NCBI GenBank assembly: GCA_902825945.1
Contig: CADECY010000008.1
Span: forward strand, 1 to 64,000
Reading direction: 5' to 3'
Length of the DNA stretch: 64,000 nucleotides
Source: an uncultured Acidobacteriota bacterium
Lineage (GTDB): Bacteria > Acidobacteriota > Terriglobia > Bryobacterales > Bryobacteraceae
Shown here: positions 1 through 64,000 of the stretch, piece after piece
Position numbering within the stretch: the first letter of the stretch is position 1
Layout: each line of letters begins with the position of its first letter
Position numbers and translations under genes: made by a program
Notes under the pieces: model-generated
Seen by the model: the letters and a program-made list of their open reading frames with translations, nothing else
The model's database searches: none
Told to the model about the DNA's origin: nothing

Positions 1-848
1 GTATCGGAGGTCTCCCGCCCATCCGGATAGAGGAGCACCCCTCCCTCGGCCGCAGCGCTCGACGGGAACATGTCCGACATGGCAAAGGCCGCGCCGGCCA
101 CGTAGTGGCTCATCCATTGATCCGGAATGCCGCTCGAGAATTCCCGATAGAGGCGGAACTCAAAATAGACTCGTGGATCGAACGGCCGGGGGGCGCGCCC
201 GAGCAACCAGGCGTTCCAGTCGGTCTCTTCGCGGCGGATCACGTTCACGTCAGGGACGCCACGCCAGCGCTGTCCATTGAAGTTGGCCTCGACCGCCACC
301 CGGGTGACGCGTCCCAACTTGCCGGAACGGATGAGGTCACGGACCGCATGGTAGTTGCCCACGCTGAAGTCCTGCGTTCCTATTTGCACGATCTGGCGAG
401 ACGCCTTGACCGTGCGGTAGGCTTCCCTGACTTCGCGCAGCACGTTGCCCATCGGCTTTTCGCAGTAGACATCCTTGCCCGCCTTGACGGCCTCGGTCAG
501 CAGGAGGGAATGCGCGAAATCGGGTGTCGCGATCACGACGCCGTCGATCTCCTTGTCGCTCAGAACCTGTTCGAGATATTGCACCTGCTTGGGCGCGATG
601 CCAGAGCCTTGGCGGACCATCTCCGCCGCGCGCTCGCGATTTCGCGACCATAAATCGCAGACGGTTGTGAACTCGAAGTTGACGCCGCGTGACAAGGGCA
701 TCGAGTCCTCGATCAGGAAACGGCCCCTGGCGCCGACCCCGACCAAGGCGACGCGGACGCGGTCATTCGACCCCCTCGTTCGCAGGTACGACGACGCCGT
801 CAATCCGGCGCCAGCGACGAAGCCCCTACGAGTAATGGTATGCTCCAT
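1..848 (-). CDS. Gfo/Idh/MocA family oxidoreductase (3' end cut by window edge)
   Basis: The gene is read leftwards from an ATG at 846-848 and stays open to base 1, so about 282 residues are visible and the C-terminus is missing. The N-terminus (TITRRGFVAGAG) resembles a twin-arginine export signal. It is followed by a Rossmann-type nucleotide-binding start (VALVGVGARG, residues about 33-42), IDGVVIATPD at about 101-110 and the family's Glu-Lys-Pro motif (CEKPMG, about 129-134). These proteins are NAD(P)-dependent sugar or polyol dehydrogenases; exported members are common in acidobacteria and planctomycetes. The substrate cannot be inferred. The first downstream gene on the other strand is the cold-shock gene, so this gene stands alone at the edge. 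Confidence 0.9.
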   Translation of the reverse strand, partial: MEHTITRRGFVAGAGLTASSYLRTRGSNDRVRVALVGVGARGRFLIEDSMPLSRGVNFEFTTVCDLWSRNRERAAEMVRQGSGIAPKQVQYLEQVLSDKEIDGVVIATPDFAHSLLLTEAVKAGKDVYCEKPMGNVLREVREAYRTVKASRQIVQIGTQDFSVGNYHAVRDLIRSGKLGRVTRVAVEANFNGQRWRGVPDVNVIRREETDWNAWLLGRAPRPFDPRVYFEFRLYREFSSGIPDQWMSHYVAGAAFAMSDMFPSSAAAEGGVLLYPDGRETSD

Positions 849-1071
849 GGAAATCGCACTACATATCCCTTGACCGTAGCGCAACGATCTGCGAGAATGC
901 ATTAACAGCCTACCATGGCTGTGCATGTGTCGCATGGTGCCATCGTTTTCAAAGTACGGCTGCGAGTCCTAGGACCCGTGGCCTTTTGTGTTTGCGGCGG
1001 ACCTTCGCGGCGGCATGGTGATCGATCGGGCCACCTCTAGAAGAAGGACTCGTGTTTTAGGAGAGGAAGTA

Positions 1072-1296
1072 GTGAAAGAAAAAGGTACCGTCAAGTGGTT
1101 CAACAACGCCAAGGGATATGGATTCATCCAGCGATCCACCGGCGAAGACGTCTTCGTGCACTTCAGCGCGATCGAGATGCAGGGTTACCGTACCCTAGAT
1201 AACGGCTCCGAAGTGGAGTTCGTGGTCAAGCAGGGCCCGAAGGGCCTGCAGGCGGAAAATGTCAGCCGTCCGATGGAGATGGCCGCGGCCGTCTAG
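1072..1296 (+). CDS. Cold-shock domain protein (CspA family)
   Basis: A 74-residue single-domain protein. The GTG start at 1072 is chosen because the protein then begins MKEKGTVKWFNN as in the family, and a Shine-Dalgarno sequence AGGAG lies at 1059-1063. Both RNA-binding motifs are present: KGYGFI (RNP1-like) and DVFVHFSAI (RNP2-like). It should bind single-stranded nucleic acid in the cytoplasm and melt RNA structure. The gene is monocistronic, and about 220 bp of upstream DNA could hold a long 5' leader as is usual for csp genes. No specific leader structure was recognised. The tail PMEMAAAV is slightly longer than in classical CspA. Confidence 0.93.
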   Translation: MKEKGTVKWFNNAKGYGFIQRSTGEDVFVHFSAIEMQGYRTLDNGSEVEFVVKQGPKGLQAENVSRPMEMAAAV

Positions 1297-1323
1297 CCGA
1301 GCGGGCCAACCGGGCGGAAACGA

Positions 1324-1349
1324 GGGGCCGGTTTTCCGAGGCCGGCCCC
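1324..1349. terminator. GC-rich hairpin between convergent genes
   Basis: Perfect 8-bp arms GGGGCCGG (1324-1331) and CCGGCCCC (1342-1349) enclose a 10-base loop. The hairpin lies between the ends of the cold-shock gene (+) and the Dabb gene (-). It has no clear T-run, so it may act as a weak bidirectional terminator or a 3' stabiliser. Confidence 0.5.
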
Positions 1350-1356
1350 GATACCG

Positions 1357-1725
1357 TTAGTTCGTGATGTCGTTGGTGCGGCTCTCCTGCCGGATCGGCA
1401 GGTAGACCTTGTACCATTCCTTCTGAGCGTCGCTGCCCGAGTACTTGTCGAACGCCTCTTTGCTGGCGAACTCCATGACAATCACCTGGTCGAACTGTTC
1501 GAGTTGGAGCTTGAACGTTTTCGTCCAGACGCGGGTAAGCCCCGGATAGGCTTTCGCGACCGCGTCGAGCCCGTCGATTGCCTTCTGGATCTGCTCCTTG
1601 GTGGCCTCTTTTTTCCATTTCACGTTGATCACGTGAATGATGGTCTTCGGCTTCAGGTCGGCTGCCATGACGGCGCCGCTGGTGAGGGCGATGGCGAGCA
1701 TCGCGGTGCTAAGCAATTTCTTCAT
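1357..1725 (-). CDS. Exported Dabb (stress-responsive alpha/beta-barrel) domain protein
   Basis: A 122-residue protein that starts at the ATG at 1725, preceded by AAAGGAC as ribosome binding site. Residues 1-22 (MKKLLSTAMLAIALTSGAVMAA) form a typical signal peptide. The mature part begins with IIHVINVKWKK and carries the ferredoxin-like dimeric alpha/beta-barrel pattern, including FDQVIVMEFASKEAFDKY. Dabb proteins are small dimeric barrels of varied or unknown function. The start codon lies inside the 3' end of the upstream membrane-protein gene (17-bp overlap), so the two are probably translationally coupled at the end of the hslV operon. Confidence 0.8.
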   Translation of the reverse strand: MKKLLSTAMLAIALTSGAVMAADLKPKTIIHVINVKWKKEATKEQIQKAIDGLDAVAKAYPGLTRVWTKTFKLQLEQFDQVIVMEFASKEAFDKYSGSDAQKEWYKVYLPIRQESRTNDITN

Positions 1726-2137
1726 TCGCTGATTGTCCTTTCGAAACTGGGATGTCCGGCGCGGCGTCGCGGATTCGAAGACCGGACCACTTTTCACTGA
1801 TGACGATCGAGTTGCCGGGGTTGCGAACAAAGTACTTCAACGTCACCGGCCCGGCGATCCGCGACGAATCGGCGGGCACCAGCTCGCGTAGCGTGGAGAT
1901 GTCCTGCGAGCATTCGTAGGAGACGCCGTGCAACTCGTAGTTGAAGTGGATGAGGTTATCCTGAACGTCGCTCAGTACCCCTGAATGCAGGCGTCCGCTC
2001 GCGCTGAGCATGAGGCGGCGGCGGCGCTCCCGATCGGCGGGCGAGATCCGGATCTTCAGCACGATCTTCACCGCGGCGGCGATCAACAGGCAAGCCAATA
2101 GCGCCAGCAATGCCAGCAAGCGGTTGTCGGACCACAT
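1709..2137 (-). CDS. Single-pass membrane protein of unknown function
   Basis: A 142-residue protein with one N-terminal transmembrane segment (LLALLALLACLLIAAAVKIV, residues 7-26), a basic stop-transfer stretch (RERRRR) and a soluble C-terminal part. That part reads like a small beta-rich domain (GRLHSGVLSDVQDNLIHF; TLKYFVRNPGNSIVI). I do not recognise a named family. It sits 39 bp downstream of the transaldolase gene and overlaps the Dabb gene, so it belongs to the hslV-to-Dabb operon. Confidence 0.65.
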   Translation of the reverse strand: MWSDNRLLALLALLACLLIAAAVKIVLKIRISPADRERRRRLMLSASGRLHSGVLSDVQDNLIHFNYELHGVSYECSQDISTLRELVPADSSRIAGPVTLKYFVRNPGNSIVISEKWSGLRIRDAAPDIPVSKGQSANEEIA

Positions 2138-2176
2138 CGTCGAACCCGTTTCGCCCTCGGCGGGGCGCGCCAGACG

Positions 2177-2836
2177 CTATCGGGTGCCAACCTCCTGGAA
2201 AGCCTTCGCGTAATCCTTCAGGAACTGGTCGAGTCCCTTATCGGTGAGCGGATGATTGAACAGCATGTCGAGCACCTTGAAAGGAAGTGTTCCGACATGC
2301 GCGCCGGCCAGCGCGGCCTGCGCCACGTGCAACGGCGACCGCAGCGACGCGGCGAGCACTTCCGTCTTGAAACCGTAGTTGCGATAAATCTGGCAGATGT
2401 CGGAGATGAGCGTCATGCCATCCTGCGCGATGTCGTCGAGACGGCCGACGAACGGGCTGACGTAGGTGGCGCCGGCCTTGGCGGCGAGAATCGCCTGTCC
2501 GGACGAGAAGCACAACGTGACATTGAAGCGGATGCCTTCCTTGCTCAACTTCGCGGTCGTTTTGATGCCATCGCGGGTGAGCGGCACCTTCACGACGATG
2601 TTTTTGTGGATCGCAGCCAGTTTCCGCGCTTCGGGCACCATCTCTTCGAACTTCGTCGAGACCACTTCGGCGCTGATATCGCCATCGACGATGGCGCAGA
2701 TCTGGCGAATCCGCTCCTCGAGCGGAATGCCTTCCTTGGCGATGAGGCTGGGGTTGGTCGTGACGCCGTCGACGATGCCCCAGTCCGCTCCCTTGCGCAA
2801 TTCATCCAGATTCGCTGTATCGAGAAAAAACTTCAT
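2177..2836 (-). CDS. fsa: Transaldolase, fructose-6-phosphate aldolase-type (TalC/Fsa family)
   Basis: A 219-residue protein, the short form of transaldolase. It opens [13 protein letters not shown] and has [13 protein letters not shown] (24-36) and the Schiff-base lysine Lys83 in VVKVPLT. Further family motifs are [24 protein letters not shown] and [15 protein letters not shown]. Members either move dihydroxyacetone units in the non-oxidative pentose phosphate pathway or cleave fructose 6-phosphate. Sequence reading alone does not separate the two activities. The gene follows the lipoprotein gene by 21 bp and is the fourth gene of the hslV operon. Confidence 0.93.
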
Positions 2837-2857
2837 GACTTCCCCAGTTTATCGTGT

Positions 2858-3778
2858 TCAGGGCGCCTGCACCGTCACCGGCTGCGAGGGCGCGCTCGTA
2901 TTCCCACTCTCATCGACAGCGGAGACGGTATAGCGATAGGTTAGGCCGGCCTTTACCTCCCGGTCGCTGAAGGAGGCCGCGCGCGTCAATTCCCCTGCTG
3001 GAGCGGGCGCCGCATCGCCCGTGGCGCGGAAAACGCGATAGCCCGCGACATCGGGCTCCGGACTCCGGTCCCAGGCGAGTTCGATGGTGCCGATTCCGGC
3101 GACGGCGGTGAGTCCAGCGGGCGCGGACGGCGGGAAGATGTCACGCGCGACGGCCGTGATCTCGGGGGAAGCCTCGCTCCGTGCGCCGCCCGGATGAATC
3201 GCCTCGAGTACGAAAGCCGCCTGTTGCCCAGGCTGGATCGTTTTGTCGATCCATTCCCGTCCGCTGACCGTGGCGGCTTCGGTCCAGGCGTCCACGCTTT
3301 TTTTGCGAATCGTGACCGAGTGTCCTTCGGGAACGTTCCATGAGATGCGGATGCCTTCCGGATGAGGTTCCGCTTTCACGTTGGCGGGCAGGGCGACCGG
3401 ATCGACGATGTCGAGCGCCGCGACTGGCGACCAGTCCGACCATTTGCCTTTGAGCGATTGAGTCCGAACCTTGAATTCGACACGTTGGCCGACCCTTTCG
3501 CGGACATCCCATTCGGCTTCGGCGGGTCCGGGTTGGCGCGCCTCAACCGCCACACGATCGGCCCCCGCCAGCAGTTCGACGTCCGCCACCCGGCGGATTC
3601 CCACCGCGTCTGTCGTGAGCGCGGGAATCTCGAATCCGATGCGCGCTTTCGGTCCGATCTGCACGGCGCGTAGTGCCGGTACGGGCAGAGGGATGTTCAG
3701 TGCGGGCGGAAGTGGATCGCCCACGTATCCGCACCCGGCGGCGAACAACGCGGCGATGGGGACGAGAGTTCGGCGCAC
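2858..3778 (-). CDS. Putative lipoprotein with fibronectin type III-like domains
   Basis: A 306-residue protein with a GTG start at 3776-3778, three bases after the hslU stop. The signal peptide ends in a loose lipobox (LFAAGC, Cys16), so it is probably a lipoprotein. The C-terminal third shows a fibronectin III pattern: PAGLTAVAGIGTIELAWDRS followed by VAGYRVFRATG and YRYTVSAVDESGN. A second, weaker repeat lies just before it (ANVKAEPHPEGIRISWNVP). Such domains mediate protein or carbohydrate contacts at the cell surface. It has no obvious functional link to the HslUV protease beyond shared transcription. Confidence 0.75.
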   Translation of the reverse strand: MRRTLVPIAALFAAGCGYVGDPLPPALNIPLPVPALRAVQIGPKARIGFEIPALTTDAVGIRRVADVELLAGADRVAVEARQPGPAEAEWDVRERVGQRVEFKVRTQSLKGKWSDWSPVAALDIVDPVALPANVKAEPHPEGIRISWNVPEGHSVTIRKKSVDAWTEAATVSGREWIDKTIQPGQQAAFVLEAIHPGGARSEASPEITAVARDIFPPSAPAGLTAVAGIGTIELAWDRSPEPDVAGYRVFRATGDAAPAPAGELTRAASFSDREVKAGLTYRYTVSAVDESGNTSAPSQPVTVQAP

Positions 3779-3781
3779 CGC

Positions 3782-5140
<1,359 letters not shown>

Positions 5141-5141
5141 C

Positions 5142-5678
5142 TCAGAGTTCCTCGTAGCGAACGTTCTGGTTGGTGAAGATGCAGATCCGGCCCGCGATTT
5201 CCATCGACTTCTCGACGATCGCACGCGCGTCGAGTTCGGTGTTCTGTAACAGCGCGACGGCGGCCGACTTGGCGTAGCCCGCACCGGACCCGATCGCCGC
5301 CACTGCCTCGTCGGGCTCGATCACGTCGCCGTTGCCGCCGAGCAGGTAGGTATTGTTGAGGTCGGCGACGAGCAGCAGCGCTTCCAGATGCCGCAGCACC
5401 TTGTCGGTGCGCCAATCCTTGGCGAGTTCGACCACCGACCGGGGCAGGTTTCCGTTGTGCTGTTCAAGCTTGGCTTCGAAGCGCGAGAAAAGCGCGAATG
5501 CGTCCGCCGTGGCCCCGGCGAACCCGGCGAGGATTTTCTCCTTGTAGAGCCTGCGGAGCTTGTTGGCCGATCCCTTGAGAACTTCCGAACCCATGGTGAC
5601 CTGCCCGTCACCGGCCATGACGACTTTGCCGTCCCGGCGCACGCAAAGGATCGTGGTGGAACGGATGCGTTTGTTCAT
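5142..5678 (-). CDS. hslV: HslV, threonine protease subunit of HslUV
   Basis: A 178-residue protein with the ATG at 5678 and GAAGGA a few bases upstream. The catalytic Thr lies in [13 protein letters not shown], so six or seven residues must be removed to expose it. [31 protein letters not shown] and [17 protein letters not shown] match the proteasome-like fold. HslV forms the double-ring proteolytic chamber and works with HslU, encoded immediately downstream. It is the first clear gene of a six-gene minus-strand operon running to 1357. Confidence 0.97.
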
Positions 5679-6028
5679 TTCGAATCCTTCATTGTAGCGT
5701 GGTGGCTATCGCACGGGCCGAGAGTTCGAGAGGCACAACTTCGGGCCTGATGTGCGCTGTCAAGCCATTTGTCCGCCCTGCCAGTTCCGCGATCATCAGG
5801 TCGATGACGCCGCACTCCGGCGGCGCCGTCCAATTTCCGCTCCGCTCGTTTGGCGAGCGCAATACGGGGCCCCCAGGCAACGGCGGGCCCCAAACCTAAT
5901 TTTGCCAGCTACAAGGACATGATGATCACCATCCTCATCCTCATCGGCGGAGGGCATCTGGCAGCTACCTCAATCGGGCATAGAAGCCGAGCGACGCCGG
6001 CTACGTCGAAAACGTAGGGTTATCCCAC
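5679..6028. other. Gap of 350 bp: possible truncated minus-strand coding remnant and a hairpin
   Basis: No intact gene was found. On the minus strand, 5689-5880 stays open and its last 47 codons look protein-like (VIDLMIAELAGRTNG, then [16 protein letters not shown]), stopping 10 bp before hslV. I do not recognise the family, and it may be the 3' end of a broken gene once upstream of hslV. Arms GGGGCCC (5866-5872) and GGGCCCC (5885-5891) form a hairpin. An hslV promoter may also lie here, but no clear boxes are visible. Confidence 0.4.
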
Positions 6029-6838
6029 CCGGCCGCAGGACCCGCTGGCCGAATTGGTGAAGATCGACCCGAAATCGATCGGTGCCGGCCAGTATCAGCA
6101 CGACGTCGATCAGAAGAGCTGCGTGAATCGCGTGGGCGTCGACCTGAACACGGCGTCGTGGGCGTTGCAGCGATGCGTGTTGGGCATCAACGAACGGACC
6201 GCGCTCGAGATCGTCGAGTATCGCAACCAGCACGGCCGCTTCCGTTCGCGCCAACAGTTGATGGAAGTGAGCGGATTCGCGGCGGCGAGAATCCGCTCGA
6301 CATGACGGCGGTCCATCCGGAGTCTTATCCGGTGGTCGAGAAGATCGCGGCCTCGCTCGGAATTGGCGTGCCCGATCTGATTGCCAAGCCGTCGGCATCC
6401 ATACGCTCTCCGGCATCATCGAGGAACCGCGCAATCCGGGACGCGGCCCGCGCGACCAGTTCGTCGCTCCCAAATGGCGCGACGATGTTCGCGAAATCGC
6501 CGACCTGAAACCCGAGATGGTGCTCGAAGGCGTCGTTACCAACTTCGTCGCGTTCATCGACCTCGGCGTGCATCAGGACCGGGCTCGTTCACGTAAGCGA
6601 GGTTTCGCACCGCTTCATCAAGGATCCGCGCGAGGTGCTGAAGGCTGGACAGATCGTGAAGGTGAAGGTTCTGGCCGTGGATCCGAAAGCGAAGCGTATC
6701 GGGCTCTCGATCAAACAACTGAAAGCGGCGCCACAGCAGCAGGCGACCAAGGGCGGCAAGCCACCGCAGCGGCGGCCGGAACCCGCACAGAAAAAGGGCC
6801 ACTCTCGAGGATCAGCTCGCGGCGCTGAACGCCCAATC
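6029..6838 (+). pseudogene. Decayed 3' copy of tex (helix-hairpin-helix and S1 region)
   Basis: This stretch aligns by eye, base for base over long runs, with bases about 11248-12180 of the intact tex gene on the same strand. Readable pieces include [52 protein letters not shown] and VKVKVLAVDPKAKRIGLSIKQ. Several deletions separate the blocks. One removes about 11 codons after DVDQK, one falls in the segment after VSGF, and one falls after the IAKP-equivalent. Frames are also broken around the S1 start. The first two-thirds of tex is absent and no start codon remains, so no functional Tex can be made. The copy lies 3 kb upstream of its parent, with the padR/permease pair between them. Confidence 0.9.
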
Positions 6839-6916
6839 GCCGCCCGTGGTGCTCGGGCAGGTCCTTGATGTCATCCGGGTCAGTTTCGATACGGCGACAG
6901 GCATCGTAATTCGATT

Positions 6917-9481
6917 CTAGTCGAACCGGATCGCGCGGGCCGGATCGAGAGTCACCGCTCGCCGCGCGGGCAGGGCCACCGCAGCCAGGCCGGCCGCGAG
7001 GAGCAGAATCGCGGACCCGGTGAACGCGAGCGGATCACTCGGCCGCAGGTGGAACGGATCACCCCGTAGCGCGAAGCCCGCCGCCAAAGCCGTCAGAAGG
7101 CCGATCAGCACCCCCGCCAGCAAGGAAACTCGAAGCTCCGAGAACAGCACGCCGAGAATCGACAATGGCTCCGCGCCTAGCGCGCGCCGGATCCCGATTT
7201 CGCGCGTGCGTTGCGTGACGCCGCACGAGACGATTCCGAAAACGCCCATTGCCGCGAGAATGAGCGCCGCCAGGCCGGCGAACGACAACGCCGCGGCGAG
7301 GAAGCGGTACGGCTGAGTCCTCCGCTCGAATCCCGCGGACATCGGAAGAGCCGATGCGAGCACGCGGCTGTCCGCCGATTGGGCCGCTTGGCGGAGACTC
7401 TGCAGGATCCGTTCCGGAGAAGTCCGTGCCTTGACGAGAAGCTTGTATCCACCGTGCGCTGCCGGGTCCAGGGGTGTGTAGAGCTCGCTCGTGTTCGCAG
7501 CCATCACCTTGATCAGCCTCGCGTCCGCCGCGACCCCGATGATCGTGCGCTCTCCCTTCGTCCGCGGGAAGCTCTTGCCGAGCACGTCGATGGTTCCGTA
7601 CATTCGTTCCGCCACGCGCCGCCCGATGATCGCGGTGGCGCGATGGTCATCCGAGGGTTCGAAGTCGCGGCCTCGCAGCAGCGGGATCTCCATCATCCGG
7701 AAGAACCCAGGCTCCACGGCGACCGAAGTGACGTACAAGCCCGGTGCATCCCGATCGTACGTGCCCTCATTCAAGCTACTGCCGAGCGGTGCGCTGGAGA
7801 CGACTGTCACTTGGTCGACCTCAGCGTTCCGCTGTGCGAGCTCCCGGACTCGCGTCCAATACCCGCGAGCCGCCTCGCCCTCGATCCCGTAGCGATACAG
7901 ATTCGGATCGAGCACGGCGATGTTGCCGTACTCGAAGCCCAGTCCGGATGTCAGCACTTCCTGAATTCCCCGGACGAACATTCCCGCGACAAACAGCAGG
8001 AGACAGCTTCCGGCTACCTGCGCGCCCAAGAGCCAGCGCCGGGTGCGCGAGCCGCGAGGGCCGCCCGAATCGCTCACCCGGAGATGCAGTCCGAACGAGC
8101 CGCGAGTCGAACTGATCGCGGGAACGAGTCCGGCGAGAGCGGTTGCGAAAATCGCGAACCCCGAGGCAGCGAGAGCCGTGCGCCAATCCGGATTGAGATC
8201 GAGCCCAACCGGGACGCCGAGACCGCGAATGGTGAGCGCCAGTAGTGCGCGCTCGAGCGCGAACCCGAGGATCGTGCCAGCCGCGACCAGCATCGCGCTC
8301 TCCACCAATTGCTGCCGGATCAACTGTTCGCGGCCCGCGCCGAGCGAGGCACGAATGCTCGTCTCGTGCACTCGCGCGCTCGCTCTCGCCAATACGAGAT
8401 TCGCCAAGTTCGAACAGCCCACTCCGAGAATTAGGAGCGCGAGTGCCATTCCCAACGCGGCAATCGCCCGGACGGAGAAGAACTCCTGATCGGTTTGGAA
8501 GTGCCGGTCTCCGGAATACGGCTCGAGCCACTCATCTTTCTTTACATCGCGCGGACGAGCCGCCGCCAACGCCGATACGGTTGCGCGCATGGACTCGCGA
8601 GCGGCTCCCACCGTAACGCCGGGACGCAGCCGCGCGTACAATTCGACACGGCTCGTATCCCACGCGTCGATCTTCGCGCCGTGTACGAACCACGGCAACT
8701 GTTCGATCGGTATCCAGACGTCCGCCCGTGAAAATCGCAAGCCTGGATAGTTCGCGGCGGCGATACCGACGACTGTGGCCGTTCCGTTATTGATCCGGAC
8801 CGTGCTGCCGATCACGGCGGGGTCCGCCCCGAATCGCCGCGTCCACAGGGCATGGCTCAAGACGACCGCGGGTGGAGCGCCGGGACGCTCGTCCGGGTCC
8901 TCGTGTAGAACCCGGCCTGCTGCTGGTCCGTAGCCGAGTTCATCGAAAATGTTCGGCGAAACGAACTGCGCGTCGATCTGATCCCCCGCGTCACCGTTCC
9001 AAGCGGAGGGAACGGTCAGAGTGGTGATCACGCCCGAGATGGCGGAGTTGTTCGCGCGGAGAAATCGCGCCATCGGGTAGGGCACGCTGCTCGACGTATG
9101 GCTCACGCCCTTTCGATAGAGGCGCGCCAGCGACCCGGGGTCGCGGATCGCCGGCGGGCGCAGCAATACCGCGTCGATGATCTGGAACAACGCGAGATTC
9201 ACTCCGATCCCGGTCGCGAGGATGGTCACGGCGCTCGAGGCGAATACAGGCGACTTCCGGAGCACTCGCGCCGCGAATCGGGCGTCGAGCCAGGCTTGGT
9301 CGAGCCAACGCCATCCCCAGGCGTCGCGCGCCTCCTCGCGGCGGTGAAGCGAGTGTCCGAACGCGCGCGGATCGCCCATTTGGCGCCGGTGTTCGGCCAT
9401 CTCCTCCTCGAGTTCGCGTTCGAGGCGGGAACGGTTCAGCAGAAACCAGAGGCGGCGGGCGAGTTCGAGAAGCTTGTCCAT
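6917..9481 (-). CDS. ADOP/MacB-type ABC transporter permease
   Basis: An 854-residue protein with the start at the ATG at 9479-9481 (MDKLLELARRLWFLL), two bases after the padR stop. The first 70 residues are a short amphipathic region typical of the acidobacterial ADOP family. A first transmembrane helix follows (AVTILATGIGVNLALFQ), then a large periplasmic MacB-type domain. Two FtsX-like membrane blocks come next, the first with LGVGCSNLANLVLARASAR and HETSIRASLGAGREQL, the second with VTQRTREIGIRRALGAEPLS. It has no ATPase domain, so it needs an ABC ATPase encoded elsewhere or is ATPase-independent. The substrate is unknown; MacB relatives export peptides, lipoproteins or drugs. Confidence 0.92.
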   Translation of the reverse strand: MDKLLELARRLWFLLNRSRLERELEEEMAEHRRQMGDPRAFGHSLHRREEARDAWGWRWLDQAWLDARFAARVLRKSPVFASSAVTILATGIGVNLALFQIIDAVLLRPPAIRDPGSLARLYRKGVSHTSSSVPYPMARFLRANNSAISGVITTLTVPSAWNGDAGDQIDAQFVSPNIFDELGYGPAAGRVLHEDPDERPGAPPAVVLSHALWTRRFGADPAVIGSTVRINNGTATVVGIAAANYPGLRFSRADVWIPIEQLPWFVHGAKIDAWDTSRVELYARLRPGVTVGAARESMRATVSALAAARPRDVKKDEWLEPYSGDRHFQTDQEFFSVRAIAALGMALALLILGVGCSNLANLVLARASARVHETSIRASLGAGREQLIRQQLVESAMLVAAGTILGFALERALLALTIRGLGVPVGLDLNPDWRTALAASGFAIFATALAGLVPAISSTRGSFGLHLRVSDSGGPRGSRTRRWLLGAQVAGSCLLLFVAGMFVRGIQEVLTSGLGFEYGNIAVLDPNLYRYGIEGEAARGYWTRVRELAQRNAEVDQVTVVSSAPLGSSLNEGTYDRDAPGLYVTSVAVEPGFFRMMEIPLLRGRDFEPSDDHRATAIIGRRVAERMYGTIDVLGKSFPRTKGERTIIGVAADARLIKVMAANTSELYTPLDPAAHGGYKLLVKARTSPERILQSLRQAAQSADSRVLASALPMSAGFERRTQPYRFLAAALSFAGLAALILAAMGVFGIVSCGVTQRTREIGIRRALGAEPLSILGVLFSELRVSLLAGVLIGLLTALAAGFALRGDPFHLRPSDPLAFTGSAILLLAAGLAAVALPARRAVTLDPARAIRFD

Positions 9482-9483
9482 GG

Positions 9484-9813
9484 TCACGCCATCTTCAGGA
9501 CCGCGAGCGTCGCCTTCGACAGCCGCTGATACTCGGCCATTTCCGCATCGAGTTGCTTGATTCCCGCCGCCGTGATCCGGTACACCCGGACCTTGCGATT
9601 GGTCTCCGATATCGTCCACTCGGCCTTCACCCAGCCCTTGATCATCACCTTCTGCAGGGCCGGATACAGCGAGCCCTCCTCGACGGCGAGTTCGTCCTCG
9701 GAAAGCTGGTGAATCCGTTGCGCGATCGCGTATCCATGGAGCGGTCCGCCGCGAAGTACGCGCAATACCAGCATGGCGAGTGTGCCGGGAATCAGGCCAG
9801 CTTCTCTAGGCAT
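9484..9813 (-). CDS. PadR-family winged-helix transcriptional regulator
   Basis: A 109-residue protein with PadR features: GTLAMLVLRVLRGGPLHGYAI (10-30), EEGSLYPALQKVMIKGW with the winged helix-turn-helix, and KVRVYRITAAGIKQL. PadR proteins are usually ligand-responsive repressors of adjacent transporter genes. The stop is two bases before the permease ATG, so this is a classic padR-ADOP pair. The start codon (ATG at 9811-9813) lies inside a 27-bp inverted repeat, which suggests autoregulation at the start of the transcript. Confidence 0.95.
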   Translation of the reverse strand: MPREAGLIPGTLAMLVLRVLRGGPLHGYAIAQRIHQLSEDELAVEEGSLYPALQKVMIKGWVKAEWTISETNRKVRVYRITAAGIKQLDAEMAEYQRLSKATLAVLKMA

Positions 9814-9831
9814 AGAATATCTATGCCTAGA
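9805..9831. promoter_or_regulatory. Inverted repeat, probable PadR operator spanning the padR start codon
   Basis: Arms TCTAGGCATAGA (9805-9816) and TCTATGCCTAGA (9820-9831) are perfect 12-bp complements around a 3-base centre ATA. The repeat is AT-richer than its surroundings. It covers the padR start codon, while tex starts 74 bp away on the other strand. Its symmetry and position fit a dimeric regulator such as PadR binding here and controlling its own operon, and perhaps tex. Confidence 0.7.
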
Positions 9832-9904
9832 ATACGCAAATGGGGCCGTCCGTGCAACAGGAATCTTCGTCCAGTCCTCGCTATCATGGAAGACTCTCCT
9901 CCGT

Positions 9905-12196
9905 ATGGATTCTCCCCGCCCCCTTTCGACACCGATTCTCTTTCACATTTCCCAAGACGCTTCGATCCCGCTAAAGAGCTTGGTCGCCACCATCGAACTG
10001 CTCGATGGCGGTGGAACCGTTCCCTTCATCGCGCGGTACCGCAAGGAGGCGACCGGCAATCTCGACGAAGTCCAGATCCGCACCGTTCAGGAAAAGCTCG
10101 AGTACTTCCGCGAACTGGAAGACCGCCGCGAAACGATCCTGAATTCGATCCAGGAACAAGGCAAACTAACGCCGGAACTGAAGTCGCGCATCGAGTCCTG
10201 CCTCGACAAGACCGGACTAGAGGACCTCTACCTTCCCTACAAGCCGAAGCGCCGCACGAAAGCCACGATCGCGCGCGAGAAGGGCCTCGAACCTCTCGCG
10301 CTCTACATCTGGAATCAGCAGCCGGCGGAATACTCGCTCGAGTCGTTCGCTGCCACCTTCGTCGATCCAGCCAAGGAAGTGAACACGGTCGAAGAGGCGC
10401 TCGAAGGCGCCCGCCACATCGTCGCGGAAACGATCAATGAGGACGCGGACCTGCGCAAGATGGTCCGCAAGATGATGCACGACGAAGGCCACGTGGTGGC
10501 TCGCGCGATCGAAGGCGTCGAGGATCCCGAAGGCAAGTACAAGATGTACGCTGATTATCGCGAGCCCGCGTCGAAGATCCCGTCGCACCGCATGCTCGCG
10601 ATCCGCCGCGGCGCCAAGGAAGGCTTCCTCACGTTTTCGATCGACCTCGATCGCGACCGCGCGGTCCTGATGCTCAAAGGTAAGGTGATCAAGGCGCCGG
10701 GCGATTGGCAGCCCCAGATCGACGCCGCGGCCGAGGATTGCTATGACCGCCTGCTGAACCTCTCGATCCAGACCGAAGTCCGGCTCGAACTGAAGGATCG
10801 TTCCGACGAGGAGGCGATCAAGGTATTCCGCGAGAACATCGAGAACCTGCTGCTCGCACCGCCCGCGGGCATGTTGAGCGTGCTCGCGATCGATCCCGGC
10901 ATCCGCACCGGATGCAAGGTCGCGGTGGTGGATGACACCGGCAAGTTCCTCGAAAACTCGGTCATCTATCCGTTCGAACCGAGGAACGATCTCGCGGGCT
11001 CGATCAAGACGCTCGCGAGTCTGATCGCCAAGCACAACACACGCGCCATCGCGATCGGCAATGGAACCGCGTCGCGCGAGACGCAGGCGCTCGTGAATGA
11101 TTTTCTGCGGCAGGCGAACCTGCACGATGTCTTCAGCGTTTCGGTGAACGAGTCGGGTGCGTCTGTCTATTCAGCCTCGGACATCGCGCGACAGGAGTTC
11201 CCGGACCTCGATCTCACGGTTCGCGGCGCGATCTCGATTGCGCGCCGGCTCCAGGATCCGCTCGCCGAGCTCGTGAAGATTGACCCCAAGTCGATCGGCG
11301 TCGGCCAGTATCAGCACGATGTCGACCAGAAGAAGCTGATGCAGAGTCTCGAAGGCAGCGTGGAAAGCTGCGTGAACCGCGTCGGCGTCGACCTCAACAC
11401 CGCCTCCTGGGCGCTTCTTCGCTACGTCTCCGGAATCAACGAGCGGACCGCGCTCAAGATCGTCGAGTATCGCAACCAGAACGGCCGATTCAAGTCGCGC
11501 CATCAGTTGATGGACGTGAGTGGATTCGGTCCGAAGACGTTCGAGCAATCCGCCGGATTCTTGCGCATCCGCGGCGGTGAGAATCCGCTCGACATGACGG
11601 CCGTGCATCCGGAGTCCTATCCGGTAGTCGAGAAGATCGCCGCGTCGCTGGGTATCAGCGTGCCCGAACTGATCGCCAAGCCGGACCTTGTCGAGAAGGT
11701 GAAGCTCGAGGGCTTCCAGACGGAGACGGTCGGCATCTACACCCTCTCCGATATCCGCGAGGAACTGCGCAAGCCCGGCCGTGATCCGCGCGACAAGTTC
11801 GTTGCGCCCAAGTGGCGCGATGACGTTCGCGAGATCGCCGACCTGAAGCCCGACATGGTCCTCGAAGGCGTCGTCACCAACGTCGCCAACTTCGGCGCGT
11901 TCGTCGATATCGGCGTGCACCAGGACGGGCTCGTCCATGTCAGTGAAGTTTCGCACCGCTTCATCAAGGATCCGCGCGAGGTGCTCAAGGTGGGTCAGAT
12001 CGTGAAAGTAAAGGTGCTCACCGTCGATCCGAAAGCCAAGCGCATCGGACTGACGATCAAGCAGCTCGAAGCCGCGCCACAGCAGCAGGCGATCAAGGGC
12101 GGCAAGCCACCGCAACGGCGGCCGGAGCCCGCGCAAGCCAAGCCGAGCCTCGAGGCCCAGCTCGCCGCGCTGAACGCCAAATTCCGCACGAAATGA
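9905..12196 (+). CDS. tex: Tex-family RNA-binding transcription accessory protein
   Basis: A 763-residue protein, close to the usual 770-790. The start at the ATG at 9905 gives MDSPRPLSTPILFHISQ; earlier in-frame codons are not family sequence. The order is an N-terminal helical Tex domain (GGTVPFIARYRKEATGNLDE), a YqgF/RNase H-like domain from about residue 325 (VLAIDPGIRTGCKVAVVDD), a helix-hairpin-helix part ([31 protein letters not shown]) and a C-terminal S1 domain at about 650-730 (FGAFVDIGVHQDGLVHVSEVS). The tail is Lys/Gln-rich. Tex binds RNA and RNA polymerase and supports transcription in many bacteria. A decayed copy of its 3' part lies upstream. Confidence 0.97.
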   Translation: MDSPRPLSTPILFHISQDASIPLKSLVATIELLDGGGTVPFIARYRKEATGNLDEVQIRTVQEKLEYFRELEDRRETILNSIQEQGKLTPELKSRIESCLDKTGLEDLYLPYKPKRRTKATIAREKGLEPLALYIWNQQPAEYSLESFAATFVDPAKEVNTVEEALEGARHIVAETINEDADLRKMVRKMMHDEGHVVARAIEGVEDPEGKYKMYADYREPASKIPSHRMLAIRRGAKEGFLTFSIDLDRDRAVLMLKGKVIKAPGDWQPQIDAAAEDCYDRLLNLSIQTEVRLELKDRSDEEAIKVFRENIENLLLAPPAGMLSVLAIDPGIRTGCKVAVVDDTGKFLENSVIYPFEPRNDLAGSIKTLASLIAKHNTRAIAIGNGTASRETQALVNDFLRQANLHDVFSVSVNESGASVYSASDIARQEFPDLDLTVRGAISIARRLQDPLAELVKIDPKSIGVGQYQHDVDQKKLMQSLEGSVESCVNRVGVDLNTASWALLRYVSGINERTALKIVEYRNQNGRFKSRHQLMDVSGFGPKTFEQSAGFLRIRGGENPLDMTAVHPESYPVVEKIAASLGISVPELIAKPDLVEKVKLEGFQTETVGIYTLSDIREELRKPGRDPRDKFVAPKWRDDVREIADLKPDMVLEGVVTNVANFGAFVDIGVHQDGLVHVSEVSHRFIKDPREVLKVGQIVKVKVLTVDPKAKRIGLTIKQLEAAPQQQAIKGGKPPQRRPEPAQAKPSLEAQLAALNAKFRTK

Positions 12197-12201
12197 CCCA
12201 T

Positions 12202-12231
12202 CCGAAGCCGGGCCAAACTCCCCGGCTTCGG
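12202..12231 (+). terminator. Intrinsic-type hairpin after tex
   Basis: Perfect 11-bp arms CCGAAGCCGGG (12202-12212) and CCCGGCTTCGG (12221-12231) enclose an 8-base loop. The hairpin starts six bases after the tex stop codon. The downstream T-content is modest (CTTCCGCCGTTTGG). Confidence 0.7.
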
Positions 12232-12247
12232 CTTCCGCCGTTTGGTG

Positions 12248-12287
12248 TATACTGAATCGCAATTCGACCGCCTCGGAGATAGGCGGT
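12248..12287 (+). promoter_or_regulatory. Candidate promoter and inverted repeat ahead of the quinoprotein-like operon
   Basis: A -10-like TATACT is at 12248-12253, right after the tex terminator. No convincing -35 box was found. Fourteen bases downstream, ACCGCCT (12267-12273) and AGGCGGT (12281-12287) form an inverted repeat with a 7-base spacer. It could be an operator or a 5' leader hairpin. The first gene of the operon starts 41 bp further on, after the ribosome binding site AGGAGG (12316-12321). Confidence 0.35.
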
Positions 12288-12328
12288 TGATTCCATTCGG
12301 AGTTTCCAGACGCTCAGGAGGCGAGCAG

Positions 12329-15300
12329 ATGCGGAGCCATAGCCGTTTTTTCCCGCGGTTTACCGATCGTCGAGTTGCCGAAGCGGCATTCGCGTCCGTC
12401 ACGGTTTCGGAGGATCCGATTCCCGCCTTCGATCCACCGCTCGAACCGAGGGACGAGGCAGTCTTTCTCTTGCAGGTAGCGGCGGAGGTGGAACACGCGC
12501 TGATGGCGCAGTACCTGTACGCCGCGTACTCGCTCGATGCGGCGCACCCGCAAGGCGGAGTGTGGCGCAATTCGATCCTGCAGGTGGCGCGAGAAGAGAT
12601 GGGGCACCTGCTGACAGTGCAGAACCTGCTGCTGGCGATCGGTGGCCCCGTGTTTCTGGAGCGGGACCTGTATCCTTTCGAGTCGCGCGTGTATCCGATC
12701 CCGTTCGAACTGAAAAAAGCTTGCCGGGAGACGATCGGCTTCTACGTGCTCGCGGAGATGCCCGGTCGCGACCAGTTGACGCCGGAAGAAGCGGCCACGG
12801 TCGATGAGATCATCCAACTGCTCGATTTGCCGGGCGGCCGGGTTGTCAACCGCGTCGGAAAACTGTACACGCGGCTGATCGGCCTGGTGGGTGCGCTTTC
12901 GCCAACCGATTTTGTCAACGAGGCGGGTGATTATCAGGCGAGCGGCGCCGACTGGCTGGCCGGCCCCTTCTCGCTGATCGTGCCTCCGGTGACCAATCGG
13001 GAACAGGCCGTCGCGGCGTTGCACGCAATCGGTGTTCAAGGCGAAGGAGAGCAGAGGCAGCCGGAGCTGAATGCTCATTTCGACCGCTTCCTGGCCATCT
13101 ATCGCGGATTGACAGCTTCCGGCAGTGCTGTCCCCGTTCATGCCGTTGCGGACAATCCCCATGTTCCGGCGTTGAGCGGCGACTCAGGCGCCTCCGCCAT
13201 TACACACCCCGAATCGCGCCGTTGGGCGCAACTCGGCAATTTGCGCTACCGGTTACTGCTGCAGTTCATCTCGCATCATCTGAGTCTGCGCCGGACAATC
13301 GACTTGGCGGGGCGGAACACACTTCGGGACTGGGCGCTCGGCGAGATGCGCGGGGTCGCCGCAGTCGCGGCGAAACTGACCACTCTGCCTCTCGACAGCT
13401 CAGGCGGCACGGCTCGGGCCGGAATGCCTTTCGACATGCCGTACTCGCTTGCGCTGCCCGACGAGGAGAGTCAGCGTTGGCGAAGTCACCTCGACGTGCT
13501 GCGGGCCGCTTCGCGTTTGATGGATCAAATCGGCGAGGTGCCGGAACTGGCTGCTTTGCGAGCACTGACTCGGGCGCAACTCACGGAGCTCGAGCGCCGG
13601 GCGGGCAAGATACTCGCGATTCAGGAGATCCGGCTGCTGCCGCCGCTCGCGATCGGGCGGCTTGGCTCGTCGGGGGCCAACACCGCGGCGGAATACCCGG
13701 ACGTGATGGACAACTACGCCGCGTTGCTCCCGGACCAACCGGCGGATTTCCGGACCTTGGCTCCGGCGGAGACGTTGCGCGTGGATGTAGCGACGGGTCG
13801 CGTGACCGCCGCGGAAACACCGGCGCAAGTCCGGTTTCGCGGCGCGGATGGGCGAATTCGTCCTGTTGCGCCCTTCTTTGAAGTCTGGGCCCGATTCACC
13901 GAAGAGGGAATGCTGCAACCTCTCACGAGTCGGCATCTCGAGATGCTGGGGCTGACGGCGCAGTCGGTGCGGTGGAGTGTCCGGGCGGCGAACCTGAAGG
14001 CGTACCGGCGCACAGGCGACGAAGGCGACCGGATCAGCGCATCGATCGCCAATTTCAACGATCACTCACTGCGTCCGCTGACCGGCACCGCAGCCAATTT
14101 CCTCACGGGGCGTTCGATTCCCCTCGGTTGGATCCAGTACCTGCAACCCACCGAGGAGTTCCCGGAAATCCGCGCGCGGTTCACGCCGGGGCTGGGGCGC
14201 GTGTATGGAGCCTCGCAGGATTTCGAGGAAATTCAGGTTGTTTACAATTCGCAGGTGGGGTCATGGGACACCCGCAACGACCAGGACGCGACTGTGGACA
14301 CCTCTCCGGTAGCGCGTTCGCGCCGCCGCACTTCGCCGGTGCTGATTTATGCGCGCCAGGAATCCGGGCCCAACGAGGGCCAATCGCTCGGCTATCTTGA
14401 CGACACCTGCGACGGAATTCTCGAGGTGTCGCTCGATCATGGCGGCCGGACGCTTCGCGCCATGTCGCGATTTTCGAGCGGGCCGCCGGACTTTGCGCCG
14501 GATTCGTTCCACGTACGGACGGTGCAGGACGATCTGCTACAGATGGCACAGGGCCCGTCACCGCAAGCCGCCGTCGCCGAGCCGGAATTGGCGGATCACG
14601 TGATCGATGTTCTGCGGCGCGCGGTCGAAACGGTTCGGCTGATGGACACCGATCTGTGGAACCGGCGCTACTCCGCGAATGCGTTTCCGGCTGCAAGGGT
14701 GCGCTACTTCACGGTTCGCGGAATCCACGAGGGCGTGTTGACGTCGCTCCAGGGGCTGAAGGAGCCTGCCGGCTCGCCAGGAAGGCTCGGGGCCGTGGCC
14801 GCCCTGCGCCGCGTGGCCGCGATGCTGCGGCCGTTCGATCGGGACCGGATTGACTTCACCGCCGCTGGCCGGCAACGAATGCCTGCCATGATGCGCGGGG
14901 CAAACGGCCTGGACTTGGTGTTGAGCCGGCGGCAGATGGCGCTGATCGACCGGGCGATCGAGGTTTTCTCCGCCGCGGGGCCGAGTCCCGGCGAAACGCC
15001 AGAGAGCCGCATGCTCCGCATGATCTCGACATTCTCGGGATTCTCCGGGCTCCATGGGGCGTTTTCCGTTCCCGGCGGCCCGCCCCTGAGCGCGCGATTC
15101 TCCGATCCACCGGAAGTGCTCGAGTACCTGCGTTCGGCACCGGCGCAAGGCTCCGTTGCCGGACAGCTGGGCTTGACCGGACGCCCGCTGGTGGCTCGAG
15201 GACAGCCGGACCAGTCCGCGTTCGTCAGCCTGATCAGCAACGCGGCACATCCGATGAACCCGCGGTTCCTCTCCTATAGCGACGAGGGCCGCGATGGCAT

Positions 15301-15343
15301 TCAAATCGTGCGGGAATGGATCACGTCTCTGGGGGTGAGCTGA
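12329..15343 (+). CDS. Ferritin-like (VioB-type) domain protein fused to a LodA-like N-terminal region (protein A)
   Basis: A 1004-residue protein. The ATG at 12329 is chosen for the AGGAGG seven bases upstream. Residues 40-260 resemble the ferritin-like iminophenyl-pyruvate dimer synthase domain of VioB/RebD/StaD, with likely metal ligands in AEVEHALMAQYLYA (Glu55, His56) and REEMGHLLTVQN (Glu90, His93). From about residue 425 the sequence resembles the N-terminal beta-sandwich half of LodA/GoxA quinoprotein oxidases (IRLLPPLAIGRLGSSG, VRWSVRAANLKAY, GYLDDTCDGILEVSL, GPPDFAPDSF). The last 240 residues are not recognised. No signal peptide is visible. The LodA-like assignment is by remembered motifs, not by alignment. 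Protein B, one base downstream, would supply the missing C-terminal LodA part. Confidence 0.75.
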   Translation: MRSHSRFFPRFTDRRVAEAAFASVTVSEDPIPAFDPPLEPRDEAVFLLQVAAEVEHALMAQYLYAAYSLDAAHPQGGVWRNSILQVAREEMGHLLTVQNLLLAIGGPVFLERDLYPFESRVYPIPFELKKACRETIGFYVLAEMPGRDQLTPEEAATVDEIIQLLDLPGGRVVNRVGKLYTRLIGLVGALSPTDFVNEAGDYQASGADWLAGPFSLIVPPVTNREQAVAALHAIGVQGEGEQRQPELNAHFDRFLAIYRGLTASGSAVPVHAVADNPHVPALSGDSGASAITHPESRRWAQLGNLRYRLLLQFISHHLSLRRTIDLAGRNTLRDWALGEMRGVAAVAAKLTTLPLDSSGGTARAGMPFDMPYSLALPDEESQRWRSHLDVLRAASRLMDQIGEVPELAALRALTRAQLTELERRAGKILAIQEIRLLPPLAIGRLGSSGANTAAEYPDVMDNYAALLPDQPADFRTLAPAETLRVDVATGRVTAAETPAQVRFRGADGRIRPVAPFFEVWARFTEEGMLQPLTSRHLEMLGLTAQSVRWSVRAANLKAYRRTGDEGDRISASIANFNDHSLRPLTGTAANFLTGRSIPLGWIQYLQPTEEFPEIRARFTPGLGRVYGASQDFEEIQVVYNSQVGSWDTRNDQDATVDTSPVARSRRRTSPVLIYARQESGPNEGQSLGYLDDTCDGILEVSLDHGGRTLRAMSRFSSGPPDFAPDSFHVRTVQDDLLQMAQGPSPQAAVAEPELADHVIDVLRRAVETVRLMDTDLWNRRYSANAFPAARVRYFTVRGIHEGVLTSLQGLKEPAGSPGRLGAVAALRRVAAMLRPFDRDRIDFTAAGRQRMPAMMRGANGLDLVLSRRQMALIDRAIEVFSAAGPSPGETPESRMLRMISTFSGFSGLHGAFSVPGGPPLSARFSDPPEVLEYLRSAPAQGSVAGQLGLTGRPLVARGQPDQSAFVSLISNAAHPMNPRFLSYSDEGRDGIQIVREWITSLGVS

Positions 15344-15344
15344 C

Positions 15345-16118
15345 ATGCCGAATCCGATCGAACCGAAGAATCGCACCGCGCAACTTGCGTACACTGCCCG
15401 CGGGAATCCGCCGGCGGTCAGCCCGGCGGCGGCAATCTCGAACTGCTTTCCAGGGCTGGAATTCGACTTTCGAAACATCTGGAAGAATCTGTTCGAGGGA
15501 GTGGAGACGCACGAGGCCGGTGAGGGTGTACATATCGTGCTGGGCGTCAGCCCGGGTTCCGATGCGGCCACGGCTGGGGTGACCGCGTTCGACATCCTGG
15601 TGGCCGTCGATGACTTGGCTGTCAACGCCCAGCGGACGCGGCCGAACGGGACCCCAGGCCCCCTTTCCGCGTTGGAGTGGTCGAACGCCGTCGTGGACAT
15701 CCTCGCCAAGGCGGGCACGGAAGCCCGTGCGCGTTGCACATTTTTCAATCCCGATACCCAACAGCAGATCGATGCAAGTCTCCGCGTGCGGCCGGTGTTC
15801 GACGGCGACTCCGCCACCCTAGCGGAAGTGCTGGCGGAGCCGGGTGCTCTTACCCAGAGCCTGTGTTCGCCGTGGCAGGCCGACTACCGGGAATGCGGAT
15901 GCTTCTACTGGTCGGCGAGTCGGCCGGATTTCGTCAACGTCACCGCCGACGCGCAAGGCAACGCTCGCGGGCACAATTGGATGCAGCGCGACAAATCCCC
16001 CGGAGCGGCCTATTCGCCCGATAATGTAGGCGACCCGGCGCAACTCGACTACATCGACCTGTACAGGAACTGGGAGCAGGCCCTTCGATTCGTGACCGGT
16101 GGGCGGACGGAAACCTGA
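15345..16118 (+). CDS. LodA/GoxA C-terminal-like protein, candidate tryptophylquinone-bearing subunit (protein B)
   Basis: A 257-residue protein that starts one base after the stop of protein A (TGACATG). Two segments recall the cofactor region of LodA-type oxidases: AISNCFPGLEFDFRN with Cys34, like the family's Cys followed by a Phe-Pro-Gly-(Ile/Leu)-Glu stretch, and LCSPWQADYRECGCFYW with Trp177 in Pro-Trp-Gln-Ala-Asp. In LodA a Cys and a Trp crosslink into cysteine tryptophylquinone. Between them lies a PDZ-like stretch (HIVLGVSPGSDAATAGVTAFDILVAV). Other cysteines are 131, 174, 184 and 186. No signal peptide is seen. The family call rests on motifs; the cofactor is inference, strengthened by the maturase genes downstream. 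Confidence 0.7.
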   Translation: MPNPIEPKNRTAQLAYTARGNPPAVSPAAAISNCFPGLEFDFRNIWKNLFEGVETHEAGEGVHIVLGVSPGSDAATAGVTAFDILVAVDDLAVNAQRTRPNGTPGPLSALEWSNAVVDILAKAGTEARARCTFFNPDTQQQIDASLRVRPVFDGDSATLAEVLAEPGALTQSLCSPWQADYRECGCFYWSASRPDFVNVTADAQGNARGHNWMQRDKSPGAAYSPDNVGDPAQLDYIDLYRNWEQALRFVTGGRTET

Positions 16119-17437
16119 TGCTGGTTCGAATCGCGCCTTCGGTGTCATCGCCGCCGCCGGCGCCGCCGAAACAGAAGGACTACCATCTGTTTGAAACGGA
16201 ACTCGGTAGCCATGTCTTGGCCGCTGATGGTTCGCGTGTCTACTCGATCGGGGCGGACACGGCGCGTGCTCTTGCAGCTGACCCGGATGAATTCGGCCGC
16301 CTGGGGCTCCAGCCGGACGCTCGTTACGTGGATGACACCGCGGTCGAGGATCCTCCATTGCGCGCGCTGTCCCTGGCCGTGGCGCAGAAGTGCAACCTCG
16401 GCTGCGTCTACTGCTACGCGTCGCGAGGAACATTCGGCGATGCCCCGCAAAACATGTCCCTCGAGGTGGCTCTGGCGGCTGTCGACCGGCTGTTCGAGGG
16501 AGCCAGCGCGGGCACCCGTCTGAATCTTTCTTTCCTCGGCGGTGAGCCGCTGGTGAACCGTGGGGTGCTTCGCGCGGCGGTGGAACACGCCACGCGCCGG
16601 GCGGCGGAGACTGGGGTGGTAGCCGGGTACTCGATCACAACGAACGGTACGCTGATCTCCGGGGACGACGGACAATTTTTCGAGTCCCACGGGTTCGCGG
16701 TGACGATTTCGATGGACGGGGCCGGAGCCGATCATGATCGGCTTCGCCCCTTTCAGGACGGTCGCGGATCCTACAGCCGGATTCTCGAGCGCGTGACGCC
16801 GCTTCTCGCGATGCAGCGGCGGATGCAAGTGTCGGCGCGCGTGACGGTGACCCCTTCCAATCTGGATCTCCGAGGGACGCTCGAAACGCTGCTCGGGCTC
16901 GGCTTTCATTCGGTGGGCTTTTCGCCGATGCTCGCCTCTCCTGGCGGAGCGGCGGAAATGGGCTCGGGCGATCTTTCGCTGATGCTCGAGCGAATGATCG
17001 AGTGTGGCCAGTCATTCGAACGGAGCATCGTGGCCGGGGAGCGCTTCGCGTTTTCGAACATGGCAACCGCCATGCGTGAGATCCACCGGGGAACCCACCG
17101 GCCGTATCCGTGTGGCGCGGGTGCCGGATACCTGGGCGTTTCCGCGACGGGCGAACTGGCGGCGTGCCATCGCTTTGTGGGAGACGCGGCTGGTGCGATG
17201 GGAAATCTCCGGGATGGCGTCGACTCTGTCCGTCAGAATGCCTGGTTGCGCGAGCGCCACGTCCACCTTCAGGAGCCGTGCAGTGGATGCTGGGCGCGTT
17301 ATCTTTGCGGCGGAGGATGTCATCACGAGGTGATCCACCGTGGCCGGCCTGCCTGCGACTACATTCGGGGCTGGCTGCACTATTGCCTGCAGGCGTATGT
17401 CCGGTTGTTGGATCGCCGGCCCGATTACTTTGACTGA
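16118..17437 (+). CDS. Radical SAM/SPASM protein, QhpD-like peptide maturase (protein C)
   Basis: A 439-residue protein whose ATG overlaps the stop of protein B (TGATG). The radical SAM CX3CX2C is Cys92, Cys96, Cys99 (KCNLGCVYCYASRG), with SFLGGEPLVN and STTNGT-type motifs following. The C-terminal SPASM motif is complete: Cys332, Cys350, then CX2CX5CX3C at 388, 391, 397, 401 (CSGCWARYLCGGGCHHE) and Cys413. The CWARYLCGGGCHHE signature is like QhpD, which installs thioether crosslinks in the small subunit of quinohemoprotein amine dehydrogenase. The likely substrate is protein A or B. It probably carries three iron-sulfur clusters and acts in the cytoplasm. Confidence 0.9.
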   Translation: MLVRIAPSVSSPPPAPPKQKDYHLFETELGSHVLAADGSRVYSIGADTARALAADPDEFGRLGLQPDARYVDDTAVEDPPLRALSLAVAQKCNLGCVYCYASRGTFGDAPQNMSLEVALAAVDRLFEGASAGTRLNLSFLGGEPLVNRGVLRAAVEHATRRAAETGVVAGYSITTNGTLISGDDGQFFESHGFAVTISMDGAGADHDRLRPFQDGRGSYSRILERVTPLLAMQRRMQVSARVTVTPSNLDLRGTLETLLGLGFHSVGFSPMLASPGGAAEMGSGDLSLMLERMIECGQSFERSIVAGERFAFSNMATAMREIHRGTHRPYPCGAGAGYLGVSATGELAACHRFVGDAAGAMGNLRDGVDSVRQNAWLRERHVHLQEPCSGCWARYLCGGGCHHEVIHRGRPACDYIRGWLHYCLQAYVRLLDRRPDYFD

Positions 17438-18752
17438 CGTTTGCGTGGTGGGCGCGGGTCCGGCTGGGTCCACCGCAGCCATGCTTCTGGCGCGGCTCGG
17501 ATACTCGGTGATCGTGCGGGAGAAGCAGACCTTTCCGAGAGCTCATGCCGGCGAATCGCTGCCTCCGAGCATCCTGCCGATTCTCGGCCGGCTCGGTGTG
17601 CGGGAAGCGGTCGAAGGGGCGGGGTTTCTGCGGCCGCGCGGAGCCCACGTATTGTGGAGCGGAGACAGCCCGGAGTGGGCCGGCACTTCGGGAGACCAGC
17701 CAGGATTCCAGGTCGACCGGGCGCGCTTCGATCAGATTTTGCTGGACGCCGCCATTGCCGCTGGAGCTCGCCTGCTTCCCGCGGCGAGTGCCGACTCGAT
17801 TGGGGCCGAAGCGCGCATGGCCGTCGATGCTTCCGGACGGCGGCGAGTCATGTCACCGCGCGCGGAGGCCTTCGCGCCTGAAACACTGGCGGTCTATGCG
17901 TATTGGAGGCAGCCCGAAGGGATGTCTCCGGAGACACTCGTGGAGGCGGGCACGCATCACTGGTACTGGGGCGCGCCTTTGCCGGATGGGACCTTCAACG
18001 CCACCGTTTTTGTCTCGCCGATTGAGTTCGCTGGGAGGTCTGCCGGAGAATTGTACGGAGCAAAGCTGCGGGAATCGATCCTGATGGGTCCGCACTGCCT
18101 CGAGCGCGTGTCGCCGATCCTCGTTTGCGACGCGACGCCGCGCGTTTGCTCCGCGCCCCTGGTGACGGCGAACCGGATCATGGCTGGCGAATCGGCGTTC
18201 TCAATCGATCCATTGTCGTCGCAAGGAGTGATGGCCGCGATGAGATCGGGGATCCACGCGGCTGCCGCGGTCCACACGATTCTCGCCCATGCCGATTGCG
18301 CGCTGGCGGCGGAGTTCATCGAGAGCCGCGCGCGGGCCACCGTTCGCTCACACGCCCGGCTGGCGGCGCGCGGATATCGCGATAGTGGAAGAGAATCCGC
18401 GTTCTGGCGGGAACGGAGTTCCTGCCGGTGGCCCGCGGTGGAAGCCGGGCCGATTCCTGGCCTCGATTCTTCCGTTACACTCGCCGAGGGCGTCGCATTG
18501 CGCGGAGTGCCCTTTCTTGCTGGCGACCGGATCGTGGCGGTCGATGGAATCGCTGGCGGTTCGCTCGAGGAGCCAATGGTCGAGTTGGGTGGACACTCAG
18601 TGGCTTCGCTGCTGCGTCCGGTTGCGAATCGGCCATGCAGCGCGCGAGACTTGCTTGAAATCTGGTCACGGCGGATGCCGGCCCGAGATGCGGTCCGGGT
18701 CTTCGAACACCTTTGGAAGGCCGGCGTGCTCGCTACTTCGCGTTGCGCATGA
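17397..18752 (+). CDS. FAD-dependent oxidoreductase, LodB/QhpG-like, halogenase fold (protein D)
   Basis: A 451-residue protein if started at the ATG at 17397. A TTG at 17430 overlapping the stop of protein C is an equally good start and puts the FAD motif VCVVGAGPAGST nearer the N-terminus. Other flavoprotein features are PRAHAGESLPPS, FQVDRARFDQILLDAA and SIDPLSSQGVMAAMRSG, the pattern of tryptophan-halogenase-like monooxygenases that includes LodB and QhpG. The C-terminus (VPFLAGDRIVAVDG, VELGGHSVASLL) resembles the LodB tail. LodB and QhpG oxidise a protein tryptophan during quinone cofactor formation, which fits this operon. The 3' end overlaps the convergent next gene by 20 bp. Confidence 0.85.
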   Translation: MSGCWIAGPITLTDVCVVGAGPAGSTAAMLLARLGYSVIVREKQTFPRAHAGESLPPSILPILGRLGVREAVEGAGFLRPRGAHVLWSGDSPEWAGTSGDQPGFQVDRARFDQILLDAAIAAGARLLPAASADSIGAEARMAVDASGRRRVMSPRAEAFAPETLAVYAYWRQPEGMSPETLVEAGTHHWYWGAPLPDGTFNATVFVSPIEFAGRSAGELYGAKLRESILMGPHCLERVSPILVCDATPRVCSAPLVTANRIMAGESAFSIDPLSSQGVMAAMRSGIHAAAAVHTILAHADCALAAEFIESRARATVRSHARLAARGYRDSGRESAFWRERSSCRWPAVEAGPIPGLDSSVTLAEGVALRGVPFLAGDRIVAVDGIAGGSLEEPMVELGGHSVASLLRPVANRPCSARDLLEIWSRRMPARDAVRVFEHLWKAGVLATSRCA

Positions 18753-21054
18753 ACTTCAGGCTGTCGAGGCCCACGCGGTCGAACAGTCCCTTGGTGTCGT
18801 GCCCAACGCCTGGCACCGAAACCCAATCAACGGGGACTCCCATCGCGATCAGCTTGTCCTTGAACTTCACGTTCAGCGGAAAGAGACTGTCCGCGTCGCC
18901 GCACACCATCCGGACCCTCACCTGGCCGCGAATCCGCCCGAGGTTCTTCTCCGCCCACACCGCCGGATGATGAGCCTTCAACCGCTCCGCTTCGATCAAC
19001 GCCGCGCCATACGACACAACAGCACTGAAATGTTCCGGATGCCGGAAGGCGAGCATCAACGCGCCGAAGCCTCCCATCGAGAATCCATCGATCGCGCGCC
19101 CGTTCGCCGCCGCGATCGTGCGGTAGCGCTTGTCGATAAGCGGAATCAGCTCCTGAATGATCGAACTCTCGACCTTCAATCCCGGATCCGCGTCCACGAA
19201 GAATGTGTCGCCCAGGCCTTCCACGAACACGTAGATCCTCGGAGCCACTCGATTGTTCTCCATCGCGTCGCGTAGCGTCTTGCGCGTGCGCTCCCACTGC
19301 CGGTCCGGACTTCCACCGCCAGCCCCATGCAAGTTGTACACCACCGGATAACGCGCATCGCCGGATTCGTATCCGGGCGGCAGATACACCTTCACGCGAA
19401 TCCGCCGCTCGTTCAGCGTGCTCCAGTAGCTGACATCCTCGATGTCCGCGCGGCCGCGAGCGAGCGGCGTCACGGTGATGTTCCGGAACTCGACGCCGCC
19501 GTGATCGCCCTGCACGAGAATCGGTCCGGGGCGGTCCTCGTACGGATTCTCCGCCATTCCGGTCAAGCCCCGGACCTGCTGATGGTCGATCACCGGGACT
19601 CCGTTCAGCACAGCGCTCAGATCGCGCCCAATCAGCGTCAGGTCGAGGTTCTGCCATTCGCCCGCGCGCCGGCTGGCGTTCACGCTCGGCGCGATCTGGC
19701 TGTAGAGCGACACGTTTCCGTGCACGTCCGGCGGTTGTCCGAAGTCGTCATTGAGCTGCACCTCGTAGTGGCCGCGCAGTCCGATGCCGCTGTTTCCGCC
19801 CTTCGGCAATCGATACTCGACGTGCAGCCGGAAGTTCGAGAACTGCTGCTTCGAAACCAGTGTGGGCGCCTTGCCGGAAGTGTTCGAAAGCACGCCGTCG
19901 CGAATCCGCCAGCCGTCTGGAACATCCTTGTCGAACAGGCGGATCGAGTTTGTGTCGCGCCAGAGCCCGTCATCTCGATCGGGAAGCGTCACCGTCCGCC
20001 AGCCCTTCCATTCGATCGTCGCGCCACCTTCGACCGCCGTGCTTCCCTCGATGCGATCGCCGGCGAGCCGCACCGTTGTCTGGGCCCGTGTGGTTCGCGG
20101 CGGCTGACCGTCGAACGTCCGTTCGACCCGGAAGGTCAGCGTGTCGCCTTCGATCTTCGGATCGCGAATCGCTGCCAGGCGTCCGCCCGTGACGCCGAAC
20201 AAGTTTCCGCTCGGCGGATTCGTATCGTAGATCTCCATCCACAGGGTCTTGCCCGCGGCGCTCGTCGATTGCAACGTCCAGCGTCCCGAGAACGGATTTC
20301 CCGGCGCCGGTGGAGCTTGGGCACGAATCACGACAGCGCGTACTGGACCCGTGTTTTTCACCTGAAGGGACTCGCGGCCTTTCGCGAAGATCGTGTCGCG
20401 TTCGCCCGCTCGCATGGTTCCGTTCACCGTGATCGAACCCTTCCAGACGAAAAGCACCTGCTCGGAGCCGGCGCCCACATCCGCCCTCAACTCCTCTCCC
20501 GGTTGGAGCGCATGATGCGCCGCCTGAATCCCGGTGGCACCGATCGTGCGGTCCATGAAGACGCCGTTGCGTGAGGCGAAATCGACATACTGAATCGCGC
20601 CGGGCGTCATCTCACCTCGGGGCGGGGCCGCGCCCGCCTTCATCGAATCGCGCGCACCAGTGTACAGGAGGAAATCCGGCGGAGTCTGGAAGCTGATCAT
20701 CACCGAGTTGTCCTCCGCGGTGATGGTGCCATGGATCTGTCCGGCCGGCACGAAGATCGCCTGGCCCGCGGGGACGCGCCGTTTCGAATCTCCCTGGCGC
20801 ATCAACGCCGCGCCAGTCAGAACGAGGATCGTGTCGCTCGACTCGCCGTGTGTGTGCGGCGCGAACTCGTCGCCGCGGTTCGAGACCGAAAGGTTCAGCG
20901 TGATCCGGCGCGCGCCCATGCCGGGATGGACAATGCGGCTTGAAAAGACGCGGCCCATCAGGAATGGCTTGGAGTCCAAGAACGGGATGAGACGCACCTC
21001 GGCGGACGCGAGCGTGGCGCAGAGGAGCAACGGTCCGATTCGGGAGAGGATCAT
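18733..21054 (-). CDS. Secreted three-part protein: cupin, DUF1080 and esterase domains
   Basis: A 773-residue protein that starts at the ATG at 21054, with signal peptide MILSRIGPLLLCATLASA. Residues about 20-270 contain two cupin-like units (FAPHTHGESSDTILVLTGAAL with RRVPAGQAIFVPAGQIHG; ALQPGEELRADVGAGSEQVLF). The middle is a DUF1080/3-keto-disaccharide hydrolase-like lectin fold (SNFRLHVEYRLPKGGNSGIG, VHGNVSLYSQIAPS). The C-terminal 250 residues are an esterase D-type alpha/beta hydrolase (YPVVYNLHGAGGG) with Ser in DGFSMGGFGA, Asp in CGDADSLF and His in GVGHDTKG. It probably hydrolyses esters on plant or fungal carbohydrates outside the inner membrane. The combination of three modules is uncommon. 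Confidence 0.85.
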   Translation of the reverse strand: MILSRIGPLLLCATLASAEVRLIPFLDSKPFLMGRVFSSRIVHPGMGARRITLNLSVSNRGDEFAPHTHGESSDTILVLTGAALMRQGDSKRRVPAGQAIFVPAGQIHGTITAEDNSVMISFQTPPDFLLYTGARDSMKAGAAPPRGEMTPGAIQYVDFASRNGVFMDRTIGATGIQAAHHALQPGEELRADVGAGSEQVLFVWKGSITVNGTMRAGERDTIFAKGRESLQVKNTGPVRAVVIRAQAPPAPGNPFSGRWTLQSTSAAGKTLWMEIYDTNPPSGNLFGVTGGRLAAIRDPKIEGDTLTFRVERTFDGQPPRTTRAQTTVRLAGDRIEGSTAVEGGATIEWKGWRTVTLPDRDDGLWRDTNSIRLFDKDVPDGWRIRDGVLSNTSGKAPTLVSKQQFSNFRLHVEYRLPKGGNSGIGLRGHYEVQLNDDFGQPPDVHGNVSLYSQIAPSVNASRRAGEWQNLDLTLIGRDLSAVLNGVPVIDHQQVRGLTGMAENPYEDRPGPILVQGDHGGVEFRNITVTPLARGRADIEDVSYWSTLNERRIRVKVYLPPGYESGDARYPVVYNLHGAGGGSPDRQWERTRKTLRDAMENNRVAPRIYVFVEGLGDTFFVDADPGLKVESSIIQELIPLIDKRYRTIAAANGRAIDGFSMGGFGALMLAFRHPEHFSAVVSYGAALIEAERLKAHHPAVWAEKNLGRIRGQVRVRMVCGDADSLFPLNVKFKDKLIAMGVPVDWVSVPGVGHDTKGLFDRVGLDSLKFMRNAK

Positions 21055-21162
21055 GCCGTCAGTATAGACGTCCGCGTAAAAAAGTCCCAACGGCCTGTTG
21101 ACATTCGATTCAAAGTGCCGCAATATGGGGACATCACTGAGAAAGGAGGTGGTCCAGCAACA

Positions 21163-21225
21163 ATGGATTCTTACAGTAGTAACAGATCATTGATGATTGA
21201 CGCACAGGAGGTGGCCGACTGTTGA
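21163..21225 (+). CDS. 20-residue mini-ORF (leader peptide candidate)
   Basis: An ATG at 21163 opens a 20-codon frame (MDSYSSNRSLMIDAQEVADC) ending at TGA 21223-21225. The upstream sequence AAAGGAGGTGGTCC can pair with about 14 bases of the 16S tail, allowing one G-U. GGAGG lies 13 bases before the ATG, a little far. A second AGGAGGTGG sits inside the ORF near its end (21206-21214). Its function is unknown; it may be a regulatory leader for the genes beyond the hairpin. Confidence 0.4.
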   Translation: MDSYSSNRSLMIDAQEVADC

Positions 21226-21316
21226 GTCTGCCGCTCTGAACCGCTCAGGTCACGATAGTGACGTGGCCGCCGCTCCTGTGGACCGGCCGCTCTTGTGTGA
21301 CATTCGACGGATCTCG

Positions 21317-21350
21317 AACCCCCGCCACGCTCATTGCGCTGGCGGGGGTT
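21317..21350 (+). terminator. Terminator-like or attenuator hairpin before the DUF2490 gene
   Basis: Arms AACCCCCGCCA (21317-21327) and TGGCGGGGGTT (21340-21350) are perfect 11-bp complements around a 12-base loop, followed by TCGTACTTCT. It lies 11 bases ahead of the first ATG of the DUF2490 gene, so it could stop upstream transcripts or hide that gene's ribosome binding region (GGCGGGGG). Confidence 0.6.
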
Positions 21351-21361
21351 TCGTACTTCTG

Positions 21362-22039
21362 ATGCTGATGCTCACCGCCTCGCCAGCAGCAGCCGAGTCC
21401 GTCACGAATGGCCATGGCTGGTACAACTACTTCGGCGAGTACGGACTCGGGTCCGGCTGGTCTTGGTGGACGGAAGTGCAAGCGCGCCGGGGCGACGGGA
21501 TCGTCGATACGCAACAATACTTGTTTCGCACCTCGATCCTGAAGGAGGTCCGCAAGGGTCTGAAGGTTGGCGGTGGATACGGCTTCATTCGTACCGAGCC
21601 GTACGGCAAGGCGCCGGTCGCGACTACGTTCGACGAGAACCGCCTCTATCAGGATGTCCTCTGGAGCCACGCGCGGGAGAAGTGGTCGTTCGCGCATCGC
21701 TTCCGCTGGGAGGAGCGCCAGTTGATGTTGCGCACTGGAACGCTTTGGACGCAGCGCCTCCGGTACCGCCTGATGGTGCGCCGGCCGCTCGCCAAGTCGA
21801 GGAACTGGTACTGGACCGCTGGCGACGAGATCTTCCTGAGTGTGCCGCCCAACAAGGCGCCGAAAGCGTTCGATCAGAACCGCCTGATGGCCTTGCTGGG
21901 GCATAGCTTCAGCGGAGGCTGGCGGGTCGAGTTCGGCTTCATGGAGCAGAGCCTGCTGCAGCGCAACGGCAGGATTCTCGAGAACAACCACACTTTCCTG
22001 CTTCAGTTGTTTGCGCCAAACTGGAAGATACACAAATGA
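21362..22039 (+). CDS. DUF2490 family outer-membrane protein
   Basis: About 225 residues if started at the ATG at 21362. The frame stays open further upstream through the hairpin, and the true start is uncertain. The hydrophobic MLMLTASPAAA looks like the end of a signal peptide lacking its basic head, so a non-ATG start upstream (for example GTG 21278) is possible. The body shows aromatic beta-strands (WYNYFGEYGLGSGWSWWTEVQ, WSFAHRFRWEERQL). It ends with the DUF2490 tail (NRLMALLGHSFSGGWRVEFG, ENNHTFLLQLF). These are small outer-membrane barrels of unknown role. Its stop overlaps the start of the glycosidase-like gene. Confidence 0.75.
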   Translation: MLMLTASPAAAESVTNGHGWYNYFGEYGLGSGWSWWTEVQARRGDGIVDTQQYLFRTSILKEVRKGLKVGGGYGFIRTEPYGKAPVATTFDENRLYQDVLWSHAREKWSFAHRFRWEERQLMLRTGTLWTQRLRYRLMVRRPLAKSRNWYWTAGDEIFLSVPPNKAPKAFDQNRLMALLGHSFSGGWRVEFGFMEQSLLQRNGRILENNHTFLLQLFAPNWKIHK

Positions 22040-23595
22040 TCCGGCGCGATCAGTTCATCCTGGGCCTCGCCGCGGCCCCAAGAATCCGGCTCTCCGATGC
22101 TCACCGTTCCGCCGCCGCGCGAAAGCGCCGGATCTGTGTCCAGTTCGACGCGGCCGATCACCGGCATGTGAAGCTCGCGCCGCGCGAGTGGCTTGCCTAT
22201 CTGTTCGGACACGTGGATGCGCCCGGCTCGCAGATCGATACGATCCTGTGGGATGTCGCGCTGGGCGATACCTACGCGGTCTATCCGAGCAAGTTGCTGC
22301 CCTCGAGCCACGACGTGCAACTGACCGAGTGGCGCCGCGGCGGATTCGAGTGGGTTCCCGCGATGCTCGCCGAGTGCCGCAAGCGCAAGATCGAGGCGTT
22401 CTGGCATCATCGCTTCTCCGAAGTCGACATCCTGCCCGAGGGCGGATTGATGATGGACAAGCTGAGTCCGCTCAAGGCCACGCATCCGGATTGGGTGATC
22501 AAGTCGTGGTGGTGGCAGGGACTGTGGAACGCTGCCTCTCCCGGACTTCGCGAGCACAAGGTACAGGTGTTGCGTGAAGTGGCCGAGACGCTCGATATCG
22601 ACGGCATTCAGATCGATTTCGCACGGCATATGCCGTGCCTTCCGCCGGGCCGTCAATGGGAGATGCGCGATCACGTGACGGAGTTCCTGCGGATGATGCG
22701 CCGGATGCTCGTCGAAGTGGAGCGCGCGAAGAACCACCCTCTGCTGCTTTCGGTGAAAGTTCCAGAGACGCTGCGCGGCTGCCGGATCGACGGACTCGAC
22801 GTCGCGTCTTGGGCCCGCGAGGACTTGATCGACATGCTGACGCTCGGTTCACGGACCGCCACGGTCGATGTCGAGGACTTTCGCAAGGCCGTGGGTCCGC
22901 GCATCCGGCTCTCGCCTAGCATCGATGATCATCATGCCACAGACGGTTATCGATTTCCGCCCATCGAGGTCTTTCGCGGGATGGCCACCAACTGGCTCGA
23001 ACAGGGTGCGGATTCGGTCACCACGTTCAACTGGTCCGCTTCGCCCGGGAAGCCTTCTTCCGATACGCATGGGCTTGCGTATCGCGAGATCGGCACGCTC
23101 GAAACCATGCAAGGAAAGCCGCTGGTCTTTTTCGTCGAGCGGCGTGGCGGATATCCTTGGTCGGAAGGCTATTTCAATCAGAACGCCGATCTTCCGCTGC
23201 CCGCGCGATTGGCGAATCACGGCGGCACTTCGATGTTCCCGCTCCGGATTCACGCGCGAGCGATTTCGAAAGCACGCCTGTCGATCGCGCTGTTCCAGGC
23301 ACGCGAGACGGACCGGCTCCAGGTCGAATTCAACAGACGCCCGATCGGGGAGCCTGCGGCGGAAGATTGGAAAGATCCGCAGATTTTCTCGCCCAAACCG
23401 CAACCGAACTCCGGCGGCACGGGCGACTACCAGATCGATCCGAATCAGAAACTCCGGCGGCTGTCGTTCGACCTGCCACCTTCGCTCATCCGCCGCGGCA
23501 CGAACGAGGTGTCGATCCGCGTGAAGGAACGTTCGATCTACCGGATCGGCGAAGATATCCAGGTCGAGAAGATCGAAGCCGCGGTCACGCCCTGA
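22036..23595 (+). CDS. Glycosidase-like TIM-barrel protein (GH-like family 10 type)
   Basis: A 519-residue protein whose ATG overlaps the DUF2490 stop (ATGA). It resembles uncharacterised glycosyl-hydrolase-like barrels: ICVQFDAADHRHVKLAPREW, then WVPAMLAECRKRKIEAFWHH, LDIDGIQIDFARHMP (an Asp-rich strand end expected at a barrel active site) and LLLSVKVPETL. It also has LTLGSRTATVDVEDFRKAVG and IRLSPSIDDHH. A C-terminal beta domain (about 400-519) follows. The N-terminus (MIRRDQFILGLAAAP) hints at a degenerate Tat-type signal. Substrate unknown. It is co-transcribed with DUF2490, suggesting work in the periplasm or at the outer membrane. Confidence 0.65.
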   Translation: MIRRDQFILGLAAAPRIRLSDAHRSAAARKRRICVQFDAADHRHVKLAPREWLAYLFGHVDAPGSQIDTILWDVALGDTYAVYPSKLLPSSHDVQLTEWRRGGFEWVPAMLAECRKRKIEAFWHHRFSEVDILPEGGLMMDKLSPLKATHPDWVIKSWWWQGLWNAASPGLREHKVQVLREVAETLDIDGIQIDFARHMPCLPPGRQWEMRDHVTEFLRMMRRMLVEVERAKNHPLLLSVKVPETLRGCRIDGLDVASWAREDLIDMLTLGSRTATVDVEDFRKAVGPRIRLSPSIDDHHATDGYRFPPIEVFRGMATNWLEQGADSVTTFNWSASPGKPSSDTHGLAYREIGTLETMQGKPLVFFVERRGGYPWSEGYFNQNADLPLPARLANHGGTSMFPLRIHARAISKARLSIALFQARETDRLQVEFNRRPIGEPAAEDWKDPQIFSPKPQPNSGGTGDYQIDPNQKLRRLSFDLPPSLIRRGTNEVSIRVKERSIYRIGEDIQVEKIEAAVTP

Positions 23596-24903
23596 TTATC
23601 GCCAGCCCACTGGCTGCGTCCAAGCCTGCTTGAATCGCAGTTCCGGGCTCGGCGAGTCCGGAGTCGCGCTCGAAACTATGACTGCCCGCACGTAGAGTTC
23701 GTCACCGCGCATGCGATACGAGGGCGTGAGTCCGCTCACTTGCGCGAACACCTCACCGATCGCGGGCGCGCTCGCGGACTTGTAATCTCGCGTCGTCTCA
23801 CCCACGATCCCGGCTCGTGCTCTTCCTTCGAGATTCGCGCCCTTGCGCGCGCCAATAAAGCGCGTGACGAACGTCTCGCTGCCACGCGATTGAATTTTCA
23901 GCGACAGCGTCTTCGACGCCGCGTCGAACGCGACATCGTCCAACTCCACACCCGCCGATGAGTAGAACTGCCCGGCGCGAATCGCGCGAACGATCGATTC
24001 CGGCGTGAGATGTCGCGCTCGGACCATGATCCAGCCGCGCCCGGGAAGCGACCGCGGCTTGTTGCCGTGATAGTCGTGCGAATCGTCAGTGGCGAGCCCG
24101 TAGAGCGGCGCCGCGCCATAACGCGCGATTCGCAATGTGCTGGAGATGTCCCAGATCTCGTCCGTCGAGGCTCGCGTTGCGTCGCCAGGGTCGTTGTCGC
24201 CGTCGACGCCGTTCCACACCTCGAAGAACTGTTCGCCCACCACCGCCGCGAGATCCTCCGCGGTCACACCCCACTTGTAGTTCGGGTGATTGACGTGCAG
24301 CATCACCTCGCGTCCGGTTCGTTTGGCTGACTCCTCCACCATTTGGAGATTGCGCACGATCGTCTCGCGAATTGTCGAGCCGATTTGGTAGGGAAGCTGC
24401 TCGGCGAGATTCGACGCGTTCATGTGCAGCGTGCGGCCATCGCCTGAGGCGCCCGTCAACTCCTCGCTCTGGATCATGAGGAAGCGGTTCCGTTCCTCGA
24501 CGAGCGTCCGGTACTCGTCGAACGTCTTCAGGCGCACCTCGTACGAACCATCGCTCGCGGATCCGCGCGTGCGCACCCATGAATCGCCGAAACGCTTGCG
24601 GTACTTGGCGAACGCATCAACGCCCGCGCGTGCGTTGATCGCCTTGACGGGCATCCACCGTTCACTCGAGCTGAGCAGGTTGTGGTCGGAGAGCGCGAGA
24701 AAATGATAACCCTTGTCGCGATACCACTCGGTGATCATCTCGGGGAAATCGTCGCCGTCGGACCACAGCGTGTGCGTGTGCAGGTTGCCCTTCCACCAGC
24801 GTGCCGGTGGATCGGACTCTACTTGCGCCGGTAGCGTCGCGAGTGCGAGTAGCCCCGCGAATCCGCAAATCGAAAGCAGCCGCAAGCGGCTCGAGGTGAG
24901 CAT
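23596..24903 (-). CDS. Secreted PHP-domain phosphoesterase-like protein
   Basis: A 435-residue protein that starts at the ATG at 24901-24903, with signal peptide (LRLLSICGFAGLLALATLPA). The PHP metal-site motifs are GNLHTHTLWSDGDDFPE, HFLALSDHN, MLHVNHPNY and LATDDSHDYHG. PHP domains bind two or three metals and hydrolyse phosphoesters. The exported members of this type are common in acidobacteria, and their substrates are not established. A beta-rich C-terminal part carries AIRAGQFYSSAGVELDDV. The gene is convergent with the glycosidase-like gene (zero bases between stops) and divergent from the TonB-dependent receptor. Confidence 0.85.
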   Translation of the reverse strand: MLTSSRLRLLSICGFAGLLALATLPAQVESDPPARWWKGNLHTHTLWSDGDDFPEMITEWYRDKGYHFLALSDHNLLSSSERWMPVKAINARAGVDAFAKYRKRFGDSWVRTRGSASDGSYEVRLKTFDEYRTLVEERNRFLMIQSEELTGASGDGRTLHMNASNLAEQLPYQIGSTIRETIVRNLQMVEESAKRTGREVMLHVNHPNYKWGVTAEDLAAVVGEQFFEVWNGVDGDNDPGDATRASTDEIWDISSTLRIARYGAAPLYGLATDDSHDYHGNKPRSLPGRGWIMVRARHLTPESIVRAIRAGQFYSSAGVELDDVAFDAASKTLSLKIQSRGSETFVTRFIGARKGANLEGRARAGIVGETTRDYKSASAPAIGEVFAQVSGLTPSYRMRGDELYVRAVIVSSATPDSPSPELRFKQAWTQPVGWR

Positions 24904-24985
24904 GTCGCGTTCATGGTACAACATCGATGTCGCGTTTTCGTGTATGTTTGTTGACAAGTCTCTCGTCAGGGTAAGGAGTGTTTTC

Positions 24986-27900
24986 ATGTATACGCGCCTC
25001 TGTCTCGCGAGCGCCTTGTTCGCGCTTTCCGCCGCGGCTCAGACGACCTTCGCTTCGATTACGGGTACGGTCACGGATCCGAACGGTGCCGTGGTGCCAG
25101 CCGTCACCATCGAGGCCACTCACCTCGAAAGCAACTACAAACACAGCGTCGTATCGAACGAGGCGGGCGTCTATACGCTCGCGCAGTTGCGCGAAGGCGT
25201 CTACATGGTAAAGGCCGCCCATCAGGGCTTCCAGGATTTCGTCGCGCAAGACGTGCGGCTCGTCGCGCGAGACCTGCGGCGGCTCGATATCCAACTTCGC
25301 ATCGGCACGGTCGGCACGACCGTCGAGGTCCAGGGCGGCGCGACGCTGATCGAGACCGAGACCGCGCGCATCGGCAACACGAAAGGCGCGCAGACCTTAC
25401 AGTCGCTTCCGCTCAACACGCGATCGCTGTACGACTTTCTCGGACTCACGCCGGGAGTCGTCGGCGCCGGCGGCGGCCAGGCAACGCGGCGGTTCGCCGG
25501 AAGCCGCGTGAACCAATCCGACCAATCGATCGACGGTGTGACGGTTTCGAACGGCTACGACGGCACCCAGATCAGTCCGCTCGTCGGCTACATTGGCGGT
25601 TTCGAAGAAGTGCGCGTCGACTTGGCGAACAACACCGCCGACATGGGCGCGATCGGACAGGTGACCGTGATCTCGAAAGGCGGAACCAATCAGCTCCACG
25701 GCATGGCCTGGAATTACTACTCTTCGCCATGGTTCCGCGCCCGCGATCCGTTCTCGCCAGCGCGTCCGACGGGTGTGAATCATCAGCCGGGCTTCCAGGT
25801 GGGCGGGCCGGTGACCATTCCGAAGCTCTACAACGGCAAGGATCGCTCGTTCTTCTTTTTTTCGTTTGAAACGTCGCGCGGGTCGAATGTCGCCCAGCTG
25901 CTGAATCCCACCGTTCCGCTGTCTGCTTGGCGCGCGGGCGATTTCTCGGCGCTTCGCGGTCTGACGCTGCGTGATCCGTCGGGAACCACTCCCTTCGCCA
26001 ACGCCACGATTCCCGCCTCCCGCATCAATTCGGTGTCGCAGCGAATCCAGACCAAGTTCTTCCCGTTGCCGAACTTCGGCGACCCGACGGTTCTCACCAG
26101 CCAGAACTATCGCGAACAGGTTACCCGCCCGTTCGATCCGAACACGTTCTACACGATCCGCGGCGATCATCGCTTCAGCCAGCGAACGTTCATGTTTGGC
26201 CGCTGGACTTGGAACCGCGCGCACAGCCGGGCATACGAGGGCAACCTCCCCGCGATCGGCCGGCGCTGGCAGACGCGTGACACGCGGGCGATGGCGTCGT
26301 CCTTCTCTCACACCATCAACCCGAACCTGATCTCCGAGACGCGCTTCGGCATCACCTACAACGACAACCCGCTACATGGCGCCCAGCGGGGACTCGAGAT
26401 CGTGCGCGAACTGGGCTTGGTCGGCCTCGCCGACAATCTGCCCGACATCAACGGACTCACGCAGATCGGATTCGCGGGTATCGGCCTCACCGGCATTTCG
26501 CAATCGCAGTGGCGGCATCCCGGATTCAAGAACTACGTGCAGCAGTACCAGCAGCACTTCAACTGGTTCCGCGGAAAGCACAGCCTGAAGGCGGGCTTCA
26601 TCCTCACTCGAGTACGATTCCAGGACAATCAGGCATCGGCGAATCTGTTCGGGAATTTGAGCTTTGGCCCGACCTTCACCTCGCAGCCCTACGCCGACTT
26701 CCTGCTCGGCATTCCCACCTCGGCCTCCCGCGCCTTCGCTCCGGTCGAAATCAGCCGCCTGCGTTGGGCTGAGGATTTTTTCGTCACCGACGATTTCAAG
26801 ATCACACCCACGCTGACCCTGAATATCGGCGTTCGTTACGAGTACCATCCCGGATACAAGGAGGAACTGGGACAACAGTCGGTGTTCGACATCGCGACAG
26901 GCAAAATCGTGGTTCCGGACGGCGCCTTGGGCCGCGTCAGCCCGCTCATGCCACGCGGCTACGTGGACGTGGTGGAAGCGAAGTCGGTGGGTTGGCCCAG
27001 TGCCACGCTCCTGAAGGGTGACAAGAACAATTTCGCGCCGCGGTTTGGCTTGGCGTGGCGTCCCATGGGTCCGAACACCGTATTCCGCATGGGCTACGGA
27101 ATCTTCTACGATGTCGTGCCGCGGAACGTGGGCGCCGGCGGTTCGCCGTACGTGATCAACGAGCCGACTTTCACCAACCCGACGGGTGCGCCGTCGGTGA
27201 TCTTCCCCCGCGTGTTTCCGGCGTCGGTGGGCGGCCCCTCGACGGTCGGTCTGCCGGCGGGAAACCGGCTCGACCTGCGCGATCCGTTCAGCATGCAGTA
27301 CAACTTCACGATCGAGCATCAGCGATGGAACACTGGCTTCCGTGCGTCCTACATCGGGACCAACACGCGCCAAGGCCAGTGGGGCTACAACATCAATCAG
27401 CCCGTGGCCGACGGCAGGCCCTTCATCGACAAGCCGCGGCCGTACCCGAATTACCCCGCTATCACCTACATCACCAATGGCGCTGGACATCAGTATCACT
27501 CGATGACGCTCGAGGTGAATCGCAAGATGGCGGCGGGGCTCTACTATCAAGCTTCCTGGACCTGGGCTCGGGACATCGGCGATCTCGATCGCGGAGCCTC
27601 CGGCGAGAATGCCTATGATCGCCGCCGCGAGCGCTCCGTCTGGCTCGACATTCCCACGCACCGCCCGAGCGCGAATCTGATCTACGAACTCCCGCTCGGC
27701 AAGGGCAAGCGATTCCTCTCCTCCGGACGCGCGATGAACGCAATCTTCGGCGGGTGGGAGATCAGCGCTGTCTACAGCGGATACACAGGCCAATTCCTGA
27801 CGCCCCAGTGGACCGGGCCCGATCCCACCGGAACGGCGTTCACGGCCAGCAGGACCCCGGCGCAGGTGACGATTCGCCCGAATCATCTCCGTGACGCAAA

Positions 27901-28246
27901 CCTGGCTGACGGACAACGGACGACCGGCCGCTGGTTCGACCCGTCCGCCTTCGGCCCGCCGACTCCGGGCTCGTTCGGTAGTTCGGCGAAGGGTGTCGTG
28001 ATTGGTCCCGGCTCGAGCGTCTTCCACACGGGTATCGCGAAGAACTTCTCGATTGGCGAGCGAGCGCGGCTCCGCTGGGACATGATCGCGGCGAATGCCT
28101 TCAATCATCCGAACTACGCCAATCCGCAGATGAACATCTCGCAGTTGGCGAATGTCGGTGTGATCACCGCTGTCGCGGGCGATGTGGCGGTGTTGGATCA
28201 ATCGGGGCCGCGTCGGCTTCGGACCAGCTTGACGATCGAGTGGTAA
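24986..28246 (+). CDS. TonB-dependent receptor, Oar-like, with N-terminal carboxypeptidase-regulatory-like domain
   Basis: A 1086-residue protein that starts at the ATG at 24986 with AAGGAG at 24973-24978. Signal peptide: MYTRLCLASALFALSAAAQ. Residues about 25-110 are a carboxypeptidase-regulatory-like beta-sandwich (ASITGTVTDPNGAVVPAVTI). A plug region follows (LQSLPLNTRSLYDFLGLTPGV), then a long 22-strand-type barrel with repeated aromatic motifs, ending FNHPNYANPQMNIS and a terminal strand closing in LTIEW. This architecture is amplified in acidobacteria and mediates outer-membrane uptake of large substrates or adhesion. The neighbours (PHP, glycosidase-like, esterase fusion) suggest carbohydrate uptake. 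Confidence 0.93.
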   Translation: MYTRLCLASALFALSAAAQTTFASITGTVTDPNGAVVPAVTIEATHLESNYKHSVVSNEAGVYTLAQLREGVYMVKAAHQGFQDFVAQDVRLVARDLRRLDIQLRIGTVGTTVEVQGGATLIETETARIGNTKGAQTLQSLPLNTRSLYDFLGLTPGVVGAGGGQATRRFAGSRVNQSDQSIDGVTVSNGYDGTQISPLVGYIGGFEEVRVDLANNTADMGAIGQVTVISKGGTNQLHGMAWNYYSSPWFRARDPFSPARPTGVNHQPGFQVGGPVTIPKLYNGKDRSFFFFSFETSRGSNVAQLLNPTVPLSAWRAGDFSALRGLTLRDPSGTTPFANATIPASRINSVSQRIQTKFFPLPNFGDPTVLTSQNYREQVTRPFDPNTFYTIRGDHRFSQRTFMFGRWTWNRAHSRAYEGNLPAIGRRWQTRDTRAMASSFSHTINPNLISETRFGITYNDNPLHGAQRGLEIVRELGLVGLADNLPDINGLTQIGFAGIGLTGISQSQWRHPGFKNYVQQYQQHFNWFRGKHSLKAGFILTRVRFQDNQASANLFGNLSFGPTFTSQPYADFLLGIPTSASRAFAPVEISRLRWAEDFFVTDDFKITPTLTLNIGVRYEYHPGYKEELGQQSVFDIATGKIVVPDGALGRVSPLMPRGYVDVVEAKSVGWPSATLLKGDKNNFAPRFGLAWRPMGPNTVFRMGYGIFYDVVPRNVGAGGSPYVINEPTFTNPTGAPSVIFPRVFPASVGGPSTVGLPAGNRLDLRDPFSMQYNFTIEHQRWNTGFRASYIGTNTRQGQWGYNINQPVADGRPFIDKPRPYPNYPAITYITNGAGHQYHSMTLEVNRKMAAGLYYQASWTWARDIGDLDRGASGENAYDRRRERSVWLDIPTHRPSANLIYELPLGKGKRFLSSGRAMNAIFGGWEISAVYSGYTGQFLTPQWTGPDPTGTAFTASRTPAQVTIRPNHLRDANLADGQRTTGRWFDPSAFGPPTPGSFGSSAKGVVIGPGSSVFHTGIAKNFSIGERARLRWDMIAANAFNHPNYANPQMNISQLANVGVITAVAGDVAVLDQSGPRRLRTSLTIEW

Positions 28247-28252
28247 CCGGAT

Positions 28253-28924
28253 TCAGGAGCGCCGCCGTCCGGCGCTCCTGAGCAACTCCCGCCGGATCGC
28301 GGCGAGCAGAAACCACCGGCGTTCGTCTGTGATCGTGCTTCCGAAGCGAATGTGCCGAAAGGCAACCCCTGGACGCATGAGAAGAACGATCACCGCTCCG
28401 GGCTGCATCTCGAACGTGAAGCCGCCCTTGGCAATCGCTTCGGTGGCCGAGTCAATCGAATCCCAATCGAAGCGCTGAATCCAGCCGATCCGGCCCCAAC
28501 CGGTGCGGACCGTTCCGCTGCTGCCTTCGCGGCGAATCGCAATCTTGCCGAACACCATTGCCCCCACGTACGCCCATACCGCGATCGCGATCGATCCGGA
28601 GAGGAGCCTCGCCGCCAAAGGCATCGTTGGTTCCGGGAGCAGTCCGGTTGCGAAGGCAGTGGCCATTGCGGCGGCGGGGATTCCCAAGAACGCGTGCCAG
28701 GACCGCAGGACCGCATAGGCTTCGAATCCGCCGGGCATGGTCCGGAGCCCGTTCCGGACGGCGGATCGGCAATGTTGCCGGGCCCTTGGTCCGGAGCGCC
28801 GAGCAATTCGGAGAACCGGAACGCGGAGCCACAGCGGACGCACAACGCGGTGTCTGCGGCGACATTGATTGATATTGGCCGCCTCGATTCGCGCCGAACA
28901 GCTCGGACAGGACGGTTGGGCCAT
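28253..28924 (-). CDS. Zinc-ribbon membrane protein with an apparent N-terminal frameshift
   Basis: The frame from the ATG at 28924 is open for 223 codons, but the N-terminus looks broken. It begins MAQPSCPSCSARIEAANIN, then the expected continuation VAADTALCVRCGSAFRFSELL appears in another frame. It returns to the first frame near PGGFEAYAVLRSWHAFLG. A 4-bp tandem repeat (ATTGATTG on the plus strand, 28864-28871) sits exactly at the first break, and a second, compensating change is implied near 28745. If repaired, the protein would have a four-cysteine zinc ribbon, two membrane helices (about 75-130) and a C-terminal soluble part. It may be a recent pseudogene, a sequencing error, or translated from an internal start. 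Confidence 0.6.
   Translation of the reverse strand: MAQPSCPSCSARIEAANINQCRRRHRVVRPLWLRVPVLRIARRSGPRARQHCRSAVRNGLRTMPGGFEAYAVLRSWHAFLGIPAAAMATAFATGLLPEPTMPLAARLLSGSIAIAVWAYVGAMVFGKIAIRREGSSGTVRTGWGRIGWIQRFDWDSIDSATEAIAKGGFTFEMQPGAVIVLLMRPGVAFRHIRFGSTITDERRWFLLAAIRRELLRSAGRRRS
28254..28280. terminator. Hairpin between the TonB receptor and the zinc-ribbon gene
   Basis: Arms CAGGAGCGCCG (28254-28264) and CGGCGCTCCTG (28270-28280) are perfect complements with a 5-base loop. The hairpin lies 8 bp after the receptor stop. It also encodes the last residues of the convergent zinc-ribbon gene, so it probably terminates both. Confidence 0.6.
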
Positions 28925-28948
28925 CGGCAATGAACTCCCGGGACGCCG

Positions 28949-29623
28949 CTACGATGGCCGCTGCGCGCGAAGCCACTCCGCCAAGTTCGGATCGAGGAAA
29001 TCCTTCGCGTGCAGATGCGCGCCTTCGAAATACGGCAGAGTGGTGGTGAGCGCCACCACACGCGCGCCAGAGGCGAGCGCGGCCTGAATCCCGGGAATCG
29101 AGTCCTCGAAGATGACGCAGTTTTCCGGTTTCAAGCCGATGAACTCCGCCGCTCTGAGATAGATCTCCGGATCGGGTTTGGGCCGCTCGACAAAGTGCCC
29201 GTCCACCACTCGCAGGAACCGGTCGCGGATGCCCGCGCCCTCGAGAACGAAGTCGATATTCGCCGGTTCCGCGTTCGAGGCGACGGCCATCGGAGAGCCG
29301 CTCAGTCCGTCGAGGATCTGGCGGATACCGGGAATCAGATGCTGCTCCAGGACCGGCGCCATCATCTCCCGATAAAGCCGCTCCTTCGCAGCTCCGTGTT
29401 CCAGAACGTGATGCAATTCCAAGCCGCCGCCGAAGAAGTCCCGCACGATGTCATCATTCCGCAACCCGTGCATGCGGCGTTGCACTTGCGAGGGATCACG
29501 GCCTTGGCGCTCGAGGTAGACCTCCCAAGCCCGGTTGTGCATCGGGGTAGAATCAATAATTACCCCATCCATGTCGAAGATGGCCCCGAGGCCGGGGCCC
29601 AGTAGACTGTCCGCCTGAGTCAA
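28949..29623 (-). CDS. HAD-superfamily phosphatase/phosphoglucomutase-like hydrolase
   Basis: A 224-residue protein with a TTG start at 29621-29623; no better ATG is in frame ahead of the motif. HAD motif I is IFDMDGVIIDSTPMH (15-29), motif II lies in MAVASNAEPANI, the motif III lysine in ERPKPDPEIYL and motif IV in VIFEDSIPGIQAA. The helical cap between motifs I and II is of the beta-phosphoglucomutase or sugar-phosphatase type. Cytoplasmic; the substrate is probably a small phosphosugar. It is followed 24 bp later by the zinc-ribbon gene and is divergent (23 bp) from the AlkD-like gene. Confidence 0.9.
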   Translation of the reverse strand: MTQADSLLGPGLGAIFDMDGVIIDSTPMHNRAWEVYLERQGRDPSQVQRRMHGLRNDDIVRDFFGGGLELHHVLEHGAAKERLYREMMAPVLEQHLIPGIRQILDGLSGSPMAVASNAEPANIDFVLEGAGIRDRFLRVVDGHFVERPKPDPEIYLRAAEFIGLKPENCVIFEDSIPGIQAALASGARVVALTTTLPYFEGAHLHAKDFLDPNLAEWLRAQRPS

Positions 29624-29646
29624 TACGTGATCATAGCATCCGCAGA

Positions 29647-30315
29647 ATGAGTTTCGACGAAGTCATGAGGGCGCTCGCCTCGCTTGGCAGCGAGCAGAAC
29701 CGCAAGATGTACCAGCGCCACGGTGCCGGGCCGGACGTCTACGGAGTGAGCTTCGCGAACCTCGACAAGATCCGCAACCGGATCGGCAAGGACACTCAAC
29801 TCGCCCGCTCGCTCTGGGTTTCCGGTAACACCGACGCGCGTTGCCTGGCCACCATGATCGCCGAGCCCACCGAGATGCCGGAGATCGAACTCGATTCTTG
29901 GGCGCAGAGCATTACCTACTACGTCCTCGCCGATCTGTTCGCGCGCAACATCGTATCGCTGAGCCCGCACGGACAGTCGCGGATGGAAGCCTGGATTCAC
30001 TCGAGCCACGACCTCATCTGCCAGGCGGGCTGGAACCTCGTCACCATTCAGGCGGTCCAGGAAGACTCGCTCCCCGACACCTACTTCGAAGAACACTTGA
30101 AGACGATCGAGGCCAATATCCGCAACGCCGCCAACCGCTCACGCCATTCGATGAATGCCGCCCTGATCGCGATCGGGATGCGCAACGCGCGCCTCCATGC
30201 CATTGCACTGGCCGCCGCCGAGCGGATCGGGCGTGTGGATGTGGATCACGGTGACACCGACAATGTCACTCCCGATGCCGTCATCACGTTGCGTCAGGCC
30301 GTGCGCAAACGTTAG
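29647..30315 (+). CDS. DNA alkylation repair protein (AlkD-like HEAT-repeat glycosylase)
   Basis: A 222-residue helical-repeat protein. Family-like segments include DVYGVSFANLDKIRNRIGKD, ARSLWVSGNTDARCLATMIAE, SWAQSITYYVLADLFARNIV and GWNLVTIQA. AlkD-type enzymes remove 3- and 7-alkylated purines without base flipping. The active-site Trp/Asp pair cannot be fixed without alignment; W-A and D-L pairs are present in the expected helices. Monocistronic on the plus strand. Confidence 0.8.
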   Translation: MSFDEVMRALASLGSEQNRKMYQRHGAGPDVYGVSFANLDKIRNRIGKDTQLARSLWVSGNTDARCLATMIAEPTEMPEIELDSWAQSITYYVLADLFARNIVSLSPHGQSRMEAWIHSSHDLICQAGWNLVTIQAVQEDSLPDTYFEEHLKTIEANIRNAANRSRHSMNAALIAIGMRNARLHAIALAAAERIGRVDVDHGDTDNVTPDAVITLRQAVRKR

Positions 30316-30907
30316 TAGTTAGTGTTCAGGCCCGAGATCCCGGGACGATGAACGGGGGAACGGGAAGAGGAGCGCGGCCGGCCCACTCGGGCAAGCCGAT
30401 GTGAGGTTCTGCCCGCCACCAATCTCGACGGAGACGCCATCCAGAGATCGCAACCATCCGGGCGCGTGGCCGGCGTCACCATCAATACTCACACGGGTGA
30501 TTTCACCAGGGCCAGCGCGGCGCGGTGTGGAGCATCGTGGTAACCAACCGGGCACGGGCCCGGCGTGGACTGGAGAAGAGGCGCGGGGATGAGTTTCCGC
30601 AGGTTGGGTTTCGCGGGATATCTCGGTTTGATCGCTGGCTCCGGCTGGACGGGTACCACGGGGTGCAGCCGCTCCGCACTCGTTCGGATGCCTGGATTCG
30701 GGCGCGAGGTGGCCGCCCCGTCATCCTCGCGGCGGACATCTCCGTGGACGGCACCGGCAAGTATCGGCAAACTCGGTGGCTGCCTGCGCGATTCCGATTG
30801 CAACGATACCGAAACGCGGGACAAGAGCCTTGGGCGCCGCCGCGATTCTCGAGCCATCACGGGGATGCTGAGCGCGGCCAGCCTGGCTTGGATCGTTCGC
30901 CGGCGCC
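30316..30907. other. 592-bp gap with no supportable gene
   Basis: The stretch lies between the AlkD-like gene and the 3' end of the GAF/SpoIIE phosphatase gene. Several short frames are open on both strands because the DNA is GC-rich. None starts with a good ribosome binding site or shows a family I recognise. A frame around 30590-30780 (+) beginning MSFRRLGFAGYLGLIAGSG resembles a signal peptide but does not continue convincingly. It may be decayed coding DNA. Confidence 0.4.
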
Positions 30908-32656
30908 TTACCGCACCTTGAGCACGATGAGCGTCTGATCGTCCTGGATCGGCATCCCCGCCGCCCACGTGTCGAAGTCCTCGAGAATCGCATCCACGAT
31001 CTTCTTGGCCGGCAACTGGCTCAGGCCGCGAAAGAACTCCGCAAGCCGGCTGTCGCCGTACGGCTGCTTGGCCCGGTTCAACTGATCCTGAATTCCATCC
31101 GAATAGAGCAGAATCACATCGCCCGCTTCGACCGGGAAGACGGTCTCGTCGTATCGCCGGTCCGGAAACATGCCGAGCGGAAAGCCCTCGAGGTGCGGCG
31201 CGATGATCTCACCGTTGCGGCAGATCATAGGCGGGATGGACGCGGCGTTCGACACGGTGAACTTGCGTTCACGAGGCTGCCATAGCAGCACCAGCAGTGT
31301 TAGGTACTTTCCCGAAACGCTGCGCTGCATCAGCGCATCGTTGAGGGCCTGCATCAGCGCGGCCGGAGTCTTTCGGCGCGGTGCGAGCGTACGCAACAGT
31401 CCCGTCACCATCGCGCCGTAGAGCGCCGCGGCGGCGCTCTTTCCCGCCACGTCGCCGCAACTGATGATCGCGTAGTCGTCGCCTTGTTCGAAGAAGTCGA
31501 ATACGTCGCCGGTGATCTCGTGCGCGGGCCGGAAACCGATTCCGATTTCGAGGCCGGCGATCTCCGGGTCGGCGCGCGGCAACAGCACCGATTGGAGTTG
31601 GCGCGCCGCGCTGAGGTCAGCCTCCATGCGCTCGCTCTTGTCGGAGATATCTTCGTACAGGCGCGCGTTGACGATCGCGCCCGTGACCTGCGGCGCCACC
31701 AGTGTGAGCAACTGCTGATGTTCGTCGGTGAAGAACCCGATGCGTTCGCTCTCGAGATTGAGCACGCCCACCAGTCCGCTGGGCGCGATCAGCGGGATCG
31801 CGAGTTCGCTCCGGATTCCGGGAATCGTCTCGATATAGCGCGGGTCCGCCCCGGTATCTTCTACCCGGATCGGTTGCCGCTGCACCGCGCAATTCCCGGT
31901 GATTCCCTTGCCCATCGGAATCATGTTGAGCTTCACGCGCTTGTCGAAGCGAATGCTGAAACGGTGCCGCAGCACATCCTGGGCCGGGTCGTGCAGCAGA
32001 ATGCTGAACGCGTCGTAATTGATGAACTCGCGGACCCGTTCGGCAACTGTCGAAAGCAACTCGTCGAGATCGAGCTTCGAGGCAAACTCCTGCGCCACGT
32101 TAGCGAGTGTCCGCAGCGTGCGATTCTGCCGCTCGAGCTTGCGGAACAGATTCGCGCGCAGCAGGAACGACGCGACTCGGGAAGCGATGAGTTGCACCAT
32201 CGCCGAATCCTCGCTCGTATACGCATCGCGCTGCGCGGACTGGAGGTCGATCACGCCCACCAGGCGCGAGCCCACCGTCATCGGTACCGCGAGTTCACTT
32301 TGCACCGCGTCGAGCACGGGCAGATACCGCGGGTCGGATTTCACGTCGCCTACCAGCACTGGCATCCGGGCCGACGCTGCAATGCCCGTGATCCCTTCAT
32401 CGAGTGGAATCACCAGGCCGCGTGTTGCGTCGCGGCTCAATCCTTCCGCATGCCGGACGCGTAGTCCCTTCGCGCGTTCGGAATAGATCAGGATCGCCAC
32501 CACCTCGCTCGGCACCACGCGCTTGACATATTCGCTGACGCTCTTCAGCAGCGAGTCGAGGTCGGGCGCGGACGAAGTCGCCGTCGTCACCTCGAGCAGA
32601 AAGTCGAGCAGTTCGGCGCGATCTCGAAATCGTGCCCGATTGCGGCGCTGCGCCAT
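30908..32656 (-). CDS. GAF-GAF-SpoIIE (PP2C-type) serine phosphatase
   Basis: A 582-residue protein with the ATG at 32656, one base after the deoC stop. Two GAF domains occupy about 25-175 (VVAILIYSERAKGLRV, VPMTVGSRLVGVIDLQ) and 195-345 (FSILLHDPAQDVLRHRF, IPLIAPSGLVGVLNLES). A linker helix follows (LSAARQLQSVLLP). The PP2C-like SpoIIE/RsbU domain then runs to the end (DVFDFFEQGDDYAIISCGDVAGKS, DVILLYSDGI, DDQTLIVLKVR), with metal-binding Asp residues in place. Such proteins dephosphorylate anti-sigma-antagonist proteins in response to small ligands. No anti-sigma partner is encoded nearby. It is the third gene of the rpiB-deoC operon. Confidence 0.95.
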   Translation of the reverse strand: MAQRRNRARFRDRAELLDFLLEVTTATSSAPDLDSLLKSVSEYVKRVVPSEVVAILIYSERAKGLRVRHAEGLSRDATRGLVIPLDEGITGIAASARMPVLVGDVKSDPRYLPVLDAVQSELAVPMTVGSRLVGVIDLQSAQRDAYTSEDSAMVQLIASRVASFLLRANLFRKLERQNRTLRTLANVAQEFASKLDLDELLSTVAERVREFINYDAFSILLHDPAQDVLRHRFSIRFDKRVKLNMIPMGKGITGNCAVQRQPIRVEDTGADPRYIETIPGIRSELAIPLIAPSGLVGVLNLESERIGFFTDEHQQLLTLVAPQVTGAIVNARLYEDISDKSERMEADLSAARQLQSVLLPRADPEIAGLEIGIGFRPAHEITGDVFDFFEQGDDYAIISCGDVAGKSAAAALYGAMVTGLLRTLAPRRKTPAALMQALNDALMQRSVSGKYLTLLVLLWQPRERKFTVSNAASIPPMICRNGEIIAPHLEGFPLGMFPDRRYDETVFPVEAGDVILLYSDGIQDQLNRAKQPYGDSRLAEFFRGLSQLPAKKIVDAILEDFDTWAAGMPIQDDQTLIVLKVR

Positions 32657-32657
32657 T

Positions 32658-33551
32658 TCAGTAGCCGCCCGCCGCGGCAGCGCCTTCGACGATCTTCACG
32701 CTCGCGCTCGCGCCAATCCTCGTCGCGCCCGCCGCTGCCATCTGCCGCGCGTCTTCGAGTGATCGCACGCCTCCCGAGGCCTTCACTCCGATCTCCGGAC
32801 CCACCACCTTCCGCATCAGGGCGATATCGTGCGCCGTGGCACCGCCCTTCGCGAATCCGGTCGAGGTCTTGACGAAGTCCGCGCCCGCCAGCTTCGAAAG
32901 CGTGCAGGCGATCGCCTTCTGGTTGTCGTCAAGCAGCGCGGTTTCGATGATCACCTTGACGATCGCGCCACCTTTGTGCGCGGCCTCGGCCACCGCCGCG
33001 ATGTCGGCGCGCACGGTCTCGGAATCGCCCGACTTGAGCGAGCCCACGTTGATCACCATGTCGATCTCCTGGGCTCCGTGAGCAAGCGCGATCTCGGTCT
33101 CGGCGCGCTTGGACTCCGTACTCGTGGCTCCCAGCGGGAATCCCACAACGGTGCAAACCTTGACCGGAGATCCGGCCAGCAGCTTGGCAACCTTCGGCAC
33201 CCAGAACGGATTCACGCAAACACTCGCAAACGAATACTTGCGCGCCTCGGCGCAGACCGTCTCGATCTCGGCCGCGGTCGCCTCGGGCTTGAGCAGCGTG
33301 TGATCGATCATGGCGGCGATGGCCGTATCGATCTTGGTTAGCTTCTCGCTCGCGGATACCCGGTCGGCGCCCGCCGCCATGATGTCGCGCGTCTTCCTCG
33401 CGCAGGTCTGCACGCAGCGCTGGGTACAATCCGGGCAAATCGTGTCCGGAATGTTGAGGCCTTCGCCTTTGAGCGCGTTGGGGACGTTCAGCCGCGCCAG
33501 CAGTTCGTTGCCGATCTCGGCAACCAGCCGGTCGAGTTCCTGTTGCGTCAT
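32658..33551 (-). CDS. deoC: Deoxyribose-phosphate aldolase with a Cys-rich N-terminal extension
   Basis: A 297-residue protein, about 70 longer than typical DeoC. The aldolase part starts near residue 78 ([14 protein letters not shown]) and has the Schiff-base Lys228 ([12 protein letters not shown]), a second active-site Lys257 (VKASGGVR) and IDMVINVG. The extension carries CX2CX3CX3C (Cys39, 42, 46, 50, [13 protein letters not shown]), which could bind zinc or an iron-sulfur cluster. DeoC cleaves 2-deoxyribose 5-phosphate to glyceraldehyde 3-phosphate and acetaldehyde. Its ATG overlaps the rpiB stop by four bases, a functional pairing in pentose catabolism. Similar extensions occur in enzymes tied to microcompartments, but no shell genes are in this window. 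Confidence 0.95.
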
Positions 33552-34153
33552 CCGCGCCTCTCGACAGCCATGATCTTGTCGACGCGCGCCTGATGCCGTC
33601 CGCCTGCGAACGGAGTTCCCAGCCAGACGCGCAACACGGTCTCTGCCTGCGATTCGGTCAGCAATCGCCCGCCGAGCGTGAGAATATTCGCGTCGTTGTG
33701 TTCCCGGCTGTTGCGCGCCGAAGCGGTGTCGTAACAGAGCGCGGCGCGGATGCCATCGACTTTGTTCGCCGCCATCGCCGACCCGATTCCCGCTCCATCG
33801 ACGATCACTCCGCGCGCCGCCTTGCTGGATGCGACCAGGTCCGCCACCTGCACGGCGATATCCGGATAGTCCGCGGCCTTTTCCTCGTAAACGCCGACAT
33901 CGCGCGCCGCCAGCCCCAGTTCGGCAAGCACGGGCAACAGCGCCTGCTTCATCCGGAATCCGCCATGGTCGGAACCGATCGCGATCGTCTTCTCCGGCGG
34001 CGAATTGCTATCGATCTGATCGGGTGCCAGTTCGACGATGCGGACTCCGCGCTCACGGGCCAGATCGCGCGCCGAGGGAGTCAGGATGCTGCCTCTGGCG
34101 ATACGAAGCTCGCCCGATGCCGGAATGTCGCGCTCGGTAAAGACCTGTCGCAT
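33548..34153 (-). CDS. rpiB: Ribose-5-phosphate isomerase B with N-terminal extension
   Basis: A 201-residue protein. The RpiB core begins at about residue 56 ([14 protein letters not shown]), followed by [37 protein letters not shown] (Asp at the place of the E. coli catalytic Cys, a known variant) and [15 protein letters not shown]. The first 55 residues ([14 protein letters not shown]...) are an extra domain not in E. coli RpiB. RpiB interconverts ribose and ribulose 5-phosphates. It is the first gene of the rpiB-deoC-phosphatase operon. A decayed copy of its 5' two-thirds lies at 36089-36465. Confidence 0.95.
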
Positions 34154-34243
34154 GAGAAGTCGAAAGCTCCAGTGTACCTCCGGAGGGTGTTCCGGAAGCT
34201 CGAGCCGTGGTCTTCATTACCCAGCGGATCGCAGAGCCGAGTG

Positions 34244-34411
34244 CTACAGGTTAGACTTCGGCGATACCACTAGAGACGGCGTCTTGTCGTCGTGGAACGG
34301 ACAAGTCCCGAGGCGCCATGCTTTTTCAGTTCGACGCCGAAGCCCATCACGAGACGCTCGATGGGCACTTCTCTTTTTGGACCGCTCGATCTCGGAGCCG
34401 GGAATGCGCGC
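34244..34411 (-). pseudogene. Fragment of a CHC2-type DNA primase
   Basis: Read leftwards, the pieces are LARIPGSEIERSKK, then in another frame VPIERLVMGFGVELKKHGA, then again shifted CPFHDDKTPSLVVSPKSNL followed by a stop. This is the start and first half of the CHC2 zinc finger of small primases found on plasmids and integrative elements. The expected next residues (Trp-His-Cys) are missing. Two frameshifts and the early stop make it a remnant. Confidence 0.7.
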
Positions 34412-34538
34412 CAGGGGAATGTCCTCCTTGGAGATGTCGCATAAGGGGATGCCGTCAATATTCTCCTTTGCGATTTCGCTAGTCGTATATAAGAGTTCGC
34501 GAGGCAAGGATTCCCGCTCCCCCCTCTATCCTGGTCTC

Positions 34539-34893
34539 GTGAAGAAACGAGTGCCTCCAGAACTGGACTTCCACGAGCGCCGCGCCGCTCTGCGCAATGA
34601 GCGTGGCCTCACCTGGGACGCTCTTGCCGATCCGGTCGAGATGCATATCTCGCAAATCCGCCGCTACGAAGCGGCCAATCACAACCGGCAGTGGACGGGA
34701 TGCGGAAACTGGTGCGAGCTTCGAGCGTGAGCGCGGATATGCTTCTGTTCGCCTATGCTTCTGCGCGCCAAGGATGAACGCGGTCCTGATGACGACCTGC
34801 GCTTGCAGTTCGAAGCCGCCTCGCGGCTCGATCCGGAGAAGAACGTGATTCGATCCGTGATCGAAGGCATGGTTCTCCGCAACACCGTCAAAG
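34539..34893 (+). pseudogene. Remnant of an XRE-family helix-turn-helix regulator
   Basis: From the GTG at 34539 the frame reads KKRVPPELDFHERRAALRNE and WDALADPVEMHISQIRRYEA, a Cro/CI-type DNA-binding domain, then stops after an apparent deletion. The usual middle part reappears in another frame (VSADMLLF, about 34727-34750). The tail then appears in a third frame (DERGPDDDLRLQFEAASR, VIRSVIEGMVL). At least two frame breaks make it non-functional. Confidence 0.75.
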
Positions 34894-34955
34894 GCGGCCG
34901 AGCGCCGCCTCGCCGCCGCCGTTCGGGAGCCCCGAGCCGGCGACCACAGATCCCA

Positions 34956-35192
34956 CGCCAACACGCCCACCGATTCATAGACCGCATGCCCGAGGCGCAA
35001 CTCACCGGCCTGGTCCAGTTCCTCGAGACCGTCGAACCCGGGGCGTCCGCGCTCCGCAACGCTCTGCTCGATGAGGAAGAGGAAACCGAAGCAGAGAAAG
35101 CCGCAGTTGCCGAAGCTCGCCAATGGCTGCGGAACAATGCAGGCAAGGGCATTCCGCCCGCCGAGCCCATGCGCCGGCTCGGACTCGACTAA
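34956..35192 (+). pseudogene. Antitoxin-like fragment of a type II toxin-antitoxin pair
   Basis: The frame reads HRFIDRMPEAQLTGLVQFLETV, then EEETEAEKAAVAEARQWLRN and GKGIPPAEPMRRLGLD, ending at TAA 35190-35192. This is the familiar acidic C-terminal pattern of antitoxins paired with ParE/RelE toxins. Its natural N-terminus is lost and the frame runs on from the XRE remnant. The toxin remnant starts four bases later, the expected spacing. Confidence 0.6.
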
Positions 35193-35196
35193 ACCG

Positions 35197-35355
35197 ATGG
35201 ACATCGAATGGACCGAGGCCGCCAGGGCGGACCTCGCCGGAATCGATCCGCCTGAGTATCGGATACCGGTGGGGGGCTACGGGGGCTGATTCCACAACGA
35301 CGGCGCGACCCGCATCGTCCTGCGGGTGCGGAACCGCCACGAAGCCTGCCGCTGA
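35197..35355 (+). pseudogene. ParE/RelE-like toxin remnant
   Basis: It starts MDIEWTEAARADLAGID, then jumps to PPEYRIPVGGYGG, meets an in-frame TGA (35287-35289), and continues FHNDGATRIVLRVRNRHEACR to a second TGA. Compared with ParE/RelE toxins, about 35 residues between the first helix and the beta-sheet are missing. It cannot give an active toxin. Confidence 0.7.
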
Positions 35356-36088
35356 CCGGGCTTCACCCGCGGGTCCGAAGAGAAGGAGCGGGCCGCCGTC
35401 CGCCGGGCTGCGCCCGTCTGGCCGGGCGTCACCGGGCATTCGATGGATTGGCCTCCGGCAGGGTGGAATACCGGCGCGCTGGGAGCGATGACATTACGGC
35501 GTAGTCCGATGCACCGGCAAGCCGGTCCCCGAGCGCGATGCGCGCGGCGCATGTCGCGAGCGGCTTCCGCCGCCCGCCCCGCGTTTGATCCGCGCAGGCC
35601 GGTCCAGAGGCGGCCGCTGGCGCGCCCGCCGCCGTCCGGACCTATTCGCGCGGCTACGTGAAGATCATGGATCGATGGTCGTCATGGAGGGCTGCAAACT
35701 CAGGCAGCCACATCAACAGAGATCGACGACGGATGATCGAGATCGGACCCCTCGTTTATTTCAGCGGAGGCACCGCCCAGTGCCACGCAGACTGCCACAT
35801 GTCGGACGTACCCCGAACCCCGCCGGTAGCCCGTCGGGAGGACGCGATCTCCAAATCGGAGCGCACCAGCCTCACTCTTGCAATCTGGCGCCCAATAAAG
35901 GTTCATTAGGTGATACGCCTGCTCAGGCCTGAAAGACAAGTGAACGAGTCGAACTTGACGGGGCACCGAGTGGCTCCCTTCAAGACAATATTATTGGGTC
36001 CACTTTAGGCATTCGGACGGATCAGTACTGTGATCTTTGGTCATCTGAGGACAATATGGTTCTCATCCTTCTCTTTTCTTTGGGGGGG
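35356..36088. other. 733-bp gap, probably decayed DNA
   Basis: No convincing gene on either strand. A minus-strand frame of 88 codons at 35700-35966 (MPRQVRLVHLSFRPEQ...) has no recognisable family. The right end (36055-36088) has a pyrimidine run and seven consecutive Gs just before the rpiB remnant. Confidence 0.5.
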
Positions 36089-36465
36089 CCATCGCCGATC
36101 CGATTCTACTCCATCGACAATCACTCCGCGGGCAGCCTTGCCCGATGCGACCAGGTCCGCCACTTGCACGGCGATATCCGGATAGTCCGCGGCCCTTTCC
36201 TCGTAACGCCGACATCGCGCGCCGCCAGTCCCAGTTCGGCAAGTACGGGCAGCAATGCCTGCTTCATCCGGAATCCGCCATGGTCGGAGCCGGTCGCGAT
36301 CGTCTTCTCCGGCGGCGAATTGGTATCGATCCGATCGGGCGCCAGTTCGACGGTGCGGACTCCGCACTCACGGGCCAGATCGCGCCGATGGAGTCAGATG
36401 CTGCCCTTGGCGATACGAAACTCGCCCGACGCCGGGACGTCGCGCTCAGCGAAGACCTGTCGCAT
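36089..36465 (-). pseudogene. Decayed 5' copy of rpiB
   Basis: This stretch matches bases about 33772-34153 of the intact rpiB gene nearly base for base on the same strand. It includes the segment for [17 protein letters not shown] and [10 protein letters not shown], and the match continues about 30 bp upstream of the start codon. Small indels break the frame several times (for example before the AADYPDIA block and near the start). The match ends abruptly where the intact gene continues with MAANKVDG. It has no catalytic centre and is non-functional. Confidence 0.92.
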
Positions 36466-36550
36466 GGGAAGTCGAAAGCTCCAGTGTCCCTTCCGCGCCA
36501 TCTCCCCGGCTTTGGCGGGTCAAATCTTCTCTGAATTGCCCCGATCTACG

Positions 36551-36832
36551 CTAGTAAATGTAGCCGCGCCATGTGACGCCGCGGTCATCCTTCAGCACGA
36601 TTCCCGAGCCGTCGGCGACGCCAGTCATGGACCTACCCTGACCGTCACGGAAGCGGTATCGCACGTACTCCGGCTCACGTTCGGCCGAGCCGTGCCACAC
36701 ATTGCCTTGGGTATCCCTGAGACGGACATAACCGCCGTCTCCGAAACCCTCGGCGCGGCGATGATCGGCACTTTCAAATTGGAAGAAGCGGCCCTCTCCA
36801 GGGGGCGTCGTTCTGCGGCGGCGAATCCTCAT
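36551..36832 (-). CDS. Small basic protein with short repeats, unknown function
   Basis: A 93-residue protein. After a basic head (MRIRRRRTTPPGEGRFFQFE) it has three related strand pairs: YVRLRDTQGNVWHGSAE, VRYRFRDGQGRSMTGVADG and IVLKDDRGVTWRGYIY. The repeating R-D-x-x-G-x-x-W-x-G pattern suggests a tiny all-beta protein. I know no family for it. It lies between the rpiB remnant and the GHMP kinase gene, alone on the minus strand. Confidence 0.45.
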   Translation of the reverse strand: MRIRRRRTTPPGEGRFFQFESADHRRAEGFGDGGYVRLRDTQGNVWHGSAEREPEYVRYRFRDGQGRSMTGVADGSGIVLKDDRGVTWRGYIY

Positions 36833-36894
36833 GCGTGATGAATCGACGCATTATGGGGGCACCGATCATGGATCGGAAGTACCGATTTATCCCG

Positions 36895-37887
36895 TCATAC
36901 TACCCGAGGCTTGACAACGCCAATTCCGAGTGGGCGCATCGTTTCGACGAGCCTTTGGAACATTGCCTCTCCCTGATACCGCCCGACGATCGCGCCGCCT
37001 GAGCCGGCGAAGTTGGCGGAAGCTCCGCAGGAGCGAGCGGTTTCAATCATCTCGAGATTGCCCTTTCCGATCTTGTAGATCTTGGCGCGCAAGTCGAAGT
37101 TTGCGTCGATCAGCTTGTCCAGCCGGGCAAAGTCGCGATCGATCAGTGCCTGGCGGCCCTGTTCGGCGTAACCCGCCCAGGTTTTCATGGCTTCGACAAT
37201 CTCGGTATCGCCACGATTCCACCGTGCGCGGATGTCGTTATGGAAGACCTCGGTGCCTTCGCTCAGCGACGTGCGATAGGCGAGATAGAGCTCAGGCAGC
37301 AAGGCGGGATCGATCGGCTCATAGTTGCCATAGCGCCGCTGGTCCATCAATCCCTTGGCGAAGTCCATGTATACCACGCCCTCATAGGCCTGAATGACGC
37401 GGTCTTGGAGACCCGCGCTCACGCCGAGTTCGATCGTTTCGGTTTCGAGCGCGATATTGGCTTGCACCGGCAGGGGGATGTCGAGGCGGAAATACTGCAT
37501 GAGAGCACGTAGAGCGGCGGTGATGATGGCGCTCGACCCGCCCATTCCGAGCCTAAGCGGAACGGTGGTTTCGTATTCGAGGGTAAAATTGCGTTCCTCG
37601 ATCTCGATACCCTGGTCACGGCAGTAGTCCATCAATCTGACGAGCAGGGCCTGAATGATGCGGATTCCGCCGTAGTAGCCCCGCCATCGCGTGGTGGCAT
37701 AAACATCCTGCAAGCTCTCCCAAACGGGCATGTCCGCTTTCGACGGCGTAATCTCGAGGCGCGCGCTCGGGTAGACGAGCACACGAGCGCGGAAGTTCTT
37801 TACCAATAATGATATTGTCTTCCCAAAATAGCCGTCGCTCGGATTGCCGAGCAGTCCGGCGCGGGCATAGGCGAAGGTTTCGATCAT
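36895..37887 (-). CDS. GHMP-family sugar kinase (glucuronokinase-like)
   Basis: A 330-residue protein. The N-terminus (FAYARAGLLGNPSDGYFGKTIS) is the GHMP substrate-binding strand. The ATP-binding loop is RLGMGGSSAII (112-122), and the C-terminal motif is ANFAGSGGAIVGRY. The phrase GLLGNPSDGYFGKTIS resembles plant-type glucuronokinases and related bacterial sugar 1-kinases. The exact substrate is uncertain. The start lies 14 bp from the divergent dtd gene, so the promoters must overlap neighbouring sequence. Confidence 0.85.
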   Translation of the reverse strand: MIETFAYARAGLLGNPSDGYFGKTISLLVKNFRARVLVYPSARLEITPSKADMPVWESLQDVYATTRWRGYYGGIRIIQALLVRLMDYCRDQGIEIEERNFTLEYETTVPLRLGMGGSSAIITAALRALMQYFRLDIPLPVQANIALETETIELGVSAGLQDRVIQAYEGVVYMDFAKGLMDQRRYGNYEPIDPALLPELYLAYRTSLSEGTEVFHNDIRARWNRGDTEIVEAMKTWAGYAEQGRQALIDRDFARLDKLIDANFDLRAKIYKIGKGNLEMIETARSCGASANFAGSGGAIVGRYQGEAMFQRLVETMRPLGIGVVKPRVV

Positions 37888-37901
37888 ATAGACTCAATTG
37901 T

Positions 37902-38351
37902 ATGCGTGTCGTGGCTCAACGTGTGTCGGGTGCCAGTGTCACGGTGAATGGAGAAGTCACCGGATCTATCGGCCACGGCCTCGTTATTCTGTTGGGTGTC
38001 GCCACGGGCGATACCGAGGCGGCCGCGGATTATCTAGTGTCCAAGCTCGCCGGTCTTCGGATTTTTCGGGACCATGAGGGCAAGGCCAATCACAGCGTGC
38101 GCGACGTGGGCGGGAGCTTTCTGATCGTGTCTCAGTTTACATTGATGGCCGACTGCCGCAAGGGGCGTAGACCGGGATTCGATGACGCCGCACCGCCCGG
38201 CATCGCCAAGCGTCTCTATGAATACTTCGTCGAGGCCGCGCGAAAAACAGAAATTCCCGTACAAACGGGTGTTTTTCAGGCCGAGATGACCGTTAGTCTG
38301 GCTAATGAGGGACCCTTCACGATTCTTTTGGATTCGAACAAGAATTTCTAG
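37902..38351 (+). CDS. dtd: D-aminoacyl-tRNA deacylase
   Basis: A 149-residue protein. The ATG at 37902 gives the standard MRVVAQRVSGASVTVNGE start. The two active-site motifs are SQFTLMADCRKGRRPGF and NEGPFTILLDS (Gly-Pro present; the canonical Asn-x-Gly-Pro-Val-Thr is Asn-Glu-Gly-Pro-Phe-Thr here). DTD removes D-amino acids mischarged on tRNA. Its C-terminus NKNF is normal in length. Confidence 0.96.
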   Translation: MRVVAQRVSGASVTVNGEVTGSIGHGLVILLGVATGDTEAAADYLVSKLAGLRIFRDHEGKANHSVRDVGGSFLIVSQFTLMADCRKGRRPGFDDAAPPGIAKRLYEYFVEAARKTEIPVQTGVFQAEMTVSLANEGPFTILLDSNKNF

Positions 38352-38511
38352 AGTCTCTCAATTCTCCTTCCGCATCGAAGATGTCAGATATACTCCGGGC
38401 GAGTGTTTCCGCTCGTTCCGGCCTACCCCCAAATCGTCGGCCTCGAGGGGGTTCACAAACTGCTTCTGACATGTGTTAGGATAGTAACAAATTTCACACA
38501 CGGGGTGACCC

Positions 38512-38781
38512 ATGCCCAAATTGACCATAGAAAATAGCATCCTGCAGGCCGCGTTGGAAGGGCTAGAAGCCCAGAAGGCTCGCATCGATGAACAGATCCG
38601 AACCGTTCGTGCCGCGCTTGGCGGCAAGACGGTTGCTCCCAGGCCGGCCGCTGAAGCCAGCTCGGGTGGTTCCGCATCCAGAGGCAAGCGCGAGCTCTCC
38701 GCAGCCGCTCGCGCTAGAATCGCGGCCGCGCAGAAGAAGCGCTGGGCCGAGTACAGAAAGAACAAGAACGCTCAGCAGTAA
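38512..38781 (+). CDS. Small protein with helical N-terminus and basic C-terminal tail
   Basis: An 89-residue protein. Residues 1-37 form a predicted coiled helix (LQAALEGLEAQKARIDEQIRTV). A Pro/Ala/Ser-rich linker follows, then a basic tail, ELSAAARARIAAAQKKRW and AEYRKNKN. The A-A-R-x-R-I-A-A-A-Q-x-x-R-W motif recurs in small acidobacterial proteins and looks like a nucleic-acid-binding tail. GGGGTGA precedes the ATG. Function unknown. Flanked by dtd and nikR, with its own upstream gap of 160 bp. Confidence 0.7.
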   Translation: MPKLTIENSILQAALEGLEAQKARIDEQIRTVRAALGGKTVAPRPAAEASSGGSASRGKRELSAAARARIAAAQKKRWAEYRKNKNAQQ

Positions 38782-38805
38782 TCGTCGTGTTCGAGTCGCC
38801 GCCCT

Positions 38806-38835
38806 GGTCCCGGCGGTAAGCTGTCCGCCGGAACC
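38806..38835 (+). terminator. Hairpin after the small basic-tail gene
   Basis: The stem CCGGCGG (38810-38816)/CCGCCGG (38825-38831) is extended outward by GGT/ACC with one mismatch, around an 8-base loop. It lies 25-54 bases after the stop and before nikR. No T-run. Confidence 0.4.
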
Positions 38836-38898
38836 CTGGGGTGGTGTGTGTGTGCGGGCTGTTGCCCGCGTGACCGTTCTTCGCTACGCTGACTCTAC

Positions 38899-39315
38899 AT
38901 GAGCGAACTCAGCAGGATTGGCGTGGCGATCGACTCCGATCTTCTCGCGCGCTTCGACGCACTCATTGCCGAGCGCGGCTACAGCAACCGGTCAGAGGCG
39001 TTCCGCGATTTGATTCGCGATGAATTGGTGCAGCGCTCCTGGGAGCGCCCCGACGAACAAGTCGTCGGCACCGTAACGCTCGTTTACGACCATCATGTCC
39101 GGCTGTTAAACGAGAAGCTGACGGGCATGCAGCACGATCACTATCACAACGTGCTCTCGACACTCCACGTGCATCTCGATCACGACAATTGTCTCGAGGT
39201 GCTCATCGTCAAGGGGAGGTCAGCGGAGGTCCGCAAGATCGCCGAAGCGCTGATCAGCACCAAGGGAGTGAAACACGGCCGGCTCACGCTCACATCCGGA
39301 GGTGCGGGCCTTTGA
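38899..39315 (+). CDS. nikR: NikR nickel-responsive regulator
   Basis: A 138-residue protein with an N-terminal ribbon-helix-helix (RIGVAIDSDLLARFDALIAERGYSNRSEA) and a C-terminal ACT-like domain. The nickel ligands match E. coli His76/His87/His89/Cys95 as His79, His90, His92 and Cys98 (MQHDHYHN, LHVHLDHDNCLEV). NikR represses nickel uptake when nickel is bound. No nickel transporter or hydrogenase/urease gene lies in the window, so its targets are elsewhere. Its stop overlaps the acpS start (TTGA). Confidence 0.95.
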   Translation: MSELSRIGVAIDSDLLARFDALIAERGYSNRSEAFRDLIRDELVQRSWERPDEQVVGTVTLVYDHHVRLLNEKLTGMQHDHYHNVLSTLHVHLDHDNCLEVLIVKGRSAEVRKIAEALISTKGVKHGRLTLTSGGAGL

Positions 39316-39692
39316 TCGCCGGCCATGGTGTCGACCTTTGCGAAGTCGCGCGAATGGGCGGCGCACTCAGCCGGAACGGAGACGCGTTCTTGCGCCGTGT
39401 GTTCACCGAAGGCGAGCGGACCTATGCTGAATCCTCGGCTAATCGCCTCGAGCGCTACGCGGCCCGTTTCGCGGCCAAAGAAGCGGCCATGAAAGCTCTC
39501 GGCACTGGCTGGGCGAGCGGTGTCACCTGGCATGACTTCGAAGTGCGAAACGAACCCAGCGGCAAGCCGGTTCTCATGCTCCACGGCGAAGCCGCGTCCA
39601 TCGCTGAATCGCGGGGAATCACCCGGATTCACCTATCGCTGACCCACACCGCTTCTAACGCGATGGCGTCGGTGATTCTGGAAGCGGAGTGA
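39312..39692 (+). CDS. acpS: Holo-[acyl-carrier-protein] synthase
   Basis: A 126-residue protein, the normal length. The TTG at 39312 is chosen because it gives MIAGHGVDLCEV at the N-terminus and overlaps the nikR stop by four bases. Metal and cofactor residues Asp8 and Glu57 (RFAAKEAAMKALGTG) are in place, as are EVRNEPSGKPVL and HLSLTHTASNAMASVI. AcpS transfers phosphopantetheine from CoA to acyl carrier protein. The 3' end overlaps the convergent phosphatidyltransferase gene by 38 bp. Confidence 0.95.
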   Translation: MIAGHGVDLCEVARMGGALSRNGDAFLRRVFTEGERTYAESSANRLERYAARFAAKEAAMKALGTGWASGVTWHDFEVRNEPSGKPVLMLHGEAASIAESRGITRIHLSLTHTASNAMASVILEAE

Positions 39693-40296
39693 GCACGCGC
39701 TGCGCCTCCTCGAGGCGCTTGGTCTCCTGATAGGTGTAGACGATACGGTGGATTACCGTGATCGTTCCGATCACCGCGATCACCCACAGGATCGCCGCCA
39801 TGCGATCGCAGAAGGTGCCGATCATCAGGAGTACGATCCGCTCGGGCCGTTCCATGAACCCGACCTTGCACTTCGGGATGGTGTTTTCCGCGCGCGATCG
39901 CGTATAGCTGATCATCACCGACGTGGTCATCACGATCGCGGTCAGGATGATGTAGAGCGGCCGGTTGATGTTGGCATAGTAGATGAGCAAGCCCATCAGC
40001 AGGGCGAGATCGGAATAGCGGTCGAGCACGGAATCGAAGAATCCGCCGAAGCGTGTCACTTGGTTGGTCTCGCGCGCCACCCGGCCGTCGACCATGTCGA
40101 ACAGCGCGGCGCCGGTAATCACCCAACCCGCGGCGAAGAAGTTCCCGGTGGCCAGCACCGCCGCCGCGCCGATATTGATTAGCAGCCCCACGAAGGTCAG
40201 CATGTTCGGGTGGATGCCCGCCCACGAGAGTCCGCGGACGATCCGGATGATGATCCAGTCGCAGGTGTTGCCGATGAGCCGGGTGTACGTCGTCAT
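39655..40296 (-). CDS. CDP-alcohol phosphatidyltransferase
   Basis: A 213-residue membrane protein with the family signature DG-x2-AR-x8-G-x3-D-x3-D in FDMVDGRVARETNQV and FGGFFDSVLDRYSD. About six hydrophobic segments are visible (for example MLTFVGLLINIGAAAVLATG and IILTAIVMTTSVMISY). It makes a phospholipid from a CDP-diacylglycerol-like donor. GFMERPERIVLLMIG resembles the inositol-phosphate-type subgroup, but I cannot fix the acceptor. It is the last gene of the six-gene minus-strand operon beginning at 44020. Confidence 0.92.
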   Translation of the reverse strand: MTTYTRLIGNTCDWIIIRIVRGLSWAGIHPNMLTFVGLLINIGAAAVLATGNFFAAGWVITGAALFDMVDGRVARETNQVTRFGGFFDSVLDRYSDLALLMGLLIYYANINRPLYIILTAIVMTTSVMISYTRSRAENTIPKCKVGFMERPERIVLLMIGTFCDRMAAILWVIAVIGTITVIHRIVYTYQETKRLEEAQRVLTPLPESPTPSR

Positions 40297-40310
40297 GCCC
40301 GTTCCCCTTT

Positions 40311-40778
40311 TTACGCCAAATCGTGGATCGTGGTCAACTTGATGATTTCGAATTCCCGCGCACCGCCGGGAATTTGAACTCGTACCGTGTCGCCCACTTC
40401 CTTGCCGAGCAGACCCCGCCCGATCGGCGAAGTAGTTGAAATCTTGCCATTTGCGGCGTCGGCGTCCTCGCTCGTGACAAGCCTATAGACGACTTCCTCG
40501 TCTTTTTTCACGTCCAGTACCACAACCTCTGAACCGAGTCCCACCCGGTCGCGGGGGATCTTGCTGAAATCGACCATGGCGAAGTCACGCATCCGGCCCC
40601 GGACCTGGGAAAGCCGCGCATCGACGTAGGACTGGCGCTCTTTCGCGGCCGAATACTCGGCGTTCTCGCTCAAATCTCCGAGCGCGCGGGCTCGAGCGAT
40701 CTCCCTCGGTAATTCGACATGAAGTTCATGTTCGAGCGCCGCGATCTCGTCAAGCAACTTCTTCTTCAGCTCTTCCAC
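40311..40778 (-). CDS. greA: Transcript cleavage factor GreA
   Basis: A 155-residue protein: N-terminal coiled coil (EELKKKLLDEIAALEHELHV) with the acidic tip region GDLSENAEYSAAKERQ, and the C-terminal FKBP-like domain (STTSPIGRGLLGKEVGDTV, VQIPGGAREFEI). GreA enters the secondary channel of RNA polymerase and rescues backtracked complexes. It lies 9 bp after tag. Confidence 0.95.
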   Translation of the reverse strand: MEELKKKLLDEIAALEHELHVELPREIARARALGDLSENAEYSAAKERQSYVDARLSQVRGRMRDFAMVDFSKIPRDRVGLGSEVVVLDVKKDEEVVYRLVTSEDADAANGKISTTSPIGRGLLGKEVGDTVRVQIPGGAREFEIIKLTTIHDLA

Positions 40779-40787
40779 AAATCACCA

Positions 40788-41363
40788 TTATAGTCTGGGC
40801 CTGTACTTCCAGCAGGCCTCGACGTGATCGTCCACCATCCCCACCGCCTGCATGAAGGCGTAACAGATGGTGGAGCCAACGAACTTGAACCCCCGGCGCA
40901 AGAGCTCCCTCGACATCGCGTCACTTTCCGGCGACTTTGCCCGGACACGCTCCCGGGTCATACCGGCGGGGTCGAACAGTGTCCTTCCGCCCGTGAATTG
41001 CCAGATGAACGGGTCGAAGCCCGAGAATTCGTCCCGTGCGGCGAGGTAGGCGCGCGCGTTGAGCGGCGCCGCGTGCACTTTCAGCCGGTTGCGTACGATT
41101 CCGGGGTCGGCCATCAGGCGCTCGAAATCGCGGACGCCGAAGCGGGCGATCTTTTCCGGATCGAAACCGCGGAAGGCCTTGCGAAACGCCTCGCGCTTGC
41201 GCAGAATCGTGATCCAGCTCAGTCCGGCCTGGAATCCCTCGAGCATCAGCATCTCGAACAGCGCACGATCGTCATGAAGTGGCACGCCCCACTCGTTGTC
41301 GTGATAGCCGGTGTAGAGAGGATCGGTTCCGCACCACCAGCACCGGATATGTTCGGCGCTCAC
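40788..41363 (-). CDS. tag: DNA-3-methyladenine glycosylase I
   Basis: A 191-residue protein. The GTG at 41363 overlaps the glycerate kinase stop (GTGA) and gives VSAEHIRCWWCG at the N-terminus. Tag motifs: TGYHDNEWGVPLHDDRALFE, MLEGFQAGLSWITILRKREAF, FVGSTICYAFMQAVGMVDDH and the C-terminal CWKYRP. Zinc ligands are expected from the N-terminal Cys and His and the C-terminal His and Cys, all present. It removes 3-methyladenine from DNA. Confidence 0.95.
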   Translation of the reverse strand: MSAEHIRCWWCGTDPLYTGYHDNEWGVPLHDDRALFEMLMLEGFQAGLSWITILRKREAFRKAFRGFDPEKIARFGVRDFERLMADPGIVRNRLKVHAAPLNARAYLAARDEFSGFDPFIWQFTGGRTLFDPAGMTRERVRAKSPESDAMSRELLRRGFKFVGSTICYAFMQAVGMVDDHVEACWKYRPRL

Positions 41364-42688
41364 TTGCCCACCAGCACCAAACGCACATCCATTACGTTGG
41401 TGCGGGTGGGTCCGGTCATGATCAGGCCACCCACCTGCTCGAAGAACCGGTAGGAATCGTTTCGGCTCAGGTAGTCGCGCGGGTCGAGTCCCTTGGCACC
41501 CGCCGTGGCGACGGTGGCGCCATCGGCGATCGCTCCGGCGGCATCTGTCGGACCGTCGGTACCATCGGTACCACCACTCAGTATCACGGTGCGCGGCAGC
41601 CCGGCGATCTCGATCGCACCCGCGAGCGCGAACTCCTGGTTTCGTCCACCGATTCCGTTGCCGCGGATCGTCACCGTGGTCTCCCCACCCGAGATGACGC
41701 AGACGGGCGGCTTCATCGGCTGGCCCGATTGATGGATCTCGCGCGCGATCGCCGCGTGCATTCGCGCGATCTCCCTGGTCTCGCCCTCGATCAATGTCGA
41801 AAGCACGAGCGTGCGATAGCCGAGTTGGCGGGCGTGGGCCGCCGCCGCGTCCACCGCGAGGCGGTTGCTGCCCACCACGATGTTGTGAGCGCGCGCGAAC
41901 ACTGGGTCGCCTTCCTTGGGTGTGTCCGGAAACTTCCCCGCGCATCCGGCCTCGATGCGGTCACGAACGGAGGCGGGAACTCGATTGAGAAGGCCGAATT
42001 CCGCGAGGATCGCGTGGGCGTCCGCGAAGGTCGAGTGATCGGGAACCGACGGGCCCGATCCGATGACATCCATCGAGTCGCCAATCACGTCGCTGAGCAT
42101 CAGCGTGATGAGCGTGGCGGGCGAGGCCAGACGAGCCAGTTGTCCGCCCTTGAATCCGGAGATGTGCTTGCGGACCGTGTTCATCTGATGGATGTTGGCG
42201 CCGCACTCGAGCATCAGGCGCGTGGTGGTCTGCTTTTCCGCGAGCGTGATGGGCGGAACCGGCGCGGGAGTCAACGCGGAAGCGCCGCCCGAGATCAGGC
42301 AGATCACCAGATCGTCCACTGCCGCGGACGCTGAGAGATCGATGAGGCGCCGCGTGCCTTCCACGCCCGCCTCATCCGGAACCGGATGTCCGCACTCGTG
42401 AACTCGGATTCGCTTCAGCTTGGCCGTGTGCCCGTACTTGACGTTGATCCAGCCATCGGTCACGCGCTTGCCAAGCGCTTTCTCCACCGCGACCGCCATG
42501 GCCGCGGAGGCCTTGCCCGCACCGAGCACGAGAACACGCCGGAACCGCGGCAGCGAGTAGCGGCGGGCGCCGGCGATCAGCGTGTCGGCCTCGACGCACA
42601 GGAAACGCGATACGGCGGCTACCGGATCGGCGGCCTTCAGAGCCGCGCCAAAGATGGCGGATGCGTGTTTGCGGAGTTGCTTTTCCAT
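41360..42688 (-). CDS. Glycerate 2-kinase (DUF4147/MOFRL family)
   Basis: A 442-residue protein. N-terminal DUF4147 part: VLVLGAGKASAAMAVAVEKAL, VHECGHPVPDEAG and LISGGASALTPAPVPP. C-terminal MOFRL part: CVISGGETTVTIRGNGIGGRNQE and LSGGTDGTDGPTDAAGA. The enzyme phosphorylates D-glycerate to 2-phosphoglycerate. It is 5 bp downstream of aroK and translationally coupled to tag. Confidence 0.95.
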   Translation of the reverse strand: MEKQLRKHASAIFGAALKAADPVAAVSRFLCVEADTLIAGARRYSLPRFRRVLVLGAGKASAAMAVAVEKALGKRVTDGWINVKYGHTAKLKRIRVHECGHPVPDEAGVEGTRRLIDLSASAAVDDLVICLISGGASALTPAPVPPITLAEKQTTTRLMLECGANIHQMNTVRKHISGFKGGQLARLASPATLITLMLSDVIGDSMDVIGSGPSVPDHSTFADAHAILAEFGLLNRVPASVRDRIEAGCAGKFPDTPKEGDPVFARAHNIVVGSNRLAVDAAAAHARQLGYRTLVLSTLIEGETREIARMHAAIAREIHQSGQPMKPPVCVISGGETTVTIRGNGIGGRNQEFALAGAIEIAGLPRTVILSGGTDGTDGPTDAAGAIADGATVATAGAKGLDPRDYLSRNDSYRFFEQVGGLIMTGPTRTNVMDVRLVLVGK

Positions 42689-42693
42689 GGGCT

Positions 42694-43221
42694 TCAGAAC
42701 ACCGGCAAGGCCAGGATCGATTTGACGGCTTCGGCGGGATCGTCCGAGGTGATCGCGACGCGGTAGTCGGCTCGAGCGTAGGCTGCCTGCCTCGAATGAA
42801 ACAGCGCCTCGAATTTGACCGGATCACGGGCGAGCGGCCGGTGGACTTCGTTTTCGATCCGGTGTTTGATCATCGCGAACGGACAGTCGAGCCAGATTGA
42901 GATACCATTGCCGGTCACGAGATCGACATTGTTTTCCTGGGCGAACGCGCCGCCACCGAGCGAAATCACGGCGGGCCGGCCGTGCTGGACGCCCCGCACG
43001 CGCTCGAGCAGCGCATCGTGCTCGCGGCGCCGGAATTCCGTTTCGCCGAACTGTTCGAACATGGCCGAGATCGTGCACCCGGCCGCGGTCTCGATGTCGT
43101 CGTCGAGGTCGATGAAGTTCCAGCCCAGTTCGTCGCCTAGGAGGCGGCCGACGGTAGTCTTGCCGGAGCCCATGAACCCCACGAGGTAGAGTCCGGGAGT
43201 GCGGATGAGCTTCGAATTCAT
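42694..43221 (-). CDS. aroK: Shikimate kinase
   Basis: A 175-residue protein. P-loop GFMGSGKTTVGRLL (15-28), shikimate-binding DLDDDIETAAG and FRRREHDAL, Walker-B-like VISLGGGAFA and lid region HRPLARDPVKFEAL. It phosphorylates shikimate in aromatic amino acid synthesis. No other aro genes are nearby. Confidence 0.95.
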   Translation of the reverse strand: MNSKLIRTPGLYLVGFMGSGKTTVGRLLGDELGWNFIDLDDDIETAAGCTISAMFEQFGETEFRRREHDALLERVRGVQHGRPAVISLGGGAFAQENNVDLVTGNGISIWLDCPFAMIKHRIENEVHRPLARDPVKFEALFHSRQAAYARADYRVAITSDDPAEAVKSILALPVF

Positions 43222-43234
43222 GCCGTACCGGGCA

Positions 43235-44020
43235 TTATTGCATGTCGAGCGTATCGTATATCCTGCGAAGCTGCCGGTCGATCAAGCCGGGGAACAACGC
43301 ATAGCCGAGCACGAGCGCCCAGCCCGTCCTGGGAGTCACGACGGTACGTTTGTTCGCTTCGAGCCCGCCCACCAAGGCTCGCGCGCACTCTTCCGGTGAG
43401 ATGGCGTGGCGGCGGGCCTTCCAGAGTTTGTCGGGCGGCTTGCCGGAGATGACGTTGGTCTGAAATCCGGTTTGGACGTAGCCGGGGCAGACGTCCATGC
43501 AGTGGATCTTGTCCCTGGTGAGCTCGATGCGCAGGCCGGAGGTGAGCCCGCACACGGCGAATTTCGAAGCCGAGTAGTTGGAAAACCACGGAAGCGGCAC
43601 CAAACCGCCGATCGAACTGACGTTGACGATGGCTCCGCCGCCCTGCCGCCGCATCGGAGGCACCACCCGCTGAATCAGGTCGAGTACGGCAAAGTAATTC
43701 AGCTCGAACATATCGCGGACCGAGGCCATGTCGGCCCGCCACGAGGGCGCATACATCCCAACGCCGGCGTTGTTGACGAGAATGTCGATGCGGCCGAATC
43801 GAGAGAGAGCGCTTTCGACGGCGAGTTGCCGGGCGGCCGGATCGCGCAAGTCCGCCGGAATCGCGAAACCGCCCGTTTCACCGGCGATTTCTTCGAGCCT
43901 TTCCTTCGATCGCGCGACCAGGGCGAGTTCGCATCCGCGCCGCCGAAACTCCCTCGCCGAGGCCGCGCCGATCCCTTCCGACGCGCCCGTCAGGAGCACT
44001 ACTTTCCGAGCCAAGTCCAT
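43235..44020 (-). CDS. Short-chain dehydrogenase/reductase
   Basis: A 261-residue protein that starts at the ATG at 44018-44020. Cofactor motif LTGASEGIGAASAREF (TGxxxGIG), then DILVNNAGVGMY, and the catalytic Ser (NVSSIGG), Tyr and Lys (YSASKFAV). The RRRGCELALVARSKERLEE region with Arg after the second strand suggests NADPH. The C-terminal extension (ALVLGYALFPGLIDRQLRRIYD) is typical of membrane-associated SDRs. It is the first gene of a six-gene operon and is divergent (22 bp) from the LON-domain gene. Confidence 0.93.
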   Translation of the reverse strand: MDLARKVVLLTGASEGIGAASAREFRRRGCELALVARSKERLEEIAGETGGFAIPADLRDPAARQLAVESALSRFGRIDILVNNAGVGMYAPSWRADMASVRDMFELNYFAVLDLIQRVVPPMRRQGGGAIVNVSSIGGLVPLPWFSNYSASKFAVCGLTSGLRIELTRDKIHCMDVCPGYVQTGFQTNVISGKPPDKLWKARRHAISPEECARALVGGLEANKRTVVTPRTGWALVLGYALFPGLIDRQLRRIYDTLDMQ

Positions 44021-44042
44021 TCGTGGGCCATAATGGTAGCAT

Positions 44043-44666
44043 ATGCGCGAGGAACTGCTGCCACTGTTTCCGCTGGCGGTAGTGCTGCTGCCCGGTAACA
44101 AATTGCCTCTCCACATCTTCGAGGACCGGTACAAGGACATGATCGGCCAGGCGATCGAAAATCACACTGAGTTCGGGGTGGTTTTGGCGGCTCAGGGTGG
44201 AATCGCCTCGGCCGGCTGCACCGCCACCGCGGAAGAGGTGATCAAGCGCTACGAAGACGGACGCTTCGACATGCTGGCGCTCGGGCGGCGCCGGTTTCAT
44301 CTCAGGTCACTCGACCAGGAGATCGCCTATCTGCGAGGCGAGGTGGAGTATTTCGGTGACGACCCTGGTGAGGCTCCGGAGCATCTTCGCGCCCGCGCGC
44401 TCGAGGCCTGTTCCAACATCGAAAGCGACGAGCAGCAGCCGTTCGAGGCCAACGATCCACACCTGAGCTTCCGCCTTGCCCAGCGGTTCAACGATCTCAT
44501 GTTCCGCCAGCAGTTGTTGATGACCACGACCGAAGAGGGGCGGCTGGAAAGCATCATTGAATATGCTCCCGCCTATGCCGACCGCCTGCGGAACGCGGCG
44601 CACATGAGGCAACTGGCCGGCAAGAACGGACACAGTCACAAACCGCCGAAGTTCGAGGATCGCTAG
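44043..44666 (+). CDS. LON substrate-binding domain protein
   Basis: A 207-residue stand-alone N-terminal Lon domain. LLPLFPLAVVLLPGNKLPLHIFEDRYKDM (5-33) is the signature strand pair, followed by FGVVLAAQGG, DMLALGRRRFHL and a helical C-terminal half (LSFRLAQRFNDLMFRQQLL). It has no ATPase or protease part. Such proteins are widespread and may recognise damaged proteins; their role is not defined. Confidence 0.92.
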   Translation: MREELLPLFPLAVVLLPGNKLPLHIFEDRYKDMIGQAIENHTEFGVVLAAQGGIASAGCTATAEEVIKRYEDGRFDMLALGRRRFHLRSLDQEIAYLRGEVEYFGDDPGEAPEHLRARALEACSNIESDEQQPFEANDPHLSFRLAQRFNDLMFRQQLLMTTTEEGRLESIIEYAPAYADRLRNAAHMRQLAGKNGHSHKPPKFEDR

Positions 44667-44670
44667 GTTC

Positions 44671-45354
44671 TTGCGTCACGAACTCTGGATCGACGCCGAC
44701 GACACGCTTTGGGAGAATAACATCTTCTTTGAGCGCGCCTTCTCGAGGTTCGCCGAATATCTCGGCCATCGCGAGATGGGCCCAACCGAGGTGCGCGCGT
44801 ATCTCGACGAGATCGAGCACGTCAACAACCGTCTGCACGGATACGGTTCGGCGCGATTCGCGCTGAATCTGCTCGAGTGTTTCGGGCAGCTATGCGGACG
44901 CGAGGTGAGCGCGTACGATCGCGACTTCATCCTCGGGATCGGCGATGAGCTCTCGAATCACCCTATGGAACTGATCGCAGGCGTCGAGGAGACGCTCGCC
45001 TATCTGGCCGATCGCCACGAGTTGCTGTTGTGCACCAAGGGCAATCCGGCCGAACAGCAGGCCAAGATCGACCGGTCTGGCCTCGCTTCGCACTTTCGCC
45101 ACGTGCGGATCGTGCGTGAGAAGGACGCCGCTTGTTATCGCGGTCTCATACAGGATCGCGGCATTGATCACGACCGGTGCTGGATGATCGGGAACTCGCC
45201 GAAATCCGACATCAATCCCGCGCTCGAGGCTGGGCTGGGCGCGGTCTACATTCCGCACTCGCATACGTGGCACCTCGAGCATCAGGATGTTCCCGAAGAT
45301 CACGATCGGCTGTTGGTTGTCGACAGCTTCCGCGATCTCCGGGGGCATTTCTGA
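44671..45354 (+). CDS. HAD-superfamily hydrolase
   Basis: A 227-residue protein with a TTG start at 44671, four bases after the LON gene stop. GAGG lies about 12 bases before the start. The HAD motif I is WIDADDTLWENN (Asp8, Asp10). Motif II lies in LLLCTKGN, the motif III lysine in VREKDAAC and motif IV in MIGNSPKSDINPALEAG. The DADDTLW form resembles pyrimidine-5'-nucleotidase-like or phosphoglycolate-type phosphatases. The ending HSHTWHLEHQDV is characteristic of a bacterial subgroup of unknown substrate. Confidence 0.88.
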   Translation: MRHELWIDADDTLWENNIFFERAFSRFAEYLGHREMGPTEVRAYLDEIEHVNNRLHGYGSARFALNLLECFGQLCGREVSAYDRDFILGIGDELSNHPMELIAGVEETLAYLADRHELLLCTKGNPAEQQAKIDRSGLASHFRHVRIVREKDAACYRGLIQDRGIDHDRCWMIGNSPKSDINPALEAGLGAVYIPHSHTWHLEHQDVPEDHDRLLVVDSFRDLRGHF

Positions 45355-45358
45355 GCGC

Positions 45359-48300
45359 CTACCAGATCAGCTTCAACCCCAACTGCATGTTGCGCGGCTG
45401 ATTCGCCTGCCCGCCAATCACTCCAAAGCCCGGATTCCCGACCGTCGTGTTCGGCAACCCGAACACGGGCGTATTGGTCAGATTGAATGCCTCGGCGCGG
45501 AGCTGCAGGCGGACGGACTCAGCGATCGGCATGTTCTTGATCAACGAGAAATCGAGGTTGACCGCACGCGGCCCGCGATTGCGGGAATCGAGGCGCGGCG
45601 TGTTTCCGAACTCGAACGAGACCGGCAGGCGGAAGGCGGCGGCGTTCAGGTATCCCGATCCGCCGGAGACGCCGCCCAGACGGCTGCTCGGATCGCCGCT
45701 GGTTTGCACTTCCGAACCGGTGAAGCTGGCCCGGCCGCCTGCGTACGCGGGCGTTCCCGAAACACCGAACACGAGCGGCTGTCCGGACTGATACGTGTAG
45801 ATGCCATTCATCTGCCAACCGCCGATGACCCAATTCAGTCCCCGGTCCGCGCCGGAAGCGAACCTGCGGCCCTTGCCGAACGGCAGATCATAGACGCTCG
45901 AAATCACGAGACGGTGCGGGAAGTCGGATCCGAGCACACTTCGGTCGATGGCTCGGTTGAACTCGTTCTGATAGCCGGGGCTCTGTCCGGCGTCGAAGAA
46001 CGAGGTGGTCAGCATGTTCACGTCGCCGAGGTTCTTCGAGAATGTGTAGCTCAACGTCGCGAGCAGGCCGCGCGTCATGCGCTTCTGCAGGCTCGCCTGT
46101 AGCGCGTGATAGCTCGTATTTCCTGCTCCGATGAAGTTGACGCCGAAACCCGTGAAGTGGGGATAGGCGCGCAGCAACTGGTTTTGCTGTACCTGACGCG
46201 CGGCGAGCGGACCGGCCGTGATCACGTTGAAGAACGGATTGTTGACGAGCCCGTTCAACTGTCCCACGCGATTCAGGTCGCCGGGTTGGCCGAAGAACGA
46301 AGGATTCAACGCGTTCAGTCCGGCGTTGATCGGCAGCTTGACGCCTTTGTTGCCAGCGTAGGTGACGTTCACGCCTACGGCTCCCGGCAGTTCGCGTTGA
46401 ACTCCGAAGTTCCACTGCAGCGAGTAGGGCAACGGCGTGTCGTGGACCATGCCCGCGATGCCGGTTCCCACGAGCGTGGAGGCGCCCTGCGACGATCCGG
46501 CAAGAGGCTGAAGGCCTTGCGGGAAAGGGTTCGTCAGCGATCCCACCGGCGTCACGCTGTCGAGCGTCGCGATGAAGGGAGTCGTGACCGTGAATCCGGG
46601 GTTGCCGCCGTTGAACAGACGCACGAGACCCGGCGTGTAGAAGACGCCGAATCCGCCTCGCACGACGGTCTTCGGATTCGCTGAGTACGCAAATCCGAGC
46701 CGCGGCCCTAGGTTGTTCGCATCGGTCTTGTAGCGGCTTCGGGCCGCGCCGTTGACCCCTCGGAAGACGAGTCCGCCGCGCAGGTCCGGAATGCCCGAGC
46801 GCTGAGCGAGCGGGCTCGGAATGTTCGGATCGACGGTCGCGATGCGGTTGTAGCGCTCGGTCGGACCCGTCTCGGCTTCCCAACGGATTCCCGCGTTGAC
46901 GGTCAGCTTGGAGGTGACCTTCCAGTCGTCTTGCACGTAAAGCGCGTGATAGAAGCCCTGCTGCGAGGTAGCGTCGGAGAAGGTCAGCAGTCCGCCAGTC
47001 GGGATGCCGAGAAGGAACGACGCGAAACCGAGATAGGGGGCTTGACCGCCGGGGACTCCGGCCACTGGATCGGGTCCGCTGGTGAAGGTGGTCCCAAAGG
47101 AGAAGTTGCCGCCGGGATTGCCGAGGCTCGCGTTGTGATCGAGGAAAACGCGGCCATCCCAGCCGAACTTGATCGTGTGTCGCGAGCGGACCCAACTCAC
47201 GGCCGCCGCGAGATTGTGGGAGTAGCGAGTGAAGCGCTGATTGCCGCTCTCGTCGTTGCCGTTGAATCCGTTGATGCCGATCACCGGCAAGAAGCGCTCT
47301 TGCACCTGGCTGGCGTAGAGCTGACTGAATCCGAGCCCGGCGAGATCGGTGCCGAGCGAGTACGGATCGCGGAAGTTGCGTTGCCGGGCGAATCCGTAAC
47401 GCGCGTTCACCACCAGGTTCGGGCGCAGCGTCATGATCTGGTCGACCACCGCGACGTGCGACTTGATGAATTGGTTGAACCCGGCCGGACTCGACACGCT
47501 GTTCCAGTAGTTCGGCTCGTAGTGATCGTTCCAAAGGCGGCTGTACCGGCCGAAGAGGCGATAACGTTCGGAGAAGTTGTGGTCGAGCCGGAAGGAGAAC
47601 TGCTTGTCGTCATCGCGCGAACTCGCCACCGAATCGAGATTGTTCACGATGCCCGCCCGCTGCGCCGATGGATAGAGCTTCAGCAGGTTCTGCGCAATGG
47701 CCGTCTGGCGCCCCGCCGGAATCAGCTTGCCCGGAAACGGCGTGCGCAGGAAACGTCCCGGCGCATCGGGATTCGGGCGGACCGTGGCTGGATCGAAGAT
47801 GTCCGCGGGAGCTTCAGTGAGCGCGCCCGTCCGCATGGTGGCGGTGGGAACACTGAAGGTACGGAAGAGACTGCGGCGCAGGAAGACCTGTTCGTAGTTG
47901 GCGAAGAAGAAGGTCCGGTCTTTGCCGTTGTACATCTTGGGGATCGACACCGGGCCGCCTACGGCGGCACCGAACTGGTTATAGCGGAGCGGCACGCGGC
48001 GGTCCTGCCGTCCGGGAATCGGGTTGGTTCCCGCGCGGTTGATGAAGAAGTTGGTGGAGTCGAGCTTTTCGTTCCGGAAGAACTCGTATGCCGATCCGCG
48101 GAAACGATTGGTTCCGGACTTGGTCACGATGTTCAGGATTCCGCCGCTGGTGCGTCCGAACTCGGCGGGTGACATGTTGGTCTGCACCTTGAACTCTTCC
48201 GTGGTGTCGATGGTGGGAATGAGTGCGGGCTGGCCCTGGCAGCATACGGTGATCGGGATGCCGTCGAGCAGGATTTCGTTCGCGCCCGTCATGCCGCCAT

Positions 48301-48871
48301 TGGCGAGGAAGTTGTTGGCTCCGGCGGCTTGGGCGGCGCCGCGTTGCTGCGCGATTCCGGCGCCGAATCCGCCGAGCGGCGTGACGCCTGGTGTGAGCGC
48401 CGCAAGCGCGAACGGGTTCCGGCCGTTGAGCGGCAGATCCACCACCTGGCGCTGCGTGATCACTTGACCGAGGTTTGACGAATCGGTTTCGAGGACGACA
48501 GCGGAGGCGTTGACCGTCACGGTCTCCGAGACTTGGCCGACGGTAAGCTGCGCGTCGATTCGGGCCTGTTGGGTCACTTCCATGGTGAAGGTGCGCACGA
48601 ATCGTTGGAAACCCTGCTTTTCGATCGCAATCTGATATGCGCCGGGTTGGACGAACGGAAAGACATAACTGCCGGTGTCGTTGGTTTCGGCCGATTGCGC
48701 CAGTCCCGTGCCGGTGTTGGTCAGCTTCACGGAAGCCTGACCCACGACAGCGCCGTTGGCGTCGGTCACGAATCCGGTGACAGTACCGGAAGTCGTTTGC
48801 GCGTGAAGCGCGAAGGCGGAGCATACCGCCAGAATCGTCAATGTCCTCAAGAGCAATCTCCCTTGCGGCAT
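45359..48871 (-). CDS. TonB-dependent receptor, Oar-like, with N-terminal carboxypeptidase-regulatory-like domain
   Basis: A 1170-residue protein from the ATG at 48871. A TTG at 48848-48850, seven bases after GGGAG, may be the real start and gives a better signal peptide (RTLTILAVCSAFALHAQ). The beta-sandwich SGTVTGFVTDANGAVVGQAS is at about 27-46, followed by a plug (VVDLPLNGRNPFALAALTPGV) and a long barrel. The C-terminal strand ends MQLGLKLIW with a terminal Trp. This is the same architecture as the receptor at 24986 but clearly diverged from it. It is divergent from the ceramidase-like gene (205-bp gap), suggesting joint control of uptake and degradation. Confidence 0.94.
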   Translation of the reverse strand: MPQGRLLLRTLTILAVCSAFALHAQTTSGTVTGFVTDANGAVVGQASVKLTNTGTGLAQSAETNDTGSYVFPFVQPGAYQIAIEKQGFQRFVRTFTMEVTQQARIDAQLTVGQVSETVTVNASAVVLETDSSNLGQVITQRQVVDLPLNGRNPFALAALTPGVTPLGGFGAGIAQQRGAAQAAGANNFLANGGMTGANEILLDGIPITVCCQGQPALIPTIDTTEEFKVQTNMSPAEFGRTSGGILNIVTKSGTNRFRGSAYEFFRNEKLDSTNFFINRAGTNPIPGRQDRRVPLRYNQFGAAVGGPVSIPKMYNGKDRTFFFANYEQVFLRRSLFRTFSVPTATMRTGALTEAPADIFDPATVRPNPDAPGRFLRTPFPGKLIPAGRQTAIAQNLLKLYPSAQRAGIVNNLDSVASSRDDDKQFSFRLDHNFSERYRLFGRYSRLWNDHYEPNYWNSVSSPAGFNQFIKSHVAVVDQIMTLRPNLVVNARYGFARQRNFRDPYSLGTDLAGLGFSQLYASQVQERFLPVIGINGFNGNDESGNQRFTRYSHNLAAAVSWVRSRHTIKFGWDGRVFLDHNASLGNPGGNFSFGTTFTSGPDPVAGVPGGQAPYLGFASFLLGIPTGGLLTFSDATSQQGFYHALYVQDDWKVTSKLTVNAGIRWEAETGPTERYNRIATVDPNIPSPLAQRSGIPDLRGGLVFRGVNGAARSRYKTDANNLGPRLGFAYSANPKTVVRGGFGVFYTPGLVRLFNGGNPGFTVTTPFIATLDSVTPVGSLTNPFPQGLQPLAGSSQGASTLVGTGIAGMVHDTPLPYSLQWNFGVQRELPGAVGVNVTYAGNKGVKLPINAGLNALNPSFFGQPGDLNRVGQLNGLVNNPFFNVITAGPLAARQVQQNQLLRAYPHFTGFGVNFIGAGNTSYHALQASLQKRMTRGLLATLSYTFSKNLGDVNMLTTSFFDAGQSPGYQNEFNRAIDRSVLGSDFPHRLVISSVYDLPFGKGRRFASGADRGLNWVIGGWQMNGIYTYQSGQPLVFGVSGTPAYAGGRASFTGSEVQTSGDPSSRLGGVSGGSGYLNAAAFRLPVSFEFGNTPRLDSRNRGPRAVNLDFSLIKNMPIAESVRLQLRAEAFNLTNTPVFGLPNTTVGNPGFGVIGGQANQPRNMQLGLKLIW

Positions 48872-49076
48872 CTACGCCGCTGTACTCACATGATCGCATC
48901 CGGGGGGGCGGAATGTGTGACTGGGAGGGCGAATCAAGATTCGCTAAGCCCGCGTTATGGCGCGACGGCAGCTTCGGAATCTTGCGACTTCCAAATGGCT
49001 CGATGGGCTCACGATATCAGCCGCGGCGTAACTCCCATGGTTGCGCGGGCGCGTTCCCTGCTGGGAAGATGGGCCG

Positions 49077-50513
49077 ATGCAAGCTGGAGTTTTCCGAGTC
49101 GATATCACGCCGCCGGTTGGTATCGCGATGTGCGGCTATCTCGCCCGCGAAGGCGTCTCGAAAGGAATCGAGCGGCCACTCACGGCGACATGCCTCGTGC
49201 TCGCGTCCGGCGGCGCGAAGATCGTGATCTTTGGCTGCGATGTGATGGGGGTGTTCGAACCCGATGCGACGATCGTCCGCCAAGGTGTGGCGCAGTTTCT
49301 CGGAACGACACCCGAGTCCGTGCTGATCAACGCCAGCCACACGCACTGCGGACCTACGATGCGGCGCGACTACTCCTGGGAATCGCACCAACAGCACGCC
49401 ATGCAGGATGACTACGCAGACTCTCTGCGAGAGTCGCTTCTGATGTGCGCGATGGAGGCGAACAAGCGGCTTCAGCCAGCGCGATTGGGAACCGGCTGCG
49501 GCGAGGCGTGGATCGGAATCAATCGCCGCGAACTCGATCCAGAATCGGGCAAAGTGTTTCTCGGCGAGAATCCCGGAGGCCCGATGGATCCCACCGTCGG
49601 GGTGATTCGGGTCGATGACAGGGGCGGCCGGCCAATCGCGACCGTGTTCAGCTACGGCTGCCACACAGTGACGATGGGTCCGAAGTTTCTATCCCTCTCG
49701 CCCGATTTCCCGGGACCGGCGCGCGAACTCGTCGAACATGCCACGGGCGCGCCGTCGATCTTTCTGCAAGCGGCTGGTGGCAACATCAACCCGATTACGG
49801 GAATCGGCGCGACCGAAGACGATTCCGCGGATATGATCCGGCTCGGTAACATTCTTGGCGCGGAGGTGCTGAAGACCGCGATGGCAATCCGGACCGACAA
49901 GCGGCGCGGCGAACGCGTCATCTTCCAATCGCTGACACGCAACAGCATGTACCCGTGGGTTCCGATGGAAGACCGCGAGATGCGGTTGGGCGCCGCCGGC
50001 GAGACAGCGGACCTCCCCCTAGTGGATCCTCCGGCTGTCGAGGACGCGCGGGGAATCGTGGCGCAACGCGAGAAGATGCTCGACGAGGCGCGGAAGGAAG
50101 GCCGGCCCGTGCACCAGCTTGCTTTCTTCCATCGTTTCGTTGATTGGGCCCGCTTTCTGCTGCGCGAAGTGGAATCGGGCAAGCGAAAATTGACCGTCGA
50201 TGTGACGCTGCAGGCGCTGCGGATCGGCGACCTCGCGATCGCAACCGCGGCGGGCGAGACGGTCGTCGAACTCGGGCTTCGGGTGAAGGCGGCGTCGCCA
50301 TTCGCCGAAACGCTCTTCCTTGGATATTCGAACGGCAATGTAGGGTACCTTCCGGCGGCTGAACATTATCCGCCGGAGGGATGGTCTCCATGGGAGACCT
50401 ATCAGGTGCCCGACATGCTCTGTCAGTCGTACATGCTGCCGATGCACCCATCGCCCGAGGCGTCCGGAATTCTGGTGGACCGAAGCGTGGCGCTGTTGCG
50501 CAAGCTCTTGTAG
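49077..50513 (+). CDS. Neutral/alkaline non-lysosomal ceramidase-like protein
   Basis: A 478-residue protein that starts at the ATG at 49077 with GGGAAGA upstream. N-terminal ceramidase-like domain: FRVDITPPVGIAMCGYLARE, VIFGCDVMG, VLINASHTHCGPT (His pair for zinc), FSYGCHTVTMG and SIFLQAAGGNINP. The C-terminal part carries LGYSNGNVGYLPAAEHYPPEGW. No signal peptide is visible. In this family the zinc site hydrolyses N-acyl sphingosine, but many bacterial members act on unknown amides. It is the first of three genes leading to a sulfatase-like protein and an oxidoreductase. Confidence 0.88.
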   Translation: MQAGVFRVDITPPVGIAMCGYLAREGVSKGIERPLTATCLVLASGGAKIVIFGCDVMGVFEPDATIVRQGVAQFLGTTPESVLINASHTHCGPTMRRDYSWESHQQHAMQDDYADSLRESLLMCAMEANKRLQPARLGTGCGEAWIGINRRELDPESGKVFLGENPGGPMDPTVGVIRVDDRGGRPIATVFSYGCHTVTMGPKFLSLSPDFPGPARELVEHATGAPSIFLQAAGGNINPITGIGATEDDSADMIRLGNILGAEVLKTAMAIRTDKRRGERVIFQSLTRNSMYPWVPMEDREMRLGAAGETADLPLVDPPAVEDARGIVAQREKMLDEARKEGRPVHQLAFFHRFVDWARFLLREVESGKRKLTVDVTLQALRIGDLAIATAAGETVVELGLRVKAASPFAETLFLGYSNGNVGYLPAAEHYPPEGWSPWETYQVPDMLCQSYMLPMHPSPEASGILVDRSVALLRKLL

Positions 50514-50566
50514 CGCGTCCTTCGCGGCGTCAGCACGTTGAGCCCCCGGCGGCATAATATGGTCCC

Positions 50567-52015
50567 ATGTCGCGATTCACTCGCCGCAATCTTCTCCAGG
50601 GAGCCGCGGCCGCGTCCGCGTTCGCCCAAGCCAGCGGCTCGCCGCTGAACGTCATCCACATCGGCGTCGACACCTGGGGTACGCATCACCTCGGCGCCTA
50701 CGGCCATCCGGAATACATCACGCCGAATGTCGACAAGCTGATGGCGAAGTCGGCGATGTTTCTCGACGCCTATCCGCAAGCGCTGCCGACGCTGCCCGCG
50801 CGCCGAGTGATCTACACGGGCCGGCAAGTGTTCCCTTCGTTGAAGATCGCGCAGCCGGACGATCCGGTGAAGATCCGCGGCTGGCACCAGCTTTACTCGG
50901 ACGATGTCACGATCTCCGAAGCGCTGTCGCAAGCCGGCTACATGACGGCTTTCGTCAGTGATCTTTATCATCAGTTCAAACCGGGCAAGAACTTCACGCG
51001 CGGGTTCGATTCGTGGCAGTTCATTCGCGGCCAGGAGTGGGACAAGCTGCGCACCGCGCCGCGCGGCAAAGTGGATCTGGCGCGGTACAGCCATCCGGCG
51101 ATGCCGCAGAAGGCGCTGCGCAAACCCGGTTCGGTTTATCAGTATCTGCTGAACCGGCAGGACTGGAAGACGGAGGACGACTGGCTGGCGGCGCAGGTCT
51201 TCCGCGCCGCGGCGAACTGGCTGCGTGACAACGTGGCGGAGACGCAGCCGTTCTACCTCCATATCGAATCGTTCTCGCCGCACGAGTTCTGGGATCCGCC
51301 GGAAGCCTTCTACCGGATGTACTTCAAGAAGGACTACAGCGGGCCCACACTCATTCACCCGCCGCAGAACACCGCGCGAATGAGTCCACTCGAGGTGGAG
51401 CACGCCAAGGCAATGTACGCGGGCCTGGTCACCTTCACCGACTCGCGGATCGGCAAGTTCCTCGAAACCGTCGAGCAACTCGGGCTCATGAAGAACACGG
51501 TGATTGTCTTCGTGGCCGATCATGGCACGATGATGGGCGAGCAAGGACAGTTGCACAAGGGCGAAACGAGGCTGCGCGTCCAGTGCACCAACGTTCCACT
51601 CTCGATCTATCATCCGCGCGAGAACTGGGCGGGGCGCAGGATCGGCGGTTATGTGAGCCACACCGATCTGATGCCGACGATTCTCGATCTCACCGGAGTT
51701 CCCACGCCGGGACGCGTCACTGGCGAAAGCCTGCGTTCGCTGATGGCGGAGAACCGGGCATCGAAGCGGGAGTTCGCGCTCACGGGATGGGGGGAACACG
51801 CCTCGATTCGTACGCCGGAGTGGAATTATCATGCGCGTTGGAGCGCGGGTCCGAAGTTCGAGGAGTTGTACGATCGTAGGAAGGATCATCTCGAACTGAA
51901 GAGCTCCGCCGAGGCGCATCCGAAGGCTTGCGAGAAATTCCGCAGGCAACTCGCCGGCTACGTAGAAGCGGGCTGGTCCGTCACGAAGGGCCAGTTCCAC
52001 ATCGAGGCCTCATGA
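50567..52015 (+). CDS. Sulfatase-like hydrolase lacking the formylglycine Cys/Ser
   Basis: A 482-residue protein with a twin-arginine-like signal (MSRFTRRNLLQGAAAASAFA). Alkaline-phosphatase-superfamily motifs are clear: VIHIGVDTWGTHHLGAYG at the N-terminal metal site, VIVFVADHGTMMGEQGQLHKG at the distal metal site, and LPTLPARRVIYTGR where sulfatases have Cys/Ser-x-Pro-x-Arg. Here that position is Thr75 (T-L-P-A-R), so a formylglycine cannot form. A Thr nucleophile is used by other superfamily members such as phosphodiesterases, so it may be a phospho- rather than sulfohydrolase, or inactive. Its stop overlaps the next start (ATGA). Confidence 0.88.
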   Translation: MSRFTRRNLLQGAAAASAFAQASGSPLNVIHIGVDTWGTHHLGAYGHPEYITPNVDKLMAKSAMFLDAYPQALPTLPARRVIYTGRQVFPSLKIAQPDDPVKIRGWHQLYSDDVTISEALSQAGYMTAFVSDLYHQFKPGKNFTRGFDSWQFIRGQEWDKLRTAPRGKVDLARYSHPAMPQKALRKPGSVYQYLLNRQDWKTEDDWLAAQVFRAAANWLRDNVAETQPFYLHIESFSPHEFWDPPEAFYRMYFKKDYSGPTLIHPPQNTARMSPLEVEHAKAMYAGLVTFTDSRIGKFLETVEQLGLMKNTVIVFVADHGTMMGEQGQLHKGETRLRVQCTNVPLSIYHPRENWAGRRIGGYVSHTDLMPTILDLTGVPTPGRVTGESLRSLMAENRASKREFALTGWGEHASIRTPEWNYHARWSAGPKFEELYDRRKDHLELKSSAEAHPKACEKFRRQLAGYVEAGWSVTKGQFHIEAS

Positions 52016-53013
52016 AGCGCCTTCGGACGGGAGTAATCGGGCTCGGCCGCTTCGGCGAACTGCATTGCGAAGCGCTGGCTGCGATTCCGGAAGTGGAACT
52101 GCACTCGCTCTGCACCCGCAATCTGGAACGGCTGGCTGGAATCGGCGCGCGATTCAGCGTGTCGCGCTTGTTCACAGACTATCGAAGGATGCTCGAAGAT
52201 CCGGAGCTCGACGCAGTGAGCATCGTGACGATGTGGCGCGATCATGCGGCACCCGCGATCGAAGCAATGCATGCGGGCAAGCACGCCTTCGTCGAGAAGC
52301 CGATGGCTTCGACCGAAGCCGACTGCGCGGCGATGATCCGCGCGAGAGATGAATCAGGCCGGTTCTGCATGGTGGGCCAGATCTGCCGTTTCAATCCGCG
52401 ATATCAGGCCGCCAAACGCGAGATCGAAGCCGGAGCGGTGGGCGATATCGTATCGATCTACGCGCGCCGCAACATTCCGGCCGCGGTCAGCAAGACAGTA
52501 CTCGAAAAGATCGGACCCGTGGCCGGTGACGGTGTCCACGACACGGACCTCATGTTGTGGTTTACCGGCGCGCGGATCGTCAGCGCTTACTGCCAGACGC
52601 ACTCGGTGCGCGGGTTACCGAATCCCGATCTCGGCTGGACCACCTATCGATTCGATACCGGCGCGATCGGTGTGTGCGAGAACGTCTGGTTCCTGCCCGA
52701 GGGCACGCCGTATCGAATCGACGAGCGGATGGAGATCATCGGGACGAAGGGCTGCATCACGATTCAGGAATCCGGCCCAGGGATTTCGGTGTGCGACCCG
52801 TCGGGTTGGCGCGCTCCGGATACGACCTATTGGCCACTCGTTGGCGGTGAGCGTGCGGGCGCGTTGCGGGAAGAACTGCGCTACTTCGCGCGCTGCATTC
52901 AGCAGGGTGCGGCGCCTTCGGTGGTGACGCTCGAGGAGTCCGCCGCCGCGGTTCGCGCGGTTCTGGCAGCGGAGCGGTCCGCCGTGAGCGGAGTGCCTGT
53001 CGTCGTGGAATAG
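52012..53013 (+). CDS. Gfo/Idh/MocA family oxidoreductase
   Basis: A 333-residue protein that starts at the ATG at 52012. Rossmann motif RTGVIGLGRFGELHCEALA (4-22), Glu-Lys-Pro in HAFVEKPMAS (96-98) and the C-terminal domain with VAGDGVHDTDLMLWF. No signal peptide, so it is cytoplasmic, unlike the copy at the left edge. It should oxidise or reduce a sugar or polyol with NAD(P). Translationally coupled to the sulfatase-like gene, it ends the three-gene catabolic operon. Confidence 0.93.
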   Translation: MKRLRTGVIGLGRFGELHCEALAAIPEVELHSLCTRNLERLAGIGARFSVSRLFTDYRRMLEDPELDAVSIVTMWRDHAAPAIEAMHAGKHAFVEKPMASTEADCAAMIRARDESGRFCMVGQICRFNPRYQAAKREIEAGAVGDIVSIYARRNIPAAVSKTVLEKIGPVAGDGVHDTDLMLWFTGARIVSAYCQTHSVRGLPNPDLGWTTYRFDTGAIGVCENVWFLPEGTPYRIDERMEIIGTKGCITIQESGPGISVCDPSGWRAPDTTYWPLVGGERAGALREELRYFARCIQQGAAPSVVTLEESAAAVRAVLAAERSAVSGVPVVVE

Positions 53014-53018
53014 CCAGG

Positions 53019-53198
53019 CTACGCGAACACTTTCTGGATCACTTTACCGCCGAAGTCACGCCGCCACCCGCGAACCACATCGTGAATCCGAACGGGCGGC
53101 GGTCGCGCCCGTTGCCGCCTTTGCGACATGGGCGGTCGGCCGACCTCGCTGCTCCAGATTCGGACGACGAGCGTCGTGTCGAGCAGTCCGAGTTGAGC
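53019..53198 (-). pseudogene. Decayed 3' end of a DUF1501 gene
   Basis: It reads leftwards in pieces: [12 protein letters not shown], then after a deletion VIQKVFA and stop, the exact C-terminus of the DUF1501 protein encoded at 54848-56269. The DNA matches that gene closely, also for the stretch around [19 protein letters not shown], with indels and an internal deletion of about 55 codons. It begins six bases after the oxidoreductase stop. The AlbA_2 gene lies between it and the intact gene. Confidence 0.9.
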
Positions 53199-53376
53199 GG
53201 ACCGGCAATACTGACATGATCACCTGGCTGGGCCCGACTTGCCCGGCCGGAGGGGTGGATCAAAACCTGATCAAAGATGTTGGCTGGCCTGTGTCTCTAT
53301 TGTTTTCAATGATTTATCGGCTCTGCTGGCTTGATCTGCCCGCCAGCAATCAAAACACCGTCAAATTGTGGTTGGA

Positions 53377-54795
53377 TCACACCCAATGAGGCACATAGGC
53401 TGCTTGCGGTTTCACCGGATCAGCGGGCCGGATCAGCTTCCGATCGAGTGCAAGCCGAATGATTCGAGAGACTTGCGCGGCATTCCTGCCCTCGATCCCG
53501 AATCGCTCGCGCAGCGTACTGTTGCGCATCCGCGCTCCGCTGATGAACTGCAGAACGGCATGTTGGTAGCACGCTCGAATATACTCGTCCGTCGTCATCT
53601 CAGCGAACCGTCGTGGCGCGTACAGGACCACCCGTGTTGCGCCGTCCTCCGCCCGGAAATCCGGCGCCGGGAGCTGGAACAGCTCGACGGACCGAACGAC
53701 CTTGTCGATCCCGCTCCCTTGCTCCTCGCAAATTCGCATCCTCCGCATCAACGCGGCCAGCGCCTCATTACGGGATCTCGGCGCACAGTCGATGAACCGG
53801 TCGGGATTGACGAGCGGAGCGCCCGGGTTGGTGATCTCCAGACGATCGTTGAACAACTCGATCAGCGGACCTGTACCGGTGATCGTCAGATCCTGATGGA
53901 TCAAGGCGTTGGCAACCAACTCGCGAATGGCAACGGGCGGGTACAGTGGCGTGCCGGTGCGAAAGGCCTTGTCGATATGTTCATTCCGCGGCACCAGCCC
54001 ATCAATGAAGCCGACGAGATCCTCGAAGTCGAGTGCATACCCCTGTTGGCCTTCGCGCCGGTGGGTGACCGTGTCCGCCCGGCTGTTTCCGCCATACCTC
54101 ACGAACCGAATTCTCTTGCGGGCGATCGAACTGTCGAAGCGGTCGAGTTGAAACGCCAATAGGAGCGCGCCGAGATTGGTGATGTTCCAGCGGCCCCCGA
54201 CGTCGGTTTCGATCAGCCGTTCCTCGACGAGTTTCGCCAGAATCGACTCCTGCTGGCTGGGCCGTGATTGGCCTGTCATGGTGAAGAAGCTCGCTGCGTC
54301 GAGCTGAGCGAGAACCTCGTCACCGGATAGAAACTGCGCGGCCATGCCGCGTTCCCAAGCGTAGGGGCGGATCTTGTCCCAGAGTGCGCGCAAACGGTCC
54401 GGGTAATCCGAAAGCTTCGGAGTGGCGCTGCTGATGCGAATGTAGGCGTGCCCATCGAACTCCACCGGACTCACCGTCGTCGCGGGTACCTCCAGCAGCA
54501 CTACGCGTCCGCCGGGATGTTGGACTTCCTTGAAGGCGAAATTGAGACTGGGTCTGAGGCGCTGCGCCAACCAAAACTCCAGCGGATGGCCCTGTTCCCT
54601 TGCGGCGGAAGGATCGAACGAGGTCCCCACCACATCGTGTGTCTTGTCGGCGATTCCCCAGACCACGTGTGCAGGGTACCGGCCGTACAATCGCGCGGTG
54701 TTCGAGAGCGCCGAGATCAAGCGCCCGATCATGTTCGGGTCCGCGTTGTTCTGCGTGAACTCCGTACAACTGGTTTCCGAAGGCGCGTGACGCAA
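53377..54795 (-). CDS. AlbA_2 (Schlafen-type) ATP-binding transcriptional regulator-like protein
   Basis: A 472-residue protein, with a TTG start at 54795 as the likeliest visible start. The usual N-terminal LIGELR is encoded just upstream in frame without a start codon, so the 5' end may be damaged. The AlbA_2 domain is at about 8-125 (CTEFTQNNADPNMIGRLISA, VVWGIADKTHDVVGTSF); the common Glu-x-Lys is Glu-Phe-Thr here. The C-terminal half has a GHKL-like ATP-binding motif (AIRELVANALIHQDLTITG, DRLEITNPGAPLVNPDRF) and a final winged-helix-like region. Such proteins occur in defence and mobile islands and as regulators. It is flanked on both sides by DUF1501 sequence. Confidence 0.8.
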   Translation of the reverse strand: MRHAPSETSCTEFTQNNADPNMIGRLISALSNTARLYGRYPAHVVWGIADKTHDVVGTSFDPSAAREQGHPLEFWLAQRLRPSLNFAFKEVQHPGGRVVLLEVPATTVSPVEFDGHAYIRISSATPKLSDYPDRLRALWDKIRPYAWERGMAAQFLSGDEVLAQLDAASFFTMTGQSRPSQQESILAKLVEERLIETDVGGRWNITNLGALLLAFQLDRFDSSIARKRIRFVRYGGNSRADTVTHRREGQQGYALDFEDLVGFIDGLVPRNEHIDKAFRTGTPLYPPVAIRELVANALIHQDLTITGTGPLIELFNDRLEITNPGAPLVNPDRFIDCAPRSRNEALAALMRRMRICEEQGSGIDKVVRSVELFQLPAPDFRAEDGATRVVLYAPRRFAEMTTDEYIRACYQHAVLQFISGARMRNSTLRERFGIEGRNAAQVSRIIRLALDRKLIRPADPVKPQAAYVPHWV

Positions 54796-54847
54796 CTCGC
54801 CGATCAGCGCGATGGCACGAGGATCGCTTCGGAACCTTGCGCCTGAG

Positions 54848-56269
54848 CTACGCGAATACCTTCTGAATCACTTTGCCGCCGAAGTCGGTCAGCTTCTCGT
54901 GGCGTCCGTTGTGCAGATACCAGAGCTTGTGCTGATCGAGACCCATCGCATGCAGGATGGTGGCGTGGAAGTCGCGCATGTGCCAGCCGTCGATCGCGCG
55001 CAGTCCGAAGTCGTCGGTGGCGCCGAGCGTTTGTCCGCCTTTCACGCCGCCGCCCGCGAACCACATCGTGAAGCCGAACGGGTTGTGATCGCGCCCGTTG
55101 CCGCTTTGGGACATTGGCAGGCGGCCGAACTCGCTGCCCCAAACGACGAGTGTCGAATCGAGCAGCCCGCGTTGTTTGAGATCGGTGAGCAGCGCCGCGA
55201 CAGGCTGGTCCGACATGCCGCACATCCGCTCGTGGTTCGCCTTCAGGCTGTCGTGGGCATCCCACTGATAGCTCAGCGGACCACCGCCATGATACAACTG
55301 CACGAACCGCACGCCGCGCTCGACGAACCGCCGTGCGAGCAAACAGCGCGTTGCGAATTCGCGTGTATCCGCCAGCGGGCTGTCCATTCCGTAGAGCTTC
55401 CGCGTCGATTCGGATTCCTTTCCGAGGTCCACCGCTTCCGGAGCGTGTGACTGCATTTTGAATGCGAGTTCGTAGGAGGAGATCCGCGCCGCCATTTCCT
55501 GATCCCAGGCCGGCGTGTCGAGATCGTTCATCTTCTGCAGAAGATCGAGGCGCGCGCGCTGACGTTCGTTCGAGATCCCGGCGCCGGGCTGCAGGTGCAG
55601 AATCGGTTTCGATCCGGGCCGCAGCAAGGTTCCCTGATACACGGCCGGCAGGAACGCCGAGCCCCACATCGGTGTGCCACCTTCGGGAGTTCCCTGCGGC
55701 TGCGGCATGACCACGTAGGCAGGCAGATTGTCGGATTCCGATCCGAGCCCGTAGGTGACCCAGGATCCGATCGACGGGTAGCCCATCAGAATCCTGCCGC
55801 TCATCACCTGATACATCGCCGGTGCGTGAACCACGCTCTCGGTGAAGAAATTCCGCACGAAGCAGATGTCATCGACGCACTTGGCGACATTCGGGAACAG
55901 CGTCGAGACATCGGCGCCGCACTGGCCGTGCTTGGAGAATTCGAAGGGGCTGGCGAAGATCGGCGTGGAGCCGTCGGTGAACTGGCTCACCACTTTGCCG
56001 AAGCTCTCGGGTAACGGTTTGCCCTCGTATTGTTTCAGGATCGACTTCGGATCGAAGGTGTCGATCTGGCTCGGTCCGCCGACCATGAACAGGAAAATCA
56101 CCGATTTCGCCTTGCCCGCGAAATGCTGCGCCTTGGCGGCGAGCGGATTCACGCGAGCAGCGGACGCATCGCGGGCGAGCAGCCACTGCAACGCCAGCGA
56201 ACCGAATCCATTGGCGGCACCGCGCAAGACATCGCGCCGGGAAAGGTCATGGGACATAGGCAAACTCAT
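54848..56269 (-). CDS. DUF1501 family secreted protein
   Basis: A 473-residue protein with Tat signal ([23 protein letters not shown]). Sulfatase-fold-like family motifs: [88 protein letters not shown] and [13 protein letters not shown]. The function of DUF1501 is unknown. It nearly always accompanies DUF1549/DUF1553 proteins, as here: its start overlaps the upstream gene by 23 bp. The twin probably works in the periplasm on polymer degradation or cell-surface processes. Confidence 0.95.
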
Positions 56270-58421
56270 TCCGGTTCAGAAGAGCGAGGCAGAAATCCGA
56301 GAGCAAACCGCCCTTGGCGAAAAACTCCGTGGCCATCGCGGTTTCGGCGGGTTTCGGGGCTCGCGCGAGCGCGAGTTGATACGCACGGGGAACTTTGCAA
56401 TCGGCGCGATCTCCGCACTCGCGTTCGAGCCGCGCAGCGAACCGCTCCGATTGCTTCTGCATGAACTCGCTGTTCAACAACGAAAGCGCCTGCAGCGCGT
56501 GCGTGCTGGTGGGCCGGATCGGACACGACGACATGTTGTCCGGCTGATCGAAGTTGGCGAGAAACGGCAATCGCACGGTGCGCTTGTTCAGGAGATAAAG
56601 GCTGCGACGGTCATACTGCGCCGGGTCCCGATCGGCGGACCACAGGTTGTCAGGCTCGCCTTCGGTGAAGATCAAATCGTAGACCTCGGGTTCGAGCGGA
56701 ACTCGCACGGGCCGACCGCCCATCTTCGCATTGAGCGCTCCCGTGACGGCGAGCACGCTGTCGCGAAGGAACTCGGCTTCGAGGCGGCGCCGGTTGGCGC
56801 GCCAGTAGAGCTTGTTGTCGGGGTCGATCGCCGCGCGGGCTTCGTCGCGATCGGTGTCCTGCTGGTAGGCGCTCGACATCACGATCAACCGGTCGATCGC
56901 CTTGATGCTCCAACCGCGTTCGACGAATTCGACCGCAAGCCAGTCGAGCAACTTCGCGTTGGAGGGACGCGTTCCGAGCACGCCGAAATCGTTGGGCGTC
57001 GCCACCAGTCCGGTACCCATGCGGAACTGCCAGATCCGGTTCGCCATTACGCGGGCGGTCAGTGGATGCGTGGGTGAAGCGATCCAGTTGGCGAGAACCG
57101 ACCGGCGCCCCGCGGAAGGTGCGTCGACTTGCGGCGGATCGAGCACGCGCAGCAGTCCCGGACCGACTTCCCCGAGCTTCATCTTGTGATTGCCGACCTT
57201 GAGAATATGTGTCGGATGCGCGGTGTCCTTGTTCACCACCGCGAAGGCGGCGGGCAGCGGATCGGGCTTCTCGTTCTCGATCGCGTGCATCTGCTTACGC
57301 AACTCGGCGCGGCGGGCCTTCTCTTCCGCCGGAATCGCCGCGAGCAGTTCGTACCAAGGCACCTTGACCTGGGCCTCGGCCTCTTTCGCCAACCGCTTCT
57401 GCTCTTCGTTGCGCTGATCCTTGGGAACGGCAAGCGCGTCACGGAACCGCGGCTCGAGCTTGGCCACCTTCTCCTCGCGCAAGCGCTTCGAATAGGGCTT
57501 CTCGATCTCGGCGAGTTGATCTTTGACCGGCTTCAGGCGCGCCTGATGCGCCTTCACGGCGGCCTCGTGCGCCTGCTTCTGCTCTTCCGTCGCCAGCGCA
57601 ATGTCCTTGCCTTCGGTGCCCGCGAACACCGCCTGCAGCCGGTAGTAGTCAGCCTGGGGAATCGGATCGAACTTGTGATTGTGGCAGCGCGCGCAGCCGA
57701 CGGTGAGCCCGAGATAGACCGCGCCGATCGCGCTCGTCATCTCGGTGAGCACCTCCTGACGCTCCATCTCCACGTCCTTCATGCCACCCACGATGTGGAT
57801 CGGGCCCGCGCGATGGAATCCAGTGGCGATGAGCGCGTCGCGATTTCCAGGGAACAGTTCGTCACCCGCAAGTTGTTCCTTGACGAAGCGGTCGAATGGC
57901 GTGTCTTCGTTGAGCGACTTCACCACGTAGTCGCGATATTGCCATGCGTGCGGGCGAAAGCCATCGCCCTCGTATCCGTTCGTGTCGGCGTAGCGGACAA
58001 CGTCGAGCCACTTCACCGCCCAGCGTTCGCCGTAATGCGGAGACTTCATCAGCCGGTCGATCACGTTCGCGTAGGCATCCGGCGAACTGTCGGCGAGAAA
58101 CGAGCGGACCTCGGCGGGTGTGGGCGGGAGTCCGGTGAGGTCGAGCGTGACGCGCCGGATCAGCCGCGCCTTGTCGATGGGCGCGGACGGACGAAGTTGC
58201 TTCGACTGCATGGCTTCGAGTAGGAAAGCGTCGATCGGCGTTCGGACCCACGGATCGTTCAGCGCGGGGATCGCCGGCTTGACCGGTTGCTTGAACGCCC
58301 ACCAGCCCTTGCGCGATGCAACCCAGGTGTCATCCTTGTCGACCCACGCGGCCGCCGTGAAGGCGGCGCACAGCAAGAGCACGGAGAGCCTGGATTTGCG
58401 AAGCATTGTTTCCGAGTTCAT
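56247..58421 (-). CDS. DUF1549/DUF1553 (PSD1-type) secreted protein
   Basis: A 724-residue protein from the ATG at 58421; a second ATG at 58406 with CGGAAAC upstream is also possible. Signal peptide: [15 protein letters not shown]. The DUF1549 domain has [32 protein letters not shown] and [26 protein letters not shown] motif follows ([19 protein letters not shown]), which could bind heme c or a metal. A Lys/Glu-rich coiled region (about 310-400) separates this from DUF1553 ([55 protein letters not shown]). Function unknown; it is paired with DUF1501. Confidence 0.95.
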
Positions 58422-58484
58422 TGTACTTCGAGAGGAGGGTGCGGAGCCGCCGGCTGATAGAATCGGGAGCCGGGAAGGAGGTGT

Positions 58485-58904
58485 ATGGGATACGCAATCG
58501 GAGGCCTGCTCGCGCTGGCCGTTTCGCTGTTTGCCCGATTCGTGGGTTTGGACCGCGATCGCGCGTTCTATCCGACGGTGCTGATCGTAGTCGGGTCCTA
58601 CTACGTGCTCTTTGCGGTGATGGGCGGAACGGCGACGGCTCTGGCGATCGAACTGATCTTCCTGGCGGCCTTCCTCTTGGCGGCTGTCGTGGGATTCAAG
58701 TTCAACCTCTGGATCGCCGCAGCCGGGCTCGCCGGTCATGGCGTGCTCGACTTCTTCCACGCGAGCCTCGTCAGCAATGCCGGCGTCCCGGTCTGGTGGC
58801 CACCCTTCTGCCTCTCGTATGACGTGATCGCCGGAGGATGTCTAGCGTTTCTGCTGTGGCGGCGTCCGGTGCCGGCGCGCGGTCCGCTGGCTGATTCGCG
58901 ATAA
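58485..58904 (+). CDS. Small membrane protein, about four transmembrane helices
   Basis: A 139-residue protein. AAGGAGGT lies two bases before the ATG at 58485. Hydrophobic segments at about 2-20, 27-50, 53-72 and 100-127 (for example LIFLAAFLLAAVVGF) make it an integral membrane protein. HGVLDFFHASLVSNAGVPVWW is a conserved-looking loop. Family not recognised. It is followed 9 bp later by the SGNH hydrolase gene and is divergent from the DUF1549/DUF1553 gene. Confidence 0.75.
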   Translation: MGYAIGGLLALAVSLFARFVGLDRDRAFYPTVLIVVGSYYVLFAVMGGTATALAIELIFLAAFLLAAVVGFKFNLWIAAAGLAGHGVLDFFHASLVSNAGVPVWWPPFCLSYDVIAGGCLAFLLWRRPVPARGPLADSR

Positions 58905-58913
58905 GCTGATCGA

Positions 58914-59579
58914 ATGCGCTCCCGCTTTTCGCTCCTGCTCGCCGCAGCGATGGTTCTGGCCGCGCAAGCTCCGCCAAATCCCGCTTACGCCCCGGTGCAG
59001 GACGATCCCGCTCTTCCGCGAGTCCTGCTGATCGGCGATTCGATTTCGATCGGCTACACGGTCCCGGTGCGGAAGATGCTGGCGGGCAAGGCGAACGTTC
59101 ATCGTCCGGCAACGAACTCGGCGCATACGCGCAAGGGGCTCGAGGAACTCGACCAGTGGCTGGGTATGGGCCGCTGGGACGTGATCCATTTCAACTGGGG
59201 CTTGCACGACCTGAAGCGAATGGAGAAAGGCGAACATCAGGTTCCGCTGGAAGAGTATTCGAAGAACATGGCGGCGCTCGTTGCGCGATTGAAGAAGACC
59301 AAAGCGCGCCTGATTTGGGCTTCCACGACTCCGGTGCCCGGCGGTAAGCTGAATCCGCCGCGCGTTCCGGCGGACGTGGAGGCCTACAACGCAGCGGCGC
59401 TCGCCATCATGAAGAAGAACAAGGTGGCGGTGGACGATCTCTACGCGTTCGCCAAGCCGAGGCTCGGGGAGATCCAGCGGCCGGTGAATGTACACTTCAC
59501 GAACGAGGGTTCGGAGGCGCTCGCGCGGGAAGTGGTGGCCTCGATTACGGCGGAACTCGCGAAGGTCAAGCGGAAGTAA
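58914..59579 (+). CDS. SGNH/GDSL-type hydrolase, secreted
   Basis: A 221-residue protein with signal peptide MRSRFSLLLAAAMVLAAQA. Block I is VLLIGDSISIGYTVPVRKML (Ser nucleophile in GDS). The mid block is HFNWGLHDLKR (Asn and Gly/His positions of SGNH), and the C-terminal NVHFTNEGSEALA holds the His (block V, usually Asp-x-x-His; here Asn-Val-His). It is probably an esterase acting on acylated glycans in the periplasm. Confidence 0.88.
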   Translation: MRSRFSLLLAAAMVLAAQAPPNPAYAPVQDDPALPRVLLIGDSISIGYTVPVRKMLAGKANVHRPATNSAHTRKGLEELDQWLGMGRWDVIHFNWGLHDLKRMEKGEHQVPLEEYSKNMAALVARLKKTKARLIWASTTPVPGGKLNPPRVPADVEAYNAAALAIMKKNKVAVDDLYAFAKPRLGEIQRPVNVHFTNEGSEALAREVVASITAELAKVKRK

Positions 59580-60185
59580 CTACGGCAGTTCCTTGATCTC
59601 GATCTTCCGATACTGCACCGGCCAGCCCTCCGACTGCAGACAGATATTACCTTCCGCCGGCCGCGCCCCGAAGCCTTCGTTCACGAGCTCTCCGTTCAGT
59701 ACGACCTTCACCTTGCCGTTCAGGCTGGTGATCTCGTAGCGATCCCACGAACCGAGTGGCGGGCGATTCTTCACGAACGGACCCCGGATGGCTCCACCGA
59801 TTCCGCCGCCGCGAACGCCGAACATGCTCCCGGCCTCTGACCAATGGCCTTGCACTTCGATCGATCGCGGCCAGCCATCCTTCAGCTCCTGTGCGTTGAT
59901 GAAGAAGCCGGCGTTCGGCCAATCGTCCGATGTGGCCTCGGGTCCGCGGGTCCAGCCCTTCGATTCCAGGCGCCACTCGGCGCGGAAAACGTAGTTCTTG
60001 TAGCTCTTCTTGCTGCGCAGGAACCCGTTGGGTTTGCCCGCGCACGAGATCACGCCGTCGCTGTAGGACCACGTTTCGGGCGGAGTCCGCTCGATGATCC
60101 AATGCTCGGAAAGCTCGCGCTCGGGCATGAGCGAAATGAACCCGGGAGAGGCGGCGAAAAACAGGGAGAGGAACCAGTTCAGCAC
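59580..60185 (-). CDS. DUF1080 (3-keto-disaccharide hydrolase-like) secreted protein
   Basis: A 201-residue single-domain protein with a hydrophobic N-terminus (MLNWFLSLFFAASPGF). LamG-like fold motifs: WSYSDGVISCAGKPNGFLRSK, NYVFRAEWRLES, NAGFFINAQ, SIEVQGHWSEAGSMFGVRGG and EGNICLQSEGWPVQYRKIEI. The same domain forms the middle of the large fusion at 18733-21054. It binds or hydrolyses sugars outside the cytoplasm. Its stop abuts the SGNH gene stop with no gap (convergent). Confidence 0.9.
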   Translation of the reverse strand: MLNWFLSLFFAASPGFISLMPERELSEHWIIERTPPETWSYSDGVISCAGKPNGFLRSKKSYKNYVFRAEWRLESKGWTRGPEATSDDWPNAGFFINAQELKDGWPRSIEVQGHWSEAGSMFGVRGGGIGGAIRGPFVKNRPPLGSWDRYEITSLNGKVKVVLNGELVNEGFGARPAEGNICLQSEGWPVQYRKIEIKELP

Positions 60186-60235
60186 GAAACGATCATATCC
60201 GAACCAGCGGGTTCAGGCGATAATGGCCCTTCCCC

Positions 60236-61387
60236 TTGCGAATTCTCATCTCCGCCGGCGAAGCGTCCGGCGACCTTTACGCCTCCGCTCTCGCCACCGC
60301 GCTCCGCCGCCGGCGGCCGGACCTCGAGTTTTTCGGCTGCACCGGACCCCGAATGCGCGCGGCCAGAATCGAGACGGTGGTCGACGCGGCGCAGTTGAAT
60401 GTCGTGGGCTTGGTGGAGGTGGTCCGGCACATTCCGCGGATCTACGGGGAGTTTCGAAAGCTTGCGGAGGCGGCCCGAATCCGGAAACCCGACCTGGCGA
60501 TCCTGACCGACGCGCCGGACTTCCATCTCCGGCTCGCGCCCAAGCTCCACGCAGCGGGTGTTCCCGTCGTCTACCTGATCGCGCCGCAAGTCTGGGCGTG
60601 GCGCAAGGGGCGGATTCCCGCCATGCGGCGCAATCTGGATCACCTGCTCTGCATCTTCCCGTTCGAAGAGGAGTTCTTCCGGACAAACGGCGTTGCGGCG
60701 AGCTACATCGGACATCCGCTCACCAGAATCGTGCGCCCGTCGCTCCCGGCTGCCGAATTTCGCAACAAGTATGGAATTCCGGAGGGGAAGCGGCTGGTGA
60801 CGCTGCTTCCCGGATCGCGCCCTGGCGAGATCGCCCGCCACTTGCGGGTGCTTCCGGCGGCGGTGGAGCGGATCGCAGCGGCGTGTCCGGAGGCCCATTT
60901 CGTCCTCGCTACCCCCTCCGGACTCCGGCAAAAGCTCGGATTAACATTTTTCACGGAACCCATTGGCGCGGCGCCCATCCAACATATTGAAGGCGAAACC
61001 TGGGATGCCATCGCCCACGCTGAGATTGCTCTGGCCGCCAGCGGCACGGTGACGATCGAAGCGACCCTGCTGGGTACGCCCATGGTTGCTTTCTACGAGG
61101 TCAGTCCATTGAGTTGGTGGATGGGCCGGTATTTCGTCAACGTTCCCTTTTTCTCGATGGTCAACCTGGTGGCCGGGCGGAAAATCGTGCCAGAGCTGAT
61201 TCAGCACGATTGCACGCCACACCGGTTGGCCGCCGAAGCGCTGCATCTTCTGAAAGATGCGGGCGCGCGGGATACGATGAAGAGAGACCTGCGAGAAGTA
61301 TCCACCCGGTTGCACACAGAACTGGACCCAATGGACCGGGCTGCCGATATCGTACTCGAGATCGCCCAAGGAGAGCCAAGGAAGTGA
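60236..61387 (+). CDS. lpxB: Lipid-A-disaccharide synthase
   Basis: A 383-residue protein with a TTG start at 60236 giving MRILISAGEASGDLYASAL, the standard N-terminus. Other motifs: LNVVGLVEVVRHIPRI, PDLAILTDAPDFHLRLA, VYLIAPQVWAWRKGRI, TLLPGSRPGEIARH and LAASGTVTIEATLLGTPMV. LpxB joins two acylated glucosamines in lipid A synthesis, confirming a Gram-negative outer membrane. Other lpx genes are not in the window. The stop overlaps the next start (GTGA). Confidence 0.97.
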   Translation: MRILISAGEASGDLYASALATALRRRRPDLEFFGCTGPRMRAARIETVVDAAQLNVVGLVEVVRHIPRIYGEFRKLAEAARIRKPDLAILTDAPDFHLRLAPKLHAAGVPVVYLIAPQVWAWRKGRIPAMRRNLDHLLCIFPFEEEFFRTNGVAASYIGHPLTRIVRPSLPAAEFRNKYGIPEGKRLVTLLPGSRPGEIARHLRVLPAAVERIAAACPEAHFVLATPSGLRQKLGLTFFTEPIGAAPIQHIEGETWDAIAHAEIALAASGTVTIEATLLGTPMVAFYEVSPLSWWMGRYFVNVPFFSMVNLVAGRKIVPELIQHDCTPHRLAAEALHLLKDAGARDTMKRDLREVSTRLHTELDPMDRAADIVLEIAQGEPRK

Positions 61388-63333
61388 AACGTCTGCTGGC
61401 CGTTGCCGCCACCCTCGCCGCCGCGGCATTCGCGCAAGACAAGCGGCCGCGTTTGGACGTCGAGTCCTATCAGATCGAAGCGGATGTCAATCCGCGAACC
61501 CAAACACTCTCCGCCACGGCGGTCGTGCAGTATCAGCCTATCGAAGACCTGACCTACGCGGTCTTCGAGCTCAGCAATTCGCTCCAGTTGGCGAAAGTCG
61601 TGGATGGAACCGGACGCCAGGTGCCGGCCACGCGCAACGCGCAGGATTTCAGCGTCCGCCTCAACTTCGCCGAGCCCGTTCCGAAGGGCAAACCCGCCAC
61701 CCTGGTGTTCACCTACGAAGGGCGTCTAATGGGCAACCCGGACGAATCGCCGGTTTACGGCGTCAAGTTCGCCGCCATCAACCAGGACTTCGCCTACCTG
61801 ATGTATCCGGCCCGCTGGTTCCCCGTCGGCGAGTATACGGCCGACCGCTTCGCGGCCACATTGAAGATCGCGGTTCCGGATGGCTACGCCGTGGTCGCGC
61901 CCGGGCTCGAGACCAAGGCTGCGCAGGACGGAAAGACGGTCTACACCTTCGAGAACGCGCGCGCCGGATTTCCGGGCAGCCTCGCCGTAGTCAAGGGCAC
62001 CGCGGTCAAGAACAGCTCGGCCGGGATCACGACTACCTTCTACTTCCGCGGCGAGTCTTCCTCGATGATCGGCGCCTACGGCGAGGAGATCGGCAAGATC
62101 ATGACGTGGCTGACGGATCTCTACGGGGTTCCTCCGCAGGCCAATCTCACCGTGATCGAAACCGAAGCGGGTGCTCCGAACGGATATTCGGCGCCAGGAA
62201 TCCTGTTCCTGAATTCGAAGGCGATCGGCAAGCAGGTGAACTCGCGGCTTCTCGTCAACCAGATCGCGCGGCAGTGGTGGCAGAATTCGGTTTCTCCGGC
62301 CACGCGGAATCACATCTGGCTCACCAACGGTGGCTCGCGATTCGCGGAGTTGATGTGGCTCGAACAGACGGCCGGAACGGGCGCGCTCGAATCGGAGCTC
62401 CGCGATATCTATGTGGAGGCGCTCACCGTCGATGAGCCGCCGGTGATCCAGTCGGCGCGGCTCGAAGATTACTCGCCGGAATACGTGGCGGTCACCGCGG
62501 GCAAAGGCGCGGCGGTGATGGGTATGTTGCGGCACGTGATCGGCGATGAGAACTACAAGAAGACGGTGAAGGCATTTCTGACGGAGAACGCGGGCAAGTC
62601 CGTCACGACGGAGACGTTCCGCAAATACGCCGAAGCGGCTTCCGGCCAGCAGTTGCAGGGTTTCTTCATCCAGTGGATCGAGTCGCAGGGTGCGCCTGAG
62701 TTCAAGCTCGAATACACCGTGTTCCGGACGCAGAAGGGATTCCGCATCATGGGCAAAGTGGCGCAGGATCTCGATACCTTCCGCATGCCTGTCGACCTCA
62801 ACATCGAGACCGAAGGCAATCCAGAAAAGAAGACCGTGGACGTGGTGGGCACTTCCTCCGAGTTCATCGCCGAGACCTTCGGCCGGCCGAAGAAGGTGAC
62901 GCTCGACCCGAACTATCGCGTGTTGCGCTTCAACAACCAGATCCGCGTGGCGGTGGCGATTCGCCGCGGTGAGATGTTCGCCGAGATCAGCGAGTTCGGC
63001 GATGCGCTCAAGGAATACCAGAAGGCGCTCGATGTGAACAAGAACAGTTCGCTCGCCCACTATCGCGTGGGTGAACTCTTCTTCCTGCAGCGCAACTACC
63101 AGTCGGCGGCGAACGAATTCCGCTTCGCGCTCGACGGCGATCTCGAGCCCAAGTGGACCGAGGTCTGGGCGCATATCAACCTGGGCAAGATCTTCGACAT
63201 CACCAATCAGCGTGAGCGCGCGGTGAACGAGTACAACCAGGCGATCCGCACGAAGGACAACACGCAGGGCGCTCAGGAAGAGGCGGCGAAGTACTTGAAG
63301 ACGCCGTATCAGCGTCCGCCTCAGGAGAACTGA
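61384..63333 (+). CDS. M1-peptidase-like protein without the zinc motif, with C-terminal TPR
   Basis: A 649-residue protein. The GTG at 61384 overlaps the lpxB stop and gives a signal peptide (KRLLAVAATLAAAAFA). The N-terminal beta-saddle (YQIEADVNPRTQTLSATAVVQY) and catalytic-like domain resemble family M1 aminopeptidases. Where HExxH-x18-E is expected, the sequence is VNQIARQWWQ (Asn292-Gln293-x-x-Arg296) followed by LTNGGSRFAELMWLEQ. Both zinc histidines and the catalytic Glu are thus missing. Residues about 530-640 hold TPR-like helices (EFGDALKEYQKALDVNKN, RERAVNEYNQAIRTKDN). It is probably a non-catalytic periplasmic scaffold. Coupled to lpxB. Confidence 0.85.
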   Translation: MKRLLAVAATLAAAAFAQDKRPRLDVESYQIEADVNPRTQTLSATAVVQYQPIEDLTYAVFELSNSLQLAKVVDGTGRQVPATRNAQDFSVRLNFAEPVPKGKPATLVFTYEGRLMGNPDESPVYGVKFAAINQDFAYLMYPARWFPVGEYTADRFAATLKIAVPDGYAVVAPGLETKAAQDGKTVYTFENARAGFPGSLAVVKGTAVKNSSAGITTTFYFRGESSSMIGAYGEEIGKIMTWLTDLYGVPPQANLTVIETEAGAPNGYSAPGILFLNSKAIGKQVNSRLLVNQIARQWWQNSVSPATRNHIWLTNGGSRFAELMWLEQTAGTGALESELRDIYVEALTVDEPPVIQSARLEDYSPEYVAVTAGKGAAVMGMLRHVIGDENYKKTVKAFLTENAGKSVTTETFRKYAEAASGQQLQGFFIQWIESQGAPEFKLEYTVFRTQKGFRIMGKVAQDLDTFRMPVDLNIETEGNPEKKTVDVVGTSSEFIAETFGRPKKVTLDPNYRVLRFNNQIRVAVAIRRGEMFAEISEFGDALKEYQKALDVNKNSSLAHYRVGELFFLQRNYQSAANEFRFALDGDLEPKWTEVWAHINLGKIFDITNQRERAVNEYNQAIRTKDNTQGAQEEAAKYLKTPYQRPPQEN

Positions 63334-63776
63334 GCCCACTCCGTCCAAGGCACTACGCCGAGTTCCGGACGCGGGCTCCCGGGCAGCATTGCCAGGAATT
63401 CGAGCAGGTTCCCATCGGGATCGCGGAAGTAGAGTGCCGCTGCGGGCATCCAAGCCAACACACATGGCTGATCGGCTGGCTCGTTGTCGAAATCCAGCGG
63501 AGTCACACCAGCCGTCCGAAGGATGCTCGCGGCTCCGAGCAGATCGGAAACGCTCACCCTGAAGGCGACATGCAGGCTGAGACGTTGCGGCCCCGATCCA
63601 GCGGACCACAGCCCGAGCATCGAGCGGCCGTGGCCGCCGATCCAGTAGAACACCACGCCACGGTCCGGGAACTCGCTGGCCAGTACCAAGCCCAGCAGCT
63701 CGCCGTAGAACTGCTTGGCTACGTCGAGACTGGTGACCGTCAGATGTGCCTCGAAGAGTCCTTGAATCGGAATCAT
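63321..63776 (-). CDS. VOC-family (glyoxalase/bleomycin resistance-like) protein
   Basis: A 151-residue protein that starts at the ATG at 63774-63776. Two beta-alpha-beta-beta-beta modules: LFEAHLTVTSLDVAKQFYGELLGL and the C-terminal ALYFRDPDGNLLEFLAML, with metal-type His (AHLTV) and Glu (NLLEF) positions. Substrate unknown; members are dioxygenases, isomerases or binding proteins. The 3' end overlaps the M1-like gene by 13 bp (convergent). Confidence 0.88.
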   Translation of the reverse strand: MIPIQGLFEAHLTVTSLDVAKQFYGELLGLVLASEFPDRGVVFYWIGGHGRSMLGLWSAGSGPQRLSLHVAFRVSVSDLLGAASILRTAGVTPLDFDNEPADQPCVLAWMPAAALYFRDPDGNLLEFLAMLPGSPRPELGVVPWTEWAQFS

Positions 63777-64000
63777 GGACGGGAGCAACGGCATTTCACA
63801 AATACGATTCTACTGAACGAGGTGCGAGCGAGTTCGATCAGGTGCACATCTGTTCGTAGAGCCAAGTCCGAGCGAAGCGCCATTCGCGCTTGACGGTAAC
63901 CGGCGACCAGAATCCGGCGGATGATCGAAGCGGCGGCTCCGTAGAAATGGGCGCGATTCTGGAACTCGGTCCGGGAGATCCCGGCCAGGCGCACGTATAC
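63773..64000 (-). pseudogene. ECF sigma-factor remnant cut by the window edge
   Basis: A frame open from the right edge reads TEFQNRAHFYGAAASIIRRI and LVAGYRQARMALRSD. The N-R-A-H-F-x-x-A-A-x-x-x-R-R-I-L-V pattern is region 2 of the ECF sigma factors common in acidobacteria. The following sequence departs from the family and stops at 63773, so this is a truncated or frame-broken piece. What lies upstream is outside the window. Confidence 0.55.

Follow-up and report, generated by a model that had tools for sequence, protein, structure and literature searches.

The stretch of DNA analyzed here, a window of 64,000 nucleotides from the genome of an uncultured Bryobacteraceae bacterium, carries a cassette of four consecutive genes, A-B-C-D, all on the plus strand and all with open frames. 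Our main reading, to which we give a probability of roughly 70%, is that A and B together form a cysteine tryptophylquinone (CTQ) oxidase of the LodA/GoxA fold which is matured by C, the presumed source of crosslinks, and by D, and that a putative di-iron domain in A acts on H2O2 or the imine. Protein A (12329-15343, 1004 amino acids) joins a VioB-type ferritin-like module to the N-terminal half of a LodA/GoxA-type protein and a helical extension, and protein B (15345-16118, 257 amino acids) is the C-terminal, cofactor half of such a protein with a tentatively PDZ-like insertion. Protein C (16118-17437, 439 amino acids) is a QhpD-like radical SAM/SPASM maturase and protein D (17397-18752, with an uncertain start in a frame open from 17340) is a QhpG-like FAD monooxygenase. 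A and B lie 1 nt apart, B and C overlap by 1 nt, and D overlaps C; no signal peptide was apparent by eye. Across 84,980 species genomes we found 79 loci of this kind.

The original prediction had described A as a fusion of a VioB-type ferritin-like domain to a LodA-like region; the frame is open and the fusion is real. Residues 36-427 (12434-13609) contain the PF12902 module followed by a second four-helix bundle. Pfam places PF12902 (Ferritin-like) at residues 48-259 with an E-value of 1e-32 (114 bits against a curated cut-off of 22.3), and profile comparison aligned A with the C-terminal half of VioB over 310 columns (E 1e-25). In the predicted model of full-length A (pLDDT 82.8, pTM 0.64), residues 36-369 match the solved PF12902 protein 3hl1 with a Z-score of 23.6 (rmsd 2.7, 253 residues), and residues 289-428 form the second bundle, which is bacterioferritin-like (Z about 16). 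Six residues (E55, E90, H93, E143, E239, and H250 in A numbering) are invariant in 38 of 38 aligned ferritin-like partners, and the ligand positions of A are also kept in VioB; these putative ligands make up a pattern that is probably suited to a di-iron site. E55, E90, and H93 had been named as likely ligands beforehand, together with H56, which is not invariant among the 38 relatives. Against the VioB equivalog model A scores 45 bits, far below the cut-off of 1250, and because it has no counterpart of the N-terminal half of VioB, bisindole chemistry is not implied. We also considered the N-terminal half of VioB as a hidden LodA homologue and rejected this, as it did not match a LodA-type profile (hhalign probability 0.3%). 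The helical extension at the end of A (residues 885-1004; 14981-15340) is found in a few relatives only, those with split genes. Its comparison with PDB profiles was empty, no member has the heme motif CxxCH in it, and one of eight members weakly matched PSCyt1 in Pfam (E 0.003), so it is possibly a heme-less cytochrome-c-like domain.

The region that had been taken for a LodA-like beta-sandwich is delimited here as residues 430-882 of A (13616-14974). The phrases quoted for this, LPPLAIGRLGSSG and YLDDTCDGILEVSL, are present in the region, and its likeness to LodA/GoxA is borne out by profile comparison and by the fold of a relative, but it is not a lone beta-sandwich: the LodA/GoxA-type part of A amounts to an N-terminal half, and the matching C-terminal half, which includes the cofactor site, is encoded by gene B. 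The Pfam model LodA_N matched A with an E-value of 0.009 (16.5 bits, below the cut-off of 26.3), and LodA_C matched B just above its cut-off (E 1.2e-5, 25.5 against 25); at the sequence level, the family profile matched LodA with an E-value of 2e-7 and GoxA with 6e-5. Both halves are present in a single chain of 700-800 residues in 38 of the 79 loci, and the LodA region of A corresponds by homology to the first 460 residues in these single-chain relatives. The same genome contains both arrangements. Its paralogue C23 is a single chain of 718 residues, the first part of which corresponds to A residues 417-887 and the C-terminal part to B, with the ferritin-like protein separately encoded upstream; in copy C208, A and B are split as in the window. 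For L020, a single-chain relative from a Bryobacteraceae genome, AlphaFold2 with a 58-row alignment produced a model (pLDDT 85.7, pTM 0.91) of which residues 5-718 matched LodA (3weu) with a Z-score of 16.8 over 436 residues (3.7 A) and GoxA entries with Z-scores of 15.5-16.1, compared to 3.8 for the best unrelated chain. Their homology to single chains such as L020 suggests that A and B of the window share the full-length LodA/GoxA fold. LodA was absent from the list returned by a fold search with the full model of A, which is filled by helical bundles; this is no counter-evidence, since the single-chain relative does match. Residues ~50-155 of B (15492-15809) form an insertion that we tentatively call PDZ-like: PDZ_6 matched B with an E-value of 0.016 (best at residues 64-93), the isolated region with 0.0046, and the best member of a 29-row alignment with 4e-9, Pfam matches occurred in few members only, and the comparison of the insertion with PDB profiles was empty.

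The predicted cofactor and crosslink motif of B spans residues 174-195 (15864-15929) and reads LCxPWQxDYxECxCxYWxxxRPD. An alignment of 83 B sequences shows C174, D180, C184, C186, Y188, W189, D195, and W243 to be invariant, and the motif is laid out as C174-x5-D180, then C184 and W189 as the predicted CTQ pair, and C186-x8-D195; these six motif residues are kept in four plasmid members as well. Both the gamma subunit of quinohemoprotein amine dehydrogenase (QHNDH; LC27QPMEAD33LYGC37SDPC41WW43PAQVPD49, 1jmx alignment) and the LodA counterpart (PWQADFxxC) are in register with B. In gamma, Cys27 and Asp33 are crosslinked. CTQ is made there from Cys37 and Trp43, and a further crosslink joins Cys41 and Asp49 (PMC7876137). 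The common register points to C184 and W189 as the CTQ pair of B and to D180 as its active-site Asp, with C174 and C186 as extra cysteines. Because we know of no characterized protein of the A/B cassette family, the CTQ and the Cys-Asp crosslinks are predicted in B from alignment. We rejected W212 as the cofactor Trp because it is lost in Nostoc, and also W243, though invariant, because W189 is in register with the Trp of WWPAQRPD in canonical LodA and with Trp43 of QhpC.

Both extra cysteines are present in 87 of 87 cassette members (83 aligned and four from plasmids), but neither position is a cysteine in any of 21 canonical LodA/GoxA proteins, which come from plasmids and from the same phylum. 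The 21 canonical loci also have no QhpD-like gene at family strength, the best hit being a distant radical SAM protein (L141, E 9e-14). The genome scan used two peptide patterns, one of them containing C174, so that selection accounts in part for the constancy of C174 across the 79 loci, whereas C186, C184, W189, D180, and D195 are free of this effect. The four plasmid members, which were found by tblastn with no motif pattern, have both extra cysteines and a QhpD-like gene. The QH-AmDH_gamma model matched B weakly (E 0.034). Two of the three crosslink pairs of gamma have counterparts, C174-D180 and C186-D195, the latter with a spacing of x8 compared to x7 in QhpC; no counterpart of the third, N-terminal pair was found in B.

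The best family for C is QhpD (TIGR03906; E 1.3e-93), although its 314 bits fall short of the 453 required by the equivalog model, and D is nearest to QhpG (NF049967; E 2e-67, 227.9 bits, below the equivalog cut-off of 240), with 7ctq among its PDB matches. Homologues of C and of D each follow B in 78 of the 79 loci, the exception (L058) being a locus that stops at a contig edge. In the relatives tested from other phyla, too, C and D had QhpD and QhpG as their top families, except for one Nostoc D with no match at the cut used. The orthologues of D from Bacteroidota and Burkholderia exceed the QhpG cut-off with 306 and 296. This NCBIfam equivalog model captures D proteins of the cassette (L028 11180-12655, L054 11236-12774), and public 'QhpG' annotations may therefore mark the cassette rather than QHNDH. 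Of 13 cassette genomes, 11, that of the window included, lack the heme domain of the QHNDH alpha subunit (PF09098), which indicates that the maturases are not simply those of a QHNDH. We considered QHNDH alpha and beta subunits acting in trans with C and D and rejected this, as the alpha heme domain is not in the window's genome. In this genome a single C stands against three copies of B, all of which it may therefore serve.

A PF12902 partner is encoded on the same strand or fused in 74 of the 79 loci, and two of the remaining five are cut by the start of a contig. Fusion to the LodA N-terminal half as in the window occurs in two of the 79 loci, and fusion to the end of B in Nostoc (two of 79) and in Streptomyces. 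In two cassettes, those of Streptomyces purpureus (L019) and Competibacter (L015), the examined DNA contains no PF12902 gene, which argues that the partner is not strictly needed in cis. No heme motif was found in A, B, or the ferritin-like partners. Many partners begin with a short conserved peptide containing R[HYF]L (41 of 73 with a Met start, e.g. L022:6090 and L069:5966), possibly a docking signal. On rhizobial plasmids the partner is a protein with a BNR/YCF48-type propeller, FlgD-Ig, and PF12902, encoded divergently from the cassette (L127 8995-11748, L129 4126-6936). PF12902 genes also lie beside some canonical LodA genes, in the window's genome (C32), in two further genomes from its phylum and in Azospirillum, and fungal and bacterial LodA loci with such a neighbor have been reported (PMC4417212), whereas most canonical LodA/GoxA loci examined have none adjacent. 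It is thus the LodA-type protein, and not the radical-SAM route, with which PF12902 genes are associated.

The cassette occurs in at least nine phyla (Acidobacteriota, Bacteroidota, Pseudomonadota, Myxococcota, Planctomycetota, Verrucomicrobiota, Actinomycetota, Chloroflexota, and Cyanobacteriota). The three B copies of the window's genome belong to three different clades, and the nearest relative of the window copy is a Phycisphaerales protein with 61% identity. In RefSeq, A and B go by 'hypothetical protein', and D is called either 'tryptophan 7-halogenase' or 'FAD-dependent monooxygenase'; public annotation does not name A or B as LodA/GoxA, and we found no description of the cassette in the open-access literature. 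On plasmids of Bradyrhizobium barranii and Mycetohabitans endofungorum the cassette lies ~10 kb from a canonical LodA/GoxA gene (L127 13992-26653, L128 2859-17783). The window's genome also has a canonical ferritin-LodA-LodB operon (L107 3547-7951, contig C32), in which the LodA and LodB frames are broken, either as pseudogenes or through assembly errors. Elsewhere in the window, the 3' part of the tex-like RNA-binding gene at 9773-12196 recurs in degenerate form at 6029-6837, with broken frames and 72.7% identity over 940 columns.

In the mechanism that we propose, with a maturation order inferred from QHNDH (PMC7876137), the radical-SAM protein C would first form the Cys-to-Asp thioethers C174-D180 and C186-D195 in B, as QhpD does in QhpC. 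The QhpG-like D would next dihydroxylate W189, oxidation of the ring and formation of the Cys184-Trp189 bond would give CTQ, and B would assemble with A. Mature A and B would then convert a primary amine or amino acid to the imine and O2 to H2O2, as LodA and GoxA do, and the fused VioB-type di-iron domain, situated next to the active site, would act on the H2O2, the imine, or both. In the violacein pathway, VioB follows VioA, an amino-acid oxidase that yields an imine and H2O2, and it is by analogy with this succession that we assign the imine or H2O2 to the ferritin-like module. This is the least certain step of the mechanism, although the module probably has this role rather than one in cofactor building. 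More speculatively, and with considerable doubt on our part, A and B might represent a widespread, undescribed class of two-center enzymes, in which a protein of LodA/GoxA fold, its CTQ loop held by thioether staples from a radical-SAM protein, is coupled to a VioB-type di-iron domain that uses H2O2 from the quinone site for a second oxidation of the nascent imine, a self-contained equivalent of the VioA-VioB pair.

The original prediction had linked a metal-dependent oxidation to tryptophan chemistry, either in building the cofactor or in the reaction of the enzyme. The link to tryptophan stands insofar as the LodA half belongs to a protein of CTQ type, but a need for the metal domain in building the cofactor is not supported, because CTQ arises in LodA, GoxA, and QHNDH in the absence of such a domain and the cassette brings its own maturases, C and D; a role in the reaction, on H2O2 or the imine, is by analogy the likelier of the two. 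That an O2-activating di-iron center carries out the first Trp hydroxylation or oxidizes a precursor to the quinone is an unlikely alternative for which there are nevertheless several arguments: the near-constant linkage of the domain to the CTQ half (74 of 79 loci), its fusion to either half, the invariant di-iron-type ligands, and the last oxidation step in QHNDH, for which the alpha-subunit hemes are considered necessary (PMC7876137), so that another oxidant could be needed in a cassette without hemes. However, QhpG alone adds both oxygens to the Trp of QhpC (PMC7876137), most of the canonical LodA/GoxA loci examined have no adjacent PF12902 gene, and two cassettes lack it in cis. The fold of A and B, which is that of the O2-using LodA and GoxA, and the PF12902 neighbors of some canonical LodA-type loci make it likewise improbable that A and B are a dehydrogenase whose di-iron domain accepts electrons in place of the QHNDH hemes, even though the other known case of QhpD/QhpG-type maturation is a dehydrogenase, heme motifs are missing from A, B, and the ferritin partners, and the ferritin-like domain is fused to quinoprotein halves.

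Two further explanations deny that A and B are an enzyme or a working one. B could be a RiPP-like precursor that releases its modified part, with A as a dedicated binder, given that the maturases are similar to PapB and SCIFF types and that B is often a separate small protein. We consider this very unlikely, because in 38 of the 79 loci the motif lies inside a chain of 700-800 residues with the LodA/GoxA fold, which matches end to end, and because neither a QhpE-like protease nor an exporter is a constant neighbor in the annotated regions viewed. The broken frames of the canonical ferritin-LodA-LodB operon in the same metagenome-assembled genome could suggest that A and B are a degenerate, non-functional LodA relative too, but A to D are open, tightly coupled, and have every conserved residue, and the three B copies fall into three clades; we give this explanation hardly any weight.

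We thus favor an oxidase matured by C and D, and this reading can be set against known systems. Two routes to CTQ are known, that of LodA/GoxA with a flavoprotein only, and that of QHNDH with a radical SAM protein, a flavoprotein, and a small crosslinked subunit. With LodA and GoxA (L-lysine 6-oxidase and glycine oxidase; PF17990 and PF18417), the cassette has in common the full-length fold, the PWQxD..C signature with the active-site Asp, a Trp five residues after the Cys in several canonical members, and an adjacent flavoprotein maturase gene. It departs from them in the frequent split into two genes, in two additional invariant cysteines and a PDZ-like insertion, and in being accompanied by a QhpD-like gene and a ferritin-like partner. 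With QHNDH (QhpABC, QhpD, QhpG) it shares radical-SAM and FAD maturases of the QhpD and QhpG kinds and a similar cofactor-loop sequence, in which two of the three pairs of crosslink cysteine and acceptor residue have counterparts, but in the cassette the loop is placed in a LodA/GoxA fold, there is no separate small gamma peptide, A and B have no hemes, and 11 of 13 genomes have no alpha heme subunit. The C-terminal half of VioB (iminophenylpyruvate dimer synthase) and CC_0557 (3hl1) are homologous to the ferritin-like module of A, with the same ligand positions, whereas the N-terminal half of VioB is unrelated to LodA and missing from A. The loci in PMC4417212 show the same pairing of a LodA-type quinoprotein with PF12902, but there a canonical LodA is accompanied by LodB and unfused, and the text mentions no radical-SAM gene. 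The cassette offers a lead on many proteins that annotation now calls 'tryptophan 7-halogenase' or simply 'hypothetical protein'. It also points to a role that could be tested for VioB-type ferritin-like domains, and makes the purpose of thioether staples testable in a heme-free enzyme. By combining the LodA/GoxA fold with maturation of the QHNDH type, it suggests how the two routes to CTQ relate to each other.
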